From contig NZ_JAFDVD010000007.1 in NCBI RefSeq assembly GCF_016887965.1, positions 248,001-312,000 of the forward strand: DNA of 64,000 bases, in the 5' to 3' direction. Source of the stretch: Phycicoccus sonneratiae. Its GTDB lineage: Bacteria; Actinomycetota; Actinomycetes; Actinomycetales; Dermatophilaceae. Under the pieces are notes generated by a model that searched no databases, was not told where the DNA came from, and saw nothing but the letters and a program-made list of their open reading frames with translations. Positions 1-64,000 of the stretch are shown here, one piece after another. How positions within the stretch are numbered: the first letter of the stretch is position 1; each line of letters begins with the position of its first letter. The position numbers and the translations under genes are program-made.

Positions 1-753
1 GTCGTCGACTACCCCGCCGTGTGCGCCGCCCTCGTCCGGCGGCTCGCGGCCGGCGGGGCGGACCTGCGGCTCGGGACGGCCGTCACCGGCGCACGCGAGC
101 ACCCGGACGCCGTGACCGTCGAGACGACCGGCGGCCCGGTCGCCGCGGACGTCGTGATCAACTGCGCCGGGCTGCACACCGACGTCGTCGCCCGCCGGCT
201 CGGCCACCGGCCGTCGGTGCGCATCGTGCCGTTCCGCGGCGAGTACGCCGAGCTCACCCCGGCGGCCGCCCCCCTCGTTCACGGCCTCGTGTACCCCGTC
301 CCCGACCCCGCCCTGCCGTTCCTCGGCGTGCACCTGACGCGCGGTGTCGACGGGCACGTGCACGCCGGGCCCAACGCGGTGCTCGCCCTGGCCCGCGAGG
401 GGTACCGGTGGCGCGACGTCGACCCCGTCGAGCTCGCCCGGATGGCCGCCGACCCGCGCCTCTGGCGGCTGGCGCGGCGGCAGCTGCGCACCGGGGTCGA
501 CGAGGTGCGCCGCTCGCTCTCCACGCGACGCTTCGCCGACGGCCTGCGCCGGCTCGTCCCGGCCCTGCGCGACGAGGACCTCGTGCCGGCACCGGCGGGC
601 GTCCGGGCGCAGGCCGTGCGCCACGACGGCTCGCTCGTCGACGACTTCCTCGTCGAGCGGTCCGGACGCTGCGTCCACGTCCTCAACGCACCCTCCCCCG
701 CCGCCACCGCGGCGCTGGAGATCGCCCGACACGTCACCGGCCTCCTCCCGTGA
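1..753 (+). CDS. lhgO: L-2-hydroxyglutarate oxidase, C-terminal part (5' end outside window)
   Basis: The reading frame is open from base 1 to the TGA at 751-753, giving about 250 residues of an FAD-dependent oxidoreductase of the DAO/LhgO type, which oxidises L-2-hydroxyglutarate to 2-oxoglutarate. Visible family features are VDYPAVC near the left edge, the FAD-contact segment VINCAGLHTDVVARRLG, the substrate-domain motif VRIVPFRGEYAEL, and the C-terminal stretch from LVYPVPDP to GPNAVLALAREGY. The FAD-binding GxGxxG N-terminus lies outside the window. The family is about 400 residues long, so roughly 60% is present. The family assignment is good; the substrate is inferred from similarity. 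The stop codon lies inside a strong hairpin. Confidence 0.85.
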   Translation, partial: VVDYPAVCAALVRRLAAGGADLRLGTAVTGAREHPDAVTVETTGGPVAADVVINCAGLHTDVVARRLGHRPSVRIVPFRGEYAELTPAAAPLVHGLVYPVPDPALPFLGVHLTRGVDGHVHAGPNAVLALAREGYRWRDVDPVELARMAADPRLWRLARRQLRTGVDEVRRSLSTRRFADGLRRLVPALRDEDLVPAPAGVRAQAVRHDGSLVDDFLVERSGRCVHVLNAPSPAATAALEIARHVTGLLP

Positions 754-771
754 GCGGGAGGAGGCCGGTGA
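734..771. terminator. Perfect hairpin overlapping the lhgO stop, bidirectional terminator
   Basis: A 17-bp perfect stem (734-750 with 755-771) closes on a TGAG loop that contains the lhgO stop codon. It lies between two convergent genes (lhgO and ohr). There is no T tract on either side, as is common for terminators of GC-rich actinobacteria. Confidence 0.75.
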
Positions 772-786
772 GGGGGCGGCGCGGCG

Positions 787-1212
787 TCAGGCCGGCTTGC
801 CCACGACCGTGACGTCGATGTTGCCGCGGGTCGCCTTGCTGTAGGGGCAGAACTCGTGCGCCTTGTCGGCGAGCGCCTGCGCGGTGTCGGCGTCGACGCC
901 GGGGATGGTGCTCGTCAGCGCGACCGCGAGGCCGAAGCCGCTCTCGGTCTCGCCGAAGGTGACGTCGGCCGTCGTCTCGGCGCCCGAGGCGTCGACGCCC
1001 TCCCGCTGCGCGATGAGGGTGAGGGCGCCGTTGTAGCAGGCCGCGTAGCCGGCCGCGAAGAGCGTCTCCGGGTTGGCGACCGGGCTCGAGGGGTTCGGCT
1101 TCCCGAGCGGGAGGTCGACGACCCCGTCCTCGCTGCGGGTGCGTCCCGCACGGCCACCGGTGGCGGTCGCGGCGATGGTGTACAGGGTCTTGGTCACGGA
1201 CTCGTGGGGCAC
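787..1212 (-). CDS. ohr: Organic hydroperoxide resistance protein (Ohr/OsmC family)
   Basis: This 141-residue protein matches the usual Ohr length. Ohr is a cytoplasmic thiol peroxidase that reduces organic hydroperoxides with its two redox cysteines. Both are present: Cys59 in AGYAACYNGAL and Cys122 in EFCPYSKATRGN, the latter being the Ohr-specific signature rather than the OsmC one. Arg21 and Glu49 fit the conserved active-site Arg/Glu pair. The GTG at 1212 is chosen because the protein then starts like other Ohr proteins (PHESVTKTLYT) and AGGAG lies about 8 bases upstream. Regulation, often by OhrR, cannot be seen here; no ohrR is adjacent. The gene is divergent from the permease gene at 1393. 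Confidence 0.93.
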   Translation of the reverse strand: MPHESVTKTLYTIAATATGGRAGRTRSEDGVVDLPLGKPNPSSPVANPETLFAAGYAACYNGALTLIAQREGVDASGAETTADVTFGETESGFGLAVALTSTIPGVDADTAQALADKAHEFCPYSKATRGNIDVTVVGKPA

Positions 1213-1392
1213 GAAGGGGCTCCTCTGCTCTCGGGGCGGTGGTCCCCATGGCCAACCGACCCGACGCGGCGACCATTCCCGACGACACCCTCGGAAGCGC
1301 CGGACCCGGTGGCGGAACACCCCTTCCGGCACGGGCTCCGGGGGCCCTACTGTTCGCTCGCCGGACCATCGGCGCTGGAGCAGGAGGAGCAG

Positions 1393-3108
1393 ATGACCGC
1401 ACCGACCGACGACGCCCCGATCGGCTACCCCGAGGCGTCGGAGAAGGGCCTCAAGGGCGGAGCCCTCGGCCTGCTGTCCAGCGTCGTCGTCGGGATGGCC
1501 TCCACGGCCCCGGCGTACTCGCTGGCGGCCAGCCTGGGCCTCGTCGTGGCCTCCGGAGGGGCGCTGCTCGCCGGCGTCAAGGCCCCGGCGATCCTCGTCC
1601 TCGCCTTCGTCCCGATGTACTTCATCGCGGTCTCGTACCAGGAGCTCAACAAGGCCGAGCCGGACTGCGGCACCACCTTCACCTGGGCCTCGCGCGCCTT
1701 CGGCCCGATGGTCGGCTGGCTCGGCGGGTGGGGCATCATCGCGGCCGACGTCATCGTCATGGCCAACCTCGCCCAGGTCGCGGGGTCGTACTCCTACACG
1801 TTGGTCGGGCTCACCGACCTCGCCGACAGCACGCTGTGGTCGACGGTCGCGGGCTTGGTGTGGATCGCCGTCATGACGTGGATCTGCTACAAGGGCATCG
1901 AGGTCAGCGCGCGGCTCCAGTACGCCCTCCTCGGCATCGAGGTGGTCATCCTCGTCGCCTTCGCGGTCGTCGCCCTCGCCAAGGTGTGGACGGGCAACGC
2001 CGAGTCCTACTCGCTCACCCCGTCGCTGTCCTGGCTGTGGCCGGGCGGGCTGTCCTTCGGCGACGTCGTCGCCCCGGCCCTGCTCACCGCGTTCTTCATC
2101 TACTGGGGTTGGGACACCGCCGTCGCGTGCAACGAGGAGACTGACGACCCGGGTCGCACGCCCGGCCGGGCCGCCGTCATCTCCACCGTCCTGCTCCTGC
2201 TCACCTACGCCGTGGTCGCCGTCGCGACCGTGGCGTTCGCGGGCACCGGGACCGAGGGCGTCGGGCTCGGCAACCCCGAGAACGCCGCCGACGTCTTCCA
2301 CGCGATCGGCCCGGAGCTGTTCGGGGACAGCGCCATCGGCAAGGTGTTCATGGCCCTGCTCGCCGCGTCCATCCTCACCTCGGCGTCGGCCTCGACCCAG
2401 ACGACGATCCTCCCGACCGCCCGCACCGCGCTGTCGATGGGCGTCTTCCGCGCCCTGCCGCGCTCCTTCGCGCGGGTCCACCCGACGAACCTCACCCCCA
2501 CGGTCGCGACCATCGGGATGGGCGTGGTGTCGGCGGTGTTCTACCTGGCCTTCACGTGGCTCGGCTCGAACATGCTCTCGGCCCTCATCGGCTCGATCGG
2601 CCTGATGATCGCGTTCTACTACGGACTCACCGGGTTCGTCTGTGTCTGGTACTACCGGAAGACGCTGTGGCACAACCCCCGCGACCTCTTCATGCAGGGC
2701 GTCATCCCGCTCCTCGGCGGCGTCATCATGCTCGCGACCTTCGTCTACGGCCTCAAGCAGTTCCTCGACCCGGAGTGGCTCACCGACGACGCCGGCGACC
2801 CGATCACGATCTTCGGCTACGGCGCCGTCGGCGTCACCGGGGTGCTCGCCCTCGGCCTCGGCGTCGTCCTGATGTTCATCTGGTGGGGCGTCGACGAGGA
2901 CTTCTTCATGGGTCGCACGCTCTCGATGCGCACCTCCCGCGACCTCGTCCTGGCCGGACCGCACGTCGACGCGACCGGCGCGCGGATGCCGGGCTCCGGC
3001 CTCCCGGAGATCGTCATCGCCGAGGACCTGTCGAACCTCCCCGAGGGCGTCGAGGCGCTCGACCCGGTCACCCGCGAGCGCTACACGCGCGAGCCCGGCG
3101 AGGGATGA
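1393..3108 (+). CDS. APC-superfamily amino acid/polyamine permease
   Basis: A 571-residue membrane protein with about 12 hydrophobic segments, of the amino acid-polyamine-organocation superfamily. Recognisable parts are the first helix KGGALGLLSSVVVGMASTAP, the segment ELNKAEPDCGTTFTWASRAFG after TM2, and the TM6 region FIYWGWDTAVACNEETDDPGRTPG. It should import an amino acid or related amine by proton symport; the substrate cannot be told from sequence. The tail after residue 500 is a hydrophilic cytoplasmic extension. GGAGGAG at 1383-1389 sets the ATG at 1393. The gene stands alone, convergent with glmM and only 20 bases from its stop. Confidence 0.85.
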   Translation: MTAPTDDAPIGYPEASEKGLKGGALGLLSSVVVGMASTAPAYSLAASLGLVVASGGALLAGVKAPAILVLAFVPMYFIAVSYQELNKAEPDCGTTFTWASRAFGPMVGWLGGWGIIAADVIVMANLAQVAGSYSYTLVGLTDLADSTLWSTVAGLVWIAVMTWICYKGIEVSARLQYALLGIEVVILVAFAVVALAKVWTGNAESYSLTPSLSWLWPGGLSFGDVVAPALLTAFFIYWGWDTAVACNEETDDPGRTPGRAAVISTVLLLLTYAVVAVATVAFAGTGTEGVGLGNPENAADVFHAIGPELFGDSAIGKVFMALLAASILTSASASTQTTILPTARTALSMGVFRALPRSFARVHPTNLTPTVATIGMGVVSAVFYLAFTWLGSNMLSALIGSIGLMIAFYYGLTGFVCVWYYRKTLWHNPRDLFMQGVIPLLGGVIMLATFVYGLKQFLDPEWLTDDAGDPITIFGYGAVGVTGVLALGLGVVLMFIWWGVDEDFFMGRTLSMRTSRDLVLAGPHVDATGARMPGSGLPEIVIAEDLSNLPEGVEALDPVTRERYTREPGEG

Positions 3109-3128
3109 GCCCCGGGGTCCGACCGCGC

Positions 3129-4478
3129 TCAGAGGGCGAGGCGCTCCTTGACGACGGCGGCCAGGCGCGTGGCGGTGTCCTCGGCCTCGTCGTGCGTGCC
3201 GGCCTCGACCATGACGCGCACGACGGGCTCGGTGCCCGACTTCCGCAGCAGGACGCGCCCGGAGCCGTCGAGCACGCTGGACGCCTCCCGGACCGCCTCC
3301 TGGACCCCGGCGTCGCCCTCGACCCGGCTGGTGTCGACGCCCTTGACGTTGACGAGCACCTGCGGCAGGCGGGTCATCACGGTGGCGAGGTCGGCGAGCG
3401 GGCGGCCGGTCTCGGCGACCTGCGCCGCGAGCATCAGGCCGGTGAGCACGCCGTCGCCGGTGGTGCCGTGGTCGAGCATGATGACGTGGCCGGACTGCTC
3501 GCCGCCGAGCGAGTGCCCGGAGCGGCGCATCTCCTCGAGGACGTAGCGGTCGCCGACGCCCGTCTGCACGACCGCGATGCCGTGGCGCTCCATCGCCTGG
3601 AGCAGCCCGAGGTTGCTCATGACGGTGGCGACGAGGGTGTCGTGCGCGAGCTCGCCGCGGTCCTTGAGGGCGACGGCGAGGATGCCCATGATCTGGTCCC
3701 CGTCGACCTCGGTGCCGGTGTGGTCGACCGCGAGGCAGCGGTCGGCGTCGCCGTCGTGGGCGATGCCGAGGTCGGCGCCCCGCTCGAGGACGGCGGCGCG
3801 CAGCCGGTCGAGGTGGGTCGAGCCGTAGCCGTCGTTGATGTTCAGGCCGTCGGGGTCGGTGCCGATCTCGACGACGTCGGCCCCGGCGAGCCGGAAGACC
3901 TCGGGCGAGACTGCGCTCGCCGCGCCGTGCGCGCCGTCGATGACGACGGTCAGCCCGTCGAGCCGGTTCGGCAGCGTGCGCAGCAGGTGGGCGACGTAGC
4001 GCGCCTGGCCGGCGCGGTTCTCGTGGATGCGCCCGACCTCGGCGCCGACCGGGCGCTCCCACTCCTGGCCCATCCGCTCGGCGATCTCGTCCTCGACCGA
4101 GTCGGGGAGCTTGTGGCCGCCCTCGGCGAAGAACTTGATGCCGTTGTCGGGCATCGCGTTGTGCGACGCGGAGAGCATGACGCCGAAGGTGGCGCCCATG
4201 TCGGAGGTCAGGTACGCGACGGCCGGCGTCGGGAGGACCCCGACGTTGTGCACGTCGACCCCCGCCGAGGCCAGCCCGGCGCAGACGGCCGCGGAGAGGA
4301 ACTCGCCGCTGGCCCGCGGGTCGCGCCCGACGACGGCGCGGGGCCGGCGGCCGTGCCGGCGGTCCGGCTCGCCGAGGACGTGGGCCGCGGCGATGCTCAG
4401 GTCGAGCGCCAGCTCGGCGGTGATGACGGGGCCGTTGGCGAGCCCCCGCACGCCGTCGGTACCGAAGAGTCGGGACAT
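3129..4478 (-). CDS. glmM: Phosphoglucosamine mutase
   Basis: GlmM interconverts glucosamine-6-phosphate and glucosamine-1-phosphate on the way to UDP-GlcNAc for cell-wall synthesis. The 449-residue protein has the family start [11 protein letters not shown], the phosphoserine loop [16 protein letters not shown] (the phosphorylated serine is Ser105 by analogy), the metal loop DGDADRCLA and the sugar loop GGEQSGHVI. The ATG at 4478 with AAAGG upstream is chosen because it gives the canonical N-terminus. It lies downstream of rplM-rpsI, a linkage common in actinobacteria, but a strong hairpin separates them; TAGGTT (minus strand of 4507-4512) may serve as its own -10. Confidence 0.97.
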
Positions 4479-4523
4479 GGTCAGCCTTTCGCGTCGATCG
4501 GGGACGAACCTACTCCGCACACG

Positions 4524-4556
4524 CCGGAGGCGGCACCGATGCGGTGCCGCCTCCGG
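4524..4556 (-). terminator. Hairpin after rpsI
   Basis: A perfect 14-bp stem (4524-4537 with 4543-4556) with a GATGC loop lies 34 bases beyond the rpsI stop on the transcribed strand. It probably ends the rplM-rpsI transcript and limits read-through into glmM. No T tract follows. Confidence 0.7.
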
Positions 4557-4589
4557 GGTGCGGGTCGCCGCGGTCGCGGCGTCGCGAGA

Positions 4590-5102
4590 TCAGCGCTTGC
4601 TGTACTGCGGGGCCTTGCGGGCCTTCTTGAGACCGGCCTTCTTGCGCTCGGGGACGCGGGCGTCGCGGGTGAGCAGCCCGGCCTTCTTGAGCGCGGGCCG
4701 GTTGAGCTCGGGGTCGACCCCGTTGAGCGAGCGGGCGACGCCGAGGCGGACCGCGCCGGCCTGGCCCGAGGGGCCACCGCCGTGCACGCGGACGAGCACG
4801 TCGTAGGCGCCGTCGAGCTCGAGGACCTTGAGCGGCTCGGCGACGATCTGCTGGTGCACCTTGTTCGGGAAGTACTCCTCGAGGGTGCGGCCGTTGACCT
4901 TCCACTCGCCGCTGCCCGGCACGATGCGGACGCGGGCGACGGCCTGCTTCCGGCGGCCGGTGGCGCCACCGGGCGCCGAGGCGCTCGGGCGGCGGACCTC
5001 GCCGCCGGCGACGGCGGCGTCGGACTCGGAGGTGTACTCGGTGACGGCGACGTCGTTCGCGTCCGTCCCGGCGGTCTCGTCGATCTGGGCGTTCTCGGAC
5101 AT
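4590..5102 (-). CDS. rpsI: 30S ribosomal protein S9
   Basis: S9 (uS9) of the small subunit; its C-terminal tail reaches the P-site tRNA and 16S rRNA. The tail [12 protein letters not shown] is canonical, and the fold segment [24 protein letters not shown] is clear. The 170-residue length includes a variable acidic N-terminal extension of about 45 residues, usual in actinobacteria. The ATG at 5102 shares its A with the rplM stop codon (TGATG), implying translational coupling; a GTG one codon earlier (5105) is the only close alternative. Confidence 0.97.
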
Positions 5103-5545
5103 CACTGGGCCACCTGGGTGATCTCGAAGGGCTGGGGCTGCTGGGCAGCGTGGGGGTGCTCGGCGCCGCGGTAGACCTTGAGCTTGGTCAGCTGCTGGCG
5201 GCCGAGGGTGGTCTTGGGGAGCATGCCGCGCACGGCCTTCTCGATCGCCTTCTCCGGGCTCTTGGCGAGCAGCTCGGTGTAGGACGTCGAGCGCAGACCG
5301 CCCGGGAAGCCCGAGTGGCGGTAGGCCTTCTTCTGCTCGGCCTTGGAGCCGGTCAGGGCGACCTTGTCGGCGTTGACGATGATGACGAAGTCACCGGTGT
5401 CGACGTGCGGGGCGAAGGTCGGCTTGTGCTTGCCGCGCAGGAGGACCGCGGTCTGGCTGGCGAGCCGGCCGAGGACGACGTCGGTGGCGTCGATGACGTG
5501 CCAGGCACGGGTCACCTCGGCCGCCTTCGGGGTGTAGGTACGCAT
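5102..5545 (-). CDS. rplM: 50S ribosomal protein L13
   Basis: L13 (uL13), an early assembly protein of the large subunit, 147 residues as expected. Signatures are [46 protein letters not shown] and [16 protein letters not shown]. The start at 5545 gives the standard [12 protein letters not shown]-terminus. It is first in the rplM-rpsI operon and is served by the promoter at 5642-5670. The roughly 90-base leader contains the palindrome GCCCTCGCGAGGGC (5608-5621), possibly part of an autoregulatory L13 leader; that is inference only. Confidence 0.97.
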
Positions 5546-5641
5546 GGGGGCTTCCTCATGGTTCGTGGACGGGGGCGTGATGCCGAGTGCTCCCGGGAGG
5601 GAGTGGAGCCCTCGCGAGGGCACACGGCACGACAGTCGTCC

Positions 5642-5670
5642 AGTCTACGGGGACCGTCCGGGGCGCCCAA
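5642..5670 (-). promoter_or_regulatory. Promoter of rplM-rpsI
   Basis: Minus strand: -35 TTGGGC (5665-5670), a 17-base spacer and -10 TAGACT (5642-5647), a near-ideal sigma-70-type promoter. The -35 sits in CGATTTGG, an element shared with the str and S10 promoters of this window. Predicted transcription start is near 5635, about 90 bases before the rplM ATG. Confidence 0.75.
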
Positions 5671-5730
5671 ATCGCCGCCCGACCTCCCGCGCAGGGCGCT
5701 GACCTGCGGCGATGCTCCTCACAGCGGTCG

Positions 5731-5775
5731 TGCACAGATCTTGTGCAAATGAAGTGTGCAAAGGTATTGTGCACA
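5731..5775 (+). promoter_or_regulatory. Double operator and leaderless promoter of the ArsR/MFS operon
   Basis: Two dyads built from the same hexamer: TGCACA-N5-TGTGCA (5731-5747) and TGTGCA-N9-TGCACA (5755-5775). They overlap a plausible promoter, TTGTGC (5741-5746), 18-base spacer, TATTGT (5765-5770). Transcription would start at or beside the ATG at 5778, and no Shine-Dalgarno precedes it, so the mRNA is probably leaderless. The layout suits autorepression by the encoded winged-helix regulator. Confidence 0.65.
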
Positions 5776-5777
5776 TC

Positions 5778-6404
5778 ATGACGGACTCGACCCCGGTCCC
5801 GGGCTCTCCCGACGACGGCACCCTCACCGGCCTCCGGCTCGACGCGCAGGGCCTGAAGACCCTCGCCCACCCGCTGCGCAGCCGGCTGCTCTCCTCGCTG
5901 CGGGTCGACGGCCCGTCGACCGCCACCGCCCTCGCGGCCCGGCTGCAGACCAACTCCGGCGCGACCTCGTACCACCTGCGCCGGCTCGAGGCGGTCGGCC
6001 TCGTCGCCGACACCGGCGAGGGCGAGGGCAAGCGCCGGCTCTGGCGAGCCGCCACCGAGAGCCACCAGTGGGAGCCGAGCGACTTCGTCGGCGACGACGA
6101 CGCCGAGACCGCGCTCGGCTGGCTGCAGCGCGACTACTCGCGCCACCTCGGCGAGCGCTACGAGCGCTGGCTCGACGTCGAGCACGCGTGGCCCGCCCCG
6201 TGGCGCGACGCGATGGGGATGGACGACTCGTGGGTGCTCGCCACCCCCGAGCAGGCGGCGGCGATGCGCGCGGAGCTCGACGCCGTCGTCGCGCGCTACC
6301 GCCGGGTCGGCCAGGGCAACCCGGGCGCGCGCCGCGTCGCGCACTACTCCGTGATGTACCCGGTCGACCTCGATCGCGCGCCCCGGGGCGGTGGGCCGCG
6401 GTGA
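5778..6404 (+). CDS. ArsR-type winged-helix transcriptional regulator
   Basis: A 208-residue DNA-binding protein. Residues about 17-95 form a winged helix of the ArsR-like class: LKTLAHPLRSRLLSSLRVDGP, then the recognition helix TNSGATSYHLRRLEAVGLV and a basic wing with GEGEGKRRLW. The remaining 110 residues are a regulator-specific C-terminal domain rich in Trp and Arg (for example WLQRDYSRHLGERYERWLDVE). It has no CxC metal site, so a metal ligand is not indicated. It very likely controls itself and the overlapping exporter gene through the two dyads upstream. The effector is unknown. The ATG at 5778 follows the -10 by seven bases, so translation is probably leaderless. Confidence 0.85.
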   Translation: MTDSTPVPGSPDDGTLTGLRLDAQGLKTLAHPLRSRLLSSLRVDGPSTATALAARLQTNSGATSYHLRRLEAVGLVADTGEGEGKRRLWRAATESHQWEPSDFVGDDDAETALGWLQRDYSRHLGERYERWLDVEHAWPAPWRDAMGMDDSWVLATPEQAAAMRAELDAVVARYRRVGQGNPGARRVAHYSVMYPVDLDRAPRGGGPR

Positions 6405-7675
6405 GCGCCCCGATGACCGCCGGCGCCGCCCGGCGGGTGCTGCTCACCCTCACCTTCACCCGGTGGTTCCCCGTCGGGCTGGTCATCGGCGTCACGACGC
6501 TGCTGGCCCTCGAGCGCGGCATGTCGCTGGCCCAGATCGGCGTCATCTTCTCGATGCAGGGCTTCGTCGTCCTCGCCCTCGAGCTGCCCACGGGCGGCTT
6601 CGCCGACGCGCTCGGCCGGCGCCCCCTGCTCATCGCCTCGGGCGTCGTCGCCCTCGTCTCCTCGCTCGTCTTCGTCCTCGCCCAGACCTTCGCCGCCTTC
6701 TGCGTCGCCCTCCTGCTCCAGGGCGTCTTCCGGGCGCTGGACTCCGGTCCGCTCGAGGCCTGGTACGTCGACACCGCCCAGGCCGACGACCCCGGTGTAC
6801 GGGTCGAGGACGGCCTGTCGCGGGCCGGCACCGCGCTCGGGGTGGGCATCGCCTCGGGCGCGGTCGTCTCCGGCGGCGTCATCGCGTGGCACCCCGTGCA
6901 GTCGCTGACCGCGCTGGAGAACGCGTACTGGCTCTCGATCGCCTTCGTCGTCCTCAACCTCGTCGCCACGGCGGCCCTCCTCCGGGAGCCGGTCACCCAC
7001 GTCGACCGCCGCGGCCTGCAGCGGGCGCTCGACAGCGCGCGCGAGGCCCCGAGGGTCGTCCTCGGCGGCTTCCGGCTGCTCGGCTCGAACCGGGTCCTGC
7101 TCGCCCTCGTCTCCGTCGAGGTGTTCTGGAGCGTCGGGATGATCGCCTTCGAGACCTTCATGCCGGTCCGCCTCTCCGAGCTCGTCGGCGGCGAGGCCGA
7201 GGCCGGTGCGCTGATGGGTCCGGTGTCCGCCGCGGCCTGGGGCCTCTTCGCGGCGGGGTCGGCGGCGGCCGGCATCGCCGCCCGCCGGGTCGGCGTCACG
7301 TGGACGGCCATCGCCTCGCGCGTGCTGCAGGGCGCGTTGGTCGTCGTCATGGCCCTGATGACCGGCCCGCTCGGGCTCGTCACCGCCTTCTTCGTCGTCT
7401 ACACCCTCCACGGCACGGCCGGACCGGTGCACAGCACGCTGCTGCACCGCCAGGCCGACGCGGGCAACCGCACGACGGTCCTGTCGATCAACTCGATGGT
7501 CGGCGGCGGCTGCTACAGCCTCGGCCTGCTCGTCCTCGGCCCGCTCGCCGAGGCGACGAGCACCGCCACCGGCATCCTCGTCGCCGGCGCATTCAGCATC
7601 CTCGGGGCCTTCCTCTACCTCCCCGCCCTCCGGCAGGAGCGGGCCCACGCCGAACCGGTGCCCGAGGCCGCCTGA
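6401..7675 (+). CDS. MFS transporter, probable drug or metabolite exporter
   Basis: A 424-residue protein of the major facilitator superfamily with about 12 membrane helices. The cytoplasmic loop 2-3 motif appears as GGFADALGRRPLLI. Its GTG at 6401 overlaps the regulator stop by four bases (GTGA), so the two genes form an operon with coupled translation; an ATG at 6413 is an alternative start. Regulator-transporter pairs of this kind usually export a toxic compound sensed by the regulator. The substrate is unknown. Confidence 0.85.
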   Translation: MSAPMTAGAARRVLLTLTFTRWFPVGLVIGVTTLLALERGMSLAQIGVIFSMQGFVVLALELPTGGFADALGRRPLLIASGVVALVSSLVFVLAQTFAAFCVALLLQGVFRALDSGPLEAWYVDTAQADDPGVRVEDGLSRAGTALGVGIASGAVVSGGVIAWHPVQSLTALENAYWLSIAFVVLNLVATAALLREPVTHVDRRGLQRALDSAREAPRVVLGGFRLLGSNRVLLALVSVEVFWSVGMIAFETFMPVRLSELVGGEAEAGALMGPVSAAAWGLFAAGSAAAGIAARRVGVTWTAIASRVLQGALVVVMALMTGPLGLVTAFFVVYTLHGTAGPVHSTLLHRQADAGNRTTVLSINSMVGGGCYSLGLLVLGPLAEATSTATGILVAGAFSILGAFLYLPALRQERAHAEPVPEAA

Positions 7676-7695
7676 TCGCCGTCACGCTCACGTGA

Positions 7696-7713
7696 CCTGC
7701 CCGGTCGGGTAGG
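7696..7713 (+). promoter_or_regulatory. Candidate response-regulator dyad upstream of ercA
   Basis: CCTGCCCGGTCGGGTAGG, an imperfect dyad of form CCTGCC-N6-GGTAGG. The first 11 bases recur twice in the mno-mftA intergenic region. It lies 57 bases upstream of a possible -10 TACCGT (7771-7776) and about 92 bases before the ercA start, a suitable position for an activator such as the encoded LuxR-type regulator. Function is inferred. Confidence 0.5.
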
Positions 7714-7805
7714 TGGGCCCGTGCTCGCGCCTCGGCCGGATCGGGGGGTGCGGGCGACCGGCCGGCGGGTTACCGTGGCGGGAACCGACGGGCGCAGGAG
7801 GCCGG

Positions 7806-9011
7806 ATGACGGCGCTGGACGGCAACGGAGCCGTGGCCACGACCACGTGGCCCGTCGACTCGTCGGCGCTCGTCAAGTTCCAGGCCCCCGAGATCGTCTT
7901 CGGCATCGGCGCGCTCGCCGAGGCCGGGTACGCGGCCCGGAGGCTCGGGGCGCGCCGGCCCTTCGTCGTCACCGACCCCGGCATCGTCGAGGCCGGATGG
8001 GTCCGCGAGCTGCTCGGGCACCTGCGCGACGTCGGCCTCTCCCCCGTCGTCTGCAGCGACGTCTCGCCGAACCCCAAGGACCTCGAGGTCGCCGCGGCGC
8101 ACGACCTCTACCGCGCGAACGACTGCGACGTCATCGTCGGCATCGGCGGCGGCTCGTCGATGGACGCCGCGAAGGGCGTGGCCGTGCTCGCCGGCAACGG
8201 CGGCTCGATCCTCGAGTACCGCGGCGTCGACCAGGTGCACCGCGAGATCCCGCCCCTGCTGATGATCCCCTCGACCTCGGGCACCGGCGCCGACGTCAGC
8301 CAGTTCTGCATCATCACCGACACGACGCGGCACATGAAGGTGACGATCATGGGGCGGGCGCTCGTGCCCGACATCTCGATCACCGACCCCCGGCTGCTCA
8401 CGACGATGCCCGAGTGGCTCAACGCCGCCACCGGCCTCGACGCCCTGACCCACGGCATCGAGGCCTTCGTGTCCCGCGCGCACAACGCCCTCGCCGACGT
8501 CCACGCGCTCAACGCAGTGGGCCTGGTCAACCAGCACCTCGTGACGACGATGACCACCCCCGACGACCACGAGGCGCGCACCGGCATGGCCGAGGCGGCG
8601 CTGGCCGCCGGGCTGGCCTTCACGAACGCGATCCTCGGCGCGACCCACGCGATGAGCCACCAGGTCGGCGGGCTGCTCGACGCCCCGCACGGCGTCATCA
8701 ACGGCATCCTCCTGCCGCACGTCATCCGCTACAACGCGGCCTCCTCCCCCGACCGGTTCGTCGCCCTGGCCCGCTCGGCCGGCATCCCCGTCGACGGCGT
8801 GCCGGCCGCCGACGTCGCCGAGGCGCTCGCCGACCAGGTGCGGGCCCTCGCCGACGAGGTCGGGGTCCCCCGGTCGCTGCGCTCCCTCGGCATCACCGAG
8901 GAGCACCTGGCGGTGCTGTCGCAGAACTCACTCGAGGACGCGTGCCTCACGACCAACCCCCGCCCCACCGACGCCGAGGACATCGAGCGCATCTTCCGGG
9001 CGGCGCTGTGA
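7806..9011 (+). CDS. Iron-containing alcohol dehydrogenase, ErcA-like
   Basis: A 401-residue group III (iron-dependent) alcohol dehydrogenase. The NAD-binding loop GIGGGSSMDAAKG, the STSGTGADVS segment and the metal-binding sites are visible: Asp in DISITDPRLL and His in DALTHGIEAF, GATHAMSHQVG and DAPHGVINGILLPH. GGAGG at 7797-7801 sets the ATG. The stop overlaps the following sensor kinase start, so its expression is tied to signalling. In pseudomonads an iron alcohol dehydrogenase called ErcA sits in a regulatory locus with sensor kinases for alcohol oxidation and acts more in signalling than in bulk catabolism. A comparable role is plausible here but inferred. Confidence 0.88.
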   Translation: MTALDGNGAVATTTWPVDSSALVKFQAPEIVFGIGALAEAGYAARRLGARRPFVVTDPGIVEAGWVRELLGHLRDVGLSPVVCSDVSPNPKDLEVAAAHDLYRANDCDVIVGIGGGSSMDAAKGVAVLAGNGGSILEYRGVDQVHREIPPLLMIPSTSGTGADVSQFCIITDTTRHMKVTIMGRALVPDISITDPRLLTTMPEWLNAATGLDALTHGIEAFVSRAHNALADVHALNAVGLVNQHLVTTMTTPDDHEARTGMAEAALAAGLAFTNAILGATHAMSHQVGGLLDAPHGVINGILLPHVIRYNAASSPDRFVALARSAGIPVDGVPAADVAEALADQVRALADEVGVPRSLRSLGITEEHLAVLSQNSLEDACLTTNPRPTDAEDIERIFRAAL

Positions 9012-10381
9012 CCGAGGGCGCCACCGACCTCTCCCGGCTCACCGGGGTGCGGTCCGGGAAGAACTCGTACTACCCGGCCTACCTGCGCTCCACCGAGCGC
9101 ACCCAGCGCGCGGTGCGCGCCATGGACACCATCAGCCGGGCCGTCGTCCGCACCGTCGAGGGCCCGCGCGGGCTGCTCGAGGAGGTCGCCAAGGCCGCCG
9201 CCGACCACCTCGACGCCGACTGGGCGGTGCTCGCGCTCGCCGACAGCCACCTCGAGAAGGCCCGCCCGCGCTTCGTCGTCATCGGCCCGGACCGGCGCAG
9301 CATCGGCGACCCCACCGAGGTCCCCGAGAACGTGCGCCTCGAGCTGTCGGCCATCCGCTCCGGGTACGCCGGGCCGTCGGCGCGCACCGACGTGTGGGTG
9401 CGCGTGCCGATGTACCTCGAGGGCCGGCGGGTCGGCGGGCTCGCCGCGCGGCACGGCCTCGCCGAGGACCCCGAGCCCGAGGACCTCGCCGTGCTCCGCA
9501 TCCTCGCCAACCAGGCGGCGGTCTCGCTGCACACGAGCGAGCAGTACCAGGCCGGGCTCTCGCTGCACCGGCGCGCGCAGCGGCTGCACGAGGAGGCCCG
9601 GGCCCAGGCCCGCGACCTCGCCACCCGCACCGCCGAGCTCGAGGCCGCCGAGCACCGGCTGGCGGTCGCCGAGCAGCGCGAGCTCGTCGACGCCGAGCGG
9701 CACCGCATCGCCCGCGAGCTGCACGACAGCGTCACGCAGTACGTGCTGTCGGCCGGGATGGCCGTCGAGGTCGCGCGGGGCGAGGCGGTCGAGGTCGGGG
9801 CCGACGGGGTGGGGCGTCAGCTCGAGACGGCGAAGTCGTTGACGCAGACCGCGGTCGAGCAGCTGCGCTCGGCGATCTTCGCGCTCACCCGGCCGCACAG
9901 CGAGTCGGTCGCCTCGCTCGAGGACCTGCTCGGCGAGGTCGTCCAGCACCACCGCTCGCTGCTCGACATCAAGGTCCTCGTCGCCGGCCGGTCGCTCGGC
10001 CTCGGGCCCGACGTGCACCACGAGGTGGCCCGCGTCGTCGGCGAGGCGCTCTTCAACGTCGTCACGCACGCCGCGGCGAAGCGGGCCGTCGTGCGGGTCC
10101 GCTGGCTGCCCGAGGCCCTCGTCGTCTCCGTGTCCGACGACGGCGACGGCGAGCCCGCGGCGCTGCGCCGGATGCTCCAGCTCGAGCGTCGCACCGTGCG
10201 CGACGGCCGCCACCAGGGACTGGCCAACATGGACAGCCGCGTGCGGGGCCTCGGCGGCACGCTGGCCTTCCGCCGCTCGCGCCTCGGGGGCGTCCGCGTC
10301 TCGATGCGCGTCCCGCTGCCCGTCGTCCGCGTCCGTCCCGGTCTCGACCTGTCCGACCCCGAGGAGGCCCAGCCGTGCTGA
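9008..10381 (+). CDS. GAF-domain sensor histidine kinase (MnoS-like)
   Basis: A 457-residue cytoplasmic NarL-partner kinase without membrane segments. Residues about 45-180 resemble a GAF sensor domain, followed by a coiled coil and the HisKA_3 dimerisation box ERHRIARELHDSVTQYVLS with the phosphorylated His. The HATPase_c domain shows EALFNVVTHAA (N box), VSDDGDG (G1) and GRHQGLANMDSRV (G2). The GTG at 9008 overlaps the dehydrogenase TGA (GTGA). It probably phosphorylates the next gene product. Position and type match the methanol-responsive MnoS/MnoR system reported in mycobacteria; the signal here is not known. Confidence 0.88.
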   Translation: MTEGATDLSRLTGVRSGKNSYYPAYLRSTERTQRAVRAMDTISRAVVRTVEGPRGLLEEVAKAAADHLDADWAVLALADSHLEKARPRFVVIGPDRRSIGDPTEVPENVRLELSAIRSGYAGPSARTDVWVRVPMYLEGRRVGGLAARHGLAEDPEPEDLAVLRILANQAAVSLHTSEQYQAGLSLHRRAQRLHEEARAQARDLATRTAELEAAEHRLAVAEQRELVDAERHRIARELHDSVTQYVLSAGMAVEVARGEAVEVGADGVGRQLETAKSLTQTAVEQLRSAIFALTRPHSESVASLEDLLGEVVQHHRSLLDIKVLVAGRSLGLGPDVHHEVARVVGEALFNVVTHAAAKRAVVRVRWLPEALVVSVSDDGDGEPAALRRMLQLERRTVRDGRHQGLANMDSRVRGLGGTLAFRRSRLGGVRVSMRVPLPVVRVRPGLDLSDPEEAQPC

Positions 10382-11058
10382 GCACCACCGACTCCCGTTC
10401 CCCCGCGGCCACCGAGGAGGAGCCCATCGGGGTCATGCTCGTCGACGACCACGCGATCGTCCGGCAGGGCCTGCGCTCGGTGCTCGAGCGCGAGCCCGAC
10501 ATCGCCGTCGTCGCCGAGGCCTCCTCGCGCGGGGAGGCGCTGGCCGTCCTCGAACGGGTGACCCCGCGGGTCGTCCTCCTCGACCTCAAGCTCTCGACGT
10601 CGTCCGACACCGAGGGCCTCGAGCTCGCGCAGGCGATCAGCACCGGGCACCCGTCGGTCGCCGTCCTCGTCCTCACGACGTTCCTCGACGAGCACCTCGT
10701 CCTCGAGGCGGTGCGCGCCGGCGCGCGCGGCTACGTCGTCAAGGACGTCGACACCGCCGCGCTCGTGCGGGCCATCCACGACGTCAGCCAGGGCGAGTCG
10801 GCCTTCGACGCGCGGTCCGCGGCGGCGATGGTGCGCGGGATGCAGGCACCCCCGCCGCCGACCCAGCCGACCCTCTCGGCGCGCGAGGACGAGGTGCTGC
10901 AGCTGTTGGCACGAGGGCTGTCCAACAAGGAGATCGGCAAGCGGCTCTACATCTCGGAGACGACGGCCAAGTTCCACGTGGGCAACATCCTGCGCAAGCT
11001 CGACGTGTCCGGACGGGCCGAGGCGGTGTACGAGGCCACCAAGCGCGGGATGCTCTGA
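10375..11058 (+). CDS. LuxR/NarL-family response regulator (MnoR-like)
   Basis: A 227-residue regulator: receiver domain at about 18-140 (acidic pair in GVMLVDDHAIVRQGL, phospho-acceptor Asp in VVLLDLKL, Lys in GYVVKDVDTA) and a LuxR helix-turn-helix at about 160-225 (LSAREDEVLQLLARGLSNKEI, then LYISETTAKFHVGNILRKL). GTG at 10375 with GAGGAGG (10361-10367) is the best start and overlaps the kinase stop by seven bases. The natural targets to suspect are the three related boxes upstream of ercA and between mno and mftA. Confidence 0.9.
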   Translation: MLSTTDSRSPAATEEEPIGVMLVDDHAIVRQGLRSVLEREPDIAVVAEASSRGEALAVLERVTPRVVLLDLKLSTSSDTEGLELAQAISTGHPSVAVLVLTTFLDEHLVLEAVRAGARGYVVKDVDTAALVRAIHDVSQGESAFDARSAAAMVRGMQAPPPPTQPTLSAREDEVLQLLARGLSNKEIGKRLYISETTAKFHVGNILRKLDVSGRAEAVYEATKRGML

Positions 11059-11183
11059 GGCCCCCGGGCGCGACGCCGCGGCAGCGTCCTCCGTCCCGAT
11101 GGCGGGGCCAGTCCGGAGGTCCTAGGGTGAGTGACCGCGGCGTCCACGAGGACGTCGCGTCACACGACCCGGGGGGGTTCTCC

Positions 11184-12008
11184 ATGAAGTTCCGCACGCT
11201 CGCAGCATCCGCCGCAGCCGCCGTCGCCGCCGTCTGCTCGCTCGTCGTCCCGGTCCAGCCGGCGGCCGCCGCCAGCCCGATCATCATCGTCGACCACAAC
11301 GTCGCCAAGAGCTGGGACGCCATCCAGGCGACGGTGTCCAAGGCCGTCGAGCTCGGCGCCGAGGGCATCACGATGCAGGAGGTCTGCGTCACCCAGGCCA
11401 ACGAGATGGACGGGTACTGGGCCGGACGCTGGACCGTCAACTGGTCGGTCAGCAAGAAGGACGGGTGCGGCCCGGGCAACGACGTCGGCACCGTCGCCAT
11501 CTGGACGGGCGGGGGCAACGGGGTCGACCAGGACCTCGTGCTGCCGCAGGACGGCACGACTCCCGGCGACGACTACGAGACGCGCAACCCGCACCTGACC
11601 TGCGTGAAGTACGGCTCCACCCCGGTGCGGCACGTGTGCTCGGCCCACCTCGTGGCGCACGACGTCGAGGGCGTGCGAGGTGCGCAGACGCGGGCGATCA
11701 AGAACTACACCGCGGAGTGGATCTCGAACCAGCACTTCGTCGTCGTCGGGGGTGACTTCAACACGGCGCCGACGTCCCCCGCCATGGACTCGATGTACGC
11801 GCAGAACGGCAACGGGAACTTCGTCGAGGCGAACCAGATCGAGGACGGGACCCGCACCGGCAACCTCGCCACCCACGCCGTCGGCAAGCTCGACTACGTG
11901 TTCTTCTCGACCAACCGCACGGTCTTCCCGGGGGGCGGCGGGATCCAGCTGTTCTCCACCGCCTCGGACCACAAGATGGTCGTCGCCCGGGCCACGGTCA
12001 CCGCCTGA
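11184..12008 (+). CDS. Secreted endonuclease/exonuclease/phosphatase-family protein
   Basis: A 274-residue protein with a classical signal peptide (positively charged MKFR, Ala-rich core, likely cleavage after PVQPAAAA). The mature part has the EEP fold marks: HNVAKSWDAI near the start, the metal Glu in EGITMQEVC, VVVGGDFNTAP, and the terminal TASDHKMVV. Such proteins hydrolyse phosphodiesters, for example extracellular DNA or sphingomyelin; the substrate is undetermined. It stands alone inside the alcohol-oxidation island, convergent with the methyltransferase gene and without visible functional link. TAGGGT at 11123-11128 may be a -10 box. Confidence 0.8.
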   Translation: MKFRTLAASAAAAVAAVCSLVVPVQPAAAASPIIIVDHNVAKSWDAIQATVSKAVELGAEGITMQEVCVTQANEMDGYWAGRWTVNWSVSKKDGCGPGNDVGTVAIWTGGGNGVDQDLVLPQDGTTPGDDYETRNPHLTCVKYGSTPVRHVCSAHLVAHDVEGVRGAQTRAIKNYTAEWISNQHFVVVGGDFNTAPTSPAMDSMYAQNGNGNFVEANQIEDGTRTGNLATHAVGKLDYVFFSTNRTVFPGGGGIQLFSTASDHKMVVARATVTA

Positions 12009-12046
12009 CCCCGCGGGTCGACACCGCGATCGAGCCGATCGGCGCC

Positions 12047-12150
12047 GGGGGGGGGCCCCCCCCCCGGGGGGGGGCGCGGGGCGGGGGGGGGGGCCCCCCC
12101 CCCCCCCCCGGCGGGGCCCGGCGCCGCGCGCGGCGGGGGCCCCCCCCGGC
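12047..12150. other. Poly-G/poly-C low-complexity block, probable sequence artefact
   Basis: Uninterrupted runs of about 9-18 G and then C alternate through this interval between two convergent genes. A strong terminator hairpin is expected here, and homopolymers of this kind typically arise when reads collapse at such hairpins. No gene or reliable element can be read; the rest of 12,009-12,186 holds nothing else recognisable. Confidence 0.7.
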
Positions 12151-12186
12151 GGGAACGGGCTCGGCCGCCCGCTGCCGTCCCGTCGG

Positions 12187-13101
12187 TCAGAGGCGGTCGA
12201 GCACGAGCCAGCCGCCGTGGTGCTCGTGCACCTCGGCCCGCCAGCCGACCGCCTCCTCGCCCCACCCACGGAGGGTGCCGAGCGTGACCGCCCAGAGGTG
12301 CCCGAACTGCTCGCTCGGCACGTCCTCGAGCGGCACGGCGACGACCACCCGGCGCGCGGCCAGCCGGCGGGCCTCGGCGACGACCCGGCCGGCGTGGTCG
12401 GGCTCGAGGTGCTCGAGCAGGTGCACCGCGAGGACGGTGTCGGCCGACCGGTCCGGCTCGGGCACGTGCGCCGCGTCGCAGGTGAGCACCCCGACGTCGA
12501 CACCGAACCGCGGGGCCATCGCGGACAGCAGGCGCATCGTCCCCGCCGAGACGTCGGAGGCCGTGACCGTGCGTCCGGATGCCGCCAGCCGCAGCGCGAG
12601 GAAGCCGAAGCAGCTGCCCAGCTCGAGGACCGACCCCGCCCCCACGAGCGACTCCGCGTGCGCGTACACCGGCGCGTAGTCGCGCACGCAGCCGTGCCCC
12701 GACGGCCCCGCCGCCGGACCGCGCGCCCCGGCCCGGGCGTGCGCCCCGACGGCGGCGAGGGTGTTGGCGTAGAACGCCTCCCAGGCCACCTCCGGCTCGT
12801 CGGCGCAGGTGAGGACCACCCCCGTGAAGACGCGCTCGAACATCTCCGACCCGCGCAGCCACCCGGGCTCGAAGAGCTCGTCCGACAGCAGCCCGGCGAG
12901 GTCGTCGTCGACGACGTCGAGGGTCAGGGAGTGCTCGACGACGAGGTCGCCCGCCGCGTCGCGCCCGAGGTCGAAGTGGGCCGTCCGGGCGGTGCCGAGG
13001 CGGTGCCGCGCCCCCGCCCCGCGGCGGCGCACGGTGACCACTCCGTCGCGGTAGCAGCCACCGACGGCCGGGGCCAGGGCGTCGATCGGCGCGACGCTCA
13101 C
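12187..13101 (-). CDS. mftM: SAM-dependent methyltransferase, probable mycofactocin-glycan methyltransferase
   Basis: A 304-residue class I methyltransferase: SAM motif I SVLELGSCFGFLALRLA at about 160-175, the acidic TASDVSAGTM after it, and DTVLAVHLLEHL as motif IV. The N-terminal 150 residues are specific to this group. Mycofactocin carries glucose units, one of which is methylated by MftM in mycobacteria; the sequence type and its position in the mno operon next to mycofactocin genes support that role. GTG at 13101 overlaps the VWA-gene stop by four bases. The name is a context-supported inference; a methyltransferase with another target remains possible. Confidence 0.7.
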   Translation of the reverse strand: MSVAPIDALAPAVGGCYRDGVVTVRRRGAGARHRLGTARTAHFDLGRDAAGDLVVEHSLTLDVVDDDLAGLLSDELFEPGWLRGSEMFERVFTGVVLTCADEPEVAWEAFYANTLAAVGAHARAGARGPAAGPSGHGCVRDYAPVYAHAESLVGAGSVLELGSCFGFLALRLAASGRTVTASDVSAGTMRLLSAMAPRFGVDVGVLTCDAAHVPEPDRSADTVLAVHLLEHLEPDHAGRVVAEARRLAARRVVVAVPLEDVPSEQFGHLWAVTLGTLRGWGEEAVGWRAEVHEHHGGWLVLDRL

Positions 13102-14624
13102 ACCAGCACCTCCCCCATGCGGTGCGAGAACGACTCCAGCGCACCGAGGTTGCGCACGACCTCGATGTGGTCGCAGGACGGCTCGTAGACCGGGAGGTCG
13201 CACCGACCCAGCCCCCACGAGTACCGCGGCTCGGGCGTCAGCCAGACGACGTGCCGCGCCCGCCGCGCGATCTCCTCGAAGGTCCCGACCGCGGGGTCCT
13301 TGCCGTTGCCGCGCCCGTCACCGATGACGACGACCGTCGTGCGCCGGGTGATCGCCGAGCCGAACTCGTCGAGGAACTGGCGCAGCACCGCCCCGTAGTC
13401 CGAGTCGGCGTCGACGTCGACCACCCCGCCGTCCCCGCGGCCGGCCATCACGGTCGCGAGCGCCTGCTGCACGTGGTGGTCGGCGAACAGGTCGGTCACC
13501 TCGACGACCTCGTCGACGAAGGCGAAGGAGCGGACCTTCGAGGCCACGGACTGCAGCCCGTGGACGAGGTGCAGCGCGAACCCCGAGGTCGCCCGGACCG
13601 ACAGCGACACGTCGCAGAGGACGAGCAGCTGCGGCCGGTCCTCCCGCTTGCTCACGAGCACCGGCCGGAAGGGCACGCCGTCGAAGCGCATGTTCGAGCG
13701 CATCGTCCGCCGGCTGTCGATGACCCCGCGTCCGGCGACGTGCCGGCGCGGCCGGGGCGCACCGCGCAGCGCCCGGAGCAGCCGCCGGACGGCCTCCTCG
13801 AAGGCCAGCCGGTCGGGCTCGGCGAGCACCTCGGCCCGCGCGACGTCGAGCTCGCGCTCCTCGACCTCGGCCTGCGCGGCCATCAGCTGCTCGAGGTGAC
13901 GCTTGATCTGCTCGGGCAGGCCGGCGAGCAGCGGGGCCAGCGCCTCGCGCAGCGCGGCGACGTCGGGGTCGTCGAGCAGCCGCTCGAGCTCGTCGTCGGG
14001 CTCCCCCAGCCAGCTGAGCAGCGCGAGCTCCTCGGCGACCGACAGCTCGACGCCGAGCTCGGCCCCGCGCGCCTCGGTGAGCCGCCCCGGCGCTCCCGGG
14101 TTGTGCAGCCGCGACGTCGACACCTGCACCCGCGCGGCCTCGCCCTGGGGCGTCACGCCGTCCTTGGAGAGGACGACCTCGTCGGTCATCGCGGCCATGT
14201 CGATCTTGTTGGCCTCCTGGTGCAGGTTGTACTGCTGCGCGAGGTCCTCGGGGCGGAAGAACTCGCGGATGTCCTGCGGCTTGCCGTGGCTGTGGCCCTG
14301 CTGCGGGGTGTCGGACAGCTCGTCGGAGATGGTCAGCCCGGTCAGCTCGCCCTCGTCGGACAGGTCGTCGTGGGCGTGGCCGTGCCCCTGCTCCTCGGGC
14401 ACGACGCGGCGCAGCCGGAAGAACCGGTCGAACACCTCGTCGAAGACCTCCTGGTCGCGGCGGTCCTTGACGAGGGTGACGGCGAGGGCCGACCGCAGCA
14501 CCTCCCGGTCGGCCATGATGCCCGGCTGCGCGGCCGCCTCGAGCGCGTCGACCGCCTCCGCCACGCTCACCCGCATCCCGTGCAGGCGCAGGAAGCGGAT
14601 GAAGCGGTGCAGCGAGCTCTCCAC
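13098..14624 (-). CDS. VWA/CoxE-like protein with His-rich segments
   Basis: A 508-residue protein of the CoxE-like von Willebrand A group, which works with MoxR ATPases in maturing metalloenzymes. The VWA domain (about 330-500) has an intact MIDAS start, LCDVSLSVRATSG. The N-terminal half is helical and holds two His-rich stretches, residues 80-86 (GHGHAHD) and 110-114 (GHSHG). GTG at 14624 is preceded by AGGAGG that overlaps the moxR stop codon. Encoded between moxR and the methyltransferase gene downstream of mno, it probably helps to activate or load metal into the iron alcohol dehydrogenase; this is inference. Confidence 0.82.
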   Translation of the reverse strand: MESSLHRFIRFLRLHGMRVSVAEAVDALEAAAQPGIMADREVLRSALAVTLVKDRRDQEVFDEVFDRFFRLRRVVPEEQGHGHAHDDLSDEGELTGLTISDELSDTPQQGHSHGKPQDIREFFRPEDLAQQYNLHQEANKIDMAAMTDEVVLSKDGVTPQGEAARVQVSTSRLHNPGAPGRLTEARGAELGVELSVAEELALLSWLGEPDDELERLLDDPDVAALREALAPLLAGLPEQIKRHLEQLMAAQAEVEERELDVARAEVLAEPDRLAFEEAVRRLLRALRGAPRPRRHVAGRGVIDSRRTMRSNMRFDGVPFRPVLVSKREDRPQLLVLCDVSLSVRATSGFALHLVHGLQSVASKVRSFAFVDEVVEVTDLFADHHVQQALATVMAGRGDGGVVDVDADSDYGAVLRQFLDEFGSAITRRTTVVVIGDGRGNGKDPAVGTFEEIARRARHVVWLTPEPRYSWGLGRCDLPVYEPSCDHIEVVRNLGALESFSHRMGEVLV

Positions 14625-14633
14625 GGCAGCCTC

Positions 14634-15809
14634 CTAGACCGGCCGCTTCTTGGCGCCGCCCCCGCGGAACGAGCGCTGCCCCTGCCCCGGCGCGACCCGC
14701 TTCGGTTCTGCTGCACCGGCGCTCGGGGACCCGTAGTACGCCTCGTCGTGGCGCCCGGGCTGGTCTTTCCCGGCCCGCACGTCACGTCCGTCCGGGCCGT
14801 CGGCGTCGTCGTGGGAGTGCCCGTGGCCGTGCCCGTGCCCGTGCCCGTGGCCCCGGTCCTCCGGCACGGTCTGGTTCGGGTCGACGAGCCGCGGCAGCTC
14901 GCGGGTGGCCAGGCCGAGGTCGCGCTCGTACTTCGTGACGACGTTGAGGGTCTCGGCGAGCACCGGCGCCGACAGCTCGGTGACCCCGAGGACGGCGAGC
15001 GTCCGGGCCCAGTCGATGGTCTCCGAGATGCTCGGGGCCTTGCGCAGCTCCAGCCCCCGGAGGCCACGGACCACCCCGACGAGCTGCTCGGCGAGCGCAT
15101 CGGCCAGGCCGGTGTCCTTGGACCGGATGATCTCGAGCTCGCGCTCCGCGGACGGGTAGTCGAGGAACAGGTGCAGGCAGCGGCGCTTGAGCGCGGCCGA
15201 CAGGTCGCGGGTGTTGTTCGACGTGAGGACGACGAGAGGCGTGCTCGCGGCGACGAACGTGCCCACCTCCGGCACAGACACCTGGAACTCGGCGAGCAGC
15301 TCGAGGAAGACGGCCTCGAGCGCCTCGTCGGCCCGGTCGACCTCGTCGATGAGCAGGACGACCGGGTCCTCGGACGTGATGGCCTCCAGCAGCGGGCGGG
15401 CGACGAGGAAGCGCTCGGAGAAGAACACGCTGTCCTGGGCCGCGATCCGCTCGACGGCGCTGCCGATGTCCGGTGCGTCCTCGACGACCTGCCCGATCTT
15501 GTCGCGGAGCATCTGCGTGTAGAGCAGCTGCTTGCCGTAGTCCCACTCGTAGAGGGCCTTGGTCTCGTCCTGCCCCTCGTAGCACTGCAACCGGAGCAGC
15601 CGTCGGCCCGTCGCGGCGGCGACGCTCTGTGCCAGCTGGGTCTTGCCGACGCCCGCCGGCCCCTCGAGGAGCAACGGCTTGCCGAGTGCCGACTGGAGGA
15701 ACGCCGTCGTCGCGAGCCGGTCGTCGGTGAGGTACCCCACCTCCCGCAGCCGCTCGCGCGCGTCCTCGACGCTCGCGAAGGTGGTGGGCGTTGGGTCGGT
15801 GTCCGTCAC
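14634..15809 (-). CDS. MoxR-family AAA+ ATPase with His-rich tail
   Basis: A 391-residue AAA+ chaperone. Walker A is GPAGVGKT (50-57), Walker B VVLLIDEVDRAD, sensor 1 VVLTSNNTRDLS, and an arginine-finger region follows (LKRRCLHLFLDYP). MoxR proteins partner with VWA proteins to insert cofactors or metals or to remodel enzymes. After the AAA+ module, residues about 316-333 form an alternating Gly-His run ending in HSHDD, then a disordered basic tail (RSFRGGGAKKRPV). GTG at 15809 has GGAGG upstream. It lies 78 bases downstream of mno, beyond a strong hairpin. Confidence 0.88.
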   Translation of the reverse strand: MTDTDPTPTTFASVEDARERLREVGYLTDDRLATTAFLQSALGKPLLLEGPAGVGKTQLAQSVAAATGRRLLRLQCYEGQDETKALYEWDYGKQLLYTQMLRDKIGQVVEDAPDIGSAVERIAAQDSVFFSERFLVARPLLEAITSEDPVVLLIDEVDRADEALEAVFLELLAEFQVSVPEVGTFVAASTPLVVLTSNNTRDLSAALKRRCLHLFLDYPSAERELEIIRSKDTGLADALAEQLVGVVRGLRGLELRKAPSISETIDWARTLAVLGVTELSAPVLAETLNVVTKYERDLGLATRELPRLVDPNQTVPEDRGHGHGHGHGHGHSHDDADGPDGRDVRAGKDQPGRHDEAYYGSPSAGAAEPKRVAPGQGQRSFRGGGAKKRPV

Positions 15810-15840
15810 GGGTCCTCCAGCGGCGTCGGTGGGGATGGTG

Positions 15841-15882
15841 CCGGTGCCGCCCGGCGGCGCGTCGCGCGCCGGGCGGCACCGG
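15841..15882 (-). terminator. Hairpin between mno and moxR
   Basis: A perfect 16-bp stem (15841-15856 with 15867-15882) begins six bases after the mno stop. It could end most mno transcripts or protect their 3' end, while moxR, the VWA gene and mftM are reached by read-through at lower level, since no other promoter is obvious. Confidence 0.65.
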
Positions 15883-15887
15883 GGTCG

Positions 15888-17180
15888 TCACGACAGCAGG
15901 TCGTCGAGGTCACCGTTCATGCAGTGGTCCACGACCGGCCGCACGGTCTCGAAGGTGCACTCCTTGGCGTTGCCCGGGGTGCAGGCGTCGCCGAGGACGT
16001 GGTTCGTGATGCGGTCGACGTCCGCCTCGTCACCGGTGATCGTCTTCGCGTTCTCGTAGAACTTCGTCGGGCCCTGTCCCAGACGGTTCTTCGAGTACGT
16101 GTCGGCGGTGACGTCGGTGAACTTCTCGGTGATGCCCACGTCGCGCAGCAGCCGGATGGCGGCCTCGAGCGCGGCGTCGGCCGCCTGCACGTCGGTCATC
16201 CCGTAGGTGTCGACGCCCATCGCCTCGGCCATCTCGGCGAACCGCTTGTACTGGGTGGGCATGTTGAAGGCCCAGACCCGCGGCAGCGCGATCGCGTTGT
16301 TCAGCCCGTGGTGGGTGTCGTAGAACGCGGACACCGCGTGGCTGATCGAGTGGATGATGCCGAGGCCGCCGGAGTTGAACGCCTGCGCGGCGATGTACTG
16401 CGCGTACATCATCCCCTGGCGGCCGGCGAGGTCCTGGCCGTTCCAGACCGCCTGGCGCAGGTTCTCCGCCGTGAGCTTGATGGCCCGCAGCGCGTTGCCG
16501 AGCGAGGGCTCGAAGTTGAGCCGCGAGACGTAGGGCTCGCTCGCGTGGGCGAGGACGTCGAAGCCGCACTGGGCCGTGTAGTCGACCGGGCAGTCGTAGT
16601 AGAGCACCGGGTCGTCGATGGCCAGCGTCGTCACCGACGCGTCGTCGAACGCGACGTACTTGTGCGGGTTGTCCGGGTCGGTCGTCGTGTCGGTGATGAC
16701 GTACGCCCAGGACGTCTCCGACCCCGTGCCGGCCGTCGTCGAGACCGCGATGTGCGGCGGGTTCTTCGGGTTCTCCGACTTGTTGAAGCCCTCGAACTCG
16801 TTGACGTTGCGGCCGTCGTGGGCCACCGCGATGCGGGCGCCCTTGCAGGCGTCGTGCGAGCTGCCGCCACCGATGGACACGAACGAGTCGCACTCGTTGT
16901 CCTGGTAGAGCGACACCGCGTCCATGACGTTGTAGTCCTTGGGGTTGGACTCGACCTTGTCGTACACGACGACTTCGAGGCCGTGGTACTTCATCGACTC
17001 CACGATCTTGTGGACGACGTCCGTGCCGCGGAGGCCGGAGGTCATCACGAGGGTCTTGCGGAAGCCCAGCTTGAGGGCCTCGGGACCGATCATCTCGTGG
17101 GCGCCCGGGCCCATGAGCGCGCGGGGGAAGGGGTGGAACTCCTTGATGGGGAACGGTTTCAGTAGCTCGTCGACCTGCAT
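15888..17180 (-). CDS. mno: NDMA-dependent methanol dehydrogenase (iron-containing, mycofactocin-linked)
   Basis: A 430-residue group III alcohol dehydrogenase of the Mno/Mdo type, which oxidises methanol and other short alcohols, keeps its NAD(H) tightly bound and passes electrons on to mycofactocin in vivo. Seen: the N-terminus ELLKPFPIKEFHPFPRALMG, cofactor loop SIGGGSSHDACKG, TTAGTGSETSWAYVIT, and metal ligands in CGFDVLAHASEPYVSR and IIHSISHAVSAFYDTHHGLNN. GAGGAGG upstream fixes the ATG at 17180. Divergent transcription from mftA and shared boxes between them support joint control with cofactor synthesis. Substrate preference is inferred from the family. Confidence 0.9.
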   Translation of the reverse strand: MQVDELLKPFPIKEFHPFPRALMGPGAHEMIGPEALKLGFRKTLVMTSGLRGTDVVHKIVESMKYHGLEVVVYDKVESNPKDYNVMDAVSLYQDNECDSFVSIGGGSSHDACKGARIAVAHDGRNVNEFEGFNKSENPKNPPHIAVSTTAGTGSETSWAYVITDTTTDPDNPHKYVAFDDASVTTLAIDDPVLYYDCPVDYTAQCGFDVLAHASEPYVSRLNFEPSLGNALRAIKLTAENLRQAVWNGQDLAGRQGMMYAQYIAAQAFNSGGLGIIHSISHAVSAFYDTHHGLNNAIALPRVWAFNMPTQYKRFAEMAEAMGVDTYGMTDVQAADAALEAAIRLLRDVGITEKFTDVTADTYSKNRLGQGPTKFYENAKTITGDEADVDRITNHVLGDACTPGNAKECTFETVRPVVDHCMNGDLDDLLS

Positions 17181-17220
17181 GGAACATCCTCCTCGTTGAG
17201 GCAGTCTCGGACCAGCGACC

Positions 17221-17235
17221 TCGACGCTAGGGACG
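17221..17235 (-). promoter_or_regulatory. Candidate mno promoter
   Basis: On the minus strand CGTCCCTAGCGTCGA holds the -10-like TAGCGT (17224-17229), 43 bases before the mno ATG. It is almost the same as the mftA-side sequence CGTTCCTAGCGTGG, arranged divergently. Confidence 0.5.
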
Positions 17236-17315
17236 GCCGCCCGGCGTGGGTAGACGAGGTCGTGGAAACCGCCCGCCCCGCCCGGGCCGGGCCCCTTCGC
17301 CGGACGGTGGTCGCA

Positions 17316-17364
17316 CCCCACCGACCGGGCAGGTGGCCACCCCTCCCCTGCCCGGTCCGGCAGG
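17316..17364. promoter_or_regulatory. Pair of inverted regulatory boxes between mno and mftA
   Basis: Two copies of the 11-mer CCTGCCCGGTC face each other: minus strand 17333-17323 and plus strand 17347-17357, forming an exact inverted repeat with a 13-base spacer. The mftA-facing copy extends to the dyad CCTGCCCGGTCCGGCAGG (17347-17364); the mno-facing copy reads CCTGCCCGGTCGGTGGGG. The first 13 bases of the latter are identical to the box upstream of ercA. The likely ligand is the LuxR-type regulator at 10375. Confidence 0.55.
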
Positions 17365-17404
17365 CCGCGCCCGTGCGGGCGACGGGTGGGCCGCGACGGC
17401 GCCC

Positions 17405-17420
17405 GTTCCTAGCGTGGGGT
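17405..17420 (+). promoter_or_regulatory. Candidate mftA promoter
   Basis: GTTCCTAGCGTGGGGT contains TAGCGT (17410-17415) as a -10; the start would be near 17422, so the dyad at 17347-17364 would be centred roughly 65 bases upstream, a class I activator position. No good -35 is visible, which fits activator dependence. Confidence 0.5.
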
Positions 17421-17474
17421 GACGGCCCCACGACGGGGTCCGGCCACCACCGACGCAGCTGGGAAGGAGTCGCC

Positions 17475-17597
17475 ATGACCCCCGAGGACCTGGGCCAGGA
17501 CACGACCACCGAGGCCACCGAGGCCGGGCGCGAGGAGCTGCTCGCCGACGCCCTCGTCGAGGACGTGTCGATCGACGGCATGTGCGGCGTCTACTGA
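17475..17597 (+). CDS. mftA: Mycofactocin precursor peptide
   Basis: A 40-residue ribosomal precursor. The C-terminus is IDGMCGVY, the invariant MftA ending whose last Val-Tyr pair becomes the cofactor core after MftC decarboxylates and cross-links it and MftE releases it. The leader is acidic (EDLGQDTTTEATEAGREEL) and should bind MftB. GGAAGGAG at 17461-17468 precedes the ATG. First gene of the mft operon. Confidence 0.97.
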   Translation: MTPEDLGQDTTTEATEAGREELLADALVEDVSIDGMCGVY

Positions 17598-17604
17598 GGC
17601 CGCC

Positions 17605-17868
17605 GTGCTCGAGCAGCCCTGGGAGCTGAACGGCTCGGTGGCCATCCGCCCCGAGCCGTTCGGCGCCCTGCTCTACGACTTCACGACCCGGCGCCTGACC
17701 TTCCTCAAGGACCGGCGCCTCGTCGCGGTCGTCGAGGGCCTGGCCGACGCCCCGACCGTCGGTGACGCCCTCGAGCGCGCCGGCGTCCCGGCCGCCGAGC
17801 GCGCCGGCTTCGACGCCGCGCTGCACCGGCTCGCCGAGCAGCGGATGATCACGAGGAGGACCGCATGA
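17605..17868 (+). CDS. mftB: Mycofactocin precursor-recognition protein
   Basis: An 87-residue PqqD/RRE-type protein that binds the MftA leader and delivers it to MftC. The sequence ELNGSVAIRPEPFGALLYDFTTRRLTFLKD is typical of the beta-hairpin part, followed by a three-helix section. The GTG start at 17605 is eight bases after the mftA stop; the stop overlaps the mftC ATG (ATGA). Confidence 0.93.
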   Translation: MLEQPWELNGSVAIRPEPFGALLYDFTTRRLTFLKDRRLVAVVEGLADAPTVGDALERAGVPAAERAGFDAALHRLAEQRMITRRTA

Positions 17869-19088
17869 CCCTCGCCCCCGAGCGCCCCGCCACCGGGACC
17901 CGGCTCGTCGACCACTTCGAGCACGGCCTCGACGCCCCCATCTGCCTCACCTGGGAGCTCACCTACGCCTGCAACCTCGCGTGCGTGCACTGCCTCTCCT
18001 CCTCCGGCCGCCGTGACCCGCGCGAGCTGACGACGGAGGAGTGCTTCGGGCTCATCGAGGAGTTCGAGGCGATGAAGGTGTTCTACGTGAACATCGGCGG
18101 CGGCGAGCCCACCGTCCGTCCCGACTTCTGGGAGATCGTCGACCACGCCGTCGCCCACCACGTCGGGGTCAAGTTCTCCACCAACGGTTTCCGCATAACC
18201 CCCGAGCGTGCCGAGCGGTTGGCGCGCACCGACTACGTCGACGTGCAGGTCTCCCTCGACGGCGCCACCGCCGAGGTCAACGACCGCGTCCGCGGCGCCG
18301 GCACCTTCGACGCCGCCCTGCGCGCCCTGCGCAACCTGCGCGACGCCGGGATGCAGGACACCAAGCTCTCGGTCGTCTGCACCCGCGAGAACGTCCCCCA
18401 GCTCGACCGGTTCAAGGAGATCGCCGACGAGCACGGGGCGATGCTGCGGCTGACCCGCCTGCGCCCGGCCGGCCGCGGCGCCGACGTGTGGCACGAGCTG
18501 CACCCGCTCCCCGAGCAGCAGCGCGAGATCTACGACTGGCTCGTCGCGCACGGCAAGGGCGTGCTCACCGGCGACTCGTTCTTCCACCTCGCCGCCTACG
18601 GCGACGCGCTGCCCGGCCTCAACCTCTGCGGCGCCGGCCGGGTCGTCTGCCTCGTCGACCCCGTCGGCGACGTCTACGCCTGCCCGTTCGCCATCCACGA
18701 CCGCTTCCTCGCCGGGAACGTGCGTGGCGACGGGTTCGGCAGCGTGTGGCGCGACGCCCCACTCTTCGCAGACCTGCGCTCGCCGCAGACCGGTGGCGCC
18801 TGCACCCGCTGCTCGGCGTACGACGCCTGCCGGGGAGGCTGCATGGCGGCCAAGTTCTTCACCGGGCTGCCGCTCGACGGCCCCGACCCGGAGTGCGTCA
18901 AGGGCAACGCCACGGGTGCACTGGCGGCGGTCGCCGACGGCACCCGACCGGCACCCTCCCAGGACCACAGCCACAGCGGTCCGGTGCGCAACGCCCCCGT
19001 CCCCGTGACGATCGCCCGCCGCCCACCGGCCTCTCCGTGCGACGAGAGCCCCCTCGGCGCCGGCCGGGACCCGTTGACGACGGGCTGA
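17865..19088 (+). CDS. mftC: Mycofactocin radical SAM maturase
   Basis: A 407-residue radical SAM/SPASM enzyme that oxidatively decarboxylates the C-terminal Tyr of MftA and then forms the Val-Tyr carbon-carbon bond. The SAM cluster motif CNLACVHC (Cys36, Cys40, Cys43) is at the start of the barrel; the GGGEPTVRP element follows; the SPASM region carries cysteines in LNLCGAGRVVCLVDP, VYACPF and ACTRCSAYDACRGGC. The last 60 residues (after DPECVKGN) are Pro/Ser-rich and probably flexible. It is coupled to mftB by a four-base overlap. Confidence 0.96.
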   Translation: MTLAPERPATGTRLVDHFEHGLDAPICLTWELTYACNLACVHCLSSSGRRDPRELTTEECFGLIEEFEAMKVFYVNIGGGEPTVRPDFWEIVDHAVAHHVGVKFSTNGFRITPERAERLARTDYVDVQVSLDGATAEVNDRVRGAGTFDAALRALRNLRDAGMQDTKLSVVCTRENVPQLDRFKEIADEHGAMLRLTRLRPAGRGADVWHELHPLPEQQREIYDWLVAHGKGVLTGDSFFHLAAYGDALPGLNLCGAGRVVCLVDPVGDVYACPFAIHDRFLAGNVRGDGFGSVWRDAPLFADLRSPQTGGACTRCSAYDACRGGCMAAKFFTGLPLDGPDPECVKGNATGALAAVADGTRPAPSQDHSHSGPVRNAPVPVTIARRPPASPCDESPLGAGRDPLTTG

Positions 19089-19091
19089 CCC

Positions 19092-19814
19092 GTGGACCTC
19101 GGCACGCGCACCTCCGGCGCCGACCTGCGCGGCGCGACGGTCCTCGTGCCGCTCGGGGCGCTCGAGCAGCACGGTGCGCACCTCCCGCTGCGCACCGACT
19201 CGGCGGTCGCCCGCGCCGTGTCCGACGCCGTGGCGGGGCGGCTCGACGACCGCCCGGTGCTCGTCGCGCCCGTCGTCGAGTACGGCGCCAGCGGCGAGCA
19301 CGAGGACTTCCCGGGCACCGTGTCGATCGGCACCGAGGCCCTCGTCCACCTCGTCGTCGAGCTCGTCCGCTCGGTACGGCGCTGGTGCGGTCCGGTCGTC
19401 CTCGTCACCGGGCACGGGGGCAACGCCGAGGCGCTCGACCGGGCCGTGGGGCAGCTGCGCCGCGAGTCGCACGACGTCGCGTGGACCTCGTGCGCCGAGC
19501 CGGGGTGGGACGCCCACGCCGGTCGCGCTGAGACCTCGCTGCTGCTCGCCCTCGAGCCCGACACGGTCCGGATGGACGCCGCCGCCGCCGGGCCGGTCGA
19601 GCCGGTCGCCGCGCTCCTCCCCCGGCTGCGGGCCGGTGGCGTGGCCGCCGTCTCGCCCGGCGGTGTCCTCGGCGACCCGGTCGGCGCCACGGCCGAGGAG
19701 GGCGAGGACCTCCTCGAGCGGCTCGTCGACCGGGTGACCCGTCAGGTGCGGTCCGGGCTCGTCGACGACGCCGGCCGGCTCCTGCGCCCGACCTCGTCGG
19801 AGGTGCCGGCGTGA
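19092..19814 (+). CDS. mftE: Mycofactocin system creatininase-family peptidase
   Basis: A 240-residue creatininase-fold metallopeptidase; MftE cuts the modified peptide to release AHDP, the cofactor core. Metal-binding motifs appear as PLGALEQHGAHLPLRTDS (Glu/His/Asp) and VTGHGGNAEAL (His), with a later Glu in HAGRAETSLLL. GTG at 19092 follows the mftC stop by three bases. Confidence 0.93.
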   Translation: MDLGTRTSGADLRGATVLVPLGALEQHGAHLPLRTDSAVARAVSDAVAGRLDDRPVLVAPVVEYGASGEHEDFPGTVSIGTEALVHLVVELVRSVRRWCGPVVLVTGHGGNAEALDRAVGQLRRESHDVAWTSCAEPGWDAHAGRAETSLLLALEPDTVRMDAAAAGPVEPVAALLPRLRAGGVAAVSPGGVLGDPVGATAEEGEDLLERLVDRVTRQVRSGLVDDAGRLLRPTSSEVPA

Positions 19815-20584
19815 GCGCCGGCCCGGTCGCGGTCGTCGGCGGGGGCGCCCGCGGCATCGGCGCCGCCGTCGCCCGGCGGCTCGCCGCCCGCGGACCGGTC
19901 GTCGTCCTCGACGCACTCGACACCGACACCCTCGGCTACCGCCACGCCACCGCGGTCGATGCCGACGGCCTCCGCGCCGACGGCATCGAGGTGACCGACC
20001 TCGACCTGCGCGACCTCGCGGCCACCCGCGCGGCCGTCGACGACGTCGCCGCACGGCACGGACGGCTCGACGTCGCCGTGAGCACCGCATCGGTCATCGC
20101 CGGCGGGAACCCCCTGTGGGAGACGGCCTCCGAGGTCCGTGACGTCCTCCTCGCCGCCGACGCGGCGACGGCGTGGAACCTCGCGGCCGCGGCCGTCCCG
20201 CACCTCCTGGCCCGCCCGGCCGGCGACCGTCCCACCGTGTGCGTCACGACCTCGGTCGCCGGCGAGCGCGGCCTCTACGGGCTGTCCGCCTACGTCGTCG
20301 CCAAGCACGCCGCGACGGGCGTCGTGCGCGCCCTCGCCGCCGACCTCGCCGGCACGTCGGTCACCGCGGTCGGCGTCGCCCCGGGAGCCACCGACACCGA
20401 GATGCTCGTCGCCACGGCCCGCCTCTACGGCCTCGACGACGTCGCCACGCTCGCCGAGCACCAGGCGTCACGGCGCGCCCTCGACCCCGACGAGGTCGCC
20501 GCCGTCGTCGAGCTCGCCTGCACGGCCGGGCCGGTCGTCCACGGAGCCGTCCTCCCCGCGGACGGGGGGTTCGGCCGTGGCTGA
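19811..20584 (+). CDS. Mycofactocin-associated SDR-family oxidoreductase
   Basis: A 257-residue short-chain dehydrogenase. The nucleotide loop is GGGARGIGAAVA, the catalytic Tyr-Lys pair is in SAYVVAKHA, and the Ser sits in TTSVAGERG; the usual NNAG is replaced by VSTASVIAG. Its placement inside the operon, between mftE and mftF and overlapping mftE by four bases, resembles the mycofactocin-coupled SDR subfamily, which holds NAD(P)H non-exchangeably. It may be a cofactor-dependent dehydrogenase or a biosynthetic enzyme; the substrate is unknown. Confidence 0.85.
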   Translation: MSAGPVAVVGGGARGIGAAVARRLAARGPVVVLDALDTDTLGYRHATAVDADGLRADGIEVTDLDLRDLAATRAAVDDVAARHGRLDVAVSTASVIAGGNPLWETASEVRDVLLAADAATAWNLAAAAVPHLLARPAGDRPTVCVTTSVAGERGLYGLSAYVVAKHAATGVVRALAADLAGTSVTAVGVAPGATDTEMLVATARLYGLDDVATLAEHQASRRALDPDEVAAVVELACTAGPVVHGAVLPADGGFGRG

Positions 20585-22009
20585 CCTCCCCCGCGGGTTC
20601 CGGGTGCGCCTCGCCGCCGACACCCACCGCTGCGACGACGGCCGCACCCTCTTCGGGGGGTCCTCCGGCCGGCTCGTCCACCTGCGGCCCGCGGCCCTCG
20701 AGCGGCTCGACGAGCGGGACGCGCTCGTCGTCGACGACCCCACCTCCGCCCGGGTCGCCCGGATGCTCCTCGACCGCGGTCTCGCCCACCCGTGGTGGAA
20801 CGGCTCGCCCCCCGCCCCGACGACCGACGTCACCGTGGTCGTCCCCGTCCTCGACCGCCCCGGCCCGCTCGACCGGCTGCTCTCCGGGCTGGGCGGCGTG
20901 CCGGCCGTGGTCGTCGACGACGGCTCCCGCGACCCCGCCGCCCTCGTCGAGGTCTGCCGGCGCCACGACGCGCGCTACGTCCGCCACCCCGAGCGCCGGG
21001 GCCCGGCCGCCGCCCGCAACACCGGCCTGCGCACCGTGACCTCCGACGTCGTCGCGTTCGTCGACTCCGACGTCGTCCTCGACGCGGCCGCGCTCGCGGC
21101 CCTGCGGCGCCACCTCGAGGACCCGGCCGTCGCCCTCGTCGCGCCCCGGGTGCTCGGCCTCGACGAGGGACGGGGGGTCCTGGCGCGCTTCGAGGCGGCC
21201 CGCTCCTCCCTCGACCTCGGGCCCTCCCCCGCCCGCGTGCACCCGCACGGCCGGGTGTCGTACGTCCCGAGTGCCGTGCTGCTCGGACGGCGGGACGCGC
21301 TCGGACGCGGCTTCGACGAGGCGCTCGAGGTCGCCGAGGACGTCGACCTCGTGTGGCGCCTCGCGCGCGAGCACGTCGTCCGCTACGACCCGTCGGTCGT
21401 CGTCCGCCACGAGCACCGGACCACCACGACCGCCTGGTTGCGCCGGAAGGCGTTCTACGGCAGCGGTGCCGCGCTGCTCGCCGCCCGACACGGCGATGCC
21501 GTGGCGCCGGCCGTCCTCGCCCCGTGGGCCGCCGTCGCGGCGGGGGCCGTCCTCGCGCAGCGGCGCTGGAGCCTGCCGGTCGCCCTCGCCGCCACCGCGT
21601 TCGCCGAGCGGTCCCTCGCCCGCCGGCTCCGGGGCAGCGACCGGCCGCACCGGGCCGCCGTCGCCGTGCTCGCCGTCGGGCTCCACGCCACGCTCACCCA
21701 GACCGCCGGCCTCCTCGTCCGCCACCACTGGCCGGTCACCGCGGCCCTCGCGCCGTTCTCGCGCCGCGCCCGCCGGGCCGCCCTCGTGGCCGCCGTCGTC
21801 GACGGGGTGCTCGACCACCACCGCGTCCGCCCGGACCTCGACCTGCCCCGCTACGTCGCGCTCCGGCGGGCCGAGGACCTCGCCTACGGCGCCGGCCTCT
21901 GGTGGGGCTGCCTGCGCGCCCGCTCGGCCCGCGCCCTCCTGCCCTCCCTCCGCACCCGCAGCACCCCCGTCAGCACCGACTCCACCGACACCCCACGAGA
22001 GGCCACCCC

Positions 22010-22013
<4 letters not shown>
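20577..22013 (+). CDS. mftF: Mycofactocin glycosyltransferase
   Basis: A 478-residue GT2-type glycosyltransferase that adds glucose units to the mycofactocin core. The GT-A domain starts at about residue 80 with VTVVVPVLDRPGPL, followed by VVVDDGSRD, AARNTGLR and the metal DxD-like FVDSDVVLD; EVAEDVDLVWRL is the ED motif. Hydrophobic stretches after residue 300 suggest membrane association. The N-terminal 75 residues are an extra domain typical of MftF. GTG at 20577 overlaps the SDR gene by eight bases. Confidence 0.93.
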
Positions 22014-23194
<1,181 letters not shown>

Positions 23195-23206
23195 CACCCT
23201 GACCGG

Positions 23207-23866
23207 GTGAAGCGCTTCCTCCTCGGGGTGGTCACCACCCTCGCCGTGCTCGCCGTGGCGGCCGTCGCCCTCCTGCTCTCGCTCGGCTCGGGCGGCGGCG
23301 CGTCGCCCTCACCGTCCACGGCCGCACCGAGCGTCTCGCCCTCCGCGCCCGCCGACCTCGCCGCCGACGAGACGTGGCTCGGCACGGTGCGGGTCGACAG
23401 CGCGGACGTCGTCGCCGAGGAGGGCTCGCTCACCGACGTCCGGGCCGACGGCACCGGCGTGCGGTTCGGACCGGACGGCCTGCGCGCCCAGCGCCTCGAC
23501 CTCACCGCGACCCTGCCGTTCGGCACGGTGGCTCCCCGCGTCGGCGACGGGGTGCGCCTCTTCCCGGCCGGTAACGGCCTGGCCGGCGTCGAGCGCACGG
23601 CGACCATCCTCGGCCGCGACGTCACGCTGCGGGCCACCGGCCGCGTCGTCGCGTCCGGCGGCGACCTCCTCATCGAGCCCGAGACCGTCGACCTCGGCGG
23701 TCCCTCGTTCGTCGACTCGGCCGCGAGCGCCCTGGCGCGGCGGCTCGTCACCATCCGTCAGGACGTCCCCGGTGCGCCCGACGGCATGGTGCTGCGCGAG
23801 GTCCGGGTGACCCCCGTGGGCTTCGCCGTGCGCCTCGACGGCGCCGACGTGACGATCGGCCGCTGA
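23207..23866 (+). CDS. DUF2993 (LmeA-like) lipid-binding protein
   Basis: A 219-residue protein with an N-terminal membrane anchor (about 4-28), a Ser/Pro/Ala linker and a DUF2993 domain: repeated amphipathic beta segments such as VRVDSADVVAEEGSLTDVRADG and VLREVRVTPVGFAVRLDGADV. The family is cell-envelope located and includes the mycobacterial LmeA, linked to lipoglycan synthesis. It starts 12 bases after mftD, so it may be cotranscribed, but no tie to mycofactocin is known. Confidence 0.7.
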   Translation: MKRFLLGVVTTLAVLAVAAVALLLSLGSGGGASPSPSTAAPSVSPSAPADLAADETWLGTVRVDSADVVAEEGSLTDVRADGTGVRFGPDGLRAQRLDLTATLPFGTVAPRVGDGVRLFPAGNGLAGVERTATILGRDVTLRATGRVVASGGDLLIEPETVDLGGPSFVDSAASALARRLVTIRQDVPGAPDGMVLREVRVTPVGFAVRLDGADVTIGR

Positions 23867-23870
23867 CCGG

Positions 23871-26800
23871 CTAGAACCGCCCGACGACCTCGACCCCGGT
23901 CGCCTGCACGACCCGGCCGAGCTCGTCGTACGCGACGACCGCGACCTGCCCGGCCCGCGAGATCGCCCGGGCGTCCCGCGCGTCGTGGCGTCCGAGGCGC
24001 AGCACCTCGTGGTCGGCGAGGTCCGGGTACCGGGTCGCGAGCGAGGACGGCAGGCCGCGCGGGTCGAGGGTCAGGGGGATCGAGGAGCCCCCGACCGTCT
24101 CGGCGTCGAGCGCCAGCGACCCGGCCGCGCCCCAGTGCAGCCGGTAGGTCCACCGGCCGCGGGCGTCGGGGAGGTTCCACGACACGAGGTCGCGCGTCAG
24201 CCAGGACGCCCGCTTGGTCGTGAGGTCGGGACCGAGGTCGGGCACGAAGGTGTCGACGGACAGCGTCGAGGTCGAGCGCTGGAACGAGATCGTCGTGGCC
24301 TCCCCCTCGCCCACCGTGAACGACACCGGCCCGGTGGACCCGACCGAGACCGAGTACGTCCCCGCGGGGATGCCGATCGTCGAGAACGAGTACGTGCCGT
24401 CCCGGTCCGGGTCCTGCAGCCAGGAGCGCATGCACGACGCGTCGCCGTCGGTCGGGCAGCCCAGCTCGGACTGGAAGTCACCGGTCGCCACGAGCACGGG
24501 GTCGAGCGCGGTGTTGGTCACCCACTTGGTCCGGTAGTCGAAGTAGAACGACACCGGGCTGCCGTCGGCCGTGTACGCGATGTCCGAGCCGTTGCGCTTG
24601 CCTCCCGCCCCGTAGTTCTCGTCCCACGAGCGGTTGACGGCCGCCTTGAACGCGTACTGGCCGGCCTTCGGGGTGAACGTGCCCTTCCACACCTGGTCGT
24701 CGTCGAGGGTCAGCTGCACGGCGTCGCACGGCGGGTCCCAGTCGGCCGCGCAGCCGATCTCGTCGCCGTGGCTACCGGGCACCGAGACGGCGCCCGGCTG
24801 GGTGATCGGTCCGAGGACGACGCCGGGGTCGGCCGGCGGCTGCGGCTGGCCCACGACGGCGCTCGTCGAGACGACCCCGAGGTCGCCGTCGTGGTCGCGG
24901 GCGATCGCCCGGTACTCGACGGGCGTGCCCTGGGCGAGGCCGCGCACGTCGTGGAAGACACGGTACGGCGCGTTGTCGTCGGTGCCGAGCACCTGCCAGC
25001 GCGTCGAGCCCACGGGCCGCCAGGCGAAGGTGACCTGGGTGAAGTCGCCACCGGGCACCGTGACGCCCACCTCGGCCCGCCCGGAGACGATGCCGGCCGC
25101 ACCGGGCGCCACGAACTGCGGGCGGGGTGCGACCCGGTCGCCCCGCAGCCGGGAGGTCGCGCGGTACACGACGGCCGACAGCGGCGGGACGCTGACGGTG
25201 ACCCGCCCCTCCGCGTCGGTCCGCAGGTGCTTCGGCGCCGACGCCGGCCAGACGGCCTTGAGCGTGCTGCGGGCCGGCTGGTAGGTGGCGAAGGTCGCCG
25301 TCTTCGCCGTCTCCGCGTTGTTGACGGCGACGACGTACTCGACCTTCTCCTGCGGGTCCATCCGGCTGAAGGCGAAGATGCCGGCGCTGTTCGAGGCGAA
25401 GCGGTGGATCTGGGCACCGTCGGCCAGGGCCGGGTGGCGGTCGCGGAGCTTCGCCAGCTCGGCGATGTGCCGGTACAGCGGGTGCTTCGTGTCGTAGTTC
25501 GCGTCGGCGGTCGTGGCGTCCGTGCCGATGAGGTCGTAGGTGTCGTTGTGCAGCGCCACCTTGCTCGGGAACATGTCCTCGCGCGCACGCTGGTCGCCGA
25601 TCCCGCCGGGGACGTCCTTCGGGGCCGAGAACCCCTGCTCGTCGCCGTAGTACACGACCGGCTGGCCGCGGGTCAGGTACATCAGCGAGTGCGCCAGCTC
25701 GTCGCGCTGCAGCAGCTGGGCGTCGGTCCACGTGCCCTCCTGCCGCAGGAAGCTGCCGACGCGGCCCATGTCGTGGTTGCCGAGGAAGGTCGGCAGCGAG
25801 TACGCGTTGGAGTCGGCGTCGGTGAAGTAGTCGTCGAGGGCGTAGAAGTCGCGCAGCTCGCTCGTCGGCTTGCTCTTGGCGAAGTTCACCCCGCTGCCCT
25901 GGAAGCCGAAGTCGACGGTGGCCTGGAGGCGGCCCTCGGTCGTGTACTGCGACATGAACCGCGGGTCGGCGTCGTAGACCTCGCCGAACATGAAGAAGTC
26001 CTTGTTGCCGACCGACGCCGCGTATCCCTGCAGCGCCGGGCCGAACTGCTTCCAGAAGTCCATGTTGACGTGCTTGACGGTGTCGATCCGGAAGCCGTCG
26101 ACGCCGGCCTCCTTCACCCAGGTCTTGTAGACGTCCTCCATGCCCTGGACGACCTGGGGGCGCTCGGTCCAGAGGTCGTCGAGGGCCGAGCGGTTGCCGG
26201 ACGGGAAGTCGCCGTACTCGCTGTTCTCGCCGGAGAAGGTCGAGGTGCCGCGGTTGTGGTACATCGTCGGGTCGTTGAGCCAGGCCGGCACCTTGGCCGT
26301 CTTGTCCGCCTCGGTGCGGAAGGTCGGCACGTACGGGAACGAGGTGGCGGCGTCGACCTCGGGGAAGTCGTCACCGATCATCGTGAAGTCGCGGTCGTCG
26401 AAGGGCTTGCCCTGGGCGTCCGTGTACGGCGACTCCGCCTTCGTGCGGTACGGCACCTGGCCCTGGTCGTCGTAGGCCGACGACGGGTAGTCGAGGACGT
26501 CGGCCGTGTGGTTCGTGATGATGTCGAAGAAGACCTTGATCCCGCGCTTGTGGGCGAGGTCGATGAGCTGCTTGAGCTCGGCGTTGGTGCCGAGGTGCGG
26601 GTCGATCTGGGTGAAGTCGGTGACCCAGTAGCCGTGGTAGCCGGCCGACTCCGACCCCGGCTCGCCCTGCACCGGCTTGTTCTTGAACGAGGGCGTCATC
26701 CAGATGGCCGTCGTCCCGAGCCCCTCGATGTAGTCGAGCTTCTTCATGAGGCCCTTGAGGTCACCCCCGTGGTAGAAGCCCTGGTCGGTGGGGTCGAACC

Positions 26801-27377
26801 CGGTGCTGCTGCGCGAGCCGGTGAGCCCGCCCGTGTCGTTCGCGGTGCTGCCGTTGGCGAACCGGTCGGCCATGACGAAGTAGAAGTTCTCGCGGGTCAG
26901 GTCCTTGCGCAGGCCGTCCTTCGCGAGACGGGCGTCGGTGCTCGTCGGCCGGCTCGGCGGCGCGGACGCCGGGCCCACCCGCACCCGGTGGGTCGCGTGG
27001 TCGTAGGTGAAGCGCAGCCTCGTCGGCGCGGTGACCGGGAGCGGGATGTTGCCGTCGGGCAGGCCGAAGGTCGCGTCGCCGTAGCTCTCGGTCCACGACC
27101 CGTCGAGCCGGACCTTGTAGAGGTAGTTCCCCGCCGGGACGGTGAAGGTGCGGGCGAACACCCCCGGCGACCCACTGACGGGCAGCAGGTCGGTGGCCGT
27201 GCAGTCCTCGGACCAGTCTGCGGGACAACCCAGCTCGCTCATCAGGTCACCCATGAGCGTCACCCGGGAGGGCGTCGGGGTGTGGTCGGCCACGGCGGGC
27301 GAGACCCCGACGACGGCGCCGGCGAGGACCAGGGCCCCGGCGGCGAGGACGGACAGGCGTCGACGGGGACGAAGCAT
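23871..27377 (-). CDS. Secreted pullulanase-like alpha-amylase (GH13) with three starch-binding-type modules
   Basis: A 1168-residue exported enzyme with a signal peptide ending near SPAVADHT. Order: an X25-type module (about 35-125, MGDLMSELGCPADW), a GH13 barrel (about 160-640), a beta domain, a fibronectin-like part, two more X25-type modules (EIGCAADWDPPC and QSELGCPTDGDASC) and a C-terminal pullulanase N2-like domain (KRASWLTRDLVSWNLP). Catalytic residues are visible: nucleophile Asp in GFRIDTVKHV (about 429), Glu in FGEVYD (about 464) and Asp in FLGNHDMGRV (about 534). It should break down starch or glycogen outside the cell. Pullulanase rather than plain amylase activity is possible. 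Confidence 0.88.
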   Translation of the reverse strand: MLRPRRRLSVLAAGALVLAGAVVGVSPAVADHTPTPSRVTLMGDLMSELGCPADWSEDCTATDLLPVSGSPGVFARTFTVPAGNYLYKVRLDGSWTESYGDATFGLPDGNIPLPVTAPTRLRFTYDHATHRVRVGPASAPPSRPTSTDARLAKDGLRKDLTRENFYFVMADRFANGSTANDTGGLTGSRSSTGFDPTDQGFYHGGDLKGLMKKLDYIEGLGTTAIWMTPSFKNKPVQGEPGSESAGYHGYWVTDFTQIDPHLGTNAELKQLIDLAHKRGIKVFFDIITNHTADVLDYPSSAYDDQGQVPYRTKAESPYTDAQGKPFDDRDFTMIGDDFPEVDAATSFPYVPTFRTEADKTAKVPAWLNDPTMYHNRGTSTFSGENSEYGDFPSGNRSALDDLWTERPQVVQGMEDVYKTWVKEAGVDGFRIDTVKHVNMDFWKQFGPALQGYAASVGNKDFFMFGEVYDADPRFMSQYTTEGRLQATVDFGFQGSGVNFAKSKPTSELRDFYALDDYFTDADSNAYSLPTFLGNHDMGRVGSFLRQEGTWTDAQLLQRDELAHSLMYLTRGQPVVYYGDEQGFSAPKDVPGGIGDQRAREDMFPSKVALHNDTYDLIGTDATTADANYDTKHPLYRHIAELAKLRDRHPALADGAQIHRFASNSAGIFAFSRMDPQEKVEYVVAVNNAETAKTATFATYQPARSTLKAVWPASAPKHLRTDAEGRVTVSVPPLSAVVYRATSRLRGDRVAPRPQFVAPGAAGIVSGRAEVGVTVPGGDFTQVTFAWRPVGSTRWQVLGTDDNAPYRVFHDVRGLAQGTPVEYRAIARDHDGDLGVVSTSAVVGQPQPPADPGVVLGPITQPGAVSVPGSHGDEIGCAADWDPPCDAVQLTLDDDQVWKGTFTPKAGQYAFKAAVNRSWDENYGAGGKRNGSDIAYTADGSPVSFYFDYRTKWVTNTALDPVLVATGDFQSELGCPTDGDASCMRSWLQDPDRDGTYSFSTIGIPAGTYSVSVGSTGPVSFTVGEGEATTISFQRSTSTLSVDTFVPDLGPDLTTKRASWLTRDLVSWNLPDARGRWTYRLHWGAAGSLALDAETVGGSSIPLTLDPRGLPSSLATRYPDLADHEVLRLGRHDARDARAISRAGQVAVVAYDELGRVVQATGVEVVGRF

Positions 27378-27445
27378 CGGTGCTCCTCGGGGTGGGTCGA
27401 CGGCGGCGGCCGTCCGGCTCGGGCGTGCGAGTCGAAACCTAGGTG

Positions 27446-27459
27446 CGAAAACGCTTTAC
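27446..27459. promoter_or_regulatory. LacI-family-type operator upstream of the amylase gene
   Basis: CGAAAACGCTTTAC has the AAACGCTTT core typical of maltose or catabolite repressors of the LacI family, 69 bases upstream of the amylase ATG. The minus-strand TAGGTT just downstream (27436-27441) could be the -10. Carbohydrate-dependent repression is inferred. Confidence 0.5.
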
Positions 27460-27492
27460 ATGAAGGCCCGGGGCGGACAACTGACGAAGTCT

Positions 27493-28065
27493 TTACCCGG
27501 CCGGCGGGCGCCACCACGGGTCGCGGCCGATGAACCCGAGCAGCCGGGTCTGCGGGTCGGCGTCGTCCGGCACCGGGACCCGGGGGCCGTACTGCCCGGA
27601 GGAGCGCATCGACTCCTCGACGCCGGCCATCCCCTCGACGAGGGCGGCGCAGACCTCCGGGTCCATCCGGTCGTCCTGCCCGGTGGCCCGCGCCAGGTCC
27701 CACGTGTGGAGCAGGACGTCGGTCGTGTAGATCATGTCGGTCGCCTGCGCCACGGTCATCGACCCGAGGTGCGGGTTGTCGAGGCGCTGCCCGGCCGTGG
27801 CCGGGTCGTCGAGGAGGGCCTGCACGGCCGCCGTCTGCGCCTCCCAGGCGCCGACCGGGTCCTCGGCCGCGCTCGGCTGCGCCGGGAACGCGACACCGCT
27901 GGTGGCGAGGAACGCCGGGAACCACGTCGTCAGGTGCTCGACGACGGCCCGGGCGTCCCACCCCTCCACCGGGGCCGGCACGTCCCAGTCGCGGGTGCCG
28001 CGGACCCGCGCGCCGAAGGTCGAGGCGACCTCACGGTGCCGGTCGGCGGGGGTCTGCGGGTCCAT
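27493..28065 (-). CDS. DinB/MDMPI-fold protein (TIGR03086-like)
   Basis: A 190-residue four-helix-bundle protein of the mycothiol-dependent maleylpyruvate isomerase/DinB group. Typical pieces: DVPAPVEGWDARAVVEHLTTWFP with the first metal His, and DMIYTTDVLLHTWDLARATGQ with the conserved HxxDLA-like motif. Members are metal-dependent thiol transferases, but this one cannot be assigned a substrate. GGAG precedes the ATG at 28065; it follows the ABC-F gene by 17 bases and is probably cotranscribed with it. Confidence 0.78.
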   Translation of the reverse strand: MDPQTPADRHREVASTFGARVRGTRDWDVPAPVEGWDARAVVEHLTTWFPAFLATSGVAFPAQPSAAEDPVGAWEAQTAAVQALLDDPATAGQRLDNPHLGSMTVAQATDMIYTTDVLLHTWDLARATGQDDRMDPEVCAALVEGMAGVEESMRSSGQYGPRVPVPDDADPQTRLLGFIGRDPWWRPPAG

Positions 28066-28082
28066 CCGTGCTCCTCGGTCGG

Positions 28083-29777
28083 TCACCGGTCGCGGCGGAC
28101 GCGCCCCTCGTCCCACACCGGGTCGTCCGTGGCGGCCACCGTACCGTCGGCGCGGAAGACGAGGAAGCGGTCGAGGCCGCGGGCGAACCACCGGTCGTGG
28201 GTCACGGCGACGACCGTGCCCTCGAACGCGACGAGGGCGTCCTCGAGCGCCTCGGCCGAGTGCAGGTCGAGGTTGTCGGTCGGCTCGTCGAGGAGCAGCA
28301 GGGTCGCCCCGGAGAGCTCGAGGAGGAGGATCTGCAACCGCGCCTGCTGGCCCCCGGAGAGCGAGTCGAAGGTCTGCTCGGCGGCCCGCGCCAGCCCGTA
28401 CCGGTCGAGGGCGCGCGCGGCGAGGTCGCGGGGCATCCCCGCGCGGTGCTCGTCGCCGCGGTGGAGGATCTCGAGCAGCGTCCGTCCGTGGAGCGCGACG
28501 TGGTCGTGGGTCTGCGCGAACCAGCCGGGGCGCACCCGCGACCCGAGGACCACCCGACCGGCGTGCTCGACCGGCTCGGGCCGGATCTCGCCCACCGGCT
28601 GGTGCTCGCGGTCCGGGTCGGAGCCGCCCGCCGCGAGCAGCCGGAGGAAGTGCGACTTGCCGGAGCCGTTGCTGCCGAGCACCCCGACCCGCTCGCCGAA
28701 CCAGATCTCGGCGTCGAACGGCTCGACGAGCCGCTGCCCGTCGACCCGCAGCTCGAGACCGGTGGTCACGACGGCGCGCTTGGCCGTGCGCCCACCGGTG
28801 AGCCGCATCGACACCTTCTGCCGCAGCGGCACGGCCTCGGGCGGCCCGGCCTCCTCGAACTTCGCCAGCCGCGTCTCGGCGGCCCGCAGCCGCGAGGCCA
28901 TGCCGTCGTTGTACTTGGCCTTGACGCGGTACATGACGACGAGCTCCTTGAGCTTGACGTGCTCCTCGTCCCAGCGGCGGCGCAGCTCGTCGAGCCGGTC
29001 GTTGCGGTCCTCACGGGCCTGTTCGTAGGTCGAGAACCGGCCGGGGTGCACCCAGACGGAGTTGCCGCCCCGCCCCGGCTCCAGGGTGGCGATGCGGGTG
29101 GCGACGCGGTCGAGCAGCTCGCGGTCGTGGCTGACGAACAGGACCGTCTTCGGCGACTCGACGAGCCGCTCCTCGAGCCAGCGCTTGGCCGGCACGTCGA
29201 GGTAGTTGTCCGGCTCGTCGAGGAGCAGCACCTCGTCGGGGCCGCGCAGCAGCGCCTCGAGGACGAGCCGCTTCTGCTCCCCGCCCGAGAGGGTCGCCAC
29301 CCGCCGCCACTGCGCCTGCTCGAACGGGATGCCGAGCGCCGCGACGGTGCAGACGTCCCAGAGGGTCTCCCACTCGTAGCCGCCGACGTCGCCCCAGTCG
29401 GCGAGCGCCTGCGCGTAGTCGAGCTGGTCCTGCTCGGACTCGCGCTCCATCATCGCCAGCTCGGTGCGGTCGACGGCGAGGGCGGCGAGGCGGACCGGGT
29501 CGGGCGCCACCGACACGAGCAGGTCGCGCACCGTCGTGTCGTCGCGCACCGAGCCGATGAACTGGCGCATGACGCCGAGTCCGCCGCTGCGCGTCACCGC
29601 CCCGTCGTGGGCCGTGAGGTCGCCGGCGAGGATGCGCAGGAGGGTCGTCTTGCCCGTGCCGTTCGGACCGATGAGCGCGGTCTTCGTGCCGTCACCGACC
29701 CGGAAGCTCACCTCGCGCAGCAGCGGCCGGCCGTCCGGCAGCGAGAGGCTCACGGCGCCGACGTCGAGGTGTCCCAC
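28083..29777 (-). CDS. ABC-F family ATPase
   Basis: A 564-residue soluble protein with two ABC domains and no membrane part, as in ABC-F translation factors that act on the ribosome. The first domain has Walker A GPNGTGKTTLLR and signature LSGGEQKRL; the second GSNGSGKSHFLR and LSGGQQARL; the linker between them is charged and helical (QAREDRNDRLDELRRRWDEEH). Some members protect ribosomes against antibiotics, others are housekeeping; this one cannot be placed. The start is taken as GTG 29777, giving VGHLDVGAVSLSLPDG; the frame remains open further upstream to 29819. Confidence 0.88.
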   Translation of the reverse strand: MGHLDVGAVSLSLPDGRPLLREVSFRVGDGTKTALIGPNGTGKTTLLRILAGDLTAHDGAVTRSGGLGVMRQFIGSVRDDTTVRDLLVSVAPDPVRLAALAVDRTELAMMERESEQDQLDYAQALADWGDVGGYEWETLWDVCTVAALGIPFEQAQWRRVATLSGGEQKRLVLEALLRGPDEVLLLDEPDNYLDVPAKRWLEERLVESPKTVLFVSHDRELLDRVATRIATLEPGRGGNSVWVHPGRFSTYEQAREDRNDRLDELRRRWDEEHVKLKELVVMYRVKAKYNDGMASRLRAAETRLAKFEEAGPPEAVPLRQKVSMRLTGGRTAKRAVVTTGLELRVDGQRLVEPFDAEIWFGERVGVLGSNGSGKSHFLRLLAAGGSDPDREHQPVGEIRPEPVEHAGRVVLGSRVRPGWFAQTHDHVALHGRTLLEILHRGDEHRAGMPRDLAARALDRYGLARAAEQTFDSLSGGQQARLQILLLELSGATLLLLDEPTDNLDLHSAEALEDALVAFEGTVVAVTHDRWFARGLDRFLVFRADGTVAATDDPVWDEGRVRRDR

Positions 29778-29881
29778 GAGCGACCATCCTCCCGGACGAC
29801 GGCCCCCTCGTTCACCCACTTATTGCCCGGGACCCACCTCCGAGGGGCCCGAGGAGGCGGTTCTGGGTGGGTTCTGGGCGA

Positions 29882-30280
29882 TCAGTCGGGCCGGGCGTCG
29901 AGCTCGGCGACGAGGCGGGCCGGGGCCGTGGCCCGGAACGAGGACTCGACGAGCTCGGCCACCTCCGTCCAGTCGGTGTCACCGCGCAGGTCGAGCGCCA
30001 GCCAGCCGTAGGCGCCCTCGTAGCCCGGCACGACCATGCGCGGGTCCTCGAGGAGAGCCGGCCGCTCGTCGGCATCCGGGAGGAACACGAGCGCCTGCCG
30101 CAGCGCGTCCGAGCCGTGGTCGCCCTTGACGACCCCACCGAAGATGGCGAAGACCTTCCTCGTGAAGAACGTGGGCCGACCGTGGCTGACCTTCTCGTCG
30201 GCACCCGGCAGGGCGAGGGCGAGGTCACGCACCCGGGCGAGCAGCGGGTCGGCGTCGTCGAAGCGGGCGGGATGGGTCAC
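29882..30280 (-). CDS. MmcQ/YjbR-like protein
   Basis: A 132-residue protein of the YjbR (CyaY-like fold) family: LALALPGADEKVSHGRPTFFTRKVFAIFGG and GWLALDLRGDTDW are typical. Function is not known for the family; DNA binding has been proposed. GTG 30280 is taken as start, with GTG 30289 possible. It lies 25 bases downstream of truA in the same direction. Confidence 0.72.
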   Translation of the reverse strand: MTHPARFDDADPLLARVRDLALALPGADEKVSHGRPTFFTRKVFAIFGGVVKGDHGSDALRQALVFLPDADERPALLEDPRMVVPGYEGAYGWLALDLRGDTDWTEVAELVESSFRATAPARLVAELDARPD

Positions 30281-30305
30281 GACCCCCACCGTAGGCGCGG
30301 CCCGC

Positions 30306-31148
30306 TCAGCCGGGCAGGGTCCGAGTCGCCCGGGCCTCGTCGGCGCGGGCCGCGAGCGCGTCGTCCGGCGGGTAGACGACCTCCTCGAGCGAGAGGCCGT
30401 GCGCGGGCATCACCCTGACGCGGGGGTCACGGACGCCGCCGCGCAGCACCTCGGCCGGCCACCCGACCGGATGCCGCCCCTCCCCCACCGGCACGACGGA
30501 CCCGACGAGGGCGCGGACCATGCTGTGGCAGAAGGCGTCCGCGACGACGGTGGCCTCGAGGACCCCGTCGTCGGCCCGGTGCCACGAGTACTCCAACAGC
30601 GTGCGGACGGTCGTGGCCCCTTCTCGCCGCCTGCAGAACGCGGCGAAGTCGTGCAGCCCGACGAGCGAGCGCGCCGCCTCGTCCATCGCGGCCTCGTCGA
30701 GCCGGTCGCGCAGCACCACGGTGTCGCGGCGGCGCAGCGGGTCGGCGGCCGCGGGGTCGTCGCACACCCGGTAGCGGTAGCGCCGGCGCAGGGCCGAGAA
30801 CCGCGCGTCGAAGCCCTCCGGCGCCACGGCCACCCGGTGCACGACGACGTCGGCCGGCAGCACGCCCGAGAGCCGGGCCACCGCGGCCACCTCCGGCGCC
30901 CGGTCCGAGCGCCCGGGCAGCCGCGCGTAGGCGTCCTCCTCGACGTCGGCGTGCATCACCTGGCCGCGTGCGTGCACCCCGGCGTCGGTGCGCCCGGCCA
31001 CGGTGAGCCGCACCGGGTCCGGGGCCCGCAGCACCGTCGCCAGCGCCTCGGACAGCACCCCCTCGACGGTCCGCAGGCCGGGCTGCGCCGCCCAGCCCGA
31101 GAAGTCGGTGCCGTCGTAGCCGAGGTCGATCCGCAGGCGCACCGTCAC
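30306..31148 (-). CDS. truA: tRNA pseudouridine(38-40) synthase TruA
   Basis: A 280-residue pseudouridine synthase modifying positions 38-40 of the tRNA anticodon arm. The catalytic Asp lies in VAGRTDAGVHARGQVMH; the N-terminus RLRIDLGYDGTDFSGWAAQPG and the later FCHSMVRALVG and RRYRYRV segments are canonical. The gene follows rplQ, the usual actinobacterial position, but a strong hairpin separates the two. Confidence 0.95.
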   Translation of the reverse strand: MTVRLRIDLGYDGTDFSGWAAQPGLRTVEGVLSEALATVLRAPDPVRLTVAGRTDAGVHARGQVMHADVEEDAYARLPGRSDRAPEVAAVARLSGVLPADVVVHRVAVAPEGFDARFSALRRRYRYRVCDDPAAADPLRRRDTVVLRDRLDEAAMDEAARSLVGLHDFAAFCRRREGATTVRTLLEYSWHRADDGVLEATVVADAFCHSMVRALVGSVVPVGEGRHPVGWPAEVLRGGVRDPRVRVMPAHGLSLEEVVYPPDDALAARADEARATRTLPG

Positions 31149-31176
31149 CGGACCAGCGTAGGGGGGAGCGGACGCG

Positions 31177-31212
31177 ACGAGGGCCGCCTCCCGTGCGGGA
31201 GACGGCCCTCGT
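31177..31212 (-). terminator. Hairpin after rplQ
   Basis: A 16-base arm (31177-31192) pairs with 31197-31212 with one internal mismatch around a GTGC loop, 18 bases after the rplQ stop. It probably ends the infA-rplQ operon transcript, with partial read-through to truA. Confidence 0.7.
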
Positions 31213-31229
31213 GAGGCGTGGGGAGGAGA

Positions 31230-31967
31230 TCAGTCCTCGTCCTCCACCTGCTGCTTCGCGGCGCCACCGGCCGGCTCGAACCCGGCGGCCTCGGCGGCCT
31301 CCGCGTCCTTGAACCAGAACTCGGCGACCGTCTGGTCGTACCACTGCGAACCCTCGACGTGGTACTTGCCGGAGTCGGCGTTGCCCTTGACGGTGTAGCC
31401 CTCGGGGGCCGAGCCGTCCTCGGTCGCGGCGACGGCACCCTCGGGGAGCTCGACCGCGGCGGCCTCGGTGGTCTCGGTCTCCTCGGCCGCGGGGGCCTCC
31501 TCCCCGGCGGAGCCGGGGGCCGGGACCTTCGGCTCGTCCTTCGTCTTGGCGTCCTTGGCCGCACGCTTGGTGGCCGCCTCGGCCTCCTTGACGGTGGCCT
31601 TCTTGGCGACCGGCTCGCGGACGAGCTCGATGACCGCCATCGGGGCGTTGTCGCCCTTGCGCGGACCGATCTTCGTGATGCGGGTGTAGCCGCCGTTGCG
31701 CTCGGCCATGTCGGGAGCGATCTCGACGAAGAGGCGGTGGACGACGCCCTTGTCGCGGACGACGGTCATGACCCGGCGACGGGCCGAGAGGTCGCCGCGC
31801 TTGGCGAAGGTCACCATGCGCTCGGCCAGCGGGCGCAGGCGCTTGGCCTTGGCCTCGGTGGTCGTGATGCGGTCGTGCTCGAAGAGCGAGGTCGCGAGGT
31901 TGGCCAGGATCAGCCGCTCGTGAGCCGGGCCGCCTCCGAGGCGGGGACCCTTGGTGGGGGTAGGCAT
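31230..31967 (-). CDS. rplQ: 50S ribosomal protein L17 with long C-terminal extension
   Basis: Residues 1 to about 120 are normal L17 (bL17): [33 protein letters not shown] is continuous with the family, ending near [16 protein letters not shown]. Then comes an Ala/Glu/Lys-rich linker (about 130-190) and a small terminal module, about residues 194-238, with [15 protein letters not shown] and WYDQT, then AEAAEAAGF. Similar extra modules are seen on actinobacterial L17 proteins. At 245 residues it is about twice the minimal L17. Last ribosomal gene of the infA operon. Confidence 0.93.
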
Positions 31968-32005
31968 TGCTGTTCTCCTTGAATGACGTGCCGGAGGCGG
32001 TTAGG

Positions 32006-33040
32006 TCAGAGCTGCTCGTCCTCGGCGAACGCCGAGTCGTCCTCGCCCTCACCGAAGGTGAAGTCGTCGTAGCGGTCGGCGATGAGGCTCGGGTCGAACC
32101 CGGGAGGGCTGTCCTTGAGCGCCAGGCCCATGCCGGCGAGCTTGGCCTTGACCTCGTCGATCGACTTCGCACCGAAGTTGCGGATGTCGAGCAGGTCGGC
32201 CTCGCTGCGGCCCACGAGCTCACCCACGGTGTGGATGCCCTCGCGCTTGAGGCAGTTGTAGGACCGGACCGTGAGGTCGAGGTCCTCGATCGGCAGCGCC
32301 AGGTCGGCGGCGAGCGCGGCGTCGGTGGGCGAGGGACCCATGTCGATGCCCTCGGCCTCGACGTTGAGCTCACGGGCCAGGCCGAACAGCTCGACGAGGG
32401 TCTTGCCGGCGGAGGCGAGCGCGTCGCGCGGGGCCATCGAGGACTTGGTCTCGACGTCGACGACGAGGCGGTCGAAGTCGGTGCGCTGCTCGACGCGGGT
32501 GGCCTCGACCTTGTAGGTGACGGTGAGGACCGGGCTGTAGATGGAGTCGACCGGGATGCGGCCGATCTCCTGGTCGCCGGCCTTGTTCTGGACGGCGGAG
32601 ACGTAGCCGCGACCGCGCTCGACGGTGAGCTCCATCTCGACGGTGCCCTTGTCGTTGAGCGTCGCGATGTGCAGGTCGGGGTTGTGGACCTCGACACCGG
32701 CCGGCGGGGCGATGTCGGCCGCGGTGACCGCGCCGGCGCCCTGCTTGCGGAGGTACATCACGACCGGCTCGTCGTGCTCCGAGGAGACGACGAGGCTCTT
32801 GATGTTGAGGATGATCTCGGTGACGTCCTCCTTGACCCCGGGGATCGTGGAGAACTCGTGGAGCACGCCGTCGATGCGGATGCTCGTGACCGCGGCACCC
32901 GGGATGCTCGAGAGCAGGGTGCGGCGCATCGAGTTGCCGAGCGTGTAGCCGAAGCCGGGCTCGAGGGGCTCGATGACGAAACGGCTCCGGGACTCGGAGA
33001 CGACGTCCTCACTGAGGACGGGACGCTGTGCGATGAGCAC
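32006..33040 (-). CDS. rpoA: DNA-directed RNA polymerase subunit alpha
   Basis: The 344-residue alpha subunit: N-terminal assembly domain ([28 protein letters not shown]), flexible linker near 240, and C-terminal DNA/activator-binding domain ([14 protein letters not shown] preceded by [15 protein letters not shown] and [19 protein letters not shown]). The GTG start at 33040 gives the standard [13 protein letters not shown]-terminus. It lies between rpsD and rplQ as usual. Confidence 0.98.
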
Positions 33041-33143
33041 GGTTGTTCCTTCCCACGGGCGACCGCCATATGACGCCTCGTGAAACGCGGGAGTCGCCTC
33101 CCGCCGGTGACCTCACATCGGTCCGTGCGGCCACCCTCGGGTC

Positions 33144-33176
33144 CGGGTGCCGCGCGCTCGTGGCGCGCGGCACCCG
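33144..33176 (-). terminator. Hairpin between rpsD and rpoA
   Basis: A perfect 14-bp stem (33144-33157 with 33163-33176) starts eight bases beyond the rpsD stop in the 143-base rpsD-rpoA gap. Because rpoA must still be expressed, it is more likely a partial terminator or RNA-processing site that sets the ratio of ribosomal protein to polymerase mRNA. Confidence 0.6.
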
Positions 33177-33183
33177 TGCCCGG

Positions 33184-33792
33184 TCAGTTCTTCGAGTAGT
33201 ACTCGACGATGAGCTGCTCGGTGAGCACCGTGTCGATCTGCGCACGGGTCGGCAGCTGGTGGACGAGCACCTGGAGCGAGCCGGGCACGACCTGCAGCCA
33301 GGCCGGGGTCGGCCGGTCGCCGTAGGTCTCGCGCGCGAGCTGGAACGGGAAGGTCTCGACCGACTGCTTGCGCACGGTGATGATGTCGTACTGCTCGACC
33401 CGGTAGCTCGGGACGTCGACGCGCACGCCGTTGACCTCGAAGTGACCGTGCGTGACGAGCTGACGGGCCGCACGACGGGTGCGGGCCAGACCGGCGCGGT
33501 AGACGACGTTGTCGAGGCGGGACTCGAGGATCGTCAGGATGTTCTCGCCGGTCTTGCCGGGGCGGTTGGCCGCCTCCTTGTAGTACCGACGGAACTGCTT
33601 CTCCATGACGCCGTAGGTGAAGCGGGCCTTCTGCTTCTCCTGCAGCTGGGTGAGGTACTCCTTCTCCTGCATCCGGCGACGGCCGTGCTGGCCGGGCGGG
33701 AACGGGCGGAGGTCGAAGTTCTTGTCACCACCGACGAGGTCGGTCTTGAGGCGACGCGACTTCTTCGTGATGGGTCCGGTGTAACGGGCCAT
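33184..33792 (-). CDS. rpsD: 30S ribosomal protein S4
   Basis: S4 (uS4), a primary 16S rRNA binder that nucleates 30S assembly; 202 residues. MARYTGPITKKSRRLKTDL at the start, and the S4 RNA-binding domain around LESRLDNVVYRAGLARTRRAARQLVTHGHF. It has no cysteines, so it is the zinc-free form. Confidence 0.98.
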   Translation of the reverse strand: MARYTGPITKKSRRLKTDLVGGDKNFDLRPFPPGQHGRRRMQEKEYLTQLQEKQKARFTYGVMEKQFRRYYKEAANRPGKTGENILTILESRLDNVVYRAGLARTRRAARQLVTHGHFEVNGVRVDVPSYRVEQYDIITVRKQSVETFPFQLARETYGDRPTPAWLQVVPGSLQVLVHQLPTRAQIDTVLTEQLIVEYYSKN

Positions 33793-33828
33793 GTCTCTCT
33801 CTTACCTTTCGCGAAGTCTGTCGGTCGC

Positions 33829-34233
33829 TCAGACGCGGCGGCGCTTGGGCGGGCGGACACCGTTGTGCGGCTGGGGCGTGACGTCCTGGATCGAGCCGAC
33901 CTCGAGGCCGGCGGCGGTCAGGGAGCGGATGGCGGTCTCGCGACCGGACCCCGGGCCCTTGACGAAGACGTCCACCTTGCGCATGCCGTGCTCCATGGCA
34001 CGGCGCGCAGCGGCCTCGGCGGCGGTCTGCGCGGCGAACGGCGTGGACTTGCGCGAGCCCTTGAAGCCGACCTGCCCGGCCGAGGCCCAGCTGATGACGG
34101 CCCCGGTGGGGTCGGTGATCGAGATGATCGTGTTGTTGAACGTGCTCTTGATGTGGGCCTGGCCCACGGCGACGTTCTTCTTCTCCTTGCGGCGCACCTT
34201 CTTGGCGCCGGTCGTGCGGCCCTTGGGAGGCAT
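33829..34233 (-). CDS. rpsK: 30S ribosomal protein S11
   Basis: S11 (uS11) of the platform, 134 residues. Clear from [27 protein letters not shown] and the ending [17 protein letters not shown]. The ATG at 34233 has GGAG-like sequence upstream. It sits between rpsM and rpsD in the alpha operon. Confidence 0.98.
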
Positions 34234-34288
34234 GTGTTTCTCCTACTGAGTCTTCGGAAGCGGTGGGGTGAGCTGCGTCAGCCGCAGG

Positions 34289-34666
34289 TCACTTACCGGC
34301 CTTCTTCTTGCCGGCCACGGTGCGCTTGGGGCCCTTGCGGGTGCGCGCGTTGGTCTTGGTGCGCTGCCCGCGGACGGGCAGGCCACGACGGTGACGCAGG
34401 CCCTCGTAGGACCCGATCTCGACCTTGCGGCGGATGTCGGACGCGACCTCGCGGCGGAGGTCACCCTCGACCCGCAGGTTGTCCTCGATCCAGTCGCGCA
34501 GCTTGACGAGGTCGTCGTCACCGAGGTCCTTGACCCGGGTGTCCGGGGAGACCCCGGTGGCCTCGAGCGCCTTCTTCGCGCTGGTCTTGCCGACTCCGAA
34601 GATGTAGGTCAGTGCGACCTCGGCGCGCTTGTCGCGCGGGAGGTCGACGCCCATCAGACGTGCCAT
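34289..34666 (-). CDS. rpsM: 30S ribosomal protein S13
   Basis: S13 (uS13), which contacts P-site tRNA and the 50S bridge, 125 residues. [21 protein letters not shown] at the start and [20 protein letters not shown] near the end are canonical. The ATG at 34666 is preferred over earlier in-frame codons (up to 34723) because it gives the family N-terminus. Confidence 0.98.
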
Positions 34667-34891
34667 GTGGGGATGGTTCCTTCTCTGGTGTCCGGAGGTC
34701 TGGAGCAGCACCGGTCCGGCCATCCTGGTCCGGTCCCCGGCCTCCGGGCCGGGGGTGACGTCCCGCGCCCACCTGCTGTTCCAGGTGGCCCGTCGGGGGT
34801 CGGGTGCTGCGTGCTTCTGTTGTTCTGCGTCTGCTCGAGGATCGGTGACCTCGTGCGGCCCCTCACGGGGCGGTGCTGCGTCTGACTCGCG

Positions 34892-35005
34892 TCAGCCCTG
34901 GCGCTGCTTGTGGCGCAGGTTCTCGCAGATCACCATGACCCGGCCGTTGCGGCGGATCACCTTGCACTTGTCACAGATCTTCTTGACGCTCGGCTGAACC
35001 TTCAT
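34892..35005 (-). CDS. rpmJ: 50S ribosomal protein L36
   Basis: A 37-residue zinc-type L36 (bL36): Cys11, Cys14, Cys27 and His32 form the metal site ([13 protein letters not shown], then [15 protein letters not shown]). It lies between infA and rpsM, the classic arrangement. The 225 bases between it and rpsM contain no further gene that I can support. Confidence 0.97.
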
Positions 35006-35037
35006 GTCGCCTTTGCTGTCTCGTCGATTCGTGGTTC

Positions 35038-35259
35038 TCAGCGGTAGCGGAAGACGATGCGGCCGCGAGTCAGGTCGTACGGGCTCAGCTCGACCACCAC
35101 ACGGTCCTCGGGGAGGATCCGGATGTAGTGCTGTCGCATCTTGCCGGAGATGTGCGCGAGCACCTTGTGACCGTTCGTCAGCTCCACCCGGAACATCGCG
35201 TTCGGGAGTGCCTCGACGATCGTGCCCTCGATCTCGATGACGCCGTCCTTCTTGGCCAT
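35038..35259 (-). CDS. infA: Translation initiation factor IF-1
   Basis: IF-1 is a 73-residue S1/OB-fold protein that blocks the A site during initiation. The whole sequence is canonical, from [21 protein letters not shown] to [13 protein letters not shown]. First gene of the infA-rpmJ-rpsM-rpsK-rpsD-rpoA-rplQ run; its promoter is at 35381-35410. Confidence 0.98.
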
Positions 35260-35380
35260 ACCCTCTCAATCCGCCGTGCGGCCAGCCCTCGTTGCGGTCG
35301 GGCTGGCTCATGGAAATCGGCCCCGAGCTGCTCCTGGCAGGGATGCACCCATGCAGGAACGCACACGTGACCGACGTTCA

Positions 35381-35410
35381 ATGGTACGGCAGGAGGGGGG
35401 TCGACACGAA
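35381..35410 (-). promoter_or_regulatory. Promoter of the infA operon
   Basis: Minus strand: TTCGTG (35405-35410), 18-base spacer, TACCAT (35381-35386); predicted start near 35374, about 115 bases before infA. The -35 lies in CGATTTCG, close to the CGATTTGG of the other ribosomal promoters. Confidence 0.55.
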
Positions 35411-35445
35411 ATCGGTCGTCCGCGCCCGGGAGGCCCCCACGAAAC

Positions 35446-35490
35446 AGTCCACCGGGTCGGCCGTTGCAGGGTTGGCCGACCCGGTGGACT
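35446..35490 (-). terminator. Terminator downstream of meaB
   Basis: A 17-bp perfect stem (35446-35462 with 35474-35490) with an 11-base loop. On the minus strand it is followed by TGTTTCGT, the only T-rich tail among the hairpins here. It would stop mutA-mutB-meaB transcripts 210 bases after the meaB stop and just before the infA promoter. The remaining bases 35,491-35,702 contain nothing I can identify. Confidence 0.75.
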
Positions 35491-35702
35491 CGGGTCGAGC
35501 TCAGGTCCGTGCAGGGGGTGGACCCGGGCTCTGCGCCCGGTGGACAGGGTTCGGGCCGGATGGCCCGATCACCGGGTGCGGAATCCACGATGCCCCGCCC
35601 CACCCCCCGGGGGCCACCGACAGCGCTCCGACGTGCCGGATCGGCCGAGCACGGGCGTCCGACCGGCCACCCGCGCATCGGCCGAACGGACGATGGGGCC
35701 GG

Positions 35703-36713
35703 TCAGCCTTCGGAATCGGTGGCGCGCAGGTCCGCGGCGTAGAGCCCGAGCAGGCGGGCGCTGCCCTCGACCGCGCTCAGCTCGCCCGAGCGGACGGCGG
35801 CCTCGACCGCAGCCCGCTGCGCGCGGACCGAGGGGGCCGCGCGCACGCCGTCGGTCAGCTCGGCGTCGACGAGCGCCCACATCCAGTCCTCCTGCTGGCG
35901 GGCCCGACGCTCGGCGAGGGAGTGCCGCTCCTCGAGGTACGCACGGTGCTCGAGCACGGCCTGCCACACCTCGTCGAGACCGGCGCCGGTGAGGGCCGAG
36001 CAGGTGAGGACGGGCGGCCGGCGCACGTCGGGGCCGGGCATCACCATCCGCAGGGCGCCCGCCAGCTCGCGGGCCGCCGCCTTCGCCGGGTTCTCGCCGT
36101 CGCCGTCCGCCTTGTTGACCGCGATGACGTCGGCGAGCTCGAGGATGCCGCGCTTGATGCCCTGGAGCTGGTCGCCGGCCCGGGCGAGGGTCAGGAGGAG
36201 GAAGGTGTCGACCATCTCGGAGACCGCGACCTCGTTCTGCCCGACCCCGACGGTCTCGACGACGACGACGTCGAAGCCCGCGGCCTCGAGGACGAGCATC
36301 GACTCGCGGGTCGCCCGGGCCACGCCCCCGAGGTGCCGGCCCGACGGGCTGGGGCGCACGAACGCGTCGTCCGAGGCCGCGAGCCGGCCCATCCGGGTGC
36401 GGTCGCCGAGGATGGAGCCGCCGGTGCGCCGCGAGGTGGGGTCGACGGCGACCACCGCCACCCGGTGCCCCTGCTCGACGAGGCGCACCCCGAGCGCGTC
36501 GATGAACGTCGACTTGCCCGCGCCCGGCACCCCGCTGATGCCCACGCGCACGGCCCCGCCGGTCCGGTCGGCGATGGCGGCGAGCAGCTCGCGGGCCTGC
36601 TCGCGGTGGTCCGGGCGCCGCGACTCCAGGAGCGTGATGGCGCGCGCGACGTGGCGTCGTTCCCCCGCCCGCACCCCCGCGACGAGCTCCTCGACCGGGA
36701 CCGGACCCCTCAC
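35703..36713 (-). CDS. meaB: Methylmalonyl-CoA mutase-associated GTPase MeaB
   Basis: A 336-residue G3E GTPase that protects and reloads methylmalonyl-CoA mutase with its B12 cofactor. Walker [31 protein letters not shown] (switch/base region), ETVGVGQNE and the NKAD guanine motif are all present. The GTG at 36713 overlaps the mutase stop (GTGA), so the partners are coupled. Confidence 0.95.
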
Positions 36714-38875
36714 CCGAGCCGCTCGCGCAGCTCGCCGACGAGGGCCAGGGCCGCCGTGCTGATGACGGTGCCCGGGGGGTAGATGTCGTCGGCGCCGGCC
36801 GCGCGCAGGGCCTCGTGGTCCTGGTCGGGGATGACGCCGCCGACGACGATCATCAGGTCCTCGCGGCCGAGGTCGTCGAGGGCCTTGCGCAGCGCGGGGA
36901 CGAGGGTGAGGTGCCCGGCGGCGAGCGAGCTGACGCCGACGACGTGCACGTCGGCCTCGACGGCCTGGCGCGCGACCTCCTCGGGCGTCTGGAACAGCGG
37001 GCCCACGTCGACGTCGAAGCCGAGGTCGGCGAACGCGGTGGCGATGACCTTCTGCCCGCGGTCGTGGCCGTCCTGGCCCATCTTCGCGACGAGGATGCGC
37101 GGACGCCGGCCCTGCTCCTCCTCGAACTCCTCGACGGCCTGCTGGGCGGCGTGGACGGTGGCGTCCTGCCCCGCCTCGGCGCTGTACACGCCCCCGATCG
37201 TACGGATCTGGGCGGTGTAGCGGCCGAACGCCTCCTCCATCGCCAGCGACATCTCGCCGACGGTGGCCTGGGCCCGCGCGGCCTCGATGGCCAGCGCGAG
37301 CAGGTTCGTCGCCATCGTGCCGTCGGACCCGGCCCGGGCGGCCTCGGTCATCCGCGCCAGGGCGGCACGGCAGGCGTCCTCGTCGCGCTCGGTCCGCAGC
37401 CGCTCGAGCTTGGCCACCTGGCTCGCCCGCACCGCGGCGTTGTCGACCTTGAGCACCTCGATGGGCTCGTCCTCGTCGACGGGGTAGGTGTTGACGCCGA
37501 TGACCGGCTGGTGGCCGGAGTCGATGCGCGCCTGGGTGCGGGCGGCGGCCTCCTCGATGCGCATCTTCGGGATGCCGGCCTCGATCGCCTTGGCCATCCC
37601 GCCGGCCGCCTCGACCTCCTCGAGGTGCTCCCACGCGCGCCGGGCGAGGTCGTGGGTGAGCCGCTCGACGTAGGCCGACCCGGCCCACGGGTCGATGGTG
37701 CGCGTCGTGCCGGACTCCTGCTGGAGGAGCAGCTGGGTGTTGCGGGCGATCCGGGCCGAGAAGTCGGTCGGCAGCGCGATCGCCTCGTCCAGCGCGTTCG
37801 TGTGCAGGCTCTGGGTGTGGCCCTGGGTCGCGGCCATCGCCTCGATGCAGGTCCGGACCACGTTGTTGAAGACGTCCTGCGCGGTGAGGCTCCAGCCGGA
37901 GGTCTGGCTGTGCGTGCGCAGGCTGAGCGACTTGGGGTTCTGCGCCCCCTGGTCGCGCACGAGGCGGGCCCAGAGCAGGCGCGCGGCCCGCATCTTGGCG
38001 ACCTCCATGTAGAAGTTCATCCCGATCGCCCAGAAGAACGACAGGCGGGGGGCGAACCGGTCGACGTCGAGCCCGACCGCCCTCCCCGCCCGCAGGTACT
38101 CGACGCCGTCGGCGAGGGTGTACGCGAGCTCGAGGTCCTGCGTCGCCCCGGCCTCCTGCATGTGGTACCCGGAGATGGAGATCGAGTTGAACCGCGGCAT
38201 CTCCTGGCTCGTGAAGGCGAAGATGTCGCTGATGATCCGCATCGAGGGCTCGGGCGGGTAGATGTAGGTGTTGCGGACCATGAACTCCTTGAGGATGTCG
38301 TTCTGGATGGTCCCGGTCAGCTGCTCGGCCTTCACCCCCTGCTCCTCGGCCGCGACGACGTAGAGCGCGAGCACCGGGACGACGGCGCCGTTCATCGTCA
38401 TCGACACCGACATCTGGTCGAGCGGGATGCCGTCGAAGAGCGTGCGCATGTCGTAGATCGAGTCGATGGCCACGCCGGCCATCCCGACGTCGCCGGCGAC
38501 CCGCGGGTGGTCGGAGTCGTAGCCGCGGTGGGTCGCGAGGTCGAAGGCGACGGACAGGCCCTTCTGACCGGCGGCGAGGTTGCGGCGGTAGAAGGCGTTG
38601 GACTCCTCGGCCGTGCTGAACCCGGCGTACTGACGGATGGTCCAGGGCTGGGTCGTGTACATCGTCGGGTAGGGGCCGCGCAGGAACGGTGGGGCGCCGG
38701 GCACGGTGTCGAGGAAGTCGAGCCCGGCGAGGTCGTCCTCGGTGTAGAGCGCCTTGACCGGGATCTGCTCGGGGGTGAGCCAGGTCTCGGTGTCGCCCAC
38801 GGGCGCGGTGGGTGCGTCGTCCGCGGGGGTGCCGGGGCCGAGGTCGAGGGTCGTGAAGTCGGGGACGGCGGTCAT
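36710..38875 (-). CDS. mutB: Methylmalonyl-CoA mutase large subunit
   Basis: The 721-residue catalytic subunit, which interconverts (R)-methylmalonyl-CoA and succinyl-CoA with adenosylcobalamin. The substrate barrel is recognised by [22 protein letters not shown] and [13 protein letters not shown]; the C-terminal B12 domain carries the cobalt-binding His in [17 protein letters not shown], with GVSSLAAGH and [10 protein letters not shown]. It overlaps the small-subunit stop by four bases (ATGA) and meaB at its other end. It links propionate or branched-chain amino acid breakdown to the TCA cycle. Confidence 0.97.
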
Positions 38876-40689
38876 CGGGGGTCTCCTTCCGCCGGGGCGC
38901 CGAGCCGGTCGAGCAGGTCACCGAGGAAGGCGGCGACGTCCATCCCGTCGAACACCTCGCCGTCGACGAGGTCGGCGGCGTCGCCGAGCTCGGCGGCGCG
39001 GCCGGCGACGAGGACGCGCTCGGCGCCGGCGGCCCGCAGCTCCTCGACCGCGGCGCGGCCGTGCTCGCCGTACTGCGCGCGGCTGCTCGCGAGGACGGCG
39101 GTCGCGGTGGTGTCGTCGGTGGTCGCGATGCCGCCCGCGGCGAGCAGGTTGGCGACGAAGCCCTGGCGGGCGCCGAAGTCGCGCTGGGCGCCGATCGTGC
39201 GGACGGTGACCGCGGCCCGCTCGAGGGTGCGCGCGCGGTCGCGCAGGGCCTCGAACGCGGCGGCGTCGCGGCGGGGGGCGAAGGCGGCGTCCGTGGTGGT
39301 CAGGGCGACCCTGGGTCGCCGCTCGGCCGCGGTGTCGGCGAGGTTCGGGAAGGTCGAGACGCCGGTGATCGGGCGTTGCCGCGTCGCGACGAGCCGGTCG
39401 CGCTCGGCGACGGCCGTGTCGACCCACTCGCGCAGCAGGCCGGCCTCGAGGGCGGCGAGCACACCGCCGGCGCGCTCGACCTCCTGGAAGCGGGTCCACA
39501 CGTGCTCGGCCACCTCGTCGGTCAGTGACTCGAGGTACCACGAGCCGCCGCCGGGGTCGGTGACCCGGCCGACGTTGGACTCGGCGGCGAGCAGGATCTG
39601 GGTGTTGCGGGCGAGCCTGCGCGAGAACCGTTCCGGCAGACCGGCGACGGTGTCGTGGGGCAGCACGGTGATCGCGTCGGCGTCGCCGATGGAGGCGCCG
39701 AAGGTCGCGAGGGTGCCCCGCAGGACGTTGACGAACGGGTCCTCGCGGGTGGCCATCCGCAGGCTCGTCACCGCGTGGGTGCGGGCCCCCCGGTCTGTCT
39801 CGGCGACCCCGAGCGCCTCGCCGACCCGCGCCCAGACCCGGCGCAGGGCGCGCAGGACGGCTGCGGTGAGGAACTGGTCGGCGGTGGCACTGACGCGGAA
39901 CTCGACGTGGCCGAACGCGTCGACGGGGTCGATGCCGGCCGCCTCGAGGTGGCGCAGGTAGGCGATCCCGGTGGCGACGGCCACCGCGAGCGCGTCGACC
40001 TCGCTGGCCCCCGCGTCGTGGAGCACCCGGGCGTCGACGGTGACGGCCCGCCACCCGTCGTGGGCCCCGGCCTCCCGGACGAGCTCGGCGAGCGGCCCGA
40101 GGTCGGGCGTCGTGCCGGTGCGCAGGGCGGCCCCGACGGGGTCGAGGCCGAGGTTGCCGCCCGCCGTCGGCCGGTCGCCGACGACGTCGAGCAGGGCCCG
40201 GGCGGCGCCCGGCTGGTCCGTGGTGGAGCTGACGACGACGGGGGCGAGGTCGAGGTGGACGTCGGCGAGCACGGTGGCGAGGTCGGTGGCCGCGAGGCCG
40301 TCCTCCCCCACGTGGACCCACACCGAGGTGACGCCGTGCTCGAGGTCGTCGAGGACGGCCGCGCGCGTCCGCGCGGCATCGGGGTCGTCGTGGAGCTGGC
40401 GGACGTCCCAGGGCACGGTGCCGTCGCGGACGACACGGCCCCGGGTGAACGGCATCGCGCCGGGGACCCCGAGCGGCCGGTCCTCGCGCAGGTAGAGGCC
40501 CTCGGTGCCCAGGCCGCCGTCGAGGGCGGTGACGAGCGCCTCCGCGGCGGCGTCCGGAGCGAGCCGGTCGCCCTCCGCGCGACGCTTGTTGAGCACGTCG
40601 GCGACGAGGGCGGTCCAGTCCTGCCGGGTGCGCGGGTCGAAGTCGCCGGCCAGCGGCAGGAGGTCGTGCGGAGGCGACGACGTCGTCAT
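38872..40689 (-). CDS. mutA: Methylmalonyl-CoA mutase small subunit
   Basis: A 605-residue non-catalytic partner related to MutB. It keeps the barrel part ([50 protein letters not shown]) but its C-terminal B12-like domain lacks the DxHxxG cobalt ligand, as expected for the small subunit. The ATG at 40689 is the first gene of the mutA-mutB-meaB operon; no clear promoter stands out in the 100 bases upstream. Confidence 0.95.
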
Positions 40690-40790
40690 CGAGCTCTCCT
40701 CGGTCGGTGGTCTGGGTCCATCGTCAACCCTAGCCACGCGGGACGGGCCGGACACCGAGAGATCGGTCACCCGGGCGGCGCGACGAGGGG

Positions 40791-41645
40791 TCAGGCGGGG
40801 GCGATGTCGGCGTACCTGACGCCGAGGCCCTCGAGGCGGGACCGGCCGCCGTCGAGCGCGGTGAGCACGCAGGTGCCGGCCTCGGTGACGGCCACCGAGT
40901 GCTCCCAGTGCGCGGCCCGCGAGCCGTCGCGCGTGACGACGGTCCACTCGTCGTCGAGGATCGTGTTGTCCTGGTCGCCGAGGGTGACCATCGGCTCGAT
41001 GCAGATCGTCATGCCGTCGGGGACGCGGGGGCTGCGGCCCTGCACGCGGTAGTTCGGCACCTGGGGGTCCATGTGCATCGAGGTGCCGATGCCGTGGCCG
41101 ACGTAGTCCTCGACGATGCCGTACTCGCGGCCGCGCCGGGTGCCGGCCTCGACGACGGCGTCCTCCACCGCGGCACCCACGTCGTAGAGCGCGCCGCCGA
41201 CCCGCAGCGCCGCGATGCCGGCCCAGAGGGATGCCTCGGTGTCCTCGGAGAGGGCGAGGTCCTCGGGGCGGGCCGCGTCCGGGCCGCCGACGACGACGGT
41301 GACGGCGGAGTCGCCGTTCCAGCCCGCGACCTCGGCCCCGCAGTCGACCGAGAGCAGGTCGCCGGCCTCGAGGACGCGTCCGCCCGGGATGCCGTGGACG
41401 ATCTCGTCGTTGACGCTCGTGCAGAGGGTGTGCCGGTACCCCGGGACGAGCTGGAAGTTGGGGACGCCACCGTGGTCGCGGATGTGCGCCTCGGCGAGGG
41501 CGTCGAGCTCGAGGGTCGTCACCCCCGGGCGGACCGCCGCGACGACGAGCTCGAGGGTGCGTCCGACGAGCAGGCCGGCGGTGCGCATCATCGCGAGCTG
41601 CTCGGGCGTCTTCCCCTCGCACCGGTCACGGCTGAACAGTCCCAT
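40791..41645 (-). CDS. map: Type I methionine aminopeptidase
   Basis: MetAP removes the initiator Met from new proteins. The 284-residue protein has the five metal ligands in context: VDCGAEVAGWNGDSA (two Asp), GHGIGTSMHMDPQVPNY (His), ICIEPMV (Glu) and AHWEHSVAVTEAG (Glu). ATG 41645 gives the usual start. It follows adk in most bacteria; here a DUF559-type gene and two palindromes separate them. Confidence 0.95.
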   Translation of the reverse strand: MGLFSRDRCEGKTPEQLAMMRTAGLLVGRTLELVVAAVRPGVTTLELDALAEAHIRDHGGVPNFQLVPGYRHTLCTSVNDEIVHGIPGGRVLEAGDLLSVDCGAEVAGWNGDSAVTVVVGGPDAARPEDLALSEDTEASLWAGIAALRVGGALYDVGAAVEDAVVEAGTRRGREYGIVEDYVGHGIGTSMHMDPQVPNYRVQGRSPRVPDGMTICIEPMVTLGDQDNTILDDEWTVVTRDGSRAAHWEHSVAVTEAGTCVLTALDGGRSRLEGLGVRYADIAPA

Positions 41646-41653
41646 GCCGCGGA

Positions 41654-41684
41654 ACCCTACCCGCGCCCCGTCCCCCGCCTGAAA
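41654..41684 (-). promoter_or_regulatory. Possible leaderless promoter of map
   Basis: Minus strand TTTCAG (41679-41684), 19-base gap, TAGGGT (41654-41659), eight bases before the map ATG. There is no Shine-Dalgarno. It could let map be transcribed independently after the palindrome cut it off from adk. Weak prediction. Confidence 0.4.
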
Positions 41685-41752
41685 CCCGTCGAGAGTACAG
41701 AACACGCCGCATGGCCCGGGATGCACACGGCGTGTTCTGTACTCTCGACGGG
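41685..41752. repeat. Long perfect palindrome, map-side copy
   Basis: Arms of 25 bp (41685-41709 and 41728-41752) are perfectly complementary around an 18-base loop, CATGGCCCGGGATGCACA. The arm core is AGTACAGAACACGCCG. The palindrome ends one base before the stop codon of the DUF559-type gene. A second copy, with 24 of 25 arm bases identical, lies just upstream of that gene. Confidence 0.9.
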
Positions 41753-41753
41753 G

Positions 41754-42740
41754 TCAGATCTGCAGATGGCGCGGGTCGAGCCGCAGCTCACGGGCGAACC
41801 GCAGGAGGCATGCGGTCCGACGACCGCCGACGAGGACGTCCTCGGCCCAGATCTCGAGGACGGTCCAGCCCTCTCCCTCGAGCCCGAGGCGCCGGGACGC
41901 GTCTGCGCTCCGTCGTCGACGCGACGCGTGGTCCGCGCCCTGGTACTCCCCGATGACCCGCGCCTCGCGCCAGACGAGGTCGCCCTCGGCGAGCCACTCC
42001 CCGTGCCGGTCCGTGACCACCCCGTTGACCTCCGGCTCGGGGAAGCCGGCACGGACGAACATCAGCCGCCCACGGGTCTCCATCGGTGAGCGCACCCCCG
42101 GACGAACCAGGTCGAGCGCCTCGAGCAGCCTCACCTTTCCCCGTGGCCGGACCCGCGCCTCCAGCGGTCGGCGCAGCATCCACTGGGCATCCGGCACACC
42201 GGTCCGGACGGTGGCCACGACGGCGTCCGCGACGACGACGAGGTCGTCGACGCCCAGCCGATGCCCCAGCTCGCCGAGGTCGCACCACGTGTCCTCGGGC
42301 GCGACCACCGGGAGCCCGTGGACGACCGCGGCGCTTCGTCCCTCCAGGCCGCGATGGCCGGTGCAGCCTCGACGCCGGGTGTGCCCGTCCGAGGTGTTCG
42401 CCATGACGTGCAGCGGCCCGTCGTCGGCTTCCTGCTCGAGGCGCGCCGGGAGCGGGAGCCCGTGCAGTCGAGCCGCCGTCAGGTGCGAGAACGCCCGCCC
42501 GTCCGGCAGCCCCGCGAGGTAACCCGCCGCGCGGTCGACGAGCGCGGTCGGCACCGTTCGCACGTGTGCTCCGCGGGTGGGGTGGTGCAGGTCTGCGCGA
42601 CGCAGCCTGCTCGCGGGCACCCCGGCCGCCCGCGCGGCACTCGTGCTGAAGGCACCGCTGCCGAGGCTCTCGGGCAAGTCGGACGGGTGCATGCGGGCCA
42701 GCGTCGCGGCTGTCGCCAGGTCGGCCGCCGGGTTCTCCAC
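41754..42740 (-). CDS. AbiEi-like/DUF559 protein, single gene in palindrome-bounded cassette
   Basis: A 328-residue protein. The N-terminal 60 residues resemble the AbiEi-type antitoxin helix-turn-helix ([20 protein letters not shown], then PTRGAHVR). The last 100 residues look like DUF559, a Vsr-type PD-(D/E)xK nuclease fold: [21 protein letters not shown] gives the Asp and Glu-x-Gln positions, followed by R-rich helix and [17 protein letters not shown]. No toxin partner is adjacent, so a toxin-antitoxin role is doubtful. GTG 42740 is taken as start (six bases after the palindrome); ATG 42691 is possible. No Shine-Dalgarno is seen before either. Function unknown. Confidence 0.75.
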
Positions 42741-42745
42741 AGGAC

Positions 42746-42813
42746 CCCGTCGAAAGTACAGAACACGCCGTCCGGCACGGGGTGCAGACGGCGTGTGGTG
42801 TGCTGTAGCCGGG
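42746..42813. repeat. Palindrome, adk-side copy with damaged arm
   Basis: The left arm (42746-42772) contains the same AGTACAGAACACGCCG core as the map-side copy. The right arm starts correctly (GACGGCGTGT, 42787-42796) and then deviates at 6 of 17 positions just before the poly-G block. The loop CGGCACGGGGTGCA shares GGC-x-CGGG-x-TGCA with the other copy. The damage may be sequencing error rather than true divergence. Confidence 0.75.
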
Positions 42814-42849
42814 GGGGGGCCGCCGCGGGGGGCCGGCGGGGGCCCGGGC
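42809..42849. other. Poly-G/C block at the adk 3' end, probable artefact
   Basis: Runs of G9, G6, G5 and C interrupt the last codons of adk and the palindrome. The adk frame continues without a stop through the palindrome and across the opposite frame of the next gene to 41,788, which is not credible biologically. Same character as the block at 12,047-12,150. Confidence 0.7.
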
Positions 42850-43398
42850 GGAGGTGATCCGCTCGGTCACCTCGTCGACGGCCCCGTCGCCGTCGACGCG
42901 CACGAGCAGGCCGCGCGCGTCGTAGGTGTCGGAGAGCGGCCGGGTCTCGCGGTGGTAGATGGCCATCCGCTCGCGGATGACCTCCTCGCTGTCGTCCGAC
43001 CGGCCCTCGATCTCGGCCCGCTTGAGCAGCCGGCCCACGACGACGTCGTCGTCGACGGTCAGCTCGAGCACGTGGTCGAGCGAACCGCCCGCGGCCGCGA
43101 GCATCCCGTCGAGCGCCTCGACCTGGGCGAGGGTGCGCGGGTAGCCGTCGAGGAGGAAGCCCCGTGCGCAGTCGTCCTGGCCGAGGCGGTCCTCGACGAT
43201 GGCGTTCGTGATCTCGTCGGAGACGTACCCGCCGGAGGCGAGGATCTCCTTGACCTGCTGCCCGAGTTCGGTCTCGTTCTTGATGTTGGCCCGGAAGATG
43301 TCCCCGGTCGAGATGGCCGGGATGCCGAAGTGCTCGGCGATCCGGGACGCCTGCGTGCCCTTACCGGCACCGGGCGGCCCGAGGATGATGAGTCGCAT
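42850..43398 (-). CDS. adk: Adenylate kinase, 3' end corrupted in this sequence
   Basis: Adk converts ATP and AMP to two ADP. The 183 readable residues include the P-loop [14 protein letters not shown], the AMP site [21 protein letters not shown] and the short LID form ([13 protein letters not shown]), with [15 protein letters not shown] after it. Reliable sequence ends near DEVTERITS; family members end within about 10 more residues. The true stop is lost in the poly-G block. The start ATG at 43398 overlaps the secY stop by one base (TGATG). Confidence 0.9.
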
Positions 43399-44711
43399 CA
43401 GCGGAGGAACCCTTCATAGTGACGCTGCTGCAGCTGGGCCTCGATCTGCTTCACCGTCTCCAGTCCGACACCGACGATGATGAGGATCGAGGTGCCGCCG
43501 AAGGGGAAGTTCTGGTTCGCCTCGACGAGGACCAGCGCGACGAGCGGGAGGAGCGAGATCAGCGCGAGGTAGATCGCGCCGGGCACGGTGATCCGGGTCA
43601 GGACGTAGTTGAGGTACTCGGCCGTGGGTCGCCCGGCACGGATACCCGGGATGAAGCCGCCGTACTTCTTCATGTTGTCGGCGACCTCGGTGGGGTTGAA
43701 CGTGATCGACACGTAGAAGAACGTGAAGAACAGGATCAGGCCCGTGTAGAGGGCCATGTAGTACGGGTGGTCGCCGCGCACGAGGTGGGCATTGATCCAG
43801 TCGACCCACCCGGCGTTGACGCCGGTCGGGCTCTGGTTGAACTGTGCCACGAGGGTCGGCAGCGTCAGCAGCGACGAGGCGAAGATCACGGGGATGACGC
43901 CGGCCATGTTGACCTTGAGCGGGATGTACGTCGAGGTGCCGCCGTAGACGCGCCGGCCGACCATCCGCTTGGCGTACTGGACGGGGATGCGTCGCTGGCT
44001 CTGCTCGACGAAGACGACGAGGGCGATGACGACGAACCCGAGCGCGATGACCCCGAGGAAGACGCCCCAGCCCGAGCGCTGCTGGATCTGCCACAGCGAG
44101 GACGGGAACTGCGCGGCGATCGAGGTGAAGATGAGGAGCGACATCCCGTTGCCGACGCCCTTGTCCGTGACGAGCTCGCCGAGCCACATGATCATGCCGG
44201 TGCCGGCGGTCATCGTCAGCACCATGATGAGGATCGTGACGACCGAGTCGTCGGACAGGATGTTCGTGCACGACGGGTTGTTGAACAGCGTCGCGGGGTT
44301 CTGCGCGAAGGTGATGAGCGTCGAGCTCTGGAGGACGGCCAGCCCGATGGTCAGGTACCGGGTGTACTGCGTCATCTTCGTCTGACCGGCCTGGCCCTCC
44401 TTCTTGAGGGCCTCGAACCGCGGGATGACGACGGTGAGCAGCTGGATGATGATGCTCGCCGTGATGTACGGCATGATCCCCAGCGCGAAGATCGACAGCT
44501 GGAGCAGCGCGCCGCCGCTGAAGAGGTTGATCAGGCCGAGCAGCTGGTTGCTGTTGTCCGCGCCGGCGATGCACTGCTGCACGAGCGGGTAGCTGACCCC
44601 GGGGGTCGGCACGTGCGAGCCCAGCCGGAACACCACGATGATGAACAGGGTGAACAGCAGCTTCCTGCGCAGGTCGGGCGTCCGGAACGCGCGGCCGAAA
44701 GCGGTGAGCAC
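43398..44711 (-). CDS. secY: Protein translocase subunit SecY
   Basis: The 437-residue channel of the Sec translocon, with 10 membrane helices. Typical blocks: [13 protein letters not shown] (after TM1), [30 protein letters not shown] (plug/TM2), [31 protein letters not shown] and [16 protein letters not shown] 44711 has GGAGG upstream. A hairpin isolates it from rplO, so secY-adk probably has its own promoter. Confidence 0.97.
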
Positions 44712-44764
44712 AGGGTCCTCCAGGGTGCGGCCGGGGGTGTGGCCGCCTAGTCAGCGATCCGTCA

Positions 44765-44770
44765 CAACAT
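44765..44770 (-). promoter_or_regulatory. Possible -10 of the secY-adk promoter
   Basis: Minus strand TATGTT, 54 bases before the secY start and beyond the rplO terminator hairpin. It is the only AT-rich hexamer in the gap; no convincing -35 accompanies it. Confidence 0.4.
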
Positions 44771-44819
44771 ACCCGCCCGTCCGGGAAGCCCCGGTACCGG
44801 ACGGCTGCGTCCGACGCGA

Positions 44820-44861
44820 CGCAGGGCCGGCTCCGAAGGTCTCTCCGGAGCCGGCCCTGCG
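44820..44861 (-). terminator. Hairpin after rplO
   Basis: A 16-bp perfect stem (44820-44835 with 44846-44861) with a 10-base loop, 20 bases after the rplO stop. It marks the end of the S10-spc run and explains the separate secY promoter. Confidence 0.75.
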
Positions 44862-44881
44862 GCGCGCGGTCATGGTGGGCG

Positions 44882-45370
44882 TCAGGCGGTCGTCGCCGAG
44901 CCGCCCGCCGCCTCGATCTTCTCCTTGGCGCTGGTCGAGAACGCGTCGGCGGTCACGGAGACCTTGACGGAGATCTCGCCGGTGCCGAGCACCTTGACCG
45001 GGTGGCCGTCGCGGACGGCGCCCTTGGCGACCAGGTCCTCGACCGTCACGTCGCCACCCTCGGGGTAGAGCGACGCGAGCTTGTCGAGGTTGACGACCTG
45101 GTACTCGGTCTTGAACGGGTTCTTGAAGCCGCGCAGCTTCGGGAACCGCATGTGCAGCGGCGTGGTGCCACCCTGGAACCCGGCGGGAACCTGGTAGCGC
45201 GCCTTGGTGCCCTTGGTACCGCGACCGGCGGTCTTCCCGCGCTTGCCGCCCTCACCGCGACCGACGCGGATCTTGGCCGACTTGGCGCCGGGAGCCGGAC
45301 GCAGGTGGTGCACCTTGAGCGCCGAGGCGCCCTCGGACGCAGCGGACTTCGTGGCCTTGGTGTCGGCCAT
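44882..45370 (-). CDS. rplO: 50S ribosomal protein L15
   Basis: L15 (uL15), 162 residues: [35 protein letters not shown] with the glycine-rich rRNA-binding loop, then [21 protein letters not shown] 45370 is listed; an in-frame GTG at 45376, closer to the GAGGAGG at 45378-45384, is equally possible and would overlap the rpmD stop. Confidence 0.96.
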
Positions 45371-45372
45371 GC

Positions 45373-45555
45373 TCACTCAACCTCCTCGACGGTCACGAGG
45401 TGCGGGACCGTGTTGACCATCCCGCGGATCTCGGGACGGTCCTCCTTGACGACGACGTCGCCGATCCGCTTCAGACCGAGGGAGCGCAGCGTCTCGCGCT
45501 GGTTCTGCTTGCCCCCGATGCCGGACCGGGTCTGGGTGACCTTGAGACGTCCCAT
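45373..45555 (-). CDS. rpmD: 50S ribosomal protein L30
   Basis: L30 (uL30), 60 residues: [28 protein letters not shown] is typical. Its ATG shares a base with the rpsE stop codon (TGATG). It lies between rpsE and rplO, the standard spc order. Confidence 0.97.
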
Positions 45556-46199
45556 CACGCACCGGCCTTGGCCTCGGCCAGGCCGGCGGCCTGGGCGCGG
45601 AGCATCGCGGCGGGGGCGACCTGGTCGACCGGCAGCCCACGACGGGCGGCGACGGCCTCCGGACGCTCGAGCCCCTGGAGGGCCGTCACGGTCGCGTGGA
45701 CGATGTTGATCGCGTTGTCCGAGCCGAGGCTCTTGGACAGCACGTCGTGGATGCCGGCGCACTCGAGCACCGCACGCACCGGGCCACCGGCGATGACACC
45801 GGTACCGGGGCTGGCGGGGCGGAGCATGACGACACCGGCGGCGGCCTCACCCTGGACGGGGTGCGGGATGGTGCCCTGGATGCGCGGGACGCGGAAGAAG
45901 TTCTTCTTCGCCTCCTCGACACCCTTCGCGATCGCCGCGGGCACCTCCTTGGCCTTGCCGTAGCCGACACCGACGGTGCCGTCACCGTCGCCGACGACGA
46001 CGAGGGCGGTGAAGCTGAAGCGACGACCACCCTTGACGACCTTGGCGACGCGGTTGATGGTCACGACGCGCTCGAGGTACTGGTTCTTCTCGGCCTCCCG
46101 GGAGTCCCGGCCGCCGCGACGGTCGCCGTCACGGCGGTCGCGACGGTCGCCGCGCTCGGCGCCACCGGTCCCGGTGCCTCGACGCTGGGGTCCTGGCAT
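45555..46199 (-). CDS. rpsE: 30S ribosomal protein S5
   Basis: S5 (uS5), important for decoding accuracy and 30S assembly, 214 residues. The core starts at [22 protein letters not shown] and includes [19 protein letters not shown] charged N-terminal extension of about 35 residues ([17 protein letters not shown]) is an actinobacterial trait. Confidence 0.97.
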
Positions 46200-46245
46200 C
46201 AGATGTTCCTCTTCTCGACGTTCGTGGTGGTACGGGCAGCGTGGG

Positions 46246-46620
46246 TCACAGGGCCAGCCCGCCTTCCCGAGCGCCGTCCGCGATGGCGGCGACGCGGCCG
46301 TGGTAGCGGTTGCCACCGCGGTCGAACACGACGGCCTCGACACCGGCCGCCTTGGCCCGCTCGGCGACGAGCTCGCCGACCTTCTTGGCCTTGTCCCGCT
46401 TGTCGCCGGTCAGGGCGCGGACGTCGGCCTCCATCGTCGAGGCCGACGCGACGGTCTTGCCGACGGTGTCGTCGACGACCTGGACGAAGACGTGGCGCGA
46501 GGAGCGCGAGACGACGAGGCGGGGACGCACGGCGGTGCCGGCGACCTGCTTGCGGACGCGGGTGTGACGGCGGACGCGTGCGGCCGACTTGCCCTTGGCG
46601 CGCTTGACGATCAGAGCCAT
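46246..46620 (-). CDS. rplR: 50S ribosomal protein L18
   Basis: L18 (uL18), binding 5S rRNA, 124 residues: [37 protein letters not shown] and the end [26 protein letters not shown] are canonical. It follows rplF by three bases. Confidence 0.97.
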
Positions 46621-46623
46621 CGG

Positions 46624-47160
46624 TTACTTACCAGCCTTTCCGACCTTGCGGCGGATGTGCTCGCCCGCGTAGCGGACGCCCTTGCCCTTGTACGGGTCGG
46701 GCTTGCGGAGCTTGCGGATGTTCGCGGCGACCTCGCCGACGAGCTGCTTGTCGATGCCCTGGACCGAGAACCGGGTCTGGTTCTCCACCGCGAAGGTGAT
46801 GCCGGCCGGCGGCTCGACGGTGATGGAGTGCGAGTAGCCGAGGGCGAACTCGAGGTTGGAGCCCTTGGCGAGCACGCGGTAGCCGGTGCCGTGGATCTCG
46901 AGCTTCTTCTCGTAGCCCTCGGTCACACCGAGCACCATGTTGTTGATGAGCGAGCGGGTCAGGCCGTGCAGCGAGCGCGACGCGCGCTCGTCGTCCGGGC
47001 GCTTGACCTCGAGCGTGCCGTCGGCCTGCTCGATGGTGATCGGCTCGGCGACGGTGTGGCTCAGCTCGCCCTTGGGGCCCTTGACGGTGACGGTCTGACC
47101 GCTGATGGTCACGTCGACGCCGGAGGGCACGGTGACGGGGAGTCGTCCGATTCGCGACAT
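46624..47160 (-). CDS. rplF: 50S ribosomal protein L6
   Basis: L6 (uL6), near the sarcin-ricin loop, 178 residues. [17 protein letters not shown] at the start and [24 protein letters not shown] at the end are typical. Confidence 0.98.
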
Positions 47161-47172
47161 GTCTGCTGCCCC

Positions 47173-47571
47173 TTACCAGACGTAGGCGAGGACTTCCCCG
47201 CCCACACCCTTGGTCGCGGCCTGGCGGTCCGTGAGGAGCCCAGACGAGGTGGAAATGATCGCGACGCCGAGCCCGCCGAGCACCTTCGGGAGGTTGGTCG
47301 ACTTGGCGTAGACGCGCAGGCCGGGCTTGCTGACGCGGCGCAGGCCGGCGATCGAGCGCTCCCGGTTGGGGCCGTACTTGAGCTGCACCGTGAGGGTCTT
47401 GCCCACCTCGGCGTCCTCGACGGACCAGCCGGCGATGTAGCCCTCGGCCTCGAGGATCTCGGCGATGTGGCTCTTGAGCTTCGAGAACGGCATGGAGACG
47501 TCGTCCTTGTGCGCCGAGTTGGCGTTCCGGACGCGGGTCAACATGTCCGCGATCGGGTCGGTCATGGTCAT
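47173..47571 (-). CDS. rpsH: 30S ribosomal protein S8
   Basis: S8 (uS8), 132 residues, a central-domain 16S rRNA binder and in enterobacteria the spc repressor. [20 protein letters not shown] and the C-terminal [26 protein letters not shown] are canonical. The ATG at 47571 is preferred because MTMTDP is common; ATG 47565 is the alternative. Confidence 0.97.
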
Positions 47572-47683
47572 TGGGCTTCTCCGCCCTCTCTCAGTGCGGT
47601 TTCCTCCGGACGGTTTCTCCGGCGGACCTGCGCTGTAGATGGTCTGTGGATGGGGGTGCCGCGCGAGGCGGCGGGGGAAGGAC

Positions 47684-47869
47684 TTACCAGCTGGACTTGG
47701 TCACGCCCGGGAGCTCGCCCGCGTGGGCCATCTCCCGGAGGCAGATCCGGCACAGGCCGAACTTGCGGTAGACCGAGTGCGGGCGGCCGCAGCGCTGGCA
47801 GCGCGTGTAGCCACGCACCGAGAACTTCGGCTTCTTGTTCGCCTTGTTGACGAGGGCGGTCTTGGCCAT
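47684..47869 (-). CDS. rpsZ: 30S ribosomal protein S14 type Z
   Basis: The short zinc-binding S14 (uS14), 61 residues, with CxxC pairs at Cys24/Cys27 and Cys40/Cys43 ([21 protein letters not shown]). This is the standard operon form; the longer zinc-free paralogue induced under zinc limitation is not in the window. Confidence 0.97.
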
Positions 47870-47871
47870 GC

Positions 47872-48432
47872 TCAGTTCTCCTTGAACGGGAAGCCGAGCG
47901 CCTTGAGCAGCGCGCGTCCCTCGTCGTCGTTCGTCGCGGTCGTCACGATCGTGATGTCCATGCCCCGGACGCGGTCGATCCGGTCCTGGTCGATCTCGTG
48001 GAACATCGACTGCTCGGTGAGGCCGAAGGTGTAGTTGCCCCGGCCGTCGAACTGCCGCGGCGAGAGGCCGCGGAAGTCGCGGATGCGCGGGAGGGCGACG
48101 GTCACGAGACGGTCGAGGAACTCCCACATGCGGTCACCGCGCAGCGTGGCGTGCGCGCCGATCGGCATGCCCTCGCGCAGCTTGAACTGCGCGATCGACT
48201 TGCGGGCCTTGGTGACCACGGGCTTCTGGCCGGTGATGGCGGTGAGGTCGCGGACGGCACCCTCGATGAGCTTGCTGTCCTTCGCGGCGTCGCCGACGCC
48301 CATGTTGACGACGACCTTGACGACGCCGGGGACCTGCATGACGTTCGCGTACGCGAACTGCTCGCGCAGGGAGCCCTTGATCTCGTCCTGGTAGCGCGTC
48401 TTGAGACGCGGCTTGGTAGCGGTGTCAGCCAT
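47872..48432 (-). CDS. rplE: 50S ribosomal protein L5
   Basis: L5 (uL5), part of the 5S rRNA complex, 186 residues: [54 protein letters not shown] and [21 protein letters not shown]. The ATG at 48432 is chosen over an in-frame start three codons earlier (48441) because spacing to rplX is then normal. Confidence 0.97.
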
Positions 48433-48437
48433 CTCTC

Positions 48438-48779
48438 TCACAGGTCCTTGCCCGAGCGCACGCCGACGCGGACGCGGGTCGCCTTCTGGCGCCCGTCCCG
48501 CTCGACGGTCTCGACGCGGGTCTTCATCCGGGTCGGCTTCTTGTCCGAGGGGTCGACGATCGCGACGTTGCTCACGTGGATCGGCGCCTCCTGGACGATG
48601 AGGCCACCGGTGCGGCTGCCGCGGCTGGACTCGCCGGCCTTGGTGTGCCGGGTGACCCGGTTGACGCCCTCGACGGTCACGCGACCGGTCTCACGGTTGA
48701 CCGCGATGACCTTGCCGGTGCTGCCCTTGTCCTTGCCGGCGAGCACCTGCACGGTGTCGCCCTTCTTGATCTTCGCCAT
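48438..48779 (-). CDS. rplX: 50S ribosomal protein L24
   Basis: L24 (uL24), an assembly initiator, 113 residues. The KOW motif is at the start, [41 protein letters not shown] and [20 protein letters not shown] follow. Confidence 0.97.
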
Positions 48780-48782
48780 GGG

Positions 48783-49151
48783 TCAGAGCACCTCCGGGGC
48801 CAGGCTGATGATCTTCATGAACTTCTTCTCGCGCAGCTCGCGGCCCACCGGGCCGAAGATGCGCGTGCCGCGCGGGTCCCCGTCGTTGCGGAGGATGACC
48901 GCGGCGTTCTCGTCGAACCGGATGTAGGACCCGTCGGCACGACGGCGCTCCTTCTTGGTCCGGACGATGACGGCCTTGACGACGTCGCCCTTCTTGACGT
49001 TGCCGCCGGGGATCGCGTCCTTGACGGTGGCGACGATGGTGTCGCCGATGCCGGCGTACCGGCGACCGGAACCACCGAGAACACGGATGCAGAGGATCTC
49101 CTTCGCACCGGTGTTGTCGGCGACACGCAGTCGCGACTCCTGCTGGATCAC
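48783..49151 (-). CDS. rplN: 50S ribosomal protein L14
   Basis: L14 (uL14), 122 residues, canonical throughout: [20 protein letters not shown] to [13 protein letters not shown]. The start is GTG at 49151. First gene of the spc part; the 81-base gap to rpsQ has no clear promoter, so S10 and spc may be one transcript. Confidence 0.98.
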
Positions 49152-49232
49152 TGTCTAACTCCTACTCGTCGTGCTGGTTCTCACCCGGGGGCGAGCCTGG
49201 CCGAACTGACTGGGCTGCCTTGCGGCGGAGGC

Positions 49233-49523
49233 TTACTTGGCCTTCTCGAGGACCTCGACGACGCGCCAGCGCTTCGTCGCGGACAGCGGCCGGGTCTCCA
49301 TGATGAGGACGCGGTCGCCGACACCGGCGGCGTTGGCCTCGTCGTGGGCCTTGACCTTGCTCGAGCGGCGCATGACCTTGCCGTAGAGGGCGTGCTTGAC
49401 GCGGTCCTCGACCTCGACGACGACGGTCTTGTCCATCTTGTCGCTCACCACGTAGCCCTGGCGGGTCTTGCGGTAGCTGCGGTCGACGGTGGCGGTCACG
49501 GTCTCGTCCTTCTCGTTGCTCAC
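49233..49523 (-). CDS. rpsQ: 30S ribosomal protein S17
   Basis: S17 (uS17), 96 residues, OB fold: [35 protein letters not shown] 49523 overlaps the rpmC stop by four bases. Confidence 0.97.
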
Positions 49524-49756
49524 TTGGCCTCACCCTTCACGCCGATGCCGAGCTCGCGCTCGCGCATCTCGGTGTAGATGCGGGCGATGTCCTTGCGGAC
49601 GGCACGCAGCCGGCCGTGGTTGTCCAGCTGGCCGGTGGCCGACTGGAACCGGAGGTTGAAGAGCTCCTCCTTGGCCTTGCGGAGCTCGTCGACGAGGCGC
49701 TCGTCGTCGAGGCCCCGCAGCTCCTTGGAGGTCAGGTCCTTGGAACCGACTGCCAT
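49520..49756 (-). CDS. rpmC: 50S ribosomal protein L29
   Basis: L29 (uL29) at the exit tunnel, 78 residues: [37 protein letters not shown] 49756 shares its A with the rplP stop (TGATG). Confidence 0.97.
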
Positions 49757-50175
49757 CAGAAGTCACCACCCTCACGCCGGACGAAGCGGCACTTCATCGG
49801 CAGCTTGTGCATCGCGAGACGCAGGGCCTCGCGCGCGACGTCCTCCGGGACACCGGAGAGCTCGAACATGACACGACCCGGCTTGACGTTCGCAATCCAC
49901 CACTCCGGCGAGCCCTTGCCGGACCCCATGCGGGTCTCGGCCGGCTTCTTCGTGAGCGGACGGTCCGGGTAGATGTTGATCCAGACCTTTCCGCCACGCT
50001 TGATGTAGCGGGTCATCGCGATACGCGCGGACTCGATCTGGCGGTTGGTGACGTAGGCGGGCTCGAGGGCCTGGATGCCGTAGTCACCGAACGCGATGGT
50101 CGTACCACCCTTGGCAGCGCCCGAGCGACCCGGGTGGTGCTGCTTGCGGTGCTTGACCCGACGGGGGATCAACAT
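49756..50175 (-). CDS. rplP: 50S ribosomal protein L16
   Basis: L16 (uL16), which positions A-site tRNA, 139 residues: [19 protein letters not shown] at the start, [29 protein letters not shown] in the middle. The rRNA-facing loop is intact. Confidence 0.98.
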
Positions 50176-50177
50176 GG

Positions 50178-50978
50178 TCAGGACTCCTCGGTGCTCGGAG
50201 CGGCCGCGGCCTGCTCGGCCGGGGCCTGGGCGGCAGCGGGGGCGTCGGTGCGACGGGCGCGGGCCGGACGGTCGGCGCCGTCACGACGCGGGCCACGACC
50301 CTGGCGCGGAGCGGTGGCCTGCTGGGCCGCGAGCTCGCGAGCGGTCATGTCGCCCTTGTAGATCCACACCTTGACGCCGATGCGGCCGAACGTGGTCTTG
50401 GCCTCGTACAGGCCGTAGTCGATCTGCGCGCGGAGGGTGTGCAGCGGCACGCGCCCCTCGCGGTAGAACTCGGTGCGGCTCATCTCCGCGCCGCCGAGGC
50501 GGCCGGAGACCTGGACGCGGATGCCCTTGGCGCCGGCGCGGGTGGCGGACTGCATGCCCTTGCGCATGGCGCGACGGAACGAGACACGGGCCGACAGCTG
50601 CTCGGCGATGCCCTGCGCGACGAGCTGGGCCTCGACCTCGGGGTTCTTGACCTCGAGGATGTTCAGCTGGACCTGCTTGCCGGTGAGCTTCTCGAGCTCG
50701 CCGCGGATGCGGTCGGCCTCGGCGCCGCGGCGACCGATGACGATGCCCGGGCGCGCGGTGTGGATGTCGACGCGGACGCGGTCACGCGTGCGCTCGATGT
50801 CGACGCGGGCGATGCCGGCGCGGTCCATGCCCGTGGACATGAGCTTGCGGATCGCCACGTCCTCCTTGACGTAGTCGCGGTAGCGCTGACCCTCCTTGGT
50901 GGAGTCGGCGAACCAGCGGCTCTTGTGCTCCGTGGTGATCCCGAGACGGAAGCCGTGCGGGTTGACCTTCTGGCCCAT
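50178..50978 (-). CDS. rpsC: 30S ribosomal protein S3
   Basis: S3 (uS3), at the mRNA entry site, 266 residues. [22 protein letters not shown], the KH domain with [20 protein letters not shown], and [31 protein letters not shown] are clear. The last 50 residues are an Ala/Arg-rich extension common in actinobacteria. Confidence 0.98.
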
Positions 50979-51376
50979 CAGCGAGTGCCTCCGTTCGTGG
51001 TCTTGGCGGGCTTGGGCGCGACGACCACGGTGATGTGGCTCGTGCGCTTGTTGATGCGCCCGGCGCGACCCTGCGCGCGCGGACGGAAACGCTTCATCGT
51101 CGGACCCTCGTCGACGAAGGCCGCGGAGACGACGAGCTCGCGCTCGTCGAAGCGCTCGGCGGTCTGGTCGGCCTTGACCCGGGCGTTGGCGATCGCCGAC
51201 TCGAGGACCTTGAGGACCTGCTCGCTCGCGCCCTGGGGGGCGAAGCGCAGGACCGACACGGCCTCGGTGGCGTTCTTGCCGCGGATGAGGTCGACGACCC
51301 GGCGGGCCTTCATCGGGGTGATCCGCGTGTGGCGGGCGACGGCCCGCGACTCGACGGTGGTGTTCTCGGCGGCCAT
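50978..51376 (-). CDS. rplV: 50S ribosomal protein L22
   Basis: L22 (uL22), which lines the exit tunnel, 132 residues: [23 protein letters not shown] and the tunnel hairpin [29 protein letters not shown]. One-base overlaps (TGATG) link it to rpsS and rpsC. Confidence 0.98.
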
Positions 51377-51657
51377 CAGCGACGACGCCCCTTCTTGTCG
51401 TCCTTCACGTGACCCTTGAAGGTGCGGGTCGGTGCGAACTCGCCGAGCTTGTGGCCGACCATCGCCTCGGTGACGAACACCGGGACGTGCTTGCGGCCGT
51501 CGTGGACGGCGAGGGTGTGGCCGAGCATGTCGGGCGAGATGACCGACCGGCGCGACCAGGTCTTGATGACGTTCTTGGTGCCCGCTTCGTTCTGGACATC
51601 CACCTTCTTCTGCAGGTGGTCGTCGATGAAGGGGCCCTTCTTCAGGCTACGAGGCAT
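51376..51657 (-). CDS. rpsS: 30S ribosomal protein S19
   Basis: S19 (uS19) of the 30S head, 93 residues: [19 protein letters not shown] and [37 protein letters not shown]. Confidence 0.98.
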
Positions 51658-51669
51658 TCCAGGCTCCTA

Positions 51670-52506
51670 TCAGCGCTTCTTGCCAGTACGACGGCGACGG
51701 ACGATGAGCTTGTCGCTCGGCTTGCCGGGGCGGCGGGTGCGGCCCTCGGGCTTGCCCCACGGGCTCACCGGGTGGCGGCCACCGGAGGTGCGACCCTCAC
51801 CACCACCGTGCGGGTGGTCGACCGGGTTCATGACGACACCGCGGACGGTCGGGCGCTTGCCCTTCCAGCGCATGCGGCCGGCCTTGCCCCAGTTGATGTT
51901 CGACTGCTCGGCGTTGCCGACCTCGCCGACGGTGGCGCGGCAGCGCACGTCGACGTTGCGGATCTCACCGGACGGCATGCGCAGCTGCGCGTAGGGGCCG
52001 TCCTTGGCGACGAGCTGCACGCGGACACCGGCCGAGCGGGCGATCTTCGCGCCGCCACCGGGCTTGAGCTCGACGGCGTGGATGACCGTACCGGTCGGGA
52101 TGTTGCGCAGCGGCAGGGTGTTGCCCGGCTTGATGTCGGCGCCCGGACCGTTCTCGATCGTCATGCCCTGCTCCAGGCCGCGCGGCGCGAGGATGTAGCG
52201 CTTCTCGCCGTCGGCGTAATGCAGCAGCGCGATGCGCGCGGTGCGGTTCGGGTCGTACTCGATGTGCGCGACCTTCGCGGGCACGCCGTCCTTGTCGTGG
52301 CGACGGAAGTCGATCACGCGGTAGGCGCGCTTGTGGCCCCCACCGATGTGACGGGTGGTGATGCGGCCGTTGTTGTTGCGGCCGCCGCTCTTGGTCAGCG
52401 GGCGGACGAGGGACTTCTCGGGGGTGGAGCGGGTGACCTCGACGAAGTCGGCCACGCTCGACCCACGACGCCCCGGCGTCGTCGGCTTGTACTTGCGGAT
52501 ACCCAT
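51670..52506 (-). CDS. rplB: 50S ribosomal protein L2
   Basis: L2 (uL2), needed for the peptidyl-transferase centre, 278 residues. [20 protein letters not shown] at the start; the essential [20 protein letters not shown] loop with the conserved His is present. Confidence 0.98.
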
Positions 52507-52525
52507 GTCAGTTCAGTCCTGTTCC

Positions 52526-52825
52526 TCAGGCGCCGGCGCTGCCGAAGATGTCGATCGAGCCCTCGCGGAGGGTGACGATCGCGCGCTTGGTGTCCTTGCG
52601 CTTGCCGATGCCGAACCGCGTGCGACGGGCCTTGCCCTTGCGGTTCATCGTGTGGACGGAGTCGACCTTGACGCCGAAGACGTTCTCGACGGCGATCTTG
52701 ATCTCGGTCTTGTTCGAGCGCGGGTCGACGATGAAGGTGTACTTGCCCTCGTCGAGGAGCCCGTAGGACTTCTCGGACACGACCGGCGCGATCAGGATGT
52801 CGCGGGGGTTCTTGCCCTGGCTCAC
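52526..52825 (-). CDS. rplW: 50S ribosomal protein L23
   Basis: L23 (uL23), docking site for trigger factor and SRP at the tunnel exit, 99 residues: [38 protein letters not shown] 52825 overlaps the rplD stop by four bases. Confidence 0.97.
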
Positions 52826-53496
52826 TTCTCGTCCTCCACATCAGCCTTGGCGGCGGCGGCCTTCTTGGCCGGGGCCTTCTTGGCCGGCTTGGCGGCCTCG
52901 ACCGTCTCGCCGGTGAAGACCTCGTAGGCGGCCTTGGTGAAGACCACGTCGTCGGCGCACAGCACGTCGTAGGTGTTGAGCTGGTCGACCGCGAGCACGT
53001 GCACCTCGGCGAGGTTGCGGACCGACTTGAGCGACACGATGTCCGCGCGGTCGAGGACGACGAGCAGGTTCGGGCGCTCGGTGAGGCCGGCGAACAGCTC
53101 GCGGGCCGCCTTGGTCGAGGGGGCGTCACCGTTGGCGATCGCCTCGACGACGTGGACGCGGCCGTGGCGGGCCCGGTCGGAGAGGGCACCGCGCAGGGCG
53201 GCGGCCTTCATCTTCTTGGGCGTGCGCTGGGCGTAGTCGCGCGGCTGCGGGCCGTGGACGGTGCCACCGCCGGCGAACTGCGGCGCACGGGTCGAACCCT
53301 GGCGGGCGCGGCCGGTGCCCTTCTGGCGGTACGGCTTGCGACCGCCACCGCGGACGTCACCGCGCGTCTTCGTCGCGTGCGTGCCCTGGCGGGCGGCGGC
53401 GAGCTGCGCGACGACGACCTGGTGGATCAGCGGCACGTTGGTCTGGACGTCGAAGATCTCCGCGGGGAGCGTGACGTCGAGGGTCTTGGTAGCCAT
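52822..53496 (-). CDS. rplD: 50S ribosomal protein L4
   Basis: L4 (uL4), 224 residues; its loop [41 protein letters not shown] lines the exit tunnel. The C-terminus has a Lys/Ala tail ([22 protein letters not shown]) of about 25 residues beyond the fold. Confidence 0.97.
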
Positions 53497-53497
53497 G

Positions 53498-54154
53498 TCA
53501 GGCCCCCTTCGCGGCCGAGCGGACGAGGACGACCGCGCCGCGGGGACCGGGAACGGCACCCTTGAGCAGCAGCAGGCCCTTCTCGGCGTCCACGGCGTGG
53601 ATCGTGAGGTTCTGCGTGGTGTGGCGCACGCCGCCCATGCGGCCGGCCATGCGCATGCCCTTGAACACGCGGCCCGGGGTGGCGCAGCCACCGATCGAGC
53701 CGGGCTTGCGGTGGTTCTTGTGCGCACCGTGCGAGGAGCTGACGCCGTGGAAGCCGTGACGCTTCATGACACCGGCGAAGCCCTTGCCCTTGGTGGTGGC
53801 GGTGGCGTCGACCGACTGGCCGACCTCGAAGGTGTCGGCGCCGAGCTCCTGGCCGAGCGTGTACTCGCCGGCGTCCGCCGTGCGGATCTCGACGAGGTGG
53901 CGGCGCGGCGTGACGCCGGCCTTCTCGAAGTGGCCGGTGAGCGGCTTGGTGACCTTGCGCGGGTCGATGGCGCCGAAGCCGAGCTGGACGGCGGCGTAGC
54001 CGTCGGTGTCGGCGGCGCGGACCTGGGTCACGACGTTCGGGCCGGCCTGGATGACGGTGACGGGCACGAGACGGTTGTTCTCGTCCCACACCTGGGTCAT
54101 GCCGAGCTTGGTGCCCAGCAGACCCTTCTGGGTCTTCGTGGCAGTGGTGGTCAT
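53498..54154 (-). CDS. rplC: 50S ribosomal protein L3
   Basis: L3 (uL3), one of the first assembly proteins, 218 residues: [25 protein letters not shown] and [42 protein letters not shown] near the peptidyl-transferase centre. Confidence 0.98.
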
Positions 54155-54162
54155 CGCGAGCC

Positions 54163-54471
54163 TCAGAGCTTGATCTCGATGTTGACGTCAGCCGGGAGGT
54201 CGAGACGCATCAGCGAGTCGACGGCCTTGGGCGTCGGGTCGATGATGTCGATGAGGCGCTTGTGCGTGCGCATCTCGAAGTGCTCGCGGCTGTCCTTGTA
54301 CTTGTGCGGCGACCGGATGACGCAGAAGACGTTCTTCTCCGTCGGGAGCGGCACGGGGCCGACCACGGTCGCACCGGCCCGCGTGACCGTGTCGACGATC
54401 TTGCGCGCCGAGCTGTCGATGACCTCGTGGTCATACGACTTCAAGCGGATGCGGATCTTCTGTCCCGCCAT
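54163..54471 (-). CDS. rpsJ: 30S ribosomal protein S10
   Basis: S10 (uS10, also NusE), 102 residues: [28 protein letters not shown] to [12 protein letters not shown]. First gene of the S10 operon; the 308-base region upstream holds its leader and promoter. Confidence 0.98.
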
Positions 54472-54741
54472 CTGACGTTCCCGTCTCTCTACTCGCCGTC
54501 CATCTGTCAAAGGCCGGTTCCGTCGGACCTCCGACCCCCGCGGTCGGGCGTGTCGCCCTTGTTCCGCAGTGCGGGTGGCGCACGGTCTCCCGTGCCTCAT
54601 CCTGGGTTCGGCTGTCCCGGTGGAACCGGGGCCTGGCACTTCGCGAAGCGAGCCGCCCCGCCGACCGGCGGTGCGAGTTCCTCGTCGCGGTGGGCGCAGG
54701 CGACCCTCGCGGGTCGCTCACGCACGCCAAGCAACCCCGTT

Positions 54742-54771
54742 AGTCTGCCAGAGCCCCCGCGCCCTCGCCAA
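54742..54771 (-). promoter_or_regulatory. Promoter of the S10 operon
   Basis: Minus strand: TTGGCG (54766-54771), 18-base spacer, CAGACT (54742-54747), with the -35 inside CGATTTGG. Predicted start near 54,735 gives a leader of about 265 bases before rpsJ. The leader contains a hairpin GCGACCC-TCGC-GGGTCGC (54700-54717) and the palindrome CTTCGCGAAG; no gene is visible in 54,472-54,779. Confidence 0.6.
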
Positions 54772-54779
54772 ATCGGGCC

Positions 54780-55700
54780 CTACACCCGCACCGACCCGTC
54801 GGTGGGCACCCCGGGAGACATGGCGCGTCGCCGCCGTCTCCATCGCGGCCCGAGGGTCACGAGCGCCACCCCGAGGACGAGGGCGACACCGCCGGTGACG
54901 GCCAGCGGCGTCGGCACCTCCCCGTCGGCGAGCCAGGCGGTGACCATCCCCACCGGCGGGACGAGGAGGGTGAACGGCGCGACGTCGGAGGCCGGGTGGC
55001 GTTCGAGCAGCCGGTTCCAGATGCCGTACCCGACGAGGCTCGCGAGTACCGCGGTGTAGCCGGTCGAGAGCCAGTTGACGGCGGTGAGGTGGGTGAGCGC
55101 CCGCCCGACCTCGGCGGGCCCGTCGACCACGAGGGCGAGGCCGAGCGCGGGCACCGGCACGACGAGGGCCGACCACACCGTGAGCCCGAGGCCGCCGGGC
55201 ACCCGAAGCCGCCGGACGAGGACGTTGCCGGTGGCCCACGAGAGGGCGGCGAGGACGCAGAGGACGAGCGCGAGGGCCGGCACGCTGCCCCCGCGCCCCA
55301 GACCGACGACCCCGAGCCCGACCACGCCGAGCCCCACCCCGAGCAGCTGGACCCGCAGCGGCCGCTCGCCGAGGACGAGTGCCGCGAGACCGACGGTGAG
55401 CACCGCCTGGGCCTGGAGCACGAGCGAGGCCAGGCCCGGCGGCATCCCGACGGCGAGCGAGGTGTACATCAGCCCGAACTGCCCGAGGCTCATGCACGCA
55501 CCGACCGCGAGCACCCGGCGCAGCGGGACGGCGGGGCGGGCGACGAAGGGCAGGGCGAGGAGGACGACCGCGAACCGGAGGGCGACGAAGACCAGCGGCG
55601 GGACCCCGGCCAGCCCACGGTCGATGACGACGAAGTTCATCCCCCAGAGCACCATGACGAGGACCGCGGAGAGGGCGTCGCGCAGGGGCATGGCGTCCAT
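54780..55700 (-). CDS. EamA/DMT-superfamily transporter
   Basis: A 306-residue membrane protein with about 10 helices in two EamA repeats: LSAVLVMVLWGMNFVVIDRGL begins the first, LCVLAALSWATGNVLVRRLR the second. Such proteins export amino acids or other metabolites; the substrate is unknown. It is divergent from a LysR regulator 64 bases away, which very probably controls it. ATG 55700 is listed; ATG 55691 is an alternative. Confidence 0.83.
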   Translation of the reverse strand: MDAMPLRDALSAVLVMVLWGMNFVVIDRGLAGVPPLVFVALRFAVVLLALPFVARPAVPLRRVLAVGACMSLGQFGLMYTSLAVGMPPGLASLVLQAQAVLTVGLAALVLGERPLRVQLLGVGLGVVGLGVVGLGRGGSVPALALVLCVLAALSWATGNVLVRRLRVPGGLGLTVWSALVVPVPALGLALVVDGPAEVGRALTHLTAVNWLSTGYTAVLASLVGYGIWNRLLERHPASDVAPFTLLVPPVGMVTAWLADGEVPTPLAVTGGVALVLGVALVTLGPRWRRRRRAMSPGVPTDGSVRV

Positions 55701-55732
55701 CGTCCTCGACCGGACCGTTCAGCACCAGCGAT

Positions 55733-55758
55733 GTTCCCCACCGCGAACCGTGTAGCGT
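55733..55758 (+). promoter_or_regulatory. Operator and leaderless promoter between EamA and LysR genes
   Basis: Dyad GTTC-N8-GAAC (55733-55748) lies directly before TAGCGT (55753-55758). The ATG of the LysR gene at 55765 is seven bases after this -10, with no Shine-Dalgarno, so the regulator mRNA may be leaderless and autoregulated. Confidence 0.45.
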
Positions 55759-55764
55759 TGCTTC

Positions 55765-56682
55765 ATGATCGACGTCGACCACCTCGTGACCCTCAGCGCC
55801 GTCCGCCGGACCGGCTCGATCGGGGGCGCGGCCGCCGACCTCGGGTACACCCCGTCGGCGGTCTCCCAGCAGGTCAAGCGGCTCGAGCGGCGGGTCGGGG
55901 GTGCGGTCCTCGAACGGGTCGGCCGCGGGGTGATGCTCACCGAGCTCGGCCGCCACCTCGTCGACGAGGGCGCCGACATCCTCGCCCGTCTCGAGGCCCT
56001 GGAGTCCGGGCTCGGGCGGGTCACCGGTGGCCCGGTGAGCGGCTCGGTGCGCCTCGTCGCGTTCTCGACCGCGGTCCGCGGCCTCGTCGCGCCGGCCCTG
56101 CGGGCCCTCGCGGGCGCCGAGCCGCTGCTCGACGTCACGGTCGTCGAGCACGACCCCCATGACGCGATCCACCTCGTCGCCTCCGGCGCGGCCGACGCCG
56201 CGCTCGTCCACCACTGGGGCGACCTGCCGCTGCCGTTCCCCGAGCACCTCGAGGTCGTCCTCCTCGGCACCGACACCGCCGACGTGCTCGTCCCGGCCGG
56301 CCACCCGCTCGCCGGCCGGGGACCGGTCGACGCCACCGCGTTCGCCGACGAGCCGTGGGTCTGCGCCCCCGTGGGCTCGGTCTGCGACGGCTGGCTCACC
56401 CACATGTTCGACCTGCACGGCCGGCGGCCCGACGTCCGGCACCGCGCGATGGAGTTCTCCTCCCAGGTCGGGCTCGTCGCCGAGGGCGTCTGCGTCGGGC
56501 TCGTCCCCCGGCTCGGCCGCGAGCAGCTGCCGGCGGCGGTCGTGCCCGTCGCGGTCACCGACCCGGTGCCGACCCGCCGGGTGATGATGACCTGGCGGCG
56601 GACGATGGCCCCCTCCCCCGCCATCGGCCGGGTCCGCGACGAGCTCGCCCGGGTGGCCGCGGAGCGCTTGGCACCGGCCTGA
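55765..56682 (+). CDS. LysR-family transcriptional regulator
   Basis: A 305-residue LysR protein: helix-turn-helix at residues 1-60 (HLVTLSAVRRTGSIGGAAADLGYTPSAVSQQVKRLERRVG) and a periplasmic-binding-like effector domain from about 90 (GSVRLVAFSTAVRGLVAPAL). Divergent placement points to the EamA exporter gene as target. The inducer is unknown. Confidence 0.87.
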   Translation: MIDVDHLVTLSAVRRTGSIGGAAADLGYTPSAVSQQVKRLERRVGGAVLERVGRGVMLTELGRHLVDEGADILARLEALESGLGRVTGGPVSGSVRLVAFSTAVRGLVAPALRALAGAEPLLDVTVVEHDPHDAIHLVASGAADAALVHHWGDLPLPFPEHLEVVLLGTDTADVLVPAGHPLAGRGPVDATAFADEPWVCAPVGSVCDGWLTHMFDLHGRRPDVRHRAMEFSSQVGLVAEGVCVGLVPRLGREQLPAAVVPVAVTDPVPTRRVMMTWRRTMAPSPAIGRVRDELARVAAERLAPA

Positions 56683-56780
56683 CCTGCGCCGACGGGGGGC
56701 GGCGTATCACGAGGGGCGGCCCGGTCTCCTTCGTGGCACTCGGCGGGTCCTCGCCGCCCACCCCACGAAAGGTGCTTCCC

Positions 56781-57623
56781 ATGAGCACGTCACGCATCCT
56801 GCGCCGTCCGGCGCTCGGTCTCCTCGGCGCCGTCTGTGCCGGCGCCCTCGTCCTGTCCGCCACCTCCGCGGTGGCCGCCGGCCCGGACTCGCCCAACGGC
56901 GTGGCCTCCGGCAAGGCCGCACCCGCCGTCGCGGCGATCTCGGCGGCGTTCCCGCCCGGTTCCGAGCTGCAGTACGTCGCCGTCGCTCCGTGCCGCATCA
57001 TCGACACCCGCGTCTCCGGTGGCGCGCTCGTCAACGGTCAGCGCACCTTCGACGCGACCCTGGCGAGCTACGCCACCCAGGGCGGCAAGGCCGGCAGCTG
57101 CGGCATCCCGGACATCGCCACCTCGGTGCAGCTCAACCTCGGTGCGATCTCGCGCAACGGCACGACGAGCGACGTCCGCGGCTGGGCTACCGGCACGGCC
57201 GAGCCCAACGCCTCGCTCGTCAACTACAACCCCTCCGGACCGGTGGCCAACATGGTCAACCTCAAGGTCAACTCCTCCGGGCAGTTCAACCTCAAGACCC
57301 CGGGCGCGGCCCACCTCTTCGTCGACGTCGCGGGCTACTACGTCAAGCCCCTCTACGCGGCCGTGAGCTCCGGCGGCTCGATCTACTCGGGCATCTCCTC
57401 CGGCGTCACCTCGGTGGCCCGGACCGGCACCGGCAGGTACACGGTGACCTTCGAGCGCGACGTCCAGCAGTGCGCGGCGACGGCCTCGAGCATCACCTGG
57501 GCCAACAACCTCGACGTCTCGCCCGACGTGGGCGCGGGCGGCACGAACACCGTGACCGTCGGCATCGCCGACACGTCGAACACGGCCGCCGACGGCTACT
57601 TCGTCATCGGCCTCACCTGCTGA
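56781..57623 (+). CDS. Secreted protein with PCRIIDTR motif
   Basis: A 280-residue exported protein: signal peptide with likely cleavage near TSAVAAG. The mature part (from about 65) carries APCRIIDTRVSGGALVNGQRTFDA, CGIPDIATSVQLNLGAISRNG, LVNYNPSGPVANMVNLKVNSSGQF and LFVDVAGYYV, a beta-rich module known from many actinobacterial surface proteins but without known function. The last 90 residues are a separate Ser/Thr/Gly-rich domain. AAGG precedes the ATG at 56781. It lies between LysR and tuf, convergent with tuf. Confidence 0.75.
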   Translation: MSTSRILRRPALGLLGAVCAGALVLSATSAVAAGPDSPNGVASGKAAPAVAAISAAFPPGSELQYVAVAPCRIIDTRVSGGALVNGQRTFDATLASYATQGGKAGSCGIPDIATSVQLNLGAISRNGTTSDVRGWATGTAEPNASLVNYNPSGPVANMVNLKVNSSGQFNLKTPGAAHLFVDVAGYYVKPLYAAVSSGGSIYSGISSGVTSVARTGTGRYTVTFERDVQQCAATASSITWANNLDVSPDVGAGGTNTVTVGIADTSNTAADGYFVIGLTC

Positions 57624-57636
57624 CCCGCAGGCACGG

Positions 57637-57674
57637 CGAAGGGCCCGCCCCCCTCTCGGGGAGCGGGCCCTTCG
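57637..57674. terminator. Bidirectional terminator between the secreted-protein gene and tuf
   Basis: A 12-bp stem (57637-57648 with 57663-57674) with a partly paired C/G inner loop, between two convergent stops (57623 and 57699). It probably ends the str operon transcript. Confidence 0.75.
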
Positions 57675-57698
57675 GCTGCCGGGTGACCCGGCGTCAGG

Positions 57699-58895
<1,197 letters not shown>

Positions 58896-59006
58896 TTGAT
58901 GTCCTCCTCAGGACTCTTCTTGGAAACGCACGACCGGGCAGGACGTGGCGTCGTTCTGGGTTGGGTTGATGCTTCTCTCAGCGGAGACCAGCGACCACTC
59001 TAGCGG

Positions 59007-61121
59007 TCACTCGCCCCGGGTCTTCTTGATGATCTCCTCGGCCACCGACTTGGGGACCTCGGCGTAGGAGTCGAACTCCATGGAGTAGTTCGCCCGGCCC
59101 TGGGTCTTGGACCGCAGGTCGCCGACGTAGCCGAACATCTCCGACAGGGGGACGACACCGCGCACGATCTTGGCGCCGCTGATGTCCTCCATGGCCTGGA
59201 TCTGGCCACGGCGGGCGTTGATGTCGCCGATGACCTCGCCCATGTAGTCCTCGGGCGTCCGGACCTCGACGGCCATCATCGGCTCGAGGAGGACCGGCTC
59301 GCACTTGCGGACGGCCTCCTTGAGCGCCATCGAGCCGGCGATCTTGAACGCCATCTCCGAGGAGTCGACGTCGTGGGCCGCACCGTCGAGCAGCGTGGCC
59401 TTGATGCCGACCAGCGGGTAGCCGGCGAGGACGCCGTACTGCATCGCGTCCTGGATACCGGCGTCGACCGACGGGATGTACTCGCGCGGCACGCGACCGC
59501 CGGTGACCTTGTTGTCGAACTCGTAGAGCTCGCCCTCGGCCGTGTCGAGCGGCGCCAGCGCGATCTGGATCTTCGCGAACTGGCCCGAGCCACCCGTCTG
59601 CTTCTTGTGGGTGTAGTCGAAGCGCTCGAGGGCGCGCTTGATGGTCTCGCGGTACGCGACCTGCGGCTTGCCGACGTTGGCCTCGACCTTGAACTCGCGC
59701 TTCATGCGGTCGACGAGGATGTCGAGGTGGAGCTCGCCCATGCCGGCGATGATCGTCTGGCCGGTGTCCTCGTCGAGGTGCACCTGGAAGGTCGGGTCCT
59801 CCTCGGCGAGCTTCTGGATCGCCGTGCCGAGCTTCTCCTGGTCGCCCTTGGTCTTCGGCTCGATGGCCACCTGGATGACCGGCTCGGGGAAGGTCATCGA
59901 CTCGAGGACGACCGGCGCGTTGAGGTCGCACAGGGTGTCGCCCGTGGTCGTGGCCTTGAGGCCGATGGCGGCGTAGATGTGCCCAGCCATCGCGTCCTCG
60001 ACCGGGTTCTCCTTGTTGGCGTGCATCTGGAAGAGCTTGCCGATGCGCTCCTTCTTCACCTTGGTGCTGTTGAGCACCTGGGTGCCGGCCGAGATGTGGC
60101 CGGAGTACACGCGGATGAAGGTGAGCGTGCCGAAGAACGGGTGCGAGGCGACCTTGAAGGCCAGCGCCGAGAACGGCTCGTCCTTGGACGGCTTGCGCTC
60201 GACCTTCTCGTCCTCGTTGCCCGGGGCGTGGCCCTCCATGGCGGCGACGTCGAGCGGCGACGGCAGGTAGTCGACGACCGCGTCGAGCATCGGCTGGACA
60301 CCGCGGTTCTTGAACGCGGAGCCGCAGAGCACGGGGTAGAGCTCGGAGGAGATGGTCAGCTGGCGGATGCCGGCCTTGATCTCCTCGGGCGTGAGCTCGC
60401 CACCCTCGAGGTACTTCTCCATGAGGGTGTCGTCGGTCTCGGCGACGCGCTCGACGAGGTGGTGGCGGTACTCCGCCGCCTTCTCGGCGAGGTCGGCCGG
60501 GATCTCCTGGATCTCGTACTTGGCACCGAGGGTGACGTCACCCTTGGCGTCGCCCGGCCACACGAGGGCGCGCATGTAGACGAGGTCGATGACCCCGACG
60601 AAATCGTTCTCGGCACCGATCGGCAGCTGGAGCACGAGGGGCTCCGCGCCGAGGCGGTCCTTGATGGTGTCGACGGTGAAGTAGAAGTCCGCGCCGAGCT
60701 TGTCCATCTTGTTGACGAAGCAGATGCGCGGGACGTTGTACTTGTCGGCCTGGCGCCACACCGTCTCGGACTGCGGCTCGACACCCTCCTTGCCGTCGAA
60801 GACGGCGACGGCGCCGTCGAGGACACGCAGCGAGCGCTCGACCTCGACGGTGAAGTCGACGTGGCCGGGGGTGTCGATGATGTTGACCTGGTGGCCCTCC
60901 CAGAAGGAGGTGACGGCCGCGGAGGTGATGGTGATCCCCCGCTCCTTCTCCTGCTCCATCCAGTCGGTGGTCGAGGCGCCGTCGTGCGTCTCGCCCATCT
61001 TCCGGTTGACGCCGGTGTAGAAGAGGATGCGCTCGGTCGCCGTCGTCTTGCCGGCGTCGATGTGCGCCATGATGCCGATGTTGCGGACCTTGGTGAGGTC
61101 GGTCAGGACGTCCTGTGCCAC
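59007..61121 (-). CDS. fusA: Translation elongation factor G
   Basis: EF-G drives ribosomal translocation; 704 residues. G motifs: [50 protein letters not shown] and [12 protein letters not shown]; domain IV-V ends with [22 protein letters not shown] start at 61121, 100 bases after rpsG. Confidence 0.98.
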
Positions 61122-61221
61122 GTTCGGTGCTCTCGTCTCGTCGCTTCGGGTGGTGCGGTGCGGTGGCTGCCGCGGGTGGCCCGAGGAGCCGGCCGGGTGC
61201 GGCCGGGCTCCCCGGGGCGGG

Positions 61222-61692
61222 TCACCAGCGGTAGTGGGCGAAGGCCTTGTTGGACTCGGCCATCTTGTGGGTGTCCTCGCGGCGCTTGACAGCGGCGCCG
61301 AGGCCGTTGGAGGCGTCGAGGATCTCGTTCATGAGGCGCTCGGTCATCGTCTTCTCGCGACGCTGGCGCGAGTAGCCGACGAGCCAGCGCAGCGACAGCG
61401 TCGTCGCGCGGTTCGGCTTGACCTCGATCGGGACCTGGTAGGTCGCACCGCCGACGCGGCGGGACTTGACCTCGAGGGTCGGCTTGATGTTGTCGAGCGC
61501 GCGCTTGAGCGTCTGGACCGGGTCGGTGCCGGTCTTCTCGCGGCAGCCCTCGAGCGCGCCGTAGACGATGCGCTCGGCGGTGGACTTCTTGCCGTCGAGG
61601 AGGACCTTGTTGACGAGCGCGGTCACCAGCGGGGACTGGTGGACCGGGTCGATGACGAGCGGCCGCTTCGGGGCGGGACCCTTGCGAGGCAT
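61222..61692 (-). CDS. rpsG: 30S ribosomal protein S7
   Basis: S7 (uS7), head assembly and E-site contact, 156 residues: [40 protein letters not shown] to [13 protein letters not shown] 61692 shares its A with the rpsL stop (TGATG). Confidence 0.98.
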
Positions 61693-62066
61693 CAGGCCTT
61701 ACCCTTCTTCGCGCCGTAGCGGCTGCGCGCCTGCTGACGGTTCTTCACGCCCTGGGTGTCGAGGGCGCCACGGATGATCTTGTAGCGCACGCCGGGGAGG
61801 TCCTTCACACGACCGCCGCGGACGAGCACCATCGAGTGCTCCTGGAGGTTGTGGCCGACACCGGGGATGTAGGCGGTGACCTCGATGCCGCTCGTGAGGC
61901 GCACGCGGGCGACCTTGCGGAGGGCGGAGTTCGGCTTCTTGGGGGTGGTCGTGTACACGCGGGTGCACACGCCACGGCGCTGCGGAGAGCCCTTGAGGGC
62001 AGGGGTCTTGGCCTTGACGGCCTTGTCCTGCCGGCCCTTGCGCACCAGCTGGTTGATGGTAGGCAA
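61692..62066 (-). CDS. rpsL: 30S ribosomal protein S12
   Basis: S12 (uS12) at the decoding centre, 124 residues. Lys43 ([13 protein letters not shown]) and Lys88 ([10 protein letters not shown]) are the wild-type residues whose change gives streptomycin resistance. The start codon is TTG at 62066, fixed by the invariant N-terminus [11 protein letters not shown] and an upstream GAAGGA. Confidence 0.97.
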
Positions 62067-62308
62067 CCTGGTTCCTTCGTCTCGTCTGGTCAAGCGGCGG
62101 CTGCGGTGCCGTCGCTCCTTGTCATGGCCGGTGCTCGACCCCCGCGCTCGGGTGTGTCGCTCCGGCTGCTCCTCCCTGCACTCCCCATGCGCCACCCTCG
62201 GGAGGATGGTGTGCGGGGCGCCCGGCAGGAGGTGGGCGAGGCCGGTGGCGCTGCCTCACGGCACCGGTCCCGGCTCCAGGGTCTGGACCTAGCCAGACAC
62301 AGTGTTCG

Positions 62309-62337
62309 AGGATACCGGCCCGCGCGGGGCGGTCCAA
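62309..62337 (-). promoter_or_regulatory. Promoter of the str operon (rpsL-rpsG-fusA-tuf)
   Basis: Minus strand: TTGGAC (62332-62337), 17-base spacer, TATCCT (62309-62314), with the -35 in CGATTTGG. Start near 62,302, leaving a leader of about 235 bases. The rest of 62,067-62,416 contains no gene I can support. Confidence 0.78.
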
Positions 62338-62416
62338 ATCGGTTGCCGGGGTCCTCGTGCTGCTCGTCCACCCTGCTCAACGCGCAGATCCGGGCGGTTT
62401 CTTCCCGCCCGGCCGC

Positions 62417-62911
62417 TCAGAGGACGATGTGCTGGCGTCCGTCGAGGAGCTCGCGGACGGCGTCGAGGTGTCCGGCGTGGGTCGCGGTCTCGACGAGGAC
62501 GTGGACCACGACGGAGCGCACGTCGGGGAAGGCCATCCCGACCTCGGCCCACCACGGCTCGGTACGGGCCGGCGGGGCGTCGAGGTCGGTGGCGGCGAGC
62601 ACGTCGTCGGCCGCGGCGACCGCGGCCCGGTACGCGGCGAGGACGTCGGCGGCCGGCTCGTCGGGACCGACGACCCAGTCGGCGTTCTCGCCCTCGGGGA
62701 AGAAGTCGAGCGGCCCGCCGGCGACGACCACCTCGAACCAGTACCGCTCGTCGGAGAGGGTGAGGTGGCGGACGAGGCCCAGGCAGCTCCACCCCGAGGG
62801 CAGGACCGGCCGCCGCAGCTGCTCGTCGTCGAGCCCGTCGAGCTGGTCGAGCACGTGCCGCCGCACGCCGGAGAGGCGGCCGAGCAGGGCGGTCCGCTCC
62901 GCAGCGCTCAC
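62417..62911 (-). CDS. DinB-family protein
   Basis: A 164-residue DinB-fold four-helix protein: RRHVLDQLDGLDDEQLRRPVLPSGWSCLGLVRHL with the first metal His, and VHVLVETATHAGHLDAVRELLDG with the other two (H-x3-H-like). Typical of putative metal-dependent thiol transferases (DUF664-like). Substrate unknown. GTG 62911 overlaps the GNAT stop by four bases. Confidence 0.8.
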   Translation of the reverse strand: MSAAERTALLGRLSGVRRHVLDQLDGLDDEQLRRPVLPSGWSCLGLVRHLTLSDERYWFEVVVAGGPLDFFPEGENADWVVGPDEPAADVLAAYRAAVAAADDVLAATDLDAPPARTEPWWAEVGMAFPDVRSVVVHVLVETATHAGHLDAVRELLDGRQHIVL

Positions 62912-63447
62912 GCCGTCGCCTCGGCACGCTCGAAGGCCGGTGCGTACCGGAACGGGCCGGCCAGCTCGGGGCGCCAGGCCCGCAGCGTGAGCACCTGGAA
63001 GTACTCCTCGCCCCACGGCCCCGGCGAGCCGACGCCGTGCCGCGCCGCCGGCTCGAAGCCGAACGCGCCGTAGTAGCCCGGGTCGCCGAGGAGGACGAGG
63101 CTCGGCTCGGCCCGCTGCTCGGCCGTCGCGACGACCGAGGCCACGAGGGCCGAGCCGATGCCCTGCTGCTGGTGGTCGGGCCGCACGGCCAGCGGTCCGA
63201 GCCCGACCGACTCCCCCGCGCCCATCGACGCCCGGCTGCAGACGACCGAGCCGACGACCTCGCCGTCGAGCTCGGCGACGAAGGTCAGCGCCGGCAGCAC
63301 GTCGTCGTCGGCGCGGAGCCCGTCGACGATCGCGACCTCGACGGAGCCGTCGGAGTACTCGGTGCCCGCGAAGGCCACCTGGACGAGGTCGCGGACCGCG
63401 GCGACGTCCTCGGGCCGTTCCGGACGGATGACGAGGTCGCGGCGCAT
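62908..63447 (-). CDS. GNAT-family N-acetyltransferase
   Basis: A 179-residue GNAT protein resembling YhbS: IRPERPEDVAAVRDLVQVAF at the start, acetyl-CoA loop DHQQQGIGSALVASV, then LLGDPGYYGAFGFEPAARHGV. Substrate unknown. Upstream partner of the DinB gene in a two-gene overlap. Confidence 0.85.
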   Translation of the reverse strand: MRRDLVIRPERPEDVAAVRDLVQVAFAGTEYSDGSVEVAIVDGLRADDDVLPALTFVAELDGEVVGSVVCSRASMGAGESVGLGPLAVRPDHQQQGIGSALVASVVATAEQRAEPSLVLLGDPGYYGAFGFEPAARHGVGSPGPWGEEYFQVLTLRAWRPELAGPFRYAPAFERAEATA

Positions 63448-63451
63448 GCCC

Positions 63452-64000
63452 TCATCCTCCCCCGGGCAGCGGCGCGCGCGCGAACGAGTACAGGGCGTAG
63501 TCGAGGTCGCGGCCCTCGCGGTGCACCGTCAGGACGACCTCGTCGACGACGTCGCCGGGCTCGGCGACCGTCCGGAGGGCCGCGAGCAGCCCGGGGGCCC
63601 GGTGCGAGGACCAGACGACGAGCAGCCCGCCGACGGCGAGGGCGGCCCGGGCGGTGGCGAGCGCGGGTGACCGGTAGAGCGCCGCGTTGCCGGCGTGGAC
63701 GAGGAAGTCCGGCCCGTTGTCGACGTCGAGGAGCACGAGGTCCCACGGCCCGGGCGGTCCCGCGCGGCCGGCGAGGACGGCGGCGACGTCGGCGACGTGA
63801 AGGGCGCACCGGGGCCCCTCGAGACCCGCGAGCTCGGGGGCCAGTCCCTGCCGAGCCCAGGCGACGAGCGGGCCGGCGAGCTCGGCGACGTCGACGTGGG
63901 CGACCCGCGGGTCGTCGAGGACCGCGCGCGTCGTGAAGCCCAGCCCGAGCCCGCCGACGAGCACGCGGCGGGGTGCGGGGTGCCGGCCCAGCGCCTCGGT
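63452..64000 (-). CDS. Spermidine synthase-like protein, C-terminal part (5' end outside window)
   Basis: The frame is open to the right edge and ends at TGA 63,452. The 182 visible residues show a Rossmann methyltransferase-like fold of the spermidine-synthase group: RRVLVGGLGLGFTTRAVLDD (motif I), VDVAELAGPLVAWAR, and WDLVLLDVDNGPDF (motif IV). Polyamine synthesis is not proven; many actinobacterial members are of unknown role. It ends four bases before the GNAT start. Confidence 0.78.
   Translation of the reverse strand, partial: TEALGRHPAPRRVLVGGLGLGFTTRAVLDDPRVAHVDVAELAGPLVAWARQGLAPELAGLEGPRCALHVADVAAVLAGRAGPPGPWDLVLLDVDNGPDFLVHAGNAALYRSPALATARAALAVGGLLVVWSSHRAPGLLAALRTVAEPGDVVDEVVLTVHREGRDLDYALYSFARAPLPGGG

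What the first reader, a model, noticed from the sequence alone, without database searches (positions are those of the whole stretch)
41685..42813. Palindrome-gene-palindrome cassette: an AbiEi/DUF559 gene inserted between adk and map
The gene at 41754-42740 is bounded by two copies of the same long palindrome. The left arms agree at 24 of 25 bases and the loops share GGC-x-CGGG-x-TGCA. One palindrome ends one base before the stop codon, the other ends six bases before the start codon. The cassette splits adk from map, which are normally adjacent. The encoded protein combines an AbiEi-like helix-turn-helix with a Vsr-like nuclease fold and has no partner gene. This looks like a compact selfish or domesticated unit whose protein may recognise or process its own flanking hairpins, loosely comparable to RAYT/REP pairs. 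Alternatively the palindromes are only strong terminators carried with the gene. The structure is seen directly; the mobility is inference.
Basis: partly seen in the sequence, partly recalled or inferred. Interest (0 to 1): 0.82.

Follow-up and report, generated by a model that had tools for sequence, protein, structure and literature searches.

The report
Nuclease gene co-evolving with flanking palindromes
A gene for a predicted DNA-cutting protein sits between two matching DNA palindromes, and in many related actinobacteria such genes carry their own matching palindrome pair, which suggests an enzyme-and-repeat partnership that resembles the REP/RAYT repeats of other bacteria but is built from different parts.

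Summary
The palindrome-gene-palindrome unit is real and recurs far beyond chance. Homologues (AbiEi-like DNA-binding part plus Vsr-like nuclease) are bracketed by matching palindromes in 32 of 60 loci against 0 of 113 control windows, 47 of 80 named loci against 2 of 134 neighbouring ORFs and 16 of 40 class-wide. Each gene has its own palindrome. At fixed, syntenic sites both copies differ between species yet match within each. Exact type-A hairpins occur in 4 of 4 genomes with the type-A gene and 0 of 11 others, though a looser model matches all 12 congeners. Of 48 dispersed copies 42 abut gene 3' ends. The model folds like AbiEi plus I-Bth0305I/Vsr. So the RAYT/REP comparison holds in logic; recent mobility does not: the gene keeps its adk-map site in several genera. 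Exceptions: some genomes carry copies without the cognate gene, and 28 of 60 homologues are unbracketed. Binding and cutting are inferred. The paper searches made showed no report of this pairing.

The parts
41685..41752 (.). downstream palindrome (type A): two perfect 25-nt arms, 18-nt loop; one base separates it from the stop codon
   Evidence: exact hairpin pattern of this type at 5 places in the own genome, this one included
41754..42692 (-). gene for a 312-aa AbiEi-like + Vsr-like (DUF559) protein; an earlier GTG at 42740 would give 328 aa
42746..42813 (.). upstream palindrome (type A); one arm intact (24/25), the other damaged, next to poly-G runs
   Evidence: better paired in relatives
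40791..41645 (-). map (methionine aminopeptidase), context
   Evidence: PF00557
42834..43398 (-). adk (adenylate kinase), context; no stop codon of its own in this assembly
   Evidence: PF00406; the ORF runs on to 41788

Best explanation
A vertically inherited, probably domesticated palindrome-nuclease pair that works like RAYT/REP but is built of unrelated parts. Shown: gene plus two flanking palindromes is a unit found across the class; each gene has its own palindrome; the two flanks, and to a good part the dispersed copies, change together with the lineage; dispersed copies sit at gene 3' ends; the protein is predicted to have an AbiEi-like fold followed by a Vsr/homing-endonuclease-like fold with conserved acidic and histidine residues. 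Inferred: the AbiEi-like part binds each arm, two protomers per palindrome, as AbiEi and Rv2827c bind 23-bp inverted repeats; the nuclease part nicks or cuts at the bound palindrome (duplex, cruciform or hairpin); and repair from another copy, or selection for recognition, keeps arms alike across the genome while loops drift. The copies may also serve as terminators or gene-end boundaries, which would favour keeping them.
For: Bracketing 32/60 vs 0/113, Fisher p 1e-18; 47/80 vs 2/134 ORFs, p 4e-23. The 80 share at least 15 loci with the 60, and related loci are not independent. Class-wide 16/40, in nine families outside the order, against 31/1560 swapped flanks at the same cut-off. Concerted change: within-cassette similarity exceeds that of orthologous palindromes in 20/21, 8/10 and 20/21 genome pairs at three sites. 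Exact type A: 4/4 carriers vs 0/11. Type C: 5/6 vs 1/9. Arms of 24 dispersed copies differ by 1.18 within and 2.38 between genomes, 0/5000 permutations. In type C all 16 arms of G010 read CAAC and 0 of 16 of G005, as in the upstream palindromes of their cassettes. D238, E249 and H255 invariant in 45 rows. Folds. Precedent of 23-bp inverted repeats for AbiEi. Palindrome similarity follows the AbiEi-like part (Spearman 0.43 for residues 49-198; the nuclease part adds 0.006 beyond it), a hint confounded by phylogeny. A second AbiEi_4 gene, in reverse orientation at adk-map in G006, has its own matching pair.
Against: No binding or cutting was tested. Unbracketed by the criterion used: 28 of 60 (16 with a palindrome on one side only, 3 with unmatched ones on both, 9 with none) and 33 of 80 (28, 4, 1); one clade of 10 has no matched pair. 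The type-A split rests on an exact pattern: the looser covariance model has matches in all 12 congeners (both strands counted: G003 60, G008 56, G010 50, G002 47, G011 24, G006 21, own 19, G005 14, G004 12, G001 6, G007 6, G009 1), and G008, second highest, has no type-A gene; four of its copies that were read are type-A-like. G017 has a near-A palindrome (GGCCAGAACACGCCG) beside its gene and no exact type-A hairpin. Type-B copies occur in three genomes without a type-B gene (p 0.095); type-C copies in G002 without a gene found; the own genome has the site-2 gene and no type-C hairpin. Loops differ between copies with identical arms, so these are not recent transposition copies. Copy number is low compared with REPs.
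Confidence: 0.68

Rival explanations
1. The palindromes are only strong bidirectional terminators or insulators; the gene lies between two of them, and each lineage has a favoured terminator sequence.
For: 42 of 48 dispersed copies read lie within 40 bp of a gene's 3' end; 26 convergent, 20 tandem, 2 unclassed, none divergent or intragenic. At the hppA-like site 6 of 12 congeners have an unrelated ordinary hairpin where others have the palindrome. A loose model finds related hairpins in all 12 congeners.
Against: Terminators need pairing, not sequence. Matching pairs bracket this gene family and few neighbours; exact type A was not found in 11 genomes without the gene; arms are kept while loops and surrounding intergenic DNA diverge.
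Confidence: 0.17
2. The palindromes are operators: the AbiEi-like protein autoregulates itself and a small regulon.
For: AbiEi and Rv2827c repress their own promoters through 23-bp inverted repeats (passages); one palindrome lies just upstream of the gene.
Against: The downstream copy is conserved too; 47 of 48 dispersed copies are nearer a gene's stop than a start, none lies between divergent genes; a nuclease domain with conserved candidate catalytic residues is unexplained.
Confidence: 0.12
3. An actively mobile selfish unit: a homing-endonuclease-like or transposon-like cassette whose ends are the palindromes, the solo copies being targets or remnants.
Against: Fixed syntenic sites within the genus and the adk-map site shared by several genera; both flanking sites complete in most relatives, whereas a homing gene normally splits its target (recalled); no match in 50,697 phage records and one weak match in 72,556 plasmids; 18 of 18 empty adk-map sites fetched from other genera have gaps of -9 to 36 bp, no room for a palindrome.
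Confidence: 0.18

Closest known systems
REP-associated tyrosine transposases (RAYT) and REP/REPIN repeats
   Same: Gene flanked by two palindromic repeats; repeats and gene co-evolve; orthologous genes stay in place while flanking repeats change together; repeat abundance follows the cognate gene (passages of PMC2817692); repeats lie mostly downstream of genes (abstract of PMC3733652).
   Different: No Y1/HUH transposase family among the Pfam matches of 45 members (E up to 0.01). Arms mostly of about 20-30 nt, no unpaired GTAG/CGTC tag seen by eye, against stems of 5-13 bp (passages). Few exact copies per genome.
AbiE type IV toxin-antitoxin antitoxin AbiEi and Rv2827c
   Different: Neighbours in the window are adk and map, not an AbiEii toxin gene; a nuclease domain follows; palindromes on both sides and dispersed.
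Vsr-like nucleases and homing endonuclease I-Bth0305I (DUF559, MTES_1575)
   Different: Fused to an AbiEi-like part; lies between genes, not in an intron or a coding sequence; both candidate sites intact in most relatives.
CGTC-tagged REPs without a known enzyme
   Same: Palindromes with no known dedicated transposase (abstract).
   Different: Stems of 8-9 bp with an unpaired tag; reported from Proteobacteria, Chlorobi, Bacteroidetes, Spirochaetes and Thermotogae (passages).

Membership tests
RAYT/REP | Enzyme is a Y1 (HUH) tyrosine transposase | tested here: not met
   Pfam scan of 45 members at E up to 0.01 gives only DUF559, MTES_1575, DUF2726
RAYT/REP | Gene flanked on both sides by the cognate palindrome | tested here: met
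   Window; 32/60, 47/80, 16/40 homologues, so not all
RAYT/REP | Repeats and gene co-evolve at fixed position | tested here: met
RAYT/REP | Repeat presence follows presence of the cognate gene | tested here: inconclusive
   Exact type A 4/4 vs 0/11 and type C 5/6 vs 1/9 agree; type B 2/2 vs 3/13 (p 0.095) does not; a loose model matches all 12 congeners
RAYT/REP | Short stem with unpaired GTAG or CGTC tag, high copy number | tested here: not met
   Arms mostly 20-30 nt, no tag seen by eye, 3-9 exact hairpins per type in the genomes that have them
AbiE toxin-antitoxin | AbiEi fold in the antitoxin | tested here: met
AbiE toxin-antitoxin | Adjacent AbiEii nucleotidyltransferase toxin gene | tested here: not met
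   Neighbours are adk and map in the window
AbiE toxin-antitoxin | Antitoxin binds its inverted repeats | not testable with these tools
   No binding assay
Homing endonuclease | Homing-endonuclease-like catalytic fold | tested here: met
Homing endonuclease | Gene interrupts its own target, which is intact at empty sites | tested here: not met
   Flanking palindromes complete on both sides in many relatives; 18 of 18 empty adk-map sites fetched from other genera have gaps of -9 to 36 bp
Insertion sequence | Gene at different sites in close relatives | tested here: not met
   Three syntenic sites among the congeners that carry bracketed genes
Insertion sequence | Target-site duplication | not tested
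   No recent insertion with an empty sister was found

The most novel reading that the evidence does not exclude
An undescribed class of genome element across Actinomycetes: AbiEi-Vsr fusion nucleases, each with its own long palindrome as cognate site, which homogenise or spread these palindromes at gene ends and have converged on the RAYT/REP way of life with unrelated enzyme and repeat.
Probability: 0.48. Interest if true: 0.92.

Novelty: categorically new. Interest (0 to 1): 0.83.

Why it matters
RAYT/REP is the best-known case (to my knowledge) of a bacterial enzyme gene living with a dispersed family of cognate palindromes. A second, independently built case with a Vsr/homing-type nuclease would show that this way of life evolved more than once, would suggest a function for many orphan AbiEi/DUF559 genes of actinobacteria, and would offer many natural protein-palindrome pairs with divergent specificity, so that recognition can be decoded by comparison. 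The label 'categorically new' refers to the parts: neither enzyme nor repeat matched the known pairs in the tests made. The logic is RAYT-like, and action on DNA is unproven.

Tried and rejected
Chance: rejected. Rfam family: no match at E up to 1 in 41000-43500. Named defence family: PADLOC gives the window protein AbiEi at E 0.082; of 45 members up to 16 match one of its AbiEi models. NCBIfam: one match far below its cut-off. Phage or plasmid origin. Free mobility: rejected at genus scale. Literature searches: DUF559 with palindrom, RAYT/actinobacteria/palindrom, AbiEi with inverted repeats, Vsr-like/homing/palindromic, AbiEi family antitoxin/palindrom, extragenic palindromic with endonuclease gene, no paper, DUF559 alone, 14 papers, I-Bth0305I. 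The listings (12 of 5,701 shown, 10 of 21) show no paper on this pairing; most subscription papers and bioRxiv preprints are not held. PMC12907096 (passages) treats a Caulobacter DUF559 Vsr-like protein; the word palindrom does not occur in it.

Limits of the counts. The 60 loci are a choice from the places listed (not all were fetched), the 80 are the best 80 of 186, the 40 are a choice from the places listed. Controls are 1-kb pseudo-gene windows; one search uses greedily called ORFs. No gene control was run for the 40, only swapped flanks. In one search L085 dropped out because no pair passed that script's filter, though one search shows its two palindromes; L071 and L072 stayed in with poor pairs. 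Copies such as L085 and L087 seem frameshifted; one frame was used as it stands in the tree, so their tails are unreliable; stops were written X. The map query was in the wrong frame and found nothing; it was redone. The first junction listing ignored orientation and was replaced. The 48 solos are the exact type-A and type-B copies outside the cassettes plus ten others; one search has more that were not read. In one search the half copy was left out (24 rows). In one search one duplicate locus (L205) was dropped.

Full report
What was checked. The two palindromes and the gene between them are present as described. The left one is perfect (25-nt arms, 18-nt loop); the right one has one intact and one damaged arm. 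In the 64 kb the arm occurs nowhere else with up to 3 mismatches. The likely start of the gene is the ATG at 42692, giving 312 residues. The window belongs to a Phycicoccus-like genome: two congeners in the set, G010 and G003, have the contig lengths and coordinates of Phycicoccus sp. HDW14 and P. jejuensis NRRL B-24460.

The palindrome in the own genome. A covariance model of the palindrome finds ten places with E below 0.001, two of them in the cassette; a pattern search adds a half copy. Of the other eight, four are the cassette's type (A), three a related type (B: ACGAGAACATGCCG) and one another. They lie after genes that look like an accD-type carboxylase, a proton pyrophosphatase and others (names by eye from the ORFs). 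The nearest DUF559 match to any of them is about 7 kb off, on C29.

The decisive comparison. Homologues of the protein were fetched with their flanks. By one script and one threshold, 32 of 60 have, upstream and downstream, palindromes whose arms match each other; 0 of 113 control windows in the same loci do; flanks swapped between loci match in 9 of 480, pairs of close relatives among them. In 80 loci from named genomes (best 80 of 186; at least 15 overlap the first set) 47 are bracketed, against 2 of 134 neighbouring ORFs, and both of these share the palindrome of the adjacent cassette. Bracketed examples come from Phycicoccus, Knoellia, Pedococcus, Tetrasphaera, Cryobacterium, Leifsonia, Salinibacterium, Cellulomonas, Microbacterium and Arthrobacter. 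Of 40 places picked from a class-wide search of 98 genomes (72 with matches), 16 are bracketed, in nine families outside the order, with 31 of 1560 swapped pairs at the same threshold. Palindromes differ widely between genes but agree within a bracketed cassette. The unbracketed: of 28 in the first set 16 have a palindrome on one side only, 3 unmatched ones on both, 9 none; of 33 in the second 28, 4 and 1.

Vertical inheritance with concerted change. In 18 of 18 loci fetched from other genera (L134-L151) adk and map are -9 to 36 bp apart; in G001 12 bp. The cassette stands between them in six genomes of the genus (in G002 map lies off the contig end). G007 has what looks like a relic of the 3' end and a decayed palindrome. 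G005 and G006 have another gene in reverse orientation there, and G004 and G009 yet another, unrelated by eye. In G006 that gene encodes an AbiEi_4 protein whose C-terminus resembles DUF559 by eye, and a matching palindrome pair brackets it. Outside the set the site is occupied in other genera: homologues lie between adk and map in three Knoellia species and in G032, after adk in Phycicoccus elongatus Lp2, and before map in G017. The adk-map genes of seven of these genomes form one clade (88/86, moderate). Two further sets of orthologous cassettes hold syntenic sites in the genus. Yet the palindromes differ between species while the two copies in one species agree: within-cassette similarity exceeds orthologous similarity in 48 of 52 genome pairs over three sites (20/21, 8/10, 20/21; pairs are not independent). 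Two old copies evolving apart would show the reverse.

Dispersed copies. Exact type-A hairpins: 5, 3, 6 and 6 in G000, G002, G003 and G010, the four genomes with a type-A gene (cassette copies included), none in the other 11 searched (Fisher 0.0007). This split rests on the exact pattern. The looser covariance model matches in all 12 congeners, from 60 (G003) and 56 (G008) down to 1 (G009), both strands counted, and G017, with a near-A palindrome beside its gene, has no exact type-A hairpin. Type C (second site): in 5 of 6 genomes with the gene and 1 of 9 without (p 0.011). The exception with the gene is the own genome, whose palindrome there looks decayed; the one without is G002, an assembly of 710 contigs. 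Type B: both carriers (8 and 6), but also G000, G002 and G010 without such a gene (p 0.095). G008 carries type-A-like copies without a type-A gene found. Some copies are shared by descent: the accD-side copy in G000, G003 and G008, with a truncated relic in G010; the hppA-side copy in G000, G010, G002 and G004, decayed in G001. Arms of 24 type-A-like copies are more alike within a genome (1.18 differences) than between (2.38; 0 of 5000 permutations), while loops differ. Of 48 copies read, 26 lie between convergent genes, 20 in tandem, 0 divergent, 0 inside genes, 2 unclassed; 42 are within 40 bp of a gene's 3' end and 47 are nearer a stop than a start. Genes were called by a simple codon-composition script.

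How it probably works. AbiEi and Rv2827c bind 23-bp inverted repeats (passages of PMC7319586); arms here are of like length. The simplest model is that the AbiEi-like part reads the arm, two protomers per palindrome, and the nuclease part acts on the bound site. Similarity of palindromes follows the AbiEi-like part more than the nuclease part, a hint only, since both follow phylogeny. What keeps dispersed arms alike while loops drift is open: selection for recognition, or repair from other copies after cleavage. Place and pairing suit transcription termination too, so the copies may double as gene-end boundaries.

What it is like. Nunvar et al. (passages of PMC2817692) describe RAYT genes as always flanked by two REPs, co-evolving, fixed in position with flanking REPs changing, and correlated with cognate REP number. 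The present case repeats most of these features with a different enzyme and different repeats. By the features tested it is not a member of RAYT/REP, AbiE or the homing endonucleases.

Open and contrary points. About half of the homologues are unbracketed by this criterion, and one clade of ten has no matched pair. Copies without a cognate gene exist for types A-like, B and C. Copy numbers are low. Binding, cutting, spread and termination are all untested. The damaged arm in the window, the half copy on C29 and a poly-G stretch at one palindrome of G004 suggest that these hairpins are badly sequenced, which would lower the counts.

Noticed in passing
window 42787-42845; L006; L071: Poly-G runs replace or abut one arm of the palindrome in two places of the own genome and in G004; adk lacks its stop codon here. 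Probably sequencing failure at a strong hairpin.
   Followed up: partly
L131 2106-3229 (G006), L128 (G005): A different AbiEi_4 gene with a DUF559-like end (by eye) occupies the adk-map spacer in reverse orientation, with its own matching palindromes in G006.
   Followed up: partly
L127 (G004), L132 (G009): Another gene, by eye of a methyltransferase or spermidine-synthase type, lies between adk and map: the spacer is a repeated insertion place in this genus.
   Followed up: no
L022, L023, L024 and other type-B copies: Many type-B copies share an asymmetry of the outer arms (TCGAGAG on one side, GACGAACG on the other), unlike the symmetric type-B cassettes; possibly a separate family with an unseen partner.
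   Followed up: no
L070, L074, L082 downstream of the gene: Unbracketed DUF559 genes are followed by palindromic units around GCACGTGC; in L070 the unit CGATAACCCCGCACGTGCGGG recurs.
   Followed up: no
L215, L235 (Cryobacterium): The palindrome of the cassette occurs a third time after the neighbouring gene, so that this gene is bracketed too.
   Followed up: no
hppA-like intergenic region, L296, L297, L299, L302, L304, L305: Six congeners have an ordinary GGGGCCGG-type hairpin where others have the palindrome, as if one had replaced the other.
   Followed up: partly
L190 (Knoellia sp. Soil729), L186, L188: In the three Knoellia species map lies 0.75 to 1.9 kb beyond the homologue, so something more sits in the adk-map spacer there.
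   Followed up: no
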